The translations under genes and the position numbers were made by a program. Below are positions 1-31,760 of a stretch of DNA of 31,760 bases, piece after piece. The stretch lies in the IMG/VR virus record IMGVR_UViG_3300037245_003811, positions 1 to 31,760 of that record. One strand, given 5' to 3'. Each line of letters starts with the position of its first letter. Within the stretch, counting starts at the first letter, position 1. This DNA comes from a virus. The notes beneath the pieces were generated by a model that saw nothing but the letters and a program-made list of their open reading frames with translations, made no database searches and had not been told where the DNA came from.

Positions 1-2
1 TG

Positions 3-158
3 AATGAATTTATGATAACAGAAGATGAATTAAATGCATTAGCAAGATACCTAGAGCAAAAACCTTTAGGTGAATCAATTGAACTATACATGATACTTAA
101 AAACATTGAAGAAACTAGACAAACGTCAGGCGCTAAAGATCACAAAGCCTACGAATAG
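3..158 (+). CDS. Hypothetical small protein, 5' end possibly outside window
   Basis: An open frame runs from the left edge to a TAG at 156-158. The first in-frame ATG is at 12, which would give a complete 48-residue protein, but no stop separates it from the edge, so it may be the tail of a longer gene. The sequence is charged and probably helical (MITEDELNALARYLEQKP...). I recognise no domain. It ends 22 bases before the late promoter at 181, so it belongs to the transcription unit to the left of the fibre operon. Confidence 0.55.
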   Translation, partial: NEFMITEDELNALARYLEQKPLGESIELYMILKNIEETRQTSGAKDHKAYE

Positions 159-180
159 TAAACATTCGAAATACTAATAA

Positions 181-188
181 TATAAATA
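181..188 (+). promoter_or_regulatory. T4-type late promoter for the fibre operon
   Basis: An exact TATAAATA followed by CTACC closely resembles the T4 late consensus TATAAATACTATT. It lies 34 bases before the ATG at 215, with a Shine-Dalgarno GTAGGAG between. No late promoter is seen again until 6029, so this one probably serves several genes. Confidence 0.8.
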
Positions 189-214
189 CTACCAATAATA
201 AGTAGGAGAATAAT

Positions 215-556
215 ATGGCTATTATTGAATTATCAGCAAACTGTAATCACACTCTTTTTAATGTTAAGGAAGATGCATTTGTTAGTGTTACTAGTGCTGC
301 AACAACTGATTGGTATTCAATGCCAGATGGTATTCAAATTGTTGAAGTCGAACTCGCACCAGAACTAGGTGCACAGGCAAAAATACAAGCAACTATAGAT
401 ACTGCTGCTGTTGTAGCCGATACTGTAGACGGTGTAGATTGGCCTTCAGGATCAGTATCAGAACGTACACAAGACTCTTTAAATGGTGGTTCTTATATTA
501 GAATGGTAGTGGATGCTGGAACTGCCACTATGATTTTACGAGGCATTAGAGCGTAA
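215..556 (+). CDS. Hypothetical 113-aa protein, first gene of the fibre operon
   Basis: A complete ORF with a strong ribosome site (AGTAGGAG, 8 bases from ATG) directly behind a late promoter. The 113 residues are rich in A, T, V and D, with alternating hydrophobic patterns suggesting a beta-rich fold (IVEVELAPEL, IRMVVDAGTATMILRGI). No signal peptide, membrane segment or known motif is visible. Its TAA overlaps the next gene's ATG by one base (TAATG), so the two are probably translationally coupled. The late promoter and position before two fibre-like genes suggest a small virion or fibre-associated protein. That role is inferred from context only. Confidence 0.75.
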   Translation: MAIIELSANCNHTLFNVKEDAFVSVTSAATTDWYSMPDGIQIVEVELAPELGAQAKIQATIDTAAVVADTVDGVDWPSGSVSERTQDSLNGGSYIRMVVDAGTATMILRGIRA

Positions 557-2352
557 TGAGCATGTGGAAAGGCTTTTGGTTCGGGGGGAGTGTAGCAGTC
601 CCTGGGATAAAATTGGTAGGTGGTTATGTCCTGAATACAGGAACAACCATGGACTTAAATTACGAGCTTAGATATTATGTTATAGATGATAGTGGTGATA
701 GACATCCACCTACAGGTTATACAGTACAGCCATTTACATATTCATACGGACAAAATGCTGTTAATATAACTTCAGGTGCTCAGTCTAGAGATGTCACTAT
801 TAGTGTCGCAGAGACATTTAATGTTACATCAACTTCAGGTTTTTCTTTTATTGTTAATCCTGAGTTGTCTGCAACATTATCAGGCGGTGCATGGTCAGCT
901 GACGTTCCTGATCAACTAATAAATACAGACTATACTTTAGTTAACCTAGAAGACAATATTAATTTCCAAGGTGACAATACTGTAATATACACATTAACTG
1001 ACCCTAATGCAGATACATTTTCAGCTGATAACACAATCGTATTACGTTATACTCCCGACATTTATATTGTTGGAGTAGACGATAATACGAATGTAACAGA
1101 TCCTGTTGAAACGTCCGAATACCAAGTAGACCTTACTTATGTTTTAGGTGGTGTATTTACGACAAGCGCTGGATTGGATTGGACTGGTGGAACATCTGCA
1201 ACAGAACCTGCAGTAGCGTTGTCACCTGGCGATAACGAATTAATAGTTGGCCCATATCCAGATGACTTTGGTAACACAGAAAGCTCTTATCCGCTTACAG
1301 TAACTAAAGTACCAGATTTAGTTTATACCGGACTCACAACAATCGATCAAGAAACATATGGAATATCGTATACTGCAACATCAGGGTTGGAAATCGATAC
1401 TGGCGCACCTTATGCAACCGCAATAGATGCACAATTTACCTTTACAAGTGGTGACTATAGAACATATGATTTCGACCTTAGTTATGGCTATCCATCACAA
1501 CCAAGTGCAAGCGCAACTACTTCAGTTTCCATTGATTATGTGCCTGTAGAAATTACTAACATAGTACTAGAAGCAACAACCAACTACACATTTGGTGCAC
1601 CTAGAGTGAGTCCTGACTCAGTACGATCTATTCGTGTTAGTGGTGATGATTCATTTGTAGAAAATGTTGAAGATGTAAATAGTGCAGAATCATTTGTTCA
1701 AACAACAGAAGCACTCCAATATAAAGTTGTATCTAATGTTTATGGTTTTGGTGGAATGCAATGCTTTGATATATCAGAATCTAGAATGGAAAAACCAAGA
1801 ACTGGACTTGAAGCATGGGATCAAGATGAATTCACAATTGTATTTGAAGGTGTAGCTGCTGAAAGTGAAAGTGCTGAAGATACAATGCTATATCTAGGAT
1901 TTAATGATAGACCATTAATGTTTGATACTAGTGAACATCCATATTTTAGATCCGCATCTACAAGTGTTGGGCCTGATGGATCTTCATATAGCGCAGGGGA
2001 ATTATTTTCAATTGCTGTAATTGGTAATGTCAATACTGGTATACTAAGATTGAGAGACAATAAAGGTGGAGATGTACAAAGTGCTGGTTTCACTGGATTT
2101 GGTGGAGATGCAACTACATTAATAGGTTTCTTCGCTGGATTGGATAGAAGATTTTGTGGAATATATCACAGAATTTATGGACTACCTTACGTTGCTGATG
2201 ATGATCAATGGACACGGATACAAGCACAAACACTTAATGACTTTTGGTTAGAACCACCAGTAGTAACAACAGAAAACAGTTTAACAGATGATGGATACCC
2301 AGTTTATTTAGATGATGGTATCGAGGAAGTCTTAGAAATTACAACCGATTAA
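556..2352 (+). CDS. Probable tail fibre/adhesin, beta-rich with C-terminal lectin-like region
   Basis: A 598-residue protein, almost entirely beta-type sequence rich in T, S, D, G and Y. Roughly residues 20-330 look like consecutive Ig-like or other beta-sandwich modules; for example, stretches ending VLRYTPDIYIVGV and VSIDYVPVEI look like domain boundaries. The C-terminal third (about 360-570) has a pattern reminiscent of concanavalin/LamG-like domains: TIVFEGVA, LYLGFNDRPL, FSIAVIGN and ILRLRDNKGG, ending with GRIYGLPY-like text (YHRIYGLPYVADD). The start overlaps the preceding stop; a second ATG lies at 562. It is followed after 12 bases by a fibre-type protein with an esterase domain. Assignment as a host-binding surface protein is from composition and context. 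No specific receptor can be named. Confidence 0.6.
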   Translation: MSMWKGFWFGGSVAVPGIKLVGGYVLNTGTTMDLNYELRYYVIDDSGDRHPPTGYTVQPFTYSYGQNAVNITSGAQSRDVTISVAETFNVTSTSGFSFIVNPELSATLSGGAWSADVPDQLINTDYTLVNLEDNINFQGDNTVIYTLTDPNADTFSADNTIVLRYTPDIYIVGVDDNTNVTDPVETSEYQVDLTYVLGGVFTTSAGLDWTGGTSATEPAVALSPGDNELIVGPYPDDFGNTESSYPLTVTKVPDLVYTGLTTIDQETYGISYTATSGLEIDTGAPYATAIDAQFTFTSGDYRTYDFDLSYGYPSQPSASATTSVSIDYVPVEITNIVLEATTNYTFGAPRVSPDSVRSIRVSGDDSFVENVEDVNSAESFVQTTEALQYKVVSNVYGFGGMQCFDISESRMEKPRTGLEAWDQDEFTIVFEGVAAESESAEDTMLYLGFNDRPLMFDTSEHPYFRSASTSVGPDGSSYSAGELFSIAVIGNVNTGILRLRDNKGGDVQSAGFTGFGGDATTLIGFFAGLDRRFCGIYHRIYGLPYVADDDQWTRIQAQTLNDFWLEPPVVTTENSLTDDGYPVYLDDGIEEVLEITTD

Positions 2353-2364
2353 GGAACATAAATT

Positions 2365-4059
2365 ATGTCAATAACACTAATAGATTTTATAACACGAGTT
2401 GTAACAGGTGGTAAATTAAATTCACCTGCCGACTCAACAGCAGTTTCAACATTCGATCTTATTAATAGACGATATGCTGAAGGTCAAAGAACAGGCGTTC
2501 ATGTTGATAGACAAACTACAGCTCCGGGTTTGCCCACGGTACAAGGTGGCTCAAGACCACTATCAATAGATCCTTTTGCATGGCGTGGTGCTGATTCAAT
2601 TCATACACTTACAACTATCGCAACAGATACAATAGCACCTAAAATTGGTACAGGTGATATAACAATAAGAGGTGCAGCAGTAATAGCGAATTCATCAGTA
2701 GAAATATTCACTGATGACGCAATGGGCTTTGGCGGCTCAACAAACAACTACATCTTCAACAAGGGCGAAGTAAGAACCGATGGAGGCCAAACACCAATTA
2801 ATCCACAGGTCGGTGACGCATTGCATATTGATGCCGTTGGTAAAGATGGCGTTGTTGTTGGTTCAGAAGCATCCTGCCCTTTAGATAACAAATGGTCAAG
2901 ACTAATTTCTATAGTTCCAGAAGATCTAGCAACAGGTGGATTCTTTTACAGTAAAGGCTACACAGATTATACAAATTGTCAATTTGGAATTTATTCTGAT
3001 GGTACTTCAGTATATCGTGTTATTGGTGGATCTAGAAAAGCTATAGATACAGTAGCAAACATCCTTTCATTAACTGGTGAAATAACTTTCAAGGTTGATT
3101 ATAGTGGTGATGGTACTCCATGGGATTCTGTATATGTTAACGGTGTTAATGTTTGGAAAGAAACAGAAGATCTAATCGGTGCTGTTACATCTACTTTACC
3201 TGAAATGGTTGGTGGTATCTACGCTACTGATAGTGCTGCAGCTGCATCGATCCTAAACCATGATGGCCGTTATAGACGTTTATGTAGATATGGTAGAGAA
3301 CATATGCTCAACCGTCTTATATTAGCACAATATGCTAAAGCAATGTATTCAAACTATACCTCTTCAATATTTGTTTGGGGATTGGGTGATTCGATTATGA
3401 ATGGTTTTGGTGGAGCTTCATCTGATAGATCTAAATGTTTTTTCTTCCTAATGGAACAATATTTTATTGATCAAGGTTATGACGTACTATTTGCAAATAA
3501 CGGTGTTAGTGGATCTGCGTATAATCAGGGCATGCCTTCAGATGTAGCTTTGCCAAATTATTTCTCATATGATTCTGTGAATGAAGATGACGAAAGATTC
3601 AACACATCAGATGCTAACATTACAAACGTAATGGAAAATTTTAGACCCGATATTGTTATTGGTAATAGTGGTACAAACGAATACGGAAATCAATTTGAAA
3701 ATGAAGCGCCTTATGATTGGTCTATTCAAGGTCACGCACTTCAGCTTATCTCAGCAAAATGTACAACTTACGGTGTTCCATTCATACCAAATTCAACAGG
3801 AGTTCACAGATTACCTAATACTGATTTCGAGAGAGACATTGGAGCATATATTTCTGAACATCTCACACAAAGATGTGGTAATATGGTAGACTGGCAGAAA
3901 CAATTGATCGATCCTAGTACAGGACTTGCACCAGTTGATTTTACCTATGACGATGTGCACTTGAGTTTACTTGGTAACGAAGTAGTAGAGACTCTATACA
4001 GACCTCATATAACTGGTTTTGTTCATAGTACACAAGTGATCTACCCAGAGACAATATAA
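2365..4059 (+). CDS. Tail-associated protein with C-terminal SGNH/GDSL hydrolase domain
   Basis: A 564-residue protein. Residues 1-80 form an N-terminal region that may attach it to the virion. Residues about 150-300 are beta-rich (ISIVPEDLATGGFFYSKGY, ITFKVDYSGDG) and lectin-like. From about 335 to 550 it carries the ordered SGNH hydrolase blocks: GDSIM with nucleophile Ser343, a block II glycine in NNGVSGS (around 380), GNSGTNEY with Asn438, and DDVHLS with Asp529 and His532. Enzymes of this family are esterases, often deacetylating polysaccharide or cell-wall sugars. On a phage tail the likely substrate is an acylated host surface glycan. It shares an operon with the adhesin-like gene just upstream. 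The domain call is strong; the substrate and virion location are inferred. Confidence 0.82.
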   Translation: MSITLIDFITRVVTGGKLNSPADSTAVSTFDLINRRYAEGQRTGVHVDRQTTAPGLPTVQGGSRPLSIDPFAWRGADSIHTLTTIATDTIAPKIGTGDITIRGAAVIANSSVEIFTDDAMGFGGSTNNYIFNKGEVRTDGGQTPINPQVGDALHIDAVGKDGVVVGSEASCPLDNKWSRLISIVPEDLATGGFFYSKGYTDYTNCQFGIYSDGTSVYRVIGGSRKAIDTVANILSLTGEITFKVDYSGDGTPWDSVYVNGVNVWKETEDLIGAVTSTLPEMVGGIYATDSAAAASILNHDGRYRRLCRYGREHMLNRLILAQYAKAMYSNYTSSIFVWGLGDSIMNGFGGASSDRSKCFFFLMEQYFIDQGYDVLFANNGVSGSAYNQGMPSDVALPNYFSYDSVNEDDERFNTSDANITNVMENFRPDIVIGNSGTNEYGNQFENEAPYDWSIQGHALQLISAKCTTYGVPFIPNSTGVHRLPNTDFERDIGAYISEHLTQRCGNMVDWQKQLIDPSTGLAPVDFTYDDVHLSLLGNEVVETLYRPHITGFVHSTQVIYPETI

Positions 4060-4073
4060 CCTAAAGGAACCCT

Positions 4074-4307
4074 ATGTCATTTAAACAATTTTACACCGAG
4101 TCTATGCAACAATGGGCCGGAGACAAATTATACGATGGGTACACTTCAGTTGATAGTGGTCACGAACATCTATATGAAGTCAACGCAAGCGGAGACGGCA
4201 TTGCGTTAGCCATCAGATCAGGTGATCATCAACATAATGTGGTTGGCTGGAAAATACAAGAATCTGATGGTCATATACATAATATAAACGAAGACCAACA
4301 AACTTAA
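4074..4307 (+). CDS. Small His-rich protein with capsid-targeting-like N-terminus
   Basis: A 77-residue protein starting MSFKQFYTES. This resembles the T4 internal-protein capsid-targeting sequence MKTYQEFIAE in layout: aromatic residues, then x-E at residue 9. It would also fit a gp21 cleavage site after Glu9. Three H-x-H motifs follow (His30/32, His52/54, His67/69) at near-regular spacing. Such pairs bind metal ions in other phage proteins, for example the T4 long-fibre tip. An almost identical peptide occurs at the C-terminus of the gene at 5095. The ribosome site is AAAGGA. A role as a packaged internal protein or small metal-binding virion protein is inferred; no enzyme domain is seen. 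Confidence 0.72.
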   Translation: MSFKQFYTESMQQWAGDKLYDGYTSVDSGHEHLYEVNASGDGIALAIRSGDHQHNVVGWKIQESDGHIHNINEDQQT

Positions 4308-4318
4308 GTGGTATCAAA

Positions 4319-4762
4319 ATGGCAATAGAAAAAAGAAAACAAGAAATTGATGCAGTAATTGCCTTTATACTCTTAAAAAAGTTATTGACTCCTATCAACC
4401 AAACCGATGCTTTTAAGACAGGTGTGGTTGATGCTAAAGGTGTCGCTATGAGTGATGATAAAGAATTATCTGTACTTGATAAAATTATTTTTAAGCTAAA
4501 GCGTTTAATGGGTGGTAAGATACATGCTCTTAATAAATTTATTTATGTTAAAACTCTTGGTGGTGATTATACTCGTTATTTAATTCCTCAAGCAGGTGTA
4601 GGAAAAAGAGCCGAAGTAAAAAGATTGATGCGTGATATTGATAAGCTCAATGAAAAATATGAATTGGATGGTTTGGACGAAATGTTCGAAATGATAATAC
4701 ATGAAGAACTTCAAAAAATGACCGATTATAATGGTTATATAAAAGAAGATTATTTTAAATGA
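4319..4762 (+). CDS. Hypothetical 147-aa protein
   Basis: A complete ORF of 147 residues beginning MAIEKRKQEIDAVIAFILLKKLL. It is Lys/Glu rich and probably mostly helical, with a hydrophobic patch at about residues 12-24 that is too short and too charged at its flanks for a confident membrane segment. The C-terminus (MRDIDKLNEKYELDGLDEMF) looks amphipathic. I do not recognise the family. It lies 11 bases after the His-rich gene and just before the thioredoxin gene, in a run of small genes between the fibre and head modules, so a virion or assembly role is possible but unsupported by motifs. Confidence 0.75.
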   Translation: MAIEKRKQEIDAVIAFILLKKLLTPINQTDAFKTGVVDAKGVAMSDDKELSVLDKIIFKLKRLMGGKIHALNKFIYVKTLGGDYTRYLIPQAGVGKRAEVKRLMRDIDKLNEKYELDGLDEMFEMIIHEELQKMTDYNGYIKEDYFK

Positions 4763-4779
4763 TACTTTAGTTGGTAAAA

Positions 4780-5085
4780 ATGATAATAGAATTAGATACA
4801 AAAACATATGATAATTACATAAAAGAAAACAAACAAGTTTTGCTTGATTTTAGTGCTACATGGTGTGGTCCATGTAGAATGTCATATAAAGAATTAGAAA
4901 AATTAGATGAAAAACAAGAATCTGTTAAGATTGCGAAGATCGATATTGATAATGCGTCAGAATTAGCTGAAGCGTTTTCAGTAAGTGTGGTTCCTACAAT
5001 GATTTTAATACAAGATGGTATTGAAGTTAAAAGAACTGTGGGGGCTGTTAATCTTGCAGCACTTGAATCATTTATTAAGGATTAA
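4780..5085 (+). CDS. Thioredoxin
   Basis: A 101-residue protein with the classic thioredoxin core: LLDFSATWCGPCRM, where the redox pair is Cys29 and Cys32 (counting from the ATG at 4780), then KIDIDNASELAEAFSVSVVPTMIL with the cis-proline loop VVPT, and GAVNLAALESFI as the last helix. Length is typical of thioredoxin. The frame stays open upstream to a TTG at 4771, but the ATG at 4780 is the likelier start; neither has a strong Shine-Dalgarno. It would reduce protein disulfides in the host cytoplasm. Its place among structural genes, rather than with nucleotide metabolism, is unusual. It could supply reducing power to a reductase encoded elsewhere or act on virion proteins; the window cannot decide. 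Confidence 0.93.
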   Translation: MIIELDTKTYDNYIKENKQVLLDFSATWCGPCRMSYKELEKLDEKQESVKIAKIDIDNASELAEAFSVSVVPTMILIQDGIEVKRTVGAVNLAALESFIKD

Positions 5086-5094
5086 GGGGTATGC

Positions 5095-5445
5095 ATGTCA
5101 TCAAATATAGTTAAATCTTTTGCGGACAAAACCGGAAAATCAGTTGGTGAAGTTGAGTCTTTATGGGACAAAGCTAAATCATCTGCTCAAAAACAATTAG
5201 GTATAGATTCTGGTGATCGATTTCATCAATTGACTACGGGCATTTTAAAGAAAATGTTAAAATTAGAAGACGGAGAAGGTGGAGTAGCACCTGTCGGTCC
5301 TTCTAATACTATGTCAACAGCAAATATTGCTCCTGGTGACAGTGGTGTTTATGCAGCTAAGATTGGTAAAATAAAAAAAAGAAGAAAGACAAAAAATGAA
5401 TCTGTAGGATTTAAAGATTTTTATACTGAATCAAACCAACAATAG
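5095..5445 (+). CDS. Hypothetical protein with C-terminal capsid-targeting-like peptide
   Basis: A 116-residue protein in three parts. The N-terminal region (1-60, with KSVGEVESLWDKAK) looks like a small helical domain. A G/P/S-rich linker covers about 61-88. A basic patch KIKKRRKTK (92-100) follows, then the terminal peptide GFKDFYTESNQQ (105-116). The last element matches residues 2-13 of the protein encoded at 4074 (SFKQFYTESMQQ) at 9 of 12 positions. The start at 5095 is preceded by AAGGGG. An ATG at 5091 is in another frame and terminates quickly. I recognise no function. A basic, targeting-tagged protein upstream of the portal gene could be packaged with DNA or bind the scaffold core; this is inference. 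Confidence 0.72.
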   Translation: MSSNIVKSFADKTGKSVGEVESLWDKAKSSAQKQLGIDSGDRFHQLTTGILKKMLKLEDGEGGVAPVGPSNTMSTANIAPGDSGVYAAKIGKIKKRRKTKNESVGFKDFYTESNQQ

Positions 5446-5451
5446 ATTAAT

Positions 5452-6033
5452 ATGCAAAGACAAATTCCAAAAGATGATATACGTCTAAAAAGATTACCTA
5501 GTTATATCAAATATACAAGAGAACAGGGTGAACCAGCAACTATAGTTCTTCCAGGTTATTTTTATACTTATAATTATCGATTCAATTTAAATCCTAATTT
5601 TCACAAATTGGATTTTGACGAAGTAAGATTTTACGATTGGTTTCCACTGACATTTATTTATGATGGATATAAAAATAAAGAAGGGAAGTTAGTTTATAGA
5701 GGATTAAACTTTCATCATTTACCTGTAAGAGCTAGAAGATTATGGTTAACGAGATTACGGAAATATATTGGTGAAGACGAACTTGATAATAATGAAAGAA
5801 TAATTAAAATGATTGATTATAAACCATTATTTTATTTGTTCAGAAAAGCAACATTCGGTATACGTAATTATAGAAGAGAACGAATGTTTAATATTCGTAA
5901 AGTTCCCACACATTTAATAGATGATTATATGAGTTTTGCCTCAAAAACATATTTCGCAGCAACATTATCACAAGTTGGATTGAATTATAAAGATTTTATT
6001 CCGAAAAATGGCCCTTCTAGGTCTAATCTATAA
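5452..6033 (+). CDS. Hypothetical protein upstream of portal
   Basis: A 193-residue protein, rich in Y, F, R and K, with the patterns VRFYDWFPLTFIYDGY (about 62-77) and YRGLNFHHLPVRARRLWL (about 84-101). The arrangement FYDWFPL...GLNFHHLP looks like a conserved family core, and I have the impression that similar motifs occur in other marine T4-like phages, but I cannot name the family. No ribosome site stands out before the ATG. Its stop is next to the double late promoter that drives the portal gene, so it ends the previous operon. A structural or packaging role is a guess from position. Confidence 0.72.
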   Translation: MQRQIPKDDIRLKRLPSYIKYTREQGEPATIVLPGYFYTYNYRFNLNPNFHKLDFDEVRFYDWFPLTFIYDGYKNKEGKLVYRGLNFHHLPVRARRLWLTRLRKYIGEDELDNNERIIKMIDYKPLFYLFRKATFGIRNYRRERMFNIRKVPTHLIDDYMSFASKTYFAATLSQVGLNYKDFIPKNGPSRSNL

Positions 6034-6042
6034 ATATAAATA
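6029..6042 (+). promoter_or_regulatory. Overlapping double late promoter for portal gene
   Basis: Two exact TATAAATA octamers overlap by two bases (6029-6036 and 6035-6042) and lie 42 and 36 bases before the portal ATG at 6071. The first overlaps the TAA of the upstream gene. Two possible start sites six bases apart may raise or broaden late transcription of gp20. Confidence 0.75.
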
Positions 6043-6070
6043 AACATGCATAACAAATTGAGGACATTTT

Positions 6071-7711
6071 ATGGCAGAAGGATATTTTAATCCCTTCTCG
6101 AAATTCTTTTTACGTGGAAAACCAGGTATTGAAAAGGAACGAGAAAAACAAATAAATAAAAATACCCAAGGTATTAATGATCAAGATGCATATTACAAAT
6201 ATCTCTATGGTCAGCAAAACAATGATAGTATATCTGATGGTTTTGCTAATGTTTATATTGCACCAATTCATTTCGATCAATATTTCCAACACAAAAGAAT
6301 AAGAATTCTTAAATACCGTGAAATGGCATGGTATCCAGAAATCAATGATGCACTTGATATGGTAACAGATGAAGCAATAGTTGAAGATGAGCATGGTCAA
6401 ATAATTTCTCTTAATATAAAACGAGAAGTTACAAAACTTGAACAACGTCAAATAAAAGAACAATGGGATTATGTAATTAATGATCTAATCAATGTTCAAG
6501 ATAATTTATGGGACATGTTTAGAAAATGGCTTGTAGAAGCTGAGTTGTATGTAGAATTAGTTCTTAATGATAAAAAAGATTGCGTTATTGCAGTTAGAAC
6601 TTTACCTTCATTTATAACTTATCCAGTTTTTGATGGAGCATCAATTGCATATTTCATTCAAAAAACCCAGATGGAATCTTATAATGCCGGATATCAGCAA
6701 AATGGTTCTCCTGATGATAAGCAAGCTAAACATCAAATAGTCTTTCCAAGAGAGCAAGTAGCATATGCTAATTACGGTGGTTATCCAGGAACCTCAAGAG
6801 CGGACGTTAGAGGCTATCTAGAGCCTGCTATTCGTATCTACAATATGTTGAGAGCACTGGAAGATTCGGTGGTCGTGTACAGGCTTACAAGGGCACCAGA
6901 GAGACGTGTATGGAATATTGAAGTTGGAAGAATGCCAACCGGTAAAGTTGAAGAATATATTAAAAAACTTATTCACAAATACAGAAGACAATTAAATTAC
7001 AATCCTAATACTGGTGCGGTAGATGCATCACAAAATGTTCAAGCATTGTCAGAAGATTTTTGGTTTGCTAAACGTGATGGTAACGGTACTTCAGTTGACA
7101 CTTTACCTTCTGGTTCAAATCTTGGTGAATTAGGAGATTTAGACTTTTTTAATGACAAATTACTTACAGTCTTAAAAATTCCAAAACAAAGATTTGGCGC
7201 TGGTGGTGGTGGAAGTACAAGTACTTATCAATCTGGATCAACAATTGAAAGAGATGAAATAAAATTTTGGAATTTTGTACAAAGATTACAAAAAAGATTC
7301 AAAAAAGTAATTATGGATATTTTCATCCAACAATTAAGTCTTCAAGGATTTGATCCAAAATTATGTGATAGAAAATTATATGACATAAAATTTACTGAAG
7401 CAAATTATTACAAAGAATTTAAAGAATTAGCATTATTAGAAACAAAATTAAACGTTTTCAGTTCATTATCAACATTTATTATCACTGATGAAAATCCTGA
7501 CGGAGAATTTTCATGGGAATTTGTTGCAAAACAAATGATGAATATGAATGATGATGAATATGATATGAATGAAGAATTAAAAGAGAAAGAAAGAAAAGCT
7601 TTAAAAGATAAAATAAAATTTAAAGCTGAACTTGAAAATCTGAAAGTTAAACTTGAACCAAAAGAAGATGAAAGCGGACCGGATAGCACAAATAGTGCAA
7701 CGGAAGCTTAA
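6071..7711 (+). CDS. gp20: Portal vertex protein gp20
   Basis: A 546-residue protein, close in length to T4 gp20. It forms the dodecameric portal on which the prohead assembles and through which DNA passes. Diagnostic stretches are LEDSVVVYRLTRAPERRVWN (about 267-286), followed by IEVGRMPTGKVEEYI and RRQLNYNPNTG; then EDFWFAKRDGNGTSVDTLPSG and NLGELGDLDFFNDKLL, all matching the T4 portal pattern. The C-terminal 60 residues are strongly charged (KEKERKALKDKIKFKAELEN) and probably coiled-coil. The ribosome site TGAGGA and a double late promoter lie just upstream. It heads the head-gene module (20, small acidic gene, 21, 22, 23) in T4-like order. Confidence 0.97.
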   Translation: MAEGYFNPFSKFFLRGKPGIEKEREKQINKNTQGINDQDAYYKYLYGQQNNDSISDGFANVYIAPIHFDQYFQHKRIRILKYREMAWYPEINDALDMVTDEAIVEDEHGQIISLNIKREVTKLEQRQIKEQWDYVINDLINVQDNLWDMFRKWLVEAELYVELVLNDKKDCVIAVRTLPSFITYPVFDGASIAYFIQKTQMESYNAGYQQNGSPDDKQAKHQIVFPREQVAYANYGGYPGTSRADVRGYLEPAIRIYNMLRALEDSVVVYRLTRAPERRVWNIEVGRMPTGKVEEYIKKLIHKYRRQLNYNPNTGAVDASQNVQALSEDFWFAKRDGNGTSVDTLPSGSNLGELGDLDFFNDKLLTVLKIPKQRFGAGGGGSTSTYQSGSTIERDEIKFWNFVQRLQKRFKKVIMDIFIQQLSLQGFDPKLCDRKLYDIKFTEANYYKEFKELALLETKLNVFSSLSTFIITDENPDGEFSWEFVAKQMMNMNDDEYDMNEELKEKERKALKDKIKFKAELENLKVKLEPKEDESGPDSTNSATEA

Positions 7712-7720
7712 GGAGTAAAA

Positions 7721-7972
7721 ATGGAAAATGAAGATATGGGTTTTGAACTACCAGGATTTAAAACTGTCGATTTAGATAGTTATACATCTGATATTGATCA
7801 TTGGGAATATGCTGCAGATAATGATACTTTATCTGGAAGAGTTATGAACCAAGATTGGGCTACACTTAAAGATGAGTTAAATCAAGTTGTAGCTAAAAAA
7901 ATTGTAAGTAAAATCGAAGATGAAAAAGATGGCATTGCTATTAATTTTGTCAATCTAGATGATACTTATTAA
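7721..7972 (+). CDS. Small acidic protein in the gp67/gp68 position
   Basis: An 83-residue, acidic protein (MENEDMGFELPG..., rich in D and E) with a good ribosome site (AAGGAG). It sits 9 bases after the portal gene and before the protease gene. In T4 this place is held by the prohead-core genes 67 and 68, which are also small and charged. I cannot see sequence similarity to either by eye. The central DWATLKDELNQVVAKKIVSKIEDE segment should be helical. A prohead-core role is a positional inference. It is followed by a hairpin terminator. Confidence 0.72.
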   Translation: MENEDMGFELPGFKTVDLDSYTSDIDHWEYAADNDTLSGRVMNQDWATLKDELNQVVAKKIVSKIEDEKDGIAINFVNLDDTY

Positions 7973-7999
7973 GTAAAAATAGTTTTAATAATTATTTAT

Positions 8000-8022
8000 A
8001 GCAGGATGATTTCCTGCTTTTC
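8000..8022 (+). terminator. Rho-independent terminator between portal operon and gp21
   Basis: Stem AGCAGGA (8000-8006) and TCCTGCT (8012-8018) with a 5-base loop, followed by a short T run. It sits 28 bases after the stop of the small acidic gene and upstream of the gp21 late promoter. Confidence 0.7.
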
Positions 8023-8084
8023 CTGTATGTACACTTTAGTTGCCAATCATGAATCTAATCTTTATCAGTTTTTTTCAATTTAAT

Positions 8085-8092
8085 TATAAATA
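8085..8092 (+). promoter_or_regulatory. Late promoter for gp21
   Basis: An exact TATAAATA 39 bases before the gp21 ATG, with ribosome site AAGGAG between. The 8023-8084 stretch upstream of it shows only a trivial 18-codon ORF and no other signal. Confidence 0.75.
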
Positions 8093-8123
8093 ATTAGAAA
8101 TTAGATAAGGAGATTCAAGAATC

Positions 8124-8762
8124 ATGAAATTAATTACTGAATATGTTGATTACAATGATTTAGAAATTATTACTGAATCTGATGGTGATGGCAAAAAAAC
8201 ATTAAAAATTAAAGGTCCATTTTTAGGTGCTGAAATAAAGAACCGAAATGGTCGTGTTTACCCTCGTGAGTTAATCGAAAGAGAAGTAGAGAGATATACT
8301 AAAGATAAAATAAACAAAGGAAGATCAATGGGTGAGTTAGACCACCCACCAGTTCCTCAGCTTAATTTAGATAGAGTAAGTCATCTAATAGAATCATTAA
8401 CGATGGATGGTAATCAAGCGATTGGAGTAGCTAAAATATTAGATACACCAATGGGTAATATTGCTAAATCATTAATAGAATCAGGCGTAAATCTTGGCAC
8501 AAGTTCTCGTGGCGTAGGAACGCTTAAAGGACACACTGTCAATTCTGATTTCAAACTAATCACGGTTGATATCGTTGGAGAACCAAGTTATCAACAAGCT
8601 TATGTTGAAGGTATTCTCGAAAATAAAGAATACATAATTCAAGGCAATAGCATAGTAGAAGTTGCTGTTAATAATTTCCAAAGAAGTTTAGATAGAAAGG
8701 GTTCTTCAATTATAAAAGAAGCCTTAGACGAATTTTTAACAGAATTACGAACAAATTTATAA
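8124..8762 (+). CDS. gp21: Prohead core protease gp21
   Basis: A 212-residue protein matching T4 gp21 in length and motifs. The core is FLGAEIKNRNGRVYPRELIE (34-52), then GELDHPP with catalytic His74, then GTSSRGVGTL with the catalytic serine most likely Ser127, the first of the pair. This serine protease is built into the prohead and cleaves scaffold, capsid and internal proteins after glutamate, then degrades itself. The N-terminus contains LITE (3-6) and IITES (15-19), and the C-terminus EFLTELR, all plausible self-cleavage sites. They agree with the FMTE/A site in gp23 of this phage. It has its own late promoter and precedes the small helical gene and scaffold gp22. Confidence 0.95.
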   Translation: MKLITEYVDYNDLEIITESDGDGKKTLKIKGPFLGAEIKNRNGRVYPRELIEREVERYTKDKINKGRSMGELDHPPVPQLNLDRVSHLIESLTMDGNQAIGVAKILDTPMGNIAKSLIESGVNLGTSSRGVGTLKGHTVNSDFKLITVDIVGEPSYQQAYVEGILENKEYIIQGNSIVEVAVNNFQRSLDRKGSSIIKEALDEFLTELRTNL

Positions 8763-8773
8763 AGGAGTACAAT

Positions 8774-9040
8774 ATGGATGTATTAGACGGTGCAAACCAT
8801 TTTCTTACTGATAGTTACAGTGGTTTAGATAAACAAAATGAAGAAGCTAAAGCAGAAAGACTTAAAGAATATTTAGCTGAAGAAGCAAAAACAATTGAAG
8901 CAGCAAAAAATCGTGTTGAAGCAGATACGAGTTTTATGGTAGAAACAGCATCAAATATTTTAGTAAAAGATGAAGGATCAATGTTAAAAAGATCTTCTCT
9001 TGAGGCTGGTATTTTTGGTGATGCTGATAAATATCTATAA
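8774..9040 (+). CDS. Small helical protein between gp21 and gp22
   Basis: An 88-residue protein with a long charged, coiled-coil-like stretch at about residues 19-50 (QNEEAKAERLKEYLAEEAKT and onward) and a less charged C-terminus (SLEAGIFGDADKYL). The ribosome site AAAGGAG lies 11 bases after gp21. T4 has no gene between 21 and 22. Its location within the prohead core module, small size and helical character make it a candidate extra core/scaffold component; SFMVET (around 53-58) is a possible protease site. Function is not recognised from sequence. Confidence 0.75.
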   Translation: MDVLDGANHFLTDSYSGLDKQNEEAKAERLKEYLAEEAKTIEAAKNRVEADTSFMVETASNILVKDEGSMLKRSSLEAGIFGDADKYL

Positions 9041-9063
9041 TAATATTTTTTCAAGAGCTTAAT

Positions 9064-9071
9064 TATAAATA
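9064..9071 (+). promoter_or_regulatory. Late promoter for gp22
   Basis: An exact TATAAATA 41 bases before the gp22 ATG, followed by a strong ribosome site TTAGGAGG. Confidence 0.78.
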
Positions 9072-9104
9072 TTCATATCTAAACAGAGATTTAGGAGGAT
9101 TAAA

Positions 9105-9947
9105 ATGAGTAAAATGGATAACATTTTAAAAAAATTACAAGATGTTTTATCAGAAGAAGATGTTAAATCTTTCCAAACAGACGTTTTAACTTTAATAGAA
9201 GAAAAAGTTTCAATTAAAGTAGACACTGAAAAAGAAAAGGTTGAACAACTTGCTGAAAAATATTGTGATATGAAAATTCAGGAAGGCATTAAGAAAATCG
9301 CTGAAAAGTTAATAATTGAATATGATGGAAAATTAGATCAATTAGAAACTACTTTAGTTGAAAAACTTGACAAATTTCTTGATCTAGAAATCACATCAAA
9401 AATTTCTAATGACACATTAAAACAAATAGCGGTTAATGAAACATATGGCCCTATCATAGACGGTATTCAATCATTATTTGAGCACCAACATGTAGCATTG
9501 GATAGTGATGGTTATGCATCATTAAGAAAGTATCAAGATAAAATTGGTGAATTACACGATCAATTAGCAGAATCTATAGCCGACAAAATTGAGTTAGAAG
9601 AATCTGTTGAAGTTGCAGCAACTAAACTATTAATTGCTAAACAAACTGATCATTTAACAGAAAGTGAAAAATCAAAAGTTTTCGAATTTTTTGATGGAAA
9701 ATCACTTACTGAAACTCAATCGAAGATTGAGAATTTTATCGAGTTGATAACAGATAAAGCAGAAGCTGTTACAATTAAAGAAAATTCTTCAACTAGTGTT
9801 ATTAGTGAAGGTGTAGCAGGTGCTATATCTGATGATAATTATATCGCTGAAGAACAAACTATAAATGTTAAAGATAAAGATAAAGAACTAGAAGAAGGTA
9901 TTAATAGTCAATATGACCTACTTAATGCTGCTAATAGATTTATCTAA
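9105..9947 (+). CDS. gp22: Prohead scaffolding core protein gp22
   Basis: A 280-residue protein, close to T4 gp22 in size, almost wholly charged and helical (LIEEKVSIKVDTEKEKVEQL and following heptad-like repeats). It fits the major scaffold that fills the prohead and is later destroyed. Several [L/I]-x-E sites fit gp21 cleavage: HLTES (183-187), SLTET (200-204), VISEG (232-236) and YIAEE (246-250). The end, NSQYDLLNAANRFI, looks like a conserved gp22-type terminus. It has its own late promoter and a very strong Shine-Dalgarno, in line with high expression, and lies directly before gp23. Confidence 0.88.
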   Translation: MSKMDNILKKLQDVLSEEDVKSFQTDVLTLIEEKVSIKVDTEKEKVEQLAEKYCDMKIQEGIKKIAEKLIIEYDGKLDQLETTLVEKLDKFLDLEITSKISNDTLKQIAVNETYGPIIDGIQSLFEHQHVALDSDGYASLRKYQDKIGELHDQLAESIADKIELEESVEVAATKLLIAKQTDHLTESEKSKVFEFFDGKSLTETQSKIENFIELITDKAEAVTIKENSSTSVISEGVAGAISDDNYIAEEQTINVKDKDKELEEGINSQYDLLNAANRFI

Positions 9948-9962
9948 AAAATTATTTAAAAA

Positions 9963-9970
9963 TATAAATA
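9963..9970 (+). promoter_or_regulatory. Late promoter for major capsid gene
   Basis: An exact TATAAATA 45 bases before the gp23 ATG. The ribosome site TTAGGAGGG that follows is the strongest in the window, as expected for the most abundant virion protein. Confidence 0.8.
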
Positions 9971-10007
9971 TTAACAAATGTTCTAATATTTTAGGAGGGT
10001 AATACGT

Positions 10008-11333
10008 ATGTATAATACACCTGATAAAGCAAAGCTAGTTCAAAAGTGGGAAAATGTTCCTGGTAAATTATCGATTGCCGATATAGAGGATAGAGATGTT
10101 AAAGAAAACATGGCTACCCTTCTTGAGAACCAACAACACAAAAATTTTAGTGACGGTAACGCCTTTAATTTTATGACTGAAGCGTCACAAGCTTCAAACA
10201 CAATAAGCACATCAACTCTTAACGATCCAAATGGTGGTCAATTCAGACCTATGACACTTGCTCTTGTTAGAAGAACTTTTCCAGTTCTATTCGCTAACAA
10301 AGTTGTAGGTGTTCAGGCTATGAGTACTCCTGTTGGACTTGCTTATGCATTGAGATTCTTATACAAAGATTATCCAGATAATGAAGCAGCATTTAACGAT
10401 GTAGCAAAATTCTCAGGTTTTACTGGTAATGAGCCTCAAGCAGCTGGTGGAGCAATCCCTGGCGTTCCTAACCCTAACGCAGTTCCTGGCCTTGATACTT
10501 CTGGTATTACATCAGCTATCGATACTGGTACAGGTGCACCTTCGGTTTCAGGTGAAGCTTTCCAATTTGGTGGAACTGGTACAGAAAAAATGCCAGAACT
10601 GTCATTCAGAGTTGACCAGACTTCAGTTGTAGCACAAACTAGAAAAATGGCAGCAAGCTTCTCTCTAGAATCAGCACAGGACATCAAAGCGATGCACGGT
10701 GTGGACATCGAAAGAGAAATGTTAAGCGTACTTCAGTATGAAATAATGGCTGAGCTTGACAGAGAGCTTCTACAAAGAATGAAAGTAGCTGCTGTAACTA
10801 TCTCTTATGGTGGAGAAGCTGTAACAAATATTGACGTTACTGCATCTAACCCACTTGATGGAAGATGGTCACAAGAAAGATATGCTGGAATTGTAACTTC
10901 TATTATCAAAAAAGCTAACGACATTGCGATCTCTACAAGACGTGGTGCTGGTAACTTTGTGATAGTATCTGGAAGAGTTGCAACTGCGCTTCAAGCTGCA
11001 GGGCCACAATTCTCTAGAAACACAGCTCTTGTTGATAATACTACTACTCTTGCAGAAGTAGGAACTATCAATGGAACTATCAAAGTTTACAGAGATTCTT
11101 ATGCTATTAATGACTACGCACTTATTGGTTATAAAGGACCAGGTATTAGTGACTCAGGAATTATCTTTAGTCCATATATTACTGGTGTAACCAACAGAAC
11201 TGTAGCGCAGGACGACTTTAGTCCAAGACTAGGAGTTATGTCTAGATATGGTGTTACTGATACCCTTTTAGGATCAGGAAGATACTATAGACTGATTAAC
11301 TACCAGAATCTTGCGACAATCGTTCCTGGTTAA
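10008..11333 (+). CDS. gp23: Major capsid protein gp23
   Basis: A 441-residue protein, about 80 shorter than T4 gp23. The N-terminal propeptide (1-58) ends with NFMTE followed by ASQAS, the expected gp21 cleavage point after Glu58, equivalent in place to the T4 site near residue 65. Conserved capsid stretches follow: FRPMTLALVRRTFPVLFANK (77-96), VGVQAMSTPVGLAYALRF, MPELSFRVDQTSVVAQTRKM, SFSLESAQDIKAMHGVDIE, and near the end SPYITGVTNRTVAQDDFSPR and LGVMSRYGVTDTLLGSGRYY. A G/P/A-rich segment at about 146-180 probably corresponds to a variable insertion. It is flanked by its own promoter and a strong terminator. No vertex gp24 paralogue is seen in the window. Confidence 0.97.
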   Translation: MYNTPDKAKLVQKWENVPGKLSIADIEDRDVKENMATLLENQQHKNFSDGNAFNFMTEASQASNTISTSTLNDPNGGQFRPMTLALVRRTFPVLFANKVVGVQAMSTPVGLAYALRFLYKDYPDNEAAFNDVAKFSGFTGNEPQAAGGAIPGVPNPNAVPGLDTSGITSAIDTGTGAPSVSGEAFQFGGTGTEKMPELSFRVDQTSVVAQTRKMAASFSLESAQDIKAMHGVDIEREMLSVLQYEIMAELDRELLQRMKVAAVTISYGGEAVTNIDVTASNPLDGRWSQERYAGIVTSIIKKANDIAISTRRGAGNFVIVSGRVATALQAAGPQFSRNTALVDNTTTLAEVGTINGTIKVYRDSYAINDYALIGYKGPGISDSGIIFSPYITGVTNRTVAQDDFSPRLGVMSRYGVTDTLLGSGRYYRLINYQNLATIVPG

Positions 11334-11360
11334 TAGTTAAAAAAGTAATGTGAAAAATAA

Positions 11361-11389
11361 AAGGCAGTGAATTAATCACTGCCTTTTTT
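11361..11389 (+). terminator. Strong terminator after gp23
   Basis: A perfect 10-bp stem AAGGCAGTGA / TCACTGCCTT (11361-11370, 11376-11385), loop ATTAA, then a T run to 11389. Confidence 0.92.
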
Positions 11390-11397
11390 GCGTTTTA

Positions 11398-11405
11398 TAT
11401 AAATA
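11398..11405 (+). promoter_or_regulatory. Late promoter for basic protein and gp14
   Basis: An exact TATAAATA 27 bases before the ATG at 11425 and 9 bases after the gp23 terminator, so the following genes form a new late unit. Confidence 0.75.
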
Positions 11406-11424
11406 ATTATAAAGTGGAGTAAGT

Positions 11425-11889
11425 ATGTCTTTTAGTTCTTTTTATTATGTTGAGGGAAAAGATGATGAGTTTGATGTTGTTGATGACGATCAAGTTTATA
11501 TTGACCAGAATTTCGATCTTGAAGTAGACGATGTTCTTAAAAAAGATCTTGATGGTGAAGACGATGAAGAAGATGATAAAGAAGATTTAACAGAAGCTAA
11601 AACATCTCGTCAAAAAAGACAATCTGCAAGATCAAAACGTAGTGCTATCAATAAAGCAACTAAAGGTCAGTTTTATAAATCTTCATTAAAGTCGAGAGCT
11701 AAATTTTTATCAAGATATGAATTTAAACAAGTTACTCCAACATCCGGTATCTTTCTACCAAGAAAAAAACCATTACCTCAGCTAAAAGTATATAGACGTT
11801 TAAGAAAAGCTTCTAAAGTTCTAAAAAAATTCAGTAGAATTAGAACTAAAGGGAAACAATCTAAAAGAAGAACTAAAGGTAAATTTTAA
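11425..11889 (+). CDS. Charge-split protein: acidic propeptide plus very basic body, candidate internal DNA-binding protein
   Basis: A 154-residue protein with two opposite halves. Residues 1-57 begin MSFSSFYYVE (like the capsid-targeting-type starts elsewhere in this window) and hold about 25 acidic residues, ending DKEDLTE. Residues 58-154 begin AKTSRQKRQSARSKRS and hold about 35 Lys/Arg and a single acidic residue, ending SKRRTKGKF. DLTE before Ala58 fits the gp21 cleavage pattern seen in gp23 (FMTE/A). This suggests that the acidic half targets and neutralises the protein in the prohead and is then cut off, leaving a DNA-binding protein inside the capsid. It has its own late promoter right after gp23. 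It is not obviously homologous to T4 IPI-III. The function is inference from charge and motif. Confidence 0.72.
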   Translation: MSFSSFYYVEGKDDEFDVVDDDQVYIDQNFDLEVDDVLKKDLDGEDDEEDDKEDLTEAKTSRQKRQSARSKRSAINKATKGQFYKSSLKSRAKFLSRYEFKQVTPTSGIFLPRKKPLPQLKVYRRLRKASKVLKKFSRIRTKGKQSKRRTKGKF

Positions 11890-11898
11890 GAGGTTATA

Positions 11899-12702
11899 AT
11901 GGAAGTGAGCGCAACTGAAGTAACTGGTGCTGTTGATGTAAATCAACCTGTTACAACTATTATTCCAAGTAGTATTTTTGCAAGTACTTGTTATACAAAG
12001 TCATATTTTCAACATCTGACAAGTCCATGTTATGATTATGAAAAAAAGATGATGAGCAATTTTGCTACAGAAGCATGGAATCAGCAAGGTGTTAAATTAA
12101 TATATTATAAAACAGATTATAATATTGATTATGATAAAATTTATGGTGAAGATAGAGATAGACATATAGAAAGATATTTTCCGCTTCAAGGTTATTTCAT
12201 ATTACCAGTTGAAGATGAATTAGTTTCATTATTTGGAATAGAAATTAAAGATGTTTATAAAATTTATGTGACCAAGCAACATTTTGAAGCTGCATCACAA
12301 CAAAGTAATGCGAGTTGTGATCGAACAGCATATGATCCTTTTGATCCACAAGTTGGTGATTTAATAAAAGGAAAATGGAATAACACTTATTATGAAATTA
12401 TAGAAACGAAAGATTCTGAAGGTGTTATGCTTGGAACTAAAATTGTTTGGACAATATTTGTTAAAATATACAGAGATAATCATCTTACAACTAATACATT
12501 TACTCCACCAATTAAATCAGTTGTCGATATACAAAAAGATATTGAAAGCGTTACAGATCTACCAATAGATATATTAGAAGTTAATGAAGATATAAACATT
12601 GAAAAAGTAGATATTTTGTTCAATACTTCTGCAGCCGGAGAAGAGCCATTGTCACCAGACCCAGATCCTCCGGTTAATGATGATCCTTTCGGTGATTGGT
12701 AA
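11899..12702 (+). CDS. gp14: Neck protein gp14
   Basis: A 267-residue protein, near T4 gp14 in length. Recognisable features in order are MSNFATEAWNQQGVKLIYYK (about 51-70), then DYDKIYGEDRDRHIERYFPL and FILPVEDELVSLFGIEIKD, matching the T4 gp14 layout of the conserved YGED stretch and a later segment on a protein operating with VGDLIKGKWNNTYYEI (about 153-168). The acidic/proline C-terminus ends NDDPFGDW, like the short DPF tail of T4 gp14. gp14 joins gp13 to close the filled head for tail attachment. The gene follows the basic protein by 9 bases. Its usual partner gene gp13 lies immediately downstream but on the opposite strand. Confidence 0.88.
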   Translation: MEVSATEVTGAVDVNQPVTTIIPSSIFASTCYTKSYFQHLTSPCYDYEKKMMSNFATEAWNQQGVKLIYYKTDYNIDYDKIYGEDRDRHIERYFPLQGYFILPVEDELVSLFGIEIKDVYKIYVTKQHFEAASQQSNASCDRTAYDPFDPQVGDLIKGKWNNTYYEIIETKDSEGVMLGTKIVWTIFVKIYRDNHLTTNTFTPPIKSVVDIQKDIESVTDLPIDILEVNEDINIEKVDILFNTSAAGEEPLSPDPDPPVNDDPFGDW

Positions 12703-12742
12703 CTGAAGTGTATTATAATCCATTTTAAGACCCCTGTAAGTA

Positions 12743-12780
12743 AAACTAAAGTAAAACTTGTTGTAGGATTACTTTAGTTT
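12743..12780. terminator. Bidirectional hairpin between convergent gp14 and gp13
   Basis: A perfect 12-bp inverted repeat AAACTAAAGTAA (12743-12754) / TTACTTTAGTTT (12769-12780) with a 14-base loop, lying between two converging genes. The stem is AT-rich and T runs are short on both sides, so termination may be incomplete. Confidence 0.6.
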
Positions 12781-12812
12781 GCATCAAGGCTTAGAGACTC
12801 TTGAAAGCACAA

Positions 12813-13589
12813 TTAAGCTATATAGAAATCTGGTGGTGTGCTTTCTGATAATATAGAATCTAATGCTTTATCTTCTTCAATAATTGCATCCTGATATAAA
12901 ACATCGCCATTAACGGTAGCTTGTCCAGGCATTGTAATAGAATATTTTTTAAGGTTAGTAGCCCATATCTTTTTTGATTTAGCAACTGCTAGTTGTCTTA
13001 TTAAGATATGATTATACAATTTATTACAATTTTCTCTACGCCATACACTTATTAATCCTACTCCATTTGATGATGGTGTAGGTGTAACAACCAATTCTTG
13101 TCTATTTTCTCTGTATTTACAAGAAAACAAAGCTCCGTAATAATTTTGGATATCATTGTGATACATGTAAGCTATCTGAGCACCTGCCATTCCCATGCCC
13201 TGACCGAGTGATGTAATAGAACCCCCTGATCCTCCACCTAAACCACCACCACCACCAACGCCATAAAAGTTAAAGCTATTATTTAGCATCATCCATTCTG
13301 CATTGAATAATAAAGAACCTGTAGTGGAAGCATTAAAGGTAAGGTCAAATGCATCTTCGATATCATCATCTAAAGTGTATGCCGATACACCTGCAGATAC
13401 AGTAAATGCCATATAGTCTTCATATAATGCTTCGCCATATAAGTATCGATATGCATAATCAATACTATCCTTAATAGAAATATCTATTTGATCATCTGAT
13501 AGTTCAAGACATATAACGGGAGCACCTAGAGATATTTTGATATATTCTCTGAACTCAGCTAATGTTGTGATTTTATTCGTACATGACAT
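12813..13589 (-). CDS. gp13: Neck protein gp13, inverted
   Basis: A 258-residue protein on the minus strand. The N-terminus carries the gp13 signature TLAEFREYIKISLGAPVICL then ELSDDQIDISIKDSIDYAYR; T4-like gp13 proteins share this EF.dY....LGAPv.....d..Q..d...da pattern. A glycine run (GVGGGGGLGGGSGGS, about 110-124) interrupts the middle. The C-terminal half has YYGALFSCKYRENRQELVVT and a long helical segment around LAVAKSKKIWATNLKKYSIT, as expected for gp13. It is the only clear minus-strand gene here, with ribosome site GAGG and its own reverse TATAAATA at 13628-13635, so it should be expressed late like its neighbours. gp13 binds gp14 in the neck. Confidence 0.87.
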   Translation of the reverse strand: MSCTNKITTLAEFREYIKISLGAPVICLELSDDQIDISIKDSIDYAYRYLYGEALYEDYMAFTVSAGVSAYTLDDDIEDAFDLTFNASTTGSLLFNAEWMMLNNSFNFYGVGGGGGLGGGSGGSITSLGQGMGMAGAQIAYMYHNDIQNYYGALFSCKYRENRQELVVTPTPSSNGVGLISVWRRENCNKLYNHILIRQLAVAKSKKIWATNLKKYSITMPGQATVNGDVLYQDAIIEEDKALDSILSESTPPDFYIA

Positions 13590-13610
13590 ATTGTAACCTC
13601 TATATATAAT
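13583..13610 (+). promoter_or_regulatory. Possible sigma70-type promoter for the HNH gene
   Basis: ATGACA (13583-13588), a 16-base spacer and TATAAT (13605-13610) resemble a host sigma70 promoter pointing at the HNH gene. No plus-strand TATAAATA is present in this gap. In an AT-rich genome a chance match is possible. Confidence 0.35.
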
Positions 13611-13627
13611 AATGAGCTATTTACAAA

Positions 13628-13635
13628 TATTTATA
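13628..13635 (-). promoter_or_regulatory. Reverse late promoter for inverted gp13
   Basis: TATTTATA on the plus strand is TATAAATA on the minus strand, 39 bases before the gp13 start, the same spacing as the plus-strand late promoters in this window. Confidence 0.75.
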
Positions 13636-13637
13636 CT

Positions 13638-13970
13638 TTGAATGTTATTATGAAAAAATTTAGATGCCATTATCCATGTTGTAACTATGAAACTAATGAG
13701 AAGAGTCACATAGATTATCATCATATAAAGCCTGTACACTTAGGTGGGAATAATAAACCATACAATTTAATATCATTATGTCCTACACATCATCGTTGTA
13801 TCTTCATAGAAACTGAAGTACATGGAATACATTCAATTAAAACTAAAGTATCTATTGAAATTAAGCAGATTTTAGAATCAACTAATGGTAGAGCAATGAT
13901 TTATAAAGACATGCAAGATGATAAAGAACGGGTGTATTACTTCCGTTCTAACACCATAATAGACTGGTAG
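13638..13970 (+). CDS. HNH endonuclease, probably free-standing homing type
   Basis: A 110-residue protein with a compact HNH nuclease fold: zinc-type cysteines in CHYPCC (10-15), HIDYHHIKPVHLGGNNKPYN (24-43) with the His-His catalytic pair at 28/29, and LISLCPTHHRC (46-56). The remaining 50 residues have no clear DNA-binding motif. A second ATG at 13650 is possible; neither start has a clear Shine-Dalgarno. Such small HNH genes are common as mobile homing endonucleases between genes of T4-like phages. It sits exactly between inverted gp13 and gp15, at a rearrangement boundary, which fits a mobile element. A packaging-associated HNH role is less likely because it is not next to terminase genes. 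Confidence 0.85.
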   Translation: MNVIMKKFRCHYPCCNYETNEKSHIDYHHIKPVHLGGNNKPYNLISLCPTHHRCIFIETEVHGIHSIKTKVSIEIKQILESTNGRAMIYKDMQDDKERVYYFRSNTIIDW

Positions 13971-13978
13971 TATAAATA
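13971..13978 (+). promoter_or_regulatory. Late promoter for gp15 operon
   Basis: An exact TATAAATA starting one base after the HNH stop codon and 37 bases before the gp15 ATG. It likely serves gp15, gp16, the small unknown and gp17. Confidence 0.78.
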
Positions 13979-14007
13979 ATTAGAAACACTGGTTAAAAAT
14001 AATACTT

Positions 14008-14865
14008 ATGAGTGGTAATCAATACTTTTATTTTAATACTATAAGAGCAATCACAGTTGCATTTTCTGATTTATTCAATAATATATATGTTGAAAGATTA
14101 GATGATAGTGGTGCTGTTGCTAAACATTTTAAACTGCCATTGACATTTGGACCGGTAAATAAATTTCAATACATTAGAACGGAACAAGAATCAGGTCAAA
14201 AGTATTATTTACAATTGCCACGATTAGCAATTTCTCTCGATGGTTTTAAGCATAACGCTGAAAGAACAGTAGGCGTGAATCAAATTCGTCAATTGTTTGA
14301 AACAAGTGCTGATTATAGATTAGCTGACCGAGTAATGACAAATATTCAACCGGCTCCTTATGATCTTACATATTCTCTACATGTATTCACTGAAACAATG
14401 GATGAATATAATCAAGTTTTTGAACAAGTCTTACCATTTTTCAATCCTGCTACTCATTTAAGACTTAAAGAGTTTGGATCATTAAATTTAGAAAGAGATA
14501 TAAAGGTAACTATTGGTGGAATAAACGTCGAATATGTTAATCCACAAGAAGAAGATGAAAAACGTCAAATTATTGGTACTATAGATTTTACTGTGCAAGC
14601 ATACATGTATAGACCATTAACTGATCATGCATTAATTAAAGAAATCATATCTACTTATAACGTCCAAGGTACTGATTACACAAGTGGTGCTGAAACAACC
14701 ATATATGAATTGTCAAATCAATATAAAACTTCTGGTTTCGCTGCAACATCAGCATTCCCAGAAACGTCAGCATATGACTTTTCTGCAGCATTTGAATATA
14801 TCGACCTAACTAATAATGAAACTTCAACCGGAGGTGCTTTTACAAGTGCTATAAGGGGAGAATAA
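14008..14865 (+). CDS. gp15: Tail sheath stabiliser/terminator gp15
   Basis: A 285-residue protein close to T4 gp15 in length and pattern: YFYFNTIRAITVAFSDLFNN (6-25, like YFYNSSFRRY..LMGDLFSN in T4), LPRLAISLDGFKHNAERTVG, PAPYDLTYSLHVFTETMDEY followed by VFEQVLPFFNP, then LERDIKVTIGGI and DFTVQAYMYRPL. gp15 caps the finished sheath and tube and joins the tail to the head neck. The C-terminal 60 residues are low-complexity S/T/A/E rich. It overlaps nothing; gp16 begins one base after its stop, so translation is probably coupled. Confidence 0.93.
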   Translation: MSGNQYFYFNTIRAITVAFSDLFNNIYVERLDDSGAVAKHFKLPLTFGPVNKFQYIRTEQESGQKYYLQLPRLAISLDGFKHNAERTVGVNQIRQLFETSADYRLADRVMTNIQPAPYDLTYSLHVFTETMDEYNQVFEQVLPFFNPATHLRLKEFGSLNLERDIKVTIGGINVEYVNPQEEDEKRQIIGTIDFTVQAYMYRPLTDHALIKEIISTYNVQGTDYTSGAETTIYELSNQYKTSGFAATSAFPETSAYDFSAAFEYIDLTNNETSTGGAFTSAIRGE

Positions 14866-14866
14866 T

Positions 14867-15418
14867 ATGTCCGAAAAAAAAGAATCTAATGAGTTGAAAG
14901 CTTTTGAAAAACTTTCTGATGCTTTAGATGTTGAATTTGAAAATGAAGAAATAACAGCTAAAGCTGTTGAAATAAAAAAAAGTACAAAAAATATTGTTGA
15001 TACTTTGAATAAAGATGAATGGTCTTTAGATGATAAAGCTTATATGGAATTTGAAATTAAAGAAACTATTGAAAATATTGACAGTGTTATGGGTCAGCTT
15101 AGAAGTGATATAAAAATTGGAACACCACCAAGAACTCATGAAGTATATGCAACACTAGCAAAAATTAAAATAGATGCTTTAAAAGAGCTTAGAGAATTAA
15201 ATAGATCTGTTATTGATATGAAAGTAGCTAAAGCCAAAACAACAGGCTCTAGTTCTAGTTCGGGATCTGGTAATATCCAAGTTAACAATTATAATATGTC
15301 ATCATCTGAGTTGCTTAAAATGGTAAAAAATGCCAAAAACAATAATTCTATGAATGAAATAGAAGCAAAATTCCAGATAGATGAAAAAGATGTTTCCCTT
15401 AGCTCGCAGAAAGAATAG
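14867..15418 (+). CDS. gp16: Terminase small subunit gp16
   Basis: A 183-residue protein resembling T4 gp16 (164 aa). The central helical pair contains GTPPRTHEVYATLAKIKIDA, matching the T4 pattern SPRHMEVFATLMGQM, followed by LNRSVIDMKVAKAKT. A serine/glycine linker SSSSSGSGN (about 132-140) leads to IQVNNYNMSSSELLKMV, the equivalent of NIQNATVFMGSPTEL in T4. The N-terminus is acidic. gp16 forms a ring that recognises or stimulates packaging and activates the gp17 ATPase. In T4 genes 16 and 17 adjoin; here a 110-aa gene is inserted between them. Confidence 0.9.
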   Translation: MSEKKESNELKAFEKLSDALDVEFENEEITAKAVEIKKSTKNIVDTLNKDEWSLDDKAYMEFEIKETIENIDSVMGQLRSDIKIGTPPRTHEVYATLAKIKIDALKELRELNRSVIDMKVAKAKTTGSSSSSGSGNIQVNNYNMSSSELLKMVKNAKNNNSMNEIEAKFQIDEKDVSLSSQKE

Positions 15419-15420
15419 TA

Positions 15421-15753
15421 ATGAAATTTAAGACATTTTATCAATTAGATACAAAAGAACAAGAAATCTTCGAAGACGTTTTTAATAATTATTATCAAAA
15501 AGGATATTTTGGTGATATTGATCGAGAAGAAATAAAAACAAATCAACAAGAATGGTTTGAAAAGTTTAATCATTTCATAAAAGAAAAAAATGCAAACGAA
15601 TTGGCTTTAGCTTTAGCTAATAAAGAGAATAAGTTATCACGAGAATGGTTTACTCAGATAACGGAATTGAATGTACGGTATAAAACGAAAGAAAAAATTC
15701 TCGAAATAATAAAAGAATATGTGAATAAGACACGTTTAGAATTGAGGGAATGA
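15421..15753 (+). CDS. Hypothetical protein between terminase subunits
   Basis: A 110-residue, highly charged, probably all-helical protein. It begins MKFKTFYQLDTKEQEIFEDV; MKFKTFY recalls the MSFKQFY start of the gene at 4074, though the TE after it is missing. The rest (QEWFEKFNHFIKEKNANELA and the end KILEIIKEYVNKTRLELRE) shows no known motif. It starts two bases after the gp16 stop and ends one base before the gp17 ATG, so it is tightly coupled with both terminase genes. A packaging accessory role is suggested only by this linkage. Confidence 0.75.
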   Translation: MKFKTFYQLDTKEQEIFEDVFNNYYQKGYFGDIDREEIKTNQQEWFEKFNHFIKEKNANELALALANKENKLSREWFTQITELNVRYKTKEKILEIIKEYVNKTRLELRE

Positions 15754-15754
15754 T

Positions 15755-17359
15755 ATGTTTAATAACGATCCTGCTTTAAGATCTGCCGGACAGAAAGTAA
15801 AAATGACTCCTGTACAAGTTGACCAATTTGTAAGAGCATCAGAGGATTTGTTATATTTTGCTGAAAACTTCTTTGAAATCGTCACGATTGATGAGGGTAA
15901 ACAAAAAATTGTTCTTCATGAATATCAAAAGAGAGTTTTAAAAGCATTTGTAGGTGGTGATGAAGATAAAAGAAAACATAATATATTGTTATCATCAAGA
16001 CAGATTGGTAAAACTACCTTAGCAGGAATTTACATTTTATGGTATGCATTATTCCAGGAAACTAAAGAAATTGCTATTCTCGCAAATAGAGAAAAAACAG
16101 CAATGGGAATTCTTAGAAGAATAAAAGATGCTTATCATGAATTACCATTATTTTTACAACAAGGAATTGTTGATTGGTCTAAAACTACTGTTACATTTGA
16201 GAATGGTTCAAGAATAATTTGTGGATCTACATCTTCATCTTCATTCAGAGGTGAATCTATAGCGTTATTATATCTTGACGAATTTGCATTTGTACCTTCA
16301 CATGTTGGTGAATCATTCATCAGATCTGTGTTCCCTACTATTTCATCTGGTCAAACTTCAAAAATAATTATTTCATCTACTCCTAATGGAATGGGTCCCT
16401 TTTATCATTTATACCGTGAAGCGGTTAAAAATGAAAATAACTTTAGACCAATTAAAGTAAACTGGTGGGAAGTTCCTGGTAGAGATGAAGAGTGGAAAGA
16501 AGCAATGATTCGTGATATTGGAGCAATAAGTTTCAATCAGGAATATGGGGCAGTTTTCTTAGGATCGTCAAACACATTGATTGATGGTAATTTATTAGAA
16601 CGATTAGGTACTTATACAAAAGAACCACTTCAGTTGATGTATGGTCATTTAATGAAAGTTTATGAACCTCCTGAACCAGATGGATTCTACATATTAGGTG
16701 TAGATTCAGCAAAAGGTACGGGAAATGATTATTCAGTAATTCAAATATTAAAAATTGTTGATCAATATGAAATATATCAGGTAGCAGTTTATAGAAATAA
16801 TGTCATTTCCGCTCATGAATTTGCACAAACTGTTATTGGTATATCAGAATTATATAATAATGCTTATGTAATGTTAGAAAACAATGATGTTGGTGGTGAA
16901 GTAGCTCAAGCAATGTTTTGGGAATACGAATTTGAGAATATTCTTAATTGTGATAAAGACGGAATAGGAATACGGTCTACTAAAAAATCAAAATTGGCTG
17001 GAAATATATTATTAAAACGATATGTTGAATCAAGTTGGCTTCACATTTATGATAAACGTACTCATTTTGAATTATCTGTATATGAAGAAACTGCTCAAAA
17101 TATATTTAAAGCCGGTGGAAATGAACATGATGATTGTGTTTTATCTATGATGTGGGGATTATACTTCCTTGCAACTGAATTTTTTGACGGAAAGGATATG
17201 TCAAAGAAAACTATTGAAGAAAAATTCAGATTAAAAGAAAGAGTAGAAGAGGAAGAACCAGTAATTATTACAGATACTTCTCCTATTGCCGATGCAGATG
17301 GGTTTGACTGGTCAAACGCAACTCCTGATGAAGATACCGATAAAAATCATTTTTCTTAA
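15755..17359 (+). CDS. gp17: Terminase large subunit gp17
   Basis: A 534-residue packaging motor and nuclease. ATPase motifs: LHEYQKRVL (54-62, adenine/Q-type region), Walker A SSRQIGKTT (80-88), Walker B LLYLDEFAF (171-179, with catalytic Glu176), and coupling motif SSTPNG (207-212). The RNase H-like nuclease has acidic residues in GVDSAKGTGNDYS (Asp317), MLENNDVGG (Glu375) and NEHDDCVLS (Asp459/460), the same three-acid layout as T4 gp17. The C-terminus is an acidic tail with DSSPIAD-like composition. It is about 75 residues shorter than T4 gp17. It cuts concatemeric DNA and pumps it through the portal. Confidence 0.97.
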   Translation: MFNNDPALRSAGQKVKMTPVQVDQFVRASEDLLYFAENFFEIVTIDEGKQKIVLHEYQKRVLKAFVGGDEDKRKHNILLSSRQIGKTTLAGIYILWYALFQETKEIAILANREKTAMGILRRIKDAYHELPLFLQQGIVDWSKTTVTFENGSRIICGSTSSSSFRGESIALLYLDEFAFVPSHVGESFIRSVFPTISSGQTSKIIISSTPNGMGPFYHLYREAVKNENNFRPIKVNWWEVPGRDEEWKEAMIRDIGAISFNQEYGAVFLGSSNTLIDGNLLERLGTYTKEPLQLMYGHLMKVYEPPEPDGFYILGVDSAKGTGNDYSVIQILKIVDQYEIYQVAVYRNNVISAHEFAQTVIGISELYNNAYVMLENNDVGGEVAQAMFWEYEFENILNCDKDGIGIRSTKKSKLAGNILLKRYVESSWLHIYDKRTHFELSVYEETAQNIFKAGGNEHDDCVLSMMWGLYFLATEFFDGKDMSKKTIEEKFRLKERVEEEEPVIITDTSPIADADGFDWSNATPDEDTDKNHFS

Positions 17360-17395
17360 TCATATATAAAATAGTTAATTAATTAAGTTTGTTAT

Positions 17396-17403
17396 TATAA
17401 ATA
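17396..17403 (+). promoter_or_regulatory. Late promoter for tail sheath gene
   Basis: An exact TATAAATA 87 bases before the gp18 ATG, the longest promoter-to-start distance in the window. The leader contains two TTAGGAG motifs (17450-17456 and 17468-17474); the second is at functional distance from the ATG. Confidence 0.72.
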
Positions 17404-17482
17404 ATTAAAACTGATACATTAATAATTTGATTGATTGAAAATTTGTTTGTTAGGAGTATAATATTTTTTAGGAGATTTAATA

Positions 17483-19399
17483 ATGGCTCAAAAATTTATC
17501 GCCCCAGGCGTATTTAGAAAAGAAGTGGACATTAGTGAAGTTGTTGTGCCTGCCGGTACTAGTATTGGTGCTATGGTAGGAAAAGCACATAAAGGTATTG
17601 TAAATTCAAGAGTTTTAGTAACAACAGATCAAGATTTCTATGAAACTTTTGGTACACCGGTTTCTGGATTATCTTCAGAAAATGCATATTATGCAGCACC
17701 GGCTTTTTTACAAGAATCAAGCTTCCTTTATTTTGTAAGACCATCATTTGGCAACGAGCAATATGCAAATATTGCCATAAACAGTAATTCATTAGTAACA
17801 TCATCAAGTTTCACAGTAGGTGCATTTGGTTATACATCATCGTCATCATCAGCAGCAGCTGTAGATTATGTGATAAACCAATTATCTGCAGACGTTAATC
17901 AACCTGCAAGTACAACGATTAATCCATTAGATCCTGGATTGTTATTTGCACAAGATGGATTTGAAGATGGAAACAAAGTAAACAATATTTATGATATTGA
18001 TAATTCTTCACTCGGTTTATTACAAGTAATTTCTGCAGTTGATACACCACCAACAAGTGGAGTTTCAGCAACAGCGGAATTCGATGAAGCATTAATTGTT
18101 GCATCAATCGGACCAGGAACATATGGTGATGATATTGGTGTTGCTATAATCACAACAGCATCTGAAGTAAGAGAAGATTTATTTGATTGGGGTTATACTT
18201 TTGATGATCCTACTATTGTTGGTACATCTTCATTGCCAAGTACTGCAACTGATGCAATATGGAAAAGTGTATATAAAGTAAAATTATATACAAAATCTGA
18301 AGGTGCTGATCCGATAGTATGGGCTGACAATGGTGGTATAAGTGCTACACCTGTAGAAGAATTTTTAGTTAGTAATAATCCTAATCTAAAAAATGCTGGT
18401 GGTGGAACATTATATGCACCTGATGTAATAAATGGCATTTCTAATTATGTATATGTAAATCCATCGGATTTTAAATATCCTGAAGCTATGACATCAGTAA
18501 GTGCTTTAGCTAATGGTGCTAATGATGCAGCAAACACACCTTCAGAAACTGTTGCAGCATGGGATTTATTTGCATCAAGAGATAGAGTTTCGGTTAATAT
18601 TTTAATACCACCTGATGAAGGTGCTACTGAAAGAGTTCCTGTTTTTAATAAAGTAGCTCAACTTTGTAATGCAAGATTAGATTGTATTGGTGTTGCTCAA
18701 GTCGGACCTCAAACTATTACAAAACCAACATCACTTGTTGATTTCTTAAATGGTAATGGTTACGCTTATCCTGCGCCTTCATATATGGCAAATTATGCTG
18801 GGTACGATCAGATTTATGATAGTTTCACAGATAAAAACATATATGTACCTAAATCTATCTACGGTGCTACCTTAATGGCTAGAACTGATAGAGTTAGTGA
18901 TACATGGCAAGCACCTGCCGGTATTAATAGAGGTGTAATACCTTCAATTGGTCAAAACATAGTTTTTACCGAAGCTGAATTAGGTTATTTGTATGATAAC
19001 AATATCAATACATCTAAATTAATTAGAAATACTGGTAATGTTATGTGGGGTCAAAAGACTGCACAAAGAAAAGCATCAGCATTAGACAGAATAAATGTAA
19101 GAAGACTCTTACTATATGTTGAAAATAGTGTGGAACCTTCATTGCTACCATTTGTTTTTGAATTAAATACTGAAGCAACTCGTTCAAGAGCGTTTGCAAT
19201 AGTTAATTCATTTATGTCAACTGTAAGATCTGCAGGTGGTGTAACAGATTATCAAGTGGTTGTTGATGAAACTAACAATACTGCACAAGTTATAGATAAT
19301 AATCAACTAAATGTTTCAATATTCGTACAGCCAACTAAGGTTATCGAATTTATTGAATTGACAGTAATTATAACTCGTACAGGAGTTTCTTTCGCATAA
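17483..19399 (+). CDS. gp18: Contractile tail sheath protein gp18
   Basis: A 638-residue protein, near T4 gp18 (659). The N-terminus AQKFIAPGVFRKEVDISEVV (2-21) is typical of sheath proteins. A serine/alanine-rich stretch (SSSSSAAAVD, about 118-127) and a variable middle follow. The conserved C-terminal domain contains the sheath hallmark WQAPAGINRGVIPSIGQNIV (about 475-494) and NVMWGQKTAQRKASALDRIN then VRRLLLYVENSVEPSLLPFV (about 525-563). The protein polymerises around the tube and contracts at infection. It has its own late promoter and is closed by a terminator, so it forms a single-gene unit with possible read-through into gp19. Confidence 0.97.
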   Translation: MAQKFIAPGVFRKEVDISEVVVPAGTSIGAMVGKAHKGIVNSRVLVTTDQDFYETFGTPVSGLSSENAYYAAPAFLQESSFLYFVRPSFGNEQYANIAINSNSLVTSSSFTVGAFGYTSSSSSAAAVDYVINQLSADVNQPASTTINPLDPGLLFAQDGFEDGNKVNNIYDIDNSSLGLLQVISAVDTPPTSGVSATAEFDEALIVASIGPGTYGDDIGVAIITTASEVREDLFDWGYTFDDPTIVGTSSLPSTATDAIWKSVYKVKLYTKSEGADPIVWADNGGISATPVEEFLVSNNPNLKNAGGGTLYAPDVINGISNYVYVNPSDFKYPEAMTSVSALANGANDAANTPSETVAAWDLFASRDRVSVNILIPPDEGATERVPVFNKVAQLCNARLDCIGVAQVGPQTITKPTSLVDFLNGNGYAYPAPSYMANYAGYDQIYDSFTDKNIYVPKSIYGATLMARTDRVSDTWQAPAGINRGVIPSIGQNIVFTEAELGYLYDNNINTSKLIRNTGNVMWGQKTAQRKASALDRINVRRLLLYVENSVEPSLLPFVFELNTEATRSRAFAIVNSFMSTVRSAGGVTDYQVVVDETNNTAQVIDNNQLNVSIFVQPTKVIEFIELTVIITRTGVSFA

Positions 19400-19415
19400 G
19401 GTTAACTAATTTGGG

Positions 19416-19437
19416 AAGGGCGTAATGCCCTTTTTTT
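19416..19437 (+). terminator. Terminator after gp18
   Basis: Stem AAGGGC (19416-19421) / GCCCTT (19427-19432), loop GTAAT, followed by a run of T to 19437. No TATAAATA follows before gp19, so gp19 probably depends on read-through. Confidence 0.8.
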
Positions 19438-19460
19438 AAAAGTTTTAAAAGGAGAAATAT

Positions 19461-20033
19461 ATGCCTCAAAAGCAATTCCACATAAACAGAAGAATTCCTA
19501 AGAATTTTGATATTCTTAGACAATATTTATTTGAAGTAAGAATACCACCTCCAACTGGATTGAATGGAGAATGGGGTGAAGATGATTTTATTGTAAGAGT
19601 TAGAACAGCTCAAATACCTGGTCGAGGTAATACACCGATTCAGAGTGATTTTTTTGGTATGAAGAGATTTTATACTGGACAGTTAAACTATGAAAATACT
19701 TTAACTATTCAAATAGAAGAATTTGATGATACTAAATCAATGTTCAGATTTGAACAATGGAATAATTTAATACTAAACATGAATCATAAAGAAGAATCAG
19801 GTGCAGCTAAAGAAGAAAGACAAGATATTATTAGTGATATAGAATTAGTTACTTATAAAGCTAATGGATTTGAAACTGATGCTCGTGTAACATTCTATAA
19901 TGCATTTATACAAAACGTCAATACTGTTCCTTTTAGTTATGGAACTAATGAATCTGTAAAATACGAAGTTGTATTCCAATACGACTATTGGTTATTCACT
20001 GAGTCTAACAATTCAGATCAACCTATTGATTAA
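19461..20033 (+). CDS. gp19: Tail tube protein gp19
   Basis: A 190-residue protein of the gp19 type. Features are NFDILRQYLFEVRIPPPTGL (15-34, the start of the tube beta-barrel), VRVRTAQIPGRGNTPIQSDF (46-65) with FFGMKRFYTGQLNYENTLTI, and the later strand region VTFYNAFIQNVNTVPFSYG and KYEVVFQYDYW. It forms the inner tail tube through which DNA passes. The ribosome site AAAGGAG lies behind the gp18 terminator. The protein is slightly longer than T4 gp19 (163 aa). It is followed after 5 bases by a second tube-like gene. Confidence 0.92.
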   Translation: MPQKQFHINRRIPKNFDILRQYLFEVRIPPPTGLNGEWGEDDFIVRVRTAQIPGRGNTPIQSDFFGMKRFYTGQLNYENTLTIQIEEFDDTKSMFRFEQWNNLILNMNHKEESGAAKEERQDIISDIELVTYKANGFETDARVTFYNAFIQNVNTVPFSYGTNESVKYEVVFQYDYWLFTESNNSDQPID

Positions 20034-20038
20034 TAATT

Positions 20039-20671
20039 ATGGCAAAGTTGAATGAAAAAAGCAAATGGATTAGTAATTATTTCGGCAATGGTCGAACTAT
20101 CCAAAGAGCATATAATTTCATAATTAATATCCCTGGATCATCTAATGATTCAGGGGATTTACAGCGTAGACTAGAAGAATTAAATGTCGCTGCTGGTTTT
20201 CCTGGTTTTCCTGGAACCTATATTCGAGAATTTCATGCTAAACGTGTAATCATCGAACAGTATAATTTCAAAAGAGAAATACAACAAATGGGTGTATTCC
20301 CAAAAACAATACCTGTGTTAGATCATAAGGGGTTTGAACTAGAAATAGAATTCGAAGAAGATGCTCATGGAACAATTGGATATTTTGTACAATGGTTACA
20401 AAAAAGAATTGTCGATGAGCATGGATTTTATACAAATCCTTCTGACATGTATATTGACCCTATAGAAGTAAAAATAACTGATGAAACGACAGATTTGATA
20501 GCTACATATTCGTTTAAACAATGTTATTTCCTAAAAACATCTAAACCTGAATATAATTATAAAAATAATCAGGCAATTTCTTATGCAATAACATTCGGAT
20601 CGGACTATTACGAGGTTAAATACGAATATGGATCAGTTCCTGTTGTCAATACAAATCAAATAAAGAATTAA
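20039..20671 (+). CDS. Second tail-tube-like protein (gp19 paralogue or tube/baseplate adaptor)
   Basis: A 210-residue protein with a layout parallel to gp19: N-terminal RAYNFIINIPGSSND (24-38), middle PGFPGTYIREFHAKRVIIEQ and KTIPVLDHKGFELEIEFEED, and end SFKQCYFLKTSKPEYNYKNN then AITFGSDYYEVKYEYG. This suits the same beta-barrel tube fold, although direct similarity to gp19 is low by eye. It begins 5 bases after gp19 with no strong ribosome site. In contractile phages, proteins with a tube fold also form the baseplate-tube junction (T4 gp48 and gp54), so it could be an end-of-tube or junction component rather than a duplicate tube. Confidence 0.68.
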   Translation: MAKLNEKSKWISNYFGNGRTIQRAYNFIINIPGSSNDSGDLQRRLEELNVAAGFPGFPGTYIREFHAKRVIIEQYNFKREIQQMGVFPKTIPVLDHKGFELEIEFEEDAHGTIGYFVQWLQKRIVDEHGFYTNPSDMYIDPIEVKITDETTDLIATYSFKQCYFLKTSKPEYNYKNNQAISYAITFGSDYYEVKYEYGSVPVVNTNQIKN

Positions 20672-20681
20672 AATCAAATAG

Positions 20682-20689
20682 TATAAATA
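20682..20689 (+). promoter_or_regulatory. Late promoter for the gp26-like gene
   Basis: An exact TATAAATA 38 bases before the chosen ATG at 20720. Confidence 0.75.
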
Positions 20690-20719
20690 AAAATATATAA
20701 CTCCTTGAGGAAAATTGAT

Positions 20720-21532
20720 ATGAAAATGGAAGATTTTGATGAAACAAAAGTAAAGCCTAAAGCTAAAGCTAAAACAAAAGTTCAGTCACAGACAGTAAAC
20801 TCTAAAGATAATTATTATCCTATAGATGATTTACCATCCAAATTTAAATTATACCCAAAAAATATTAAACTAATGGCACGTCCTTTAAAAGTAATGGAAG
20901 TAAAAATGCTTTCATCTATGAATGAAGATAATGCTAATTATGTAATTAACCAAGTTTTGAAAAAAACAGTTAAAGGTTATCCAGTTGAAGAGCTGTATGT
21001 TTCAGATAAGCTTTTTATAATATTTTGGTTAAGAGCTAATACTTATTCAGATTCTGGTTATTCAATTGATTTTGATTGTCCATTATGTGAAGAAAATTCT
21101 GCTTATGATTTCGATTTAGATTGTTTAGACATACTAGATATCAAAGATGATTATAATATGAATAAGGACATTATTTTACCTGGATCAAAAGATGTTTTAA
21201 AAATGTCTCAATTAAAAGTAAAAGATGAGAATAATGTTCAAAACTTCATAGAAAAGAATAAAAAAGTCCCAATAAAATATGATAATGATGTTTTATCAAT
21301 TGCTAATTTAATAACTTTCATTGGTGATGAAGAAATAACAGATTTAAAACAAAAATATAATTATTTGCTTGAAATACATCCGAGTGATTATGCTTTTCTT
21401 GAATCATATGTATTGCATTATGAGATGGGTGTTAATCCATATATGGATGTAAAATGTAATAGTTGTGGAGGTAGTTCGCCAATGGCGGTTACGTTTCGCT
21501 CCGATTTCTTTGTTCCCAAATATAGATTTTAA
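20720..21532 (+). CDS. gp26: gp26-like baseplate hub / tail assembly protein
   Basis: A 270-residue protein of the T4 gp26-like baseplate family. The start is set at ATG 20720 because TGAGGA (20706-20711) lies 8 bases upstream as a ribosome site; the TTG at 20705 overlaps that site and is unlikely. Residues 1-35 are a basic linker (KPKAKAKTK). The family core includes YPKNIKLMARPLKVMEVKML. Two Cys pairs, DCPLCEE (about 119-125) and KCNSCGG (about 245-251), could bind zinc. The end FRSDFFVPKYRF is typical of the family. It lies between tube and tape-measure genes, the usual place of tail assembly chaperones, and its end overlaps another ORF (see the 21546 entry). Confidence 0.8.
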   Translation: MKMEDFDETKVKPKAKAKTKVQSQTVNSKDNYYPIDDLPSKFKLYPKNIKLMARPLKVMEVKMLSSMNEDNANYVINQVLKKTVKGYPVEELYVSDKLFIIFWLRANTYSDSGYSIDFDCPLCEENSAYDFDLDCLDILDIKDDYNMNKDIILPGSKDVLKMSQLKVKDENNVQNFIEKNKKVPIKYDNDVLSIANLITFIGDEEITDLKQKYNYLLEIHPSDYAFLESYVLHYEMGVNPYMDVKCNSCGGSSPMAVTFRSDFFVPKYRF

Positions 21533-21545
21533 TGACATTCTAGAG

Positions 21546-21737
21546 ATGGAATTTGTTTTATCTTTTTATGTCCATATGACACCTGATAATGATAGGGAAT
21601 TCGTAGAGGTTGATTGGTTTTATAAGAGATATATACAGCATCAAAAAGAAGTAGCTGAAGCAAATAGTACCTCAACTGATGCCGTTGATCTTCGGGACAT
21701 GATAAAAACCCATCCTGATATAAATAATAATAAATAG
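21546..21737 (+). CDS. Small ORF overlapping/following gp26-like gene, in gene 51 position
   Basis: An open frame in register +1 relative to gp26 runs to TAA at 21735-21737. The first ATG is at 21546 (63 residues, MEFVLSFYVHMTPDNDREFV and onward), but no Shine-Dalgarno precedes it. The frame is open upstream through the gp26 end: NIDFNDILEMEFVLSFYVHM reads naturally across the gp26 stop. A GTG at 21465 is possible but poor. Two options are re-initiation after gp26 or a +1 frameshift at GTT CCC AAA near 21510-21520, giving a gp26 extension. T4 has gene 51 here. The VDWFYKRYIQHQKEVAE stretch is helical. No motif is recognised. Confidence 0.6.
   Translation: MEFVLSFYVHMTPDNDREFVEVDWFYKRYIQHQKEVAEANSTSTDAVDLRDMIKTHPDINNNK
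21719..21726 (+). promoter_or_regulatory. Late promoter for tape measure operon
   Basis: An exact TATAAATA inside the last codons of the small ORF, 41 bases before the tape-measure ATG at 21760, the same spacing as other late promoters here. Confidence 0.65.
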
Positions 21738-21759
21738 TATCATTATATCGGGTTAACAT

Positions 21760-23769
21760 ATGGCTGACAATAAAGATAAAAAATTAGAAGCTGAAAAATC
21801 ACTTCAGTTGAAATTAACAACGCAGTTAAATCAGTCATTGGAGAAATCTAATGACTTTTATAAAGATTCTAACAAGTCTTTAGGATCTTTAAATAAAAAG
21901 ATTTCAAAATTTAACGATAATATTGCAAATGTCAATATATTGTTAGGCCCATCAAAATTACCAAAATCATTAGATGATTTAAATAATAAAGTTAAAACTT
22001 TCTCAAAATCTTTTGATGCTAGAAGTATTCCAAATAAATTAAACCGTTTTTCGAAAAATATTACAAATTTAAACTCTCTTCTAGAAAAAGACGTTTTTAA
22101 CAGTTTTAATTCTGTTTCTAAAAAAACCAAAGTGAAATCAAAAGAAAACGTTCAAGAAAAAACATTTTCTGGCGATTTAAAAACAAAAGGAAAAGGTTGG
22201 CAAGAAGGTGATCCAGGGTTAAATACAATTTTTAACGAAGGTATTAAAGGTTTACTTGGAAGCAGAAAAGATATGGTTCCATTAAATACTTATTATGAAT
22301 CATTGTTTCAAGATGAACAAAATCAAATAGGTGGTAAAGGAAAGGGTTTAGTTTCCATGAACACTCGTTACGAGCCTTTATTTGACCAAGTTTCAAATAA
22401 ACAAGGTCAAATAGGTGGTAAGGGAAAAGGTTTAGTTCCATTAGATGTTTATTATGAAGCATTTGAAGATAGTTACTCAGAAGAAACTGATAGTAAAAAA
22501 AGAAAATCTAAGAAATCAAAAGCAACAACTGTTTCAGTTAAAACTATGAACGTTAAAGTTATGAACGTTAAAACTATGGACGTTAAAACTACGAACGTTA
22601 AAGTTATGAACGTTAAAAAAGCTGCGTATGGCAATGCGGTTTTCAAAAGTGCAATATTTAAAGGTGTCAAAGGTTTAGGTGGAAATGGCCGTGATGAAAG
22701 TGGTAGAAGAAAAACACAAGTTGGTGAAAAAGATCAATTATTATTACCACCTCCTAAAGGAGAAGAATCTGATGAGAGGTCTAAAGTATGGGCTACGGTT
22801 AAAGCAGCAGCAGCGACAATTGGAGAGCAAATACTGTCTGATACAGTAGAAGGCGATATCATAAATGCTTCAAAACGCATGTTTGCAAAATTTAAAGAAA
22901 GAAGATCAAAATATTCTGGCGAAGAAAAGTCGGATTTAATTAGAACTGACGATGATCTTGAAAAGAAAAGAGATGTAAAAAGAAATACTACACTAACAAC
23001 AATTGCAAAGTTACTTAAGGATAGAAGTGGTGGTGGTGGTGGTGGTGGATTACTTTCTAAATTGTCATCATTGTTACCAATGTTAGCGTCAATTGGATCT
23101 GTAATTGGACCAGCAATAATAGCTGCTCTACCGGCTCTTGCCACGGGCATGGCTCTTGCATTAGCTGGCACTGTAGGCTTTGCAATAGGTACGGCTATTA
23201 ATCAAACCATGGACAAATATTTTCCAGATTCACAAAAAGTTTTTGAATCAATTGGTTCATTTTTTAGTTCGGATGTTGAAGATGCTTTAGAGTCTAGAGA
23301 TGCCACAGCAAAAGAATTAAGAAAAAATTTGGTTAGTGTTCTTGGTGAAAAATCTGTTCTGTTATCTGAAAAATCAGATGAGTTAAGAGAACAGGCGCAG
23401 TCTAAAAGAAAAACGATAGGTGGTTTTTTGGGTGATGAGATGGCAGCTAAAGTTTTAGAAGTTGAAGCATCTAAAATAAGTAGACAAGCTGCTGAAGCAG
23501 GAGCTGCTTATAGAAAAAGTACCCGTATTGAAAAAGCGATTACAACGCCAACAGTGCGTATTGAAAAAGCGATTACAACGCCAACAGTGGAAACGATACA
23601 AAGAGTTGATATAGAAAAAACAAATAATGACAAAGAAAACCAAGAAAAGACCACAGAGTTTTTATTAACAACATTCATTGATACTTTAGTTGGTAAAATG
23701 TCAGATGCTTCCCAGGGTAATGAAGGGCAATTACCAAGTAATCTATTGCATACAAATGTGTCAGGATAA
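21760..23769 (+). CDS. Probable tail tape measure protein (gp29 position)
   Basis: A 669-residue protein. Residues 1-130 are coiled-coil-like (QLKLTTQLNQSLEKSNDFYK). Residues about 165-245 hold three imperfect copies of a LVPLNTYYESLF / IGGKGKGLV unit. Residues 260-284 are five copies of VK[TV][MT][ND]. Heptaglycine lies at 424-430, then a hydrophobic segment (LLSKLSSLLPMLASIGSVIG and on, about 431-485) of the type that tape measures use to cross the host membrane. The C-terminal region is helical, with an exact 11-residue repeat RIEKAITTPTV. Order (after gp26/51 position, before gp48-like and gp53) and size fit T4 gp29, which sets tail length. Direct similarity to gp29 is not visible. Confidence 0.75.
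   Translation: MADNKDKKLEAEKSLQLKLTTQLNQSLEKSNDFYKDSNKSLGSLNKKISKFNDNIANVNILLGPSKLPKSLDDLNNKVKTFSKSFDARSIPNKLNRFSKNITNLNSLLEKDVFNSFNSVSKKTKVKSKENVQEKTFSGDLKTKGKGWQEGDPGLNTIFNEGIKGLLGSRKDMVPLNTYYESLFQDEQNQIGGKGKGLVSMNTRYEPLFDQVSNKQGQIGGKGKGLVPLDVYYEAFEDSYSEETDSKKRKSKKSKATTVSVKTMNVKVMNVKTMDVKTTNVKVMNVKKAAYGNAVFKSAIFKGVKGLGGNGRDESGRRKTQVGEKDQLLLPPPKGEESDERSKVWATVKAAAATIGEQILSDTVEGDIINASKRMFAKFKERRSKYSGEEKSDLIRTDDDLEKKRDVKRNTTLTTIAKLLKDRSGGGGGGGLLSKLSSLLPMLASIGSVIGPAIIAALPALATGMALALAGTVGFAIGTAINQTMDKYFPDSQKVFESIGSFFSSDVEDALESRDATAKELRKNLVSVLGEKSVLLSEKSDELREQAQSKRKTIGGFLGDEMAAKVLEVEASKISRQAAEAGAAYRKSTRIEKAITTPTVRIEKAITTPTVETIQRVDIEKTNNDKENQEKTTEFLLTTFIDTLVGKMSDASQGNEGQLPSNLLHTNVSG
22267..22470 (+). 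repeat. Threefold imperfect repeat in tape measure gene
   Basis: Three copies of a unit with core [V][P/S][L/M][N/D][T/V]xYE..[F], beginning with the valines at 22276, 22351 and 22435 (steps of 75 and 84 bases). The last two are preceded by IGGKGKGL. Confidence 0.75.
22537..22611 (+). repeat. Five 15-bp tandem repeats in tape measure gene
   Basis: Five in-frame units of GTTAAA[A/G][C/T]TATGAAC type encode VKTMN, VKVMN, VKTMD, VKTTN, VKVMN. They differ at a few bases, so the array is not brand-new. Confidence 0.85.
23524..23589 (+). repeat. Exact 33-bp tandem duplication in tape measure gene
   Basis: Two identical 33-base units (23524-23556 and 23557-23589) encode RIEKAITTPTV twice. Identity at every base suggests a recent duplication by slippage. 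Confidence 0.92.
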
Positions 23770-23778
23770 GGAGTAATT

Positions 23779-24606
23779 ATGGCTACGCCAAAAAAAATTA
23801 ATAGTAAAGACATATATTTGTTTGATGATCTCTCTAGATCGGAAGGAAGCAGATTTAGTACTTTAGTTACAATATCATCTAAAGATGGTCAAATAGTAGG
23901 TCAGTTATCAGATAAATTCAAATGGAATATGTCAGCAGATTGGAAGCCACTATTTCAAGGATTTCAAAAATTATCATTAGTTCAAAAAGGTTTCGATCTT
24001 GTTGGTGAGCATCTTTTTAAACAAGGTGTTTTTACTAGAAAATATTATAAAGGAAATTCTTATATTGAAATACCTTTAAAATTTAGAGTTACTGATTATG
24101 AAGGTAGTGGTATTGTAATGAAATATTCATCACGTCTAGCAAATATGATGCTTCCTCGTGCGTCTTCCGTTGATACAAAAGCTGCAAGTAATATAATATC
24201 ATCGTTTGTTACAGGAGATCAAAAATTAGAAAATTTTACTACTGGTGTACAAGAATTAGGTAGTTCAATAGCGAACGTAGGTGGAGTAAGTCTAGATGCG
24301 TTAAAGGGTGCTGCTGATATAGAAGCGGTATTGGATCAAATAGAAAGAGAGATTGGTGGCAATAGTGAAGGTAGTACGTTTGCTGTTAGTGTAACTGTTG
24401 GAAATGTTTTTTCAAACAGCTCTATGATTGTAAATAGTGGTACAGTAACTTACTCAAATGCTCAGGTAAAAAATAAAGAAGGTCGAATTGTAGGGCCGTT
24501 GTATGGAGATTTTGATGTTAAAGTTACTGCAAGATCGGTTAGACCTAAAACTGAGTCAGGTGTAAGATATACTCCATCATTTTCAAATGTTACCATTACT
24601 AAGTAG
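23779..24606 (+). CDS. Probable gp48-like baseplate tail-tube initiator
   Basis: A 275-residue protein. N-terminal YLFDDLSRSEGSRFSTLVTI, then FKWNMSADWKPLFQGF and YYKGNSYIEIPLKFRVTDYE suggest beta strands of a tube-type fold. A small-residue helix-rich middle (SSFVTGDQKLENFTTGVQEL) precedes a beta-rich C-terminus (FAVSVTVGNVFSNSSMIVNS, then YGDFDVKVTARSVRP). The pattern and the position right after the tape measure and before gp53 fit the T4 gene 48/54 group, which nucleates the tube on the baseplate. The ribosome site AAGGAG overlaps the end of the tape measure gene. The identity is from context and fold impression, so gp54-like remains possible. Confidence 0.6.
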   Translation: MATPKKINSKDIYLFDDLSRSEGSRFSTLVTISSKDGQIVGQLSDKFKWNMSADWKPLFQGFQKLSLVQKGFDLVGEHLFKQGVFTRKYYKGNSYIEIPLKFRVTDYEGSGIVMKYSSRLANMMLPRASSVDTKAASNIISSFVTGDQKLENFTTGVQELGSSIANVGGVSLDALKGAADIEAVLDQIEREIGGNSEGSTFAVSVTVGNVFSNSSMIVNSGTVTYSNAQVKNKEGRIVGPLYGDFDVKVTARSVRPKTESGVRYTPSFSNVTITK

Positions 24607-24614
24607 AGGATTGT

Positions 24615-24929
24615 ATGGCAGATAAATATAGCAGAACTAATTTTTTTGAGAAGAATAAAATTGATGGTGTTTTAGAGAACGATTTAATAACGAATAATTT
24701 TAATCAAACAACTTTTGATAGAAATAAAACATTCTATAGTATTAAATCACAGGATATACAACGTCCAGAATTATTATCCTATAAACAATATCAGAATCAA
24801 AACATGTGGTGGTTTATAATGAAATATAATGATGTTGATGATATATGGAATGATTTATCGCCAAGTGATTCCTTGACTATTTTAAACAATTTAGATATCG
24901 AAGATTATTATAAGACTTTTAGGAAATAA
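24615..24929 (+). CDS. gp53: Baseplate wedge protein gp53
   Basis: A 104-residue protein with the gp53 signature RPELLSYKQYQNQNMWWFIM (about 53-72), then KYNDVDDIWNDLSPSDSLTI and DIEDYYKTF. The family usually reads RPDLLSyk.Yg...LWWvim..N.i.DP...L..G..L.iP...DI, a LysM-like domain. It is shorter than T4 gp53 (196 aa), keeping essentially this core. gp53 clamps adjacent wedges in the baseplate. The gene is tightly packed between the gp48-like gene and the gp27-like hub gene. Confidence 0.88.
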   Translation: MADKYSRTNFFEKNKIDGVLENDLITNNFNQTTFDRNKTFYSIKSQDIQRPELLSYKQYQNQNMWWFIMKYNDVDDIWNDLSPSDSLTILNNLDIEDYYKTFRK

Positions 24930-24931
24930 TA

Positions 24932-26176
24932 ATGTCAAAAGAAGATATAAAAAAGATTAGTGATAAATCTTTATTTACTGGAACAATAAATTATTTTACT
25001 ATTTTAAAAATAAATGATTTAGAGGTACAGTCAGAAAGTATTTTAAGTGTTCACATATATGAATGGATATTTGATTTAATTCCACGTATTGATATTGTCT
25101 TAAATGATCATGGTGCGTTTAATGAAAAATATCCTATTGTTGACAATTCAATAATAAATATTGAATATGGTATAAATGATTATACCGAAAATACTACAAC
25201 TCTAACTTTCTTGTCACAATCTGTATCAATTGAGAATAGTAATTCGGGTGAAAATGCAACATCAATAATGAGAATTGTTGGTGTTTTAGAAAACAAAAAT
25301 TTGTTGTTTCCGTTAATTAGTAGAGCATTTAGTGGTAGATCTTCATCAGATGTTATAGAAAATATAGCTAATGAAATAGGGTTTACACCAGATATTAGAG
25401 TTAAAACAATTGACAGTATGACCTGGTTACAGACACATCTTACAAATTCAGAAATGATAAAAGATGTTGTCGCTAGGGCTTATCTGTCTGATACAGACGC
25501 AGTTTTTTGTTACACTAATAGAAATTCAGAAATGGTTTACACGAGTATAGAAACTGAAGTAGCCAAGGAAGGTAAATTTGTAGCTATTTTTTCTTCAAAA
25601 ATAACTAATGCTTTAATTGACATTCCAAAAGATAACAAAGAGTTAAATGATGGTAGGATTTTATTATTCTATAATAATATAGACTATAAAAGTCTTGCAC
25701 CTATAGTTAATAAAGAGATTTATTATGGTTCTAATGAATCGCATTATGATAAAAATGATAATATATCAACTGATATTATAAGTGATATACATTCTTTATC
25801 GACGTTATCATTTAAGGATAAATCATATGCCGGAAATATTGTTCATCACGATGTTTATGGCATTGAGAATAATGTTCATCAAAATTATTTTCAAACAATG
25901 ACTAAAAATAAATATATAAAAAAAGGGTTCTTTTCATCACCATTGGTGGTAAAATTTAAACCCAATAAAGAGTTAAATCTTTTTGATAAAATTGATATGA
26001 TAATTATGGCTCAAGACGGGATTTCTATAAATGAAGTATTGTCAGGACAATATATAGTAGGTGGTTTGATACAACATTTTTCTAAGAATGGTGTATACAA
26101 TACAGTAGCAATTCTATTTAGAAATGGTATAGATAAGCCTGTATTTGATAAAGACTTAGAATTGAATTTAACGTAA
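24932..26176 (+). CDS. gp27-like baseplate hub protein
   Basis: A 414-residue protein, close to T4 gp27 (391) in size. The N-terminal half has the hub beta-barrel style INDLEVQSESILSVHIYEWI and IDIVLNDHGAFNEKYPIVDN, followed by IINIEYGI. The middle FSGRSSSDVIENIANEIGFT (about 131-150) and SMTWLQTHLTNSEMIKDVV, then ARAYLSDTDAVFCYTNRN, closely follow the arrangement of phage hub proteins. The C-terminal LSGQYIVGGLIQHFSKNGVY (about 370-389) is another familiar hub element. It lies directly before the gp5-like spike gene, its structural partner. In T4 gene 27 is before 29; here it follows 53. It starts two bases after the gp53 stop. Confidence 0.8.
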   Translation: MSKEDIKKISDKSLFTGTINYFTILKINDLEVQSESILSVHIYEWIFDLIPRIDIVLNDHGAFNEKYPIVDNSIINIEYGINDYTENTTTLTFLSQSVSIENSNSGENATSIMRIVGVLENKNLLFPLISRAFSGRSSSDVIENIANEIGFTPDIRVKTIDSMTWLQTHLTNSEMIKDVVARAYLSDTDAVFCYTNRNSEMVYTSIETEVAKEGKFVAIFSSKITNALIDIPKDNKELNDGRILLFYNNIDYKSLAPIVNKEIYYGSNESHYDKNDNISTDIISDIHSLSTLSFKDKSYAGNIVHHDVYGIENNVHQNYFQTMTKNKYIKKGFFSSPLVVKFKPNKELNLFDKIDMIIMAQDGISINEVLSGQYIVGGLIQHFSKNGVYNTVAILFRNGIDKPVFDKDLELNLT

Positions 26177-26186
26177 AGGTTAAAAT

Positions 26187-27044
26187 ATGAGCGATAATGA
26201 AATAATTAGATCTAGAATTACAGAACAAGTAAATGATTCACTTAAAAAATTTTTAGATAAACAAGAAAAACCAAGTAAATTAATATTTAATACTGGAATT
26301 GTTGTTGATAATAATGATCCAGATCAATTAGGAAGATGCCGAATAAGAGTTTATGGTGTATTTGAAAATGATATACCTGATGAAGATTTACCATGGGCAA
26401 TTCCCGATTTCAATTTCATTGGAAGTACATTAGGATCATTTGTTGTTCCACCAGAAGATACTTTAGTTAAAGTTTATTTTGAGAATGATGATATCTACCT
26501 TCCAAGATATACAACTAAAGTAATCAAATCTGAAACTATGAATGATTCAAATTTTATTGCTGGTATATCAGAAAATTATCCAGACTCTATGATTTTTTTT
26601 GAGACTGATACCGGTGAATATTTTAAAATAAACAGAGCTACAAATATTTCAACGTATCGTCATGCTTCAGGATTATTAATTGATATAGATGCTGATGGGA
26701 ATATTACTATTGATAATACTGATATTGATATTTCTACCGATCCAAATAATGCAAGTAATTCATCTTCTATTGGTAATATTACCATAAATTGTAAAAGTGA
26801 TTTCAGCATTAATGTTGGTGGGGATATGAATATAGTTTGTGATGGTAAATTTAAAGTACAATCAACAGATAATACATTAAAAGCAGTAAATCCAATAAAT
26901 CCTTTAGGTGCTAAAAATAGATTGATCGGTCCAGATAGTTCTAACTGGGTGCCAAATACATTAAAAGTTGATCCTTACACAACAGCACCTCATGGGGGAG
27001 ATGTAGGAATTCCACCTTGTATGAGTGTAACCGGTATAGAATAA
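26187..27044 (+). CDS. gp5-like central spike protein lacking lysozyme domain
   Basis: A 285-residue protein. Residues about 35-120 match the gp5/VgrG OB-fold: FNTGIVVDNNDPDQLGRCRI, then RVYGVFE, DEDLPWAIPDF, FVVPPEDTLVKVYFENDD. The rest includes SGLLIDIDADGNITIDN and IGNITINCKSDFSINVGGDM then NIVCDGKFKV, beta-repeat text typical of the triple-helix needle. T4 gp5 has 575 residues with a lysozyme domain between these parts; none is present here. The protein pairs with the gp27-like hub upstream. The last 45 residues have PHGGDVGIPPCM. Host wall digestion would need another enzyme, not seen in this window. Confidence 0.85.
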   Translation: MSDNEIIRSRITEQVNDSLKKFLDKQEKPSKLIFNTGIVVDNNDPDQLGRCRIRVYGVFENDIPDEDLPWAIPDFNFIGSTLGSFVVPPEDTLVKVYFENDDIYLPRYTTKVIKSETMNDSNFIAGISENYPDSMIFFETDTGEYFKINRATNISTYRHASGLLIDIDADGNITIDNTDIDISTDPNNASNSSSIGNITINCKSDFSINVGGDMNIVCDGKFKVQSTDNTLKAVNPINPLGAKNRLIGPDSSNWVPNTLKVDPYTTAPHGGDVGIPPCMSVTGIE

Positions 27045-27047
27045 ATT

Positions 27048-28376
27048 ATGATTATATTGAGACGTTTTATGATAGCTAATATAGTTGCTAGTATTGCACC
27101 TGTATTAGTTAATCCTGCATCAACACCACTTGAAATGAAACAAGCCACTAATCAAGGTATGGCGAATGCATTATATTTCTATTTAAATCTTCAAAAAATA
27201 ATGTTATTTCCACCGGTTTTTCCTTCTGCCGGAGTAATTGCAACAGCTCCACCGGTTCCAGGAGCTGCACTGTGTTCGATAAATGTAACAATACCACCGG
27301 CATCTACTCTTAAAACGCTTTTAGATGGTGTTGTAGGCCCTGGAATTGCAAATCCATCCACTGATATCCAATTTTTCCAAGCTATCTCTACATGGCTCTC
27401 TGCGCCTCCTGTGGTCGCTTCAATTAACAATGCTATATCAATCCCTCCAACTATATTTGGTAATTCAATTGTAAATTTTCCTTTAATGCCTTCAATGGGA
27501 ACTGTAATGTTCTATTCCATGCTTGCAGCCGGAGCTACAGGTTTATTTTCAGAATTAGCATCAATAAATCCATTAGAAGCACCGTTTGAGATATTGTCAA
27601 ATTTTGTTTTTGCCGGTTTTCTGGCAAACTTTATAACACCAATACCAACAACTGGAACAATTGGTTCTGCATATTCAGGAATGACATTTCCATTATGGTT
27701 AATGCTTGATTGTCCAGATTGGCCTATTGGTTCATCTACTTGTTCAGATATGTTAGATATATTTGGTTTAAGTGATTTATCTGATTCTTCTATTATTGCT
27801 AAACAACAAGAAATATTAGATGGACAAAGTGATCCAACTTCACCATTTTATGAACAACCTGTAACTTCTCAGAATTGTGATTTGATATTTGATGAAGATA
27901 CACAAAAATATTCAAAAAATCCTTTATGTACTGATGTAGTAATTAATACAATTTTAGATAATGGATGTAATGGTAATTCTAATTATGATAAGCCAGTAAT
28001 TGATTATTTAGAAGAAATTGAAACTACTTCTGCATCTGCAGAAACCGTGTGGGATACCATATCAGATGCAGATAGAGCAGTAATAGAATCTGACCCTAGT
28101 ACAGCAAGTTTATATGATGATTATCCTACAGATGATGATAATGTATGTACTGATTTAATGGACAGTGCTCAAATTGATGCAATAAATACGAATTTTTCAA
28201 ATGTAGATTCAAATGCTTTAGATACCCCTGTTGTACCACATGCTATTGAAAAAGATGAACTAGAAACAGCAGATATAAATATAAATGTTATAGAACCGAC
28301 TGTGACTGCTATTAATGTCAAACCAACTGAAGTGTTTGAAGGTTATCCTGCATATGTTGTAACAAATAAATCTTGA
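27048..28376 (+). CDS. Hypothetical 442-aa baseplate-region protein
   Basis: A 442-residue protein of unknown family. The first two thirds are small, hydrophobic and proline-rich (FPPVFPSAGVIATAPPVPGA; FYSMLAAGATGLFSELASIN), the last third acidic (IESDPSTASLYDDYPTDDDN). It carries several cysteines. The C-terminal stretch VIEPTVTAINVKPTEVFEGY then PAYVVTNKS resembles nearly the whole C-terminal half of the next small protein. An alternative ATG at 27069 has the weak ribosome site TTGAGA in front and would drop 7 residues. It is coupled three bases after the spike gene, so it may be a spike tip or hub component, but there is no motif evidence. Confidence 0.7.
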   Translation: MIILRRFMIANIVASIAPVLVNPASTPLEMKQATNQGMANALYFYLNLQKIMLFPPVFPSAGVIATAPPVPGAALCSINVTIPPASTLKTLLDGVVGPGIANPSTDIQFFQAISTWLSAPPVVASINNAISIPPTIFGNSIVNFPLMPSMGTVMFYSMLAAGATGLFSELASINPLEAPFEILSNFVFAGFLANFITPIPTTGTIGSAYSGMTFPLWLMLDCPDWPIGSSTCSDMLDIFGLSDLSDSSIIAKQQEILDGQSDPTSPFYEQPVTSQNCDLIFDEDTQKYSKNPLCTDVVINTILDNGCNGNSNYDKPVIDYLEEIETTSASAETVWDTISDADRAVIESDPSTASLYDDYPTDDDNVCTDLMDSAQIDAINTNFSNVDSNALDTPVVPHAIEKDELETADININVIEPTVTAINVKPTEVFEGYPAYVVTNKS

Positions 28377-28383
28377 GGTTAAT

Positions 28384-28551
28384 ATGGCTAATGTAACATT
28401 ACCAACATATTATTTTAACACTGCTATATTAAATACTGTAGAAACAACAATTTCAGTTCTTGAACCTACAGTAATTGGAATTTATCAAAGACCTACAGTT
28501 GTAACAGCAGGGCAAGATCCTGATTCAGTTGTTGTAACAAACAAATCTTAA
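28384..28551 (+). CDS. Small 55-aa protein sharing its C-terminus with upstream gene
   Basis: A short ORF from ATG 28384 to TAA 28549-28551, seven bases after the previous stop and behind TTGAGG as ribosome site. Sequence begins MANVTLPTYYFNTAILNTVE. The end, ISVLEPTVIGIYQRPTVVTA then GQDPDSVVVTNKS, parallels the C-terminus of the 442-aa protein upstream (INVIEPTVTAINVKPTEVFE...YVVTNKS). The two genes thus probably share a small attachment or folding module. AAGGAG for the next gene starts at its stop codon. No enzyme or PAAR motif is visible. Confidence 0.75.
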   Translation: MANVTLPTYYFNTAILNTVETTISVLEPTVIGIYQRPTVVTAGQDPDSVVVTNKS

Positions 28552-28561
28552 GGAGAATAAT

Positions 28562-29365
28562 ATGGCTGGTGCGTCACCCGAAATTATATATTGCCAGATG
28601 GCAACGCAGATGTATGAATCAATTGTTGCGACGATTGAAACTGCTTTAGCTGCTCCCCAATTGATATATAGATCATTTATAAGTATTTTGAAAAGAATAT
28701 TTTCATTAATTTATGCATCTATTGAAACAGCAATAATAATACTAGAACAACAAGTATTAAGTATACTAAATGTTGATGCATTAGATTTGTTAGATATTAA
28801 AGCTAATTTTTGTGAAGTTTTAAGTCAATGTGATGCATTAGTAAATTTGATATTATCACCAGATAATACAATATTAGGATTGACTGATGCCGAAAAATTA
28901 CAAGCTAGACAAAGTTTTAGTGATTTTGAAGAAATTGTATGTAGAACTTCATTGAGAAGCTTGTTAGAAAATTATACAGATGATTTATTAGATGGGATTC
29001 AAGAGAAATTAAATGAATTAGAACAACAATTATTAAATCAAGATATATTCCAATTAATTGAAGAATATCTTGAAGAATTAAGAAATATCGGAATACTAGA
29101 TTTGTTTGACACGTTAGACCCATTTTTTAATTGTGCTTTCGCATTATGTAATTTTGCAGTTGCAGCTACAAGAAAAAAAGAAGAATTCAAGGATTTACTT
29201 CAAGTTGAAAAAGTGGAAGGTAGGTATTATTTAGTTGTATCTGGATTTGTTGAAGATGTTATCAATAAAGAAAATGAATTAAAAGTCAGAATTGATAACT
29301 TAAGAAGAGAAATTAACTCAAAACAACCAGAAAGAGGAGTACCGATAGACGAATCTCTTTCATAA
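28562..29365 (+). CDS. Hypothetical 267-aa helical baseplate-region protein
   Basis: A 267-residue protein, mainly helical and Leu/Ile-rich: IVATIETALAAPQLIYRSFI and SLIYASIETAIIILEQQVLS (about 20-70) could be amphipathic or weakly membrane-interacting. The middle LLDGIQEKLNELEQQLLNQD (about 140-159) is coiled-coil-like. Cysteines lie in CEVLSQC and CAFALC. A charged end FVEDVINKENELKVRIDNL finishes it. Strong ribosome site AAGGAG. I do not recognise the family. Its location between spike/hub and wedge genes suggests a baseplate or tail function. Confidence 0.72.
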   Translation: MAGASPEIIYCQMATQMYESIVATIETALAAPQLIYRSFISILKRIFSLIYASIETAIIILEQQVLSILNVDALDLLDIKANFCEVLSQCDALVNLILSPDNTILGLTDAEKLQARQSFSDFEEIVCRTSLRSLLENYTDDLLDGIQEKLNELEQQLLNQDIFQLIEEYLEELRNIGILDLFDTLDPFFNCAFALCNFAVAATRKKEEFKDLLQVEKVEGRYYLVVSGFVEDVINKENELKVRIDNLRREINSKQPERGVPIDESLS

Positions 29366-29373
29366 TATAAATA
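29366..29373 (+). promoter_or_regulatory. Late promoter for gp25-gp6
   Basis: An exact TATAAATA just after the preceding stop and only 24 bases before the gp25 ATG, implying a very short leader. Confidence 0.68.
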
Positions 29374-29389
29374 ATTGAAAAAGGTTTTT

Positions 29390-29803
29390 ATGTCTAGCAG
29401 TATTTACAATTCAAGAACAGTTTATAATAAAAGTGTTACAGATACATATGCCTATGATTTATCAAAAAATATATTATCTGAAGTAGAAGTAACAAATGAT
29501 AAAGCTATCAGTCTTTCAATAGAAAATATTCTTTTAACAATGTTTGGTGAAAGAGTGTTTCTTTATTCGTTTGGATCAGTTCTACAATATACACTTTTTG
29601 ATGCAATTACAGAATCCGATGCAATTACAATATTTGAAAGTATAATGGATTCTATAGAATTGTGGGAAGGTAGAATAATATTAGACAGACAAAACGCTAA
29701 ATTAGATTTGTTCCTTGATAATAATACCATGTTATTACAGATTCCTTATGTGATTAGAAACAGTGGCATCGTTAGTAATTTTAAAAAGAAAGTAATATTA
29801 TAG
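29390..29803 (+). CDS. gp25: Baseplate wedge protein gp25
   Basis: A 137-residue protein of the gp25 (GPW/gp25) family. ISLSIENILLTMFGERVFLY then SFGSVLQYTLFDAI (about 41-74) is the family hallmark, with the GER motif. The length matches T4 gp25 (132). The ATG at 29390 is preferred because AAAAAGG lies in front; a TTG at 29375 in the same frame is too close to the promoter. gp25 ties the sheath start to the wedge core and lies before gp6, its partner in the wedge. Confidence 0.95.
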   Translation: MSSSIYNSRTVYNKSVTDTYAYDLSKNILSEVEVTNDKAISLSIENILLTMFGERVFLYSFGSVLQYTLFDAITESDAITIFESIMDSIELWEGRIILDRQNAKLDLFLDNNTMLLQIPYVIRNSGIVSNFKKKVIL

Positions 29804-29820
29804 GATAATTGGGAGTAATA

Positions 29821-31760
29821 ATGGCAAGTACAAATAACAATGTGGGCAATTTTTTAAATTATACTAATCTAACATATGACGAAATAAAAAGTGATATTTC
29901 TGATAGATTAAATGCTGATTCAAGATTTGAAAATTTTATGGAAAGTTCGATATCTCAGACTATAATTGAAATATTTTCTGCGACAACTGATTTAACAAAC
30001 TATTATCTTGAAAGAAGAGCTGAAGAACAATTTTTTGACACTGCACGATTGCAATCATCAGTTATACTTTTAGCTAAAATATTGGGTTATATTGTAACGA
30101 GACCTATTCCAGCTTCTTCATCTATTCAAATAATAATAAAAGGTCCACTTCCAGCAGGGTTAGCAGCCGGTGATGAAGTTTATTTTCCGAAATATACAAC
30201 AAAATTTCAACATCAAGGTTATCCTTATGTTTTAGTTAAAACATCTAAATATACTTTTATACAAGATGATATATCGAATGGTATTAGTCCTGATTGGTCA
30301 AAGACAATTAGTGTAGCAATTACTAATCAGACAGATGTACAGCTTAATGAATTTGGAAACATTCCATTATCTGCAACAGAAGCTATCGAAATAATTCAAG
30401 GTGAAATAACAGTTCAAGAATTTCCTGGTAGTTCAAATGTACAGGCCGGAAAAATATTTCAAAAATATTCAATTCCAGATTTTTCATTCTCGAATTTATA
30501 TGGTGATACTGATTATAGTTATGATGAAGAAACATCAACATATAATCTTTTAGATGGTTTAACTAAAATTGGAGTTGGTCCAGATCAATCAACGGCACTT
30601 GATAATGAAGATAATTTATTTACAATTGATAGACGATCATTATTAACATCAGATTTAGTTTTAGCACAAACACAAACAGCAGTAGTACCGCAAGTATGTT
30701 TATTAAGAACACAGCCAAATACTGAAGTAGAATTATTATTTGGTGACAATATTATATCAACAATTGGTGCTAGAACTACATCAGATAATATATATGTTCA
30801 ATATTTTTCTACTGAGGGATCTGCACCAAATAAAGTAGGTGTATATTCAGAACTTATTCAAACAAGTAATACATTTGACATAATCGGAAAACCAACAGTT
30901 TTAATTACCAATAATCTTGAATTTAGATTAAATAGTAATATTGTTGGTGGTGCTGATATGGAGAGTATAGATTCTATTAAAGTAAATGCACCTTCTTTAT
31001 TTTATTCTCTTGATAGATTGGTTTCAAAAAGTGATTATATTTCTTATTTAAAATCATTAACATCACCAATTGTTGTCAATAATGCTTTAGCGTGGGGCGA
31101 ACAAGAAGAAGTTGAAAATTTAAATGCAGATGGAAATAATATTACTGCATTAGTAAAATTGTTTAATATTGTGTTTTTCTCAGTTCTTGGAGATTTATAT
31201 AATTTACCTACTGACGGTGAATATTATGCGAAAGATTTAACAACTTCAGCAGGTGATGATTATGTTTCAACAGTTTTAGAAGGTAATTATTTTAAATCTG
31301 TTGATAAGAATCCGGCATTTGGTGAACAAACATATTTTAATATATATGTTAAGCAATCAACTACAAGTTGTGGTGGTGGCGTTATTGAAGTATTAAATGA
31401 ACAAGAAAGTTTAAATGCTATTCCTAATGTAAAAAAAGTAATTGACAAGCTTCAAAACAGAGCACAAATCACAACTAAAAATATTTACATGTCACCAATC
31501 ATCCAACAATTCAATATCGGTGGAGATGTTTATTTAAAAAATCTTACAAGTATTAATGATTTGAGATTAAGAATAAATAATCAAATTTATGATTTTTTAA
31601 ATAATAATGCAGATTTTAATGTGCCGGTATTTGTATCTAACATCGTAGAAATTATAGAGAACAACAGAGAAGTTATCAATGCAGATATTTCTTTCGAACC
31701 TCTCCCTGTAACATCAGGTACATATACTCCGGTGACAGATCTATCTACAGACCCTGACAT
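29821..31760 (+). CDS. gp6: Baseplate wedge protein gp6, 3' end outside window
   Basis: A reading frame from ATG 29821 with ribosome site GGGAG, open to the right edge (646 complete codons). T4 gp6 has 660 residues, so only a short part may be missing. N-terminal FLNYTNLTYDEIKSDISDRL and SQTIIEIFSATTDLTNYYLE then RRAEEQFFDTARLQSSVILL, AKILGYIVTRPIPASSSI is the gp6 (baseplate J-like) signature. The C-terminus has NIYMSPIIQQFNIGGDVYLK and ADFNVPVFVSNIVEIIENNR. gp6 dimers form the wedge ring around the hub and carry gp25 and gp53. It begins 18 bases after gp25. Confidence 0.93.
   Translation, partial: MASTNNNVGNFLNYTNLTYDEIKSDISDRLNADSRFENFMESSISQTIIEIFSATTDLTNYYLERRAEEQFFDTARLQSSVILLAKILGYIVTRPIPASSSIQIIIKGPLPAGLAAGDEVYFPKYTTKFQHQGYPYVLVKTSKYTFIQDDISNGISPDWSKTISVAITNQTDVQLNEFGNIPLSATEAIEIIQGEITVQEFPGSSNVQAGKIFQKYSIPDFSFSNLYGDTDYSYDEETSTYNLLDGLTKIGVGPDQSTALDNEDNLFTIDRRSLLTSDLVLAQTQTAVVPQVCLLRTQPNTEVELLFGDNIISTIGARTTSDNIYVQYFSTEGSAPNKVGVYSELIQTSNTFDIIGKPTVLITNNLEFRLNSNIVGGADMESIDSIKVNAPSLFYSLDRLVSKSDYISYLKSLTSPIVVNNALAWGEQEEVENLNADGNNITALVKLFNIVFFSVLGDLYNLPTDGEYYAKDLTTSAGDDYVSTVLEGNYFKSVDKNPAFGEQTYFNIYVKQSTTSCGGGVIEVLNEQESLNAIPNVKKVIDKLQNRAQITTKNIYMSPIIQQFNIGGDVYLKNLTSINDLRLRINNQIYDFLNNNADFNVPVFVSNIVEIIENNREVINADISFEPLPVTSGTYTPVTDLSTDPD

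Follow-up and report, generated by a model that had tools for sequence, protein, structure and literature searches.

The window analysed here, a stretch of 31,760 nucleotides of viral DNA, is the head-tail block of a T4-like phage. It carries a gp2-like DNA end protector (5452), a gene at 6071 that from its position and sequence we take to be the portal gp20, the gp21 prohead protease (8124..8762, plus strand; Peptidase S77, PF03420, 3.2e-26), a gp22-type head scaffolding protein (9105..9947, plus strand; phrog_237, 7.8e-11), the gp23 major capsid protein (10008..11333, plus strand), a head-tail adaptor (12813) and, at 15755, what is presumably the large terminase, again judged from position and sequence. 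The nearest known relatives are the IMG/VR contigs L001 (211 kb), L002 and L003, with 90% identity in gp23, and cultured relatives are far (gp23 identity below 60%). PADLOC returned no matches. L001 has a second terminase-like ORF (15830-16609), shorter than the large terminase gene and located immediately in front of it, and L002 has a similar ORF (8362-9123); the window has none.

Two small genes of this block, both on the plus strand, share a short peptide. The first (4074..4307, starting MSFKQFYTESMQQ) encodes a 77-residue protein in which an N-terminal tag is followed by a His-rich body with a weak resemblance to YmaF (PF12788, E=0.002, below cut-off); the tag, SFKQFYTESMQQ (4077..4112, residues 2-13), is like a capsid-targeting sequence (CTS) and has a predicted cut at FYTE|S. 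The second (5095..5445, ending ...KNESVGFKDFYTESNQQ-stop) encodes a 116-residue protein composed of a three-helix domain (5095..5271, KSFADKTGKSVGEVESLWDKAK...GILKKML), a low-confidence, disordered linker with a Lys/Arg-rich stretch and KNES at its end (5272..5406) and, as its last 12 residues directly before the stop, the C-terminal tag GFKDFYTESNQQ (5407..5442). A thioredoxin gene (4771-5085) lies between the tagged genes and is itself without a tag. The two peptides are identical at 9 of 12 positions, and the sequence-only reading that first drew attention to them was correct in both their location and this count. Among any two of the 41 ORFs of the window, called mechanically as the longest non-overlapping ones, this pair is the top 12-residue match; when the termini were compared in 200 protein shuffles, the maximum was 8 identities, reached once, and 9 never occurred. 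The third codon position differs in four of the nine shared residues (TAC/TAT, ACC/ACT, GAG/GAA and TCT/TCA), so that different codons are indeed present, if somewhat fewer than the "many" third-position differences originally described.

Orthologues of gene 4074 are present in L001 (4369-4602) and L003 (80-313), and no relatives were found among cultured phages. Comparison of the window with L001 revealed 11 synonymous and 0 nonsynonymous changes in the first 28 codons, against 13 synonymous and 14 nonsynonymous changes in the remainder; by this measure the N-terminal tag is under strong purifying selection. In T4, head entry requires no more of IPIII than its first 10 residues (MKTYQEFIAE); residues 4 and 7 target the protein, processing depends on residues 8 and 10, and the gp21 cut falls after L/I-x-E (PMC9026906). 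The 4074 peptide lies at the extreme N-terminus (residues 2-13), as a T4-type CTS requires, and its aromatic residues F3 and F6 are three apart, as are T4 CTS residues 4 and 7. The CTS of IPI-IPIII (MKTYQEFIAE|A) and the 4074 tag are both N-terminal and share aromatic-x-x-aromatic-hydrophobic-x-Glu with the same spacing, so that the resemblance to MKTYQEFIAE noticed earlier extends to the four experimentally important positions. The context is also the same, with an S77 protease and a gp22-type core or scaffold present in both phages. The two differ in that FKQFYTE|S, compared with YQEFIAE|A, has Phe first and Tyr before x-Glu, and in that the window peptide also occurs at a C-terminus, that of 5095. 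P1 DarB, whose first 30 residues are sufficient for head packaging and which belongs to a set of Dar proteins with no consensus (PMC9024508), is similar in having an N-terminal signal for entry into the head of a myovirus, and different in that its signal is described only at the N-terminus. Our preferred reading of protein 4074 is a small internal head protein whose targeting propeptide is of the T4 type; it would be packaged and cleaved.

The sequence-only reading had proposed a search of related phages for such peptides near either terminus. Of 1556 proteins encoded by related loci, 20 carry the strict motif [FYW][KRQ]x[FYW][LIVMFY]xE at residues 2-6, versus 0.4 in shuffles; this is about 23 times the rate in protein interiors, and the small proteins concerned belong to about 10 unrelated families, so the N-terminal half of that proposal was borne out. 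Glu falls exactly two residues past the N-terminal core in 43% of cases versus 8% in interiors, which agrees with what a cut site requires. Tagged N-termini per genome, counted with a looser motif than in the 1556-protein scan, numbered 22 in G003 (1.5 expected), 6 in phiKT1024 (1.2 expected), 6 in G002 (1.1 expected), 4 in G001, which is kin to the window (1.1 expected), and 4 in T4 (0.9 expected), where IPII, IPIII and gp61.1 are among them; KVP40 had 2, S-SSM7 had 1, and HTVC008M, RM378 and SPO1 had 0. No S77 protease was found in SPO1, and all other genomes of this count have one, including the tagless HTVC008M. Searching viral contigs for M-K-x-F-K-[EQ]-F-[LI]-x-E yielded at least 120 matching stretches, versus 22 when the residues of the pattern were scrambled, and the tagged proteins formed at least 23 groups. 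Of 29 tagged contigs with a length of about 20 kb or more, 13 had S77, versus 0 of 8 scrambled-pattern contigs; its absence from a contig says little because the contigs are mostly fragments. At the level of sequence, the N-terminal enrichment proves that a signal is shared, rather than what the signal does. We found no literature quoting MKTYQEF or MKTFKEF; the CTS literature found concerns T4, giant phages and P1, and none was found on such tags in marine T4-like phages.

Several tagged genes in other genomes are of separate interest. Among the 22 of G003 (L176-L186), three lie consecutively at 90.8-91.5 kb, with a fourth directly after, and the same genome encodes two tagged ATPase-like proteins (54719-56191 and 134762-135637). 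In G001 (143076-144221; L072), three consecutive genes open with the tag-like peptides MNFKDFYS, MSFFEFLNE and MSFRQFFYE, and the body of the last is related to 4074. In Vibrio phage phiKT1024, the products of 161431-161949 and 162362-162727 open MKFKQFLAES and MKFKEYLNEL. Uncultured phages (L255, L307, L311) encode a tagged lytic transglycosylase, a tagged glucosaminidase and a tagged, weakly phospholipase A2-like protein.

The C-terminal tag of 5095 likewise has aromatic residues three apart (F106 and F109). Structure prediction gave three helices with moderate confidence for the domain (mean pLDDT 67.8) and placed the tag inside a low-confidence tail; the fold had no PDB relatives at E<=0.001. 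The domain is common to T4-like and other large phages, where it is sometimes fused to larger domains, and among cultured phages its relatives were limited to three from Vibrio, with more distant ones in phages of Erwinia, Xanthomonas and Achromobacter. The 5095 orthologues of L001 and L003 end KNESIDLIESYGKNDI and have lost the tag, with no hidden tag in other frames of the L001 gene; the sequence-only reading had counted lack of the peptide in orthologues against its own case, and part of that lack is seen here, for 5095 in these two relatives. The 4074 tag is kept in both. Diverged 5095 homologues nonetheless carry it: SYKNFLKEEKLK (L089), TFKEYIERTKGE (L091), ALSFKEFLDQSKSE (L112), SFREYLNQIEN (Vibrio phage phiKT1024, 36870-37088), SYKNFQNLLDI (L097), SFWEWLENDEV (L095) and EWRKFLKKYA (L028). 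The tag core occurs in 8 of 17 non-redundant tails of the family (up to 65 residues) versus 0.28 in shuffles, and two more families with short tails came from a subsequent scan; in one, the protein ends TFKDFLMLEQGVK (L399/L400). Of the 19 short-tailed members, 9 have a core that ends 4-7 residues from the stop, versus 0.8% of other proteins, a count whose binomial value overstates the case because the members are kin. The Glu is missing from most of these C-terminal tags. Outside the 5095 family, the C-terminal half of the proposed search gave 1 protein versus 0.9 expected (1556 proteins, related loci), so a general C-terminal tag on all proteins was rejected and the enrichment is confined to this family.

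Some C-terminally tagged fragments show no S77, these contigs being incomplete. Motura has a 5095-type domain with no tag after it in the part read, PhiXhv-15 has one with no tag in the 190 residues read, and neither gave an S77 match; these two cases are consistent with a link between tag and protease. The back-end form in distant relatives suggests from sequence that the signal can sit at either end. Of the original idea of a tag that works at either end, the N-terminal part is supported and the C-terminal part more weakly so, with the tag lacking in L001 and L003 and retained in diverged homologues. For the 5095 protein, the likeliest reading is the same docking signal in a C-terminal position; its peptide does not have the N-terminal location of a CTS and, although it may work like one, we do not file it as one.

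Candidate cleavage sites elsewhere in the window were compared with the tags. gp21 has a candidate N-terminal self-cut, EIITE|SDG, at codon 18, and gp23 a candidate propeptide cut, FNFMTE|ASQ, at codon 58, the place corresponding to SFLTE|A of T4 gp23; the TE|[AS] of the candidate gp23 site recurs in the tags. Both tags read Y-T-E, with Glu in the CTS position and, at P3, a Tyr that lies outside the T4 L/I-x-E rule. The M-T-E and I-T-E candidate sites of the same genome suggest that P3 may be wider than L/I, and together with the FYTE|S tags they agree with a shared protease specificity. The residue after Glu was small in 44% versus 36%, a slight bias that was rejected as proof of cleavage because it is too weak. 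In 5095, only SNQQ would be lost by a cut after FYTE; the tag would stay in place and the protein would not be released. Release would need an upstream cut, for which KNE|S is no more than a candidate; this KNES is kept in L001. In T4, gp21 processes both ends of Alt (ITE-6 and LTE-619), and the authors left open what the C-terminal propeptide of Alt does (PMC5694885). Alt serves as a precedent in that processing signals occur at the two ends of a head protein; it differs in that it loses 63 C-terminal residues, whereas the 5095 tag is the last 12 and would not be removed by a cut after its Glu. The Alt C-terminal propeptide contains FASFV, which may be chance.

Taken together, we consider it fairly probable that SFKQFYTE|S of 4074 is a T4-type capsid-targeting propeptide and that in 5095 GFKDFYTES provides this docking signal from a C-terminus. 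From these data we infer docking on gp22, packaging, cleavage and a C-terminal function, as follows. Through its two aromatic residues, the 4074 tag would attach the protein to the gp22 core while the prohead assembles, the gp22-type scaffold of the window (9105..9947) being the presumed partner; the shell would close around the docked protein; gp21 would cut after the Glu; and the mature protein would stay in the head and leave with the DNA. In 5095, the docking signal would sit behind the three-helix domain at the end of a disordered, Lys-rich tail and would target without release by a cut after its Glu, any release coming from an upstream cut such as KNE|S.

An alternative, which we regard as unlikely, is that only the N-terminal form targets and that in the 5095 family the C-terminal peptide has no function and is left over from a fusion: a three-helix gene would have fused to the front of an N-terminally tagged protein, the rest of which was then lost, leaving domain and tag. 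Longer members with the core directly after the 5095-type domain and then further sequence do exist. In L122 (4001-5056) the domain is followed by SFKQYITESK and a cytidylyltransferase-like enzyme (PF01467), in L124 (4001-4720) by RFKDYIIEED and a weak Acb1 (anti-CBASS) match (E=0.0024, below the Pfam cut-off), and in L137 by the core and then other sequence. An unfused FGRFNPP-type protein in S-SSM7 (160865-162247) opens with an N-terminal MKSFGQFLTEA, and L001 has lost its 5095 tag. All of this fits a remnant; decay, however, would not preserve the placement seen in 9 of the 19 diverged, short-tailed members, where the core ends 4-7 residues from the stop and often follows a Lys-rich linker. 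Less probable still is that the peptide is a binding helix for some other partner (tail, neck, baseplate or a host protein) rather than a head signal. Tail-fibre-like genes precede 4074, and the wall-active enzymes among the tagged proteins elsewhere (lytic transglycosylase, glucosaminidase) could be tail proteins. However, the tag agrees with the T4 CTS at each of the four positions tested in the latter, Glu included, the same motif recovers T4 IPII and IPIII, and it is absent from SPO1, a large myovirus without S77. Chance or a recent, functionless local copy is very improbable, for although the peptide is short, phage genes shuffle pieces and the L001 orthologue of 5095 lacks the tag, both the shuffles, which never reached 9 of 12, and the codons, which differ in four of the nine shared residues and in the 4074 tag have changed without altering an amino acid in two relatives, led us to reject it, and the recurrence of the peptide in distant families, at C-termini too, contradicts it.

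If it is a targeting signal, the tag would be a sequence-only predictor of which phage proteins of unknown function ride in the head and are injected. The set of proteins that T4 carries in its head and injects includes anti-defence proteins and a host-modifying enzyme. More tentatively, and with doubts outweighing confidence, we propose that in many T4-like phages, mostly uncultured, one short tag placed N-terminally, C-terminally or between domains serves to load the head with dozens of small proteins and enzymes that are unrelated to one another, and that the 5095 domain is the tag's portable companion, joined to different cargo. The C-terminal form, if true, would also bear on what C-terminal propeptides do, a question raised for T4 Alt.

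Two further openings in the window had been singled out as weaker forms of the tag. The 154-residue protein at 11425..11889 (plus strand), with an acidic front and a basic back, opens MSFSSFYYVE, and its L001 orthologue opens MSFGSFYFIE, so that the core is kept. The 110-residue protein at 15421..15753 (plus strand), which adjoins the large terminase gene, begins with MKFKTFYQLD; the aromatic core [FL]xxFY persists in its homologues, most of which lack the Glu, and this opening is probably not the same signal. The 147-residue product of 4319..4762 (plus strand), of the phrog_18642/phrog_2086 family, ends in DYNGYIKEDYFK (4724..4759), with a core, YNGYI, 6 residues before the stop. This is a possible second C-terminal tag, whose aromatic-x-x-aromatic-hydrophobic core is conserved only in L001 and L003 and not in distant homologues. 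T4 gp61.1 (54 residues; NC_000866 18966-19130, minus strand; L234:367-531) opens with the CTS-like MKTFKEFIKED, and no evidence of its packaging was found in the literature searched; phrog_2086 matches its tail and is also weakly related to the 4319 protein. Gene 4319 lies between 4074 and 5095, and its C-terminal core had gone unmentioned in the sequence-only reading.
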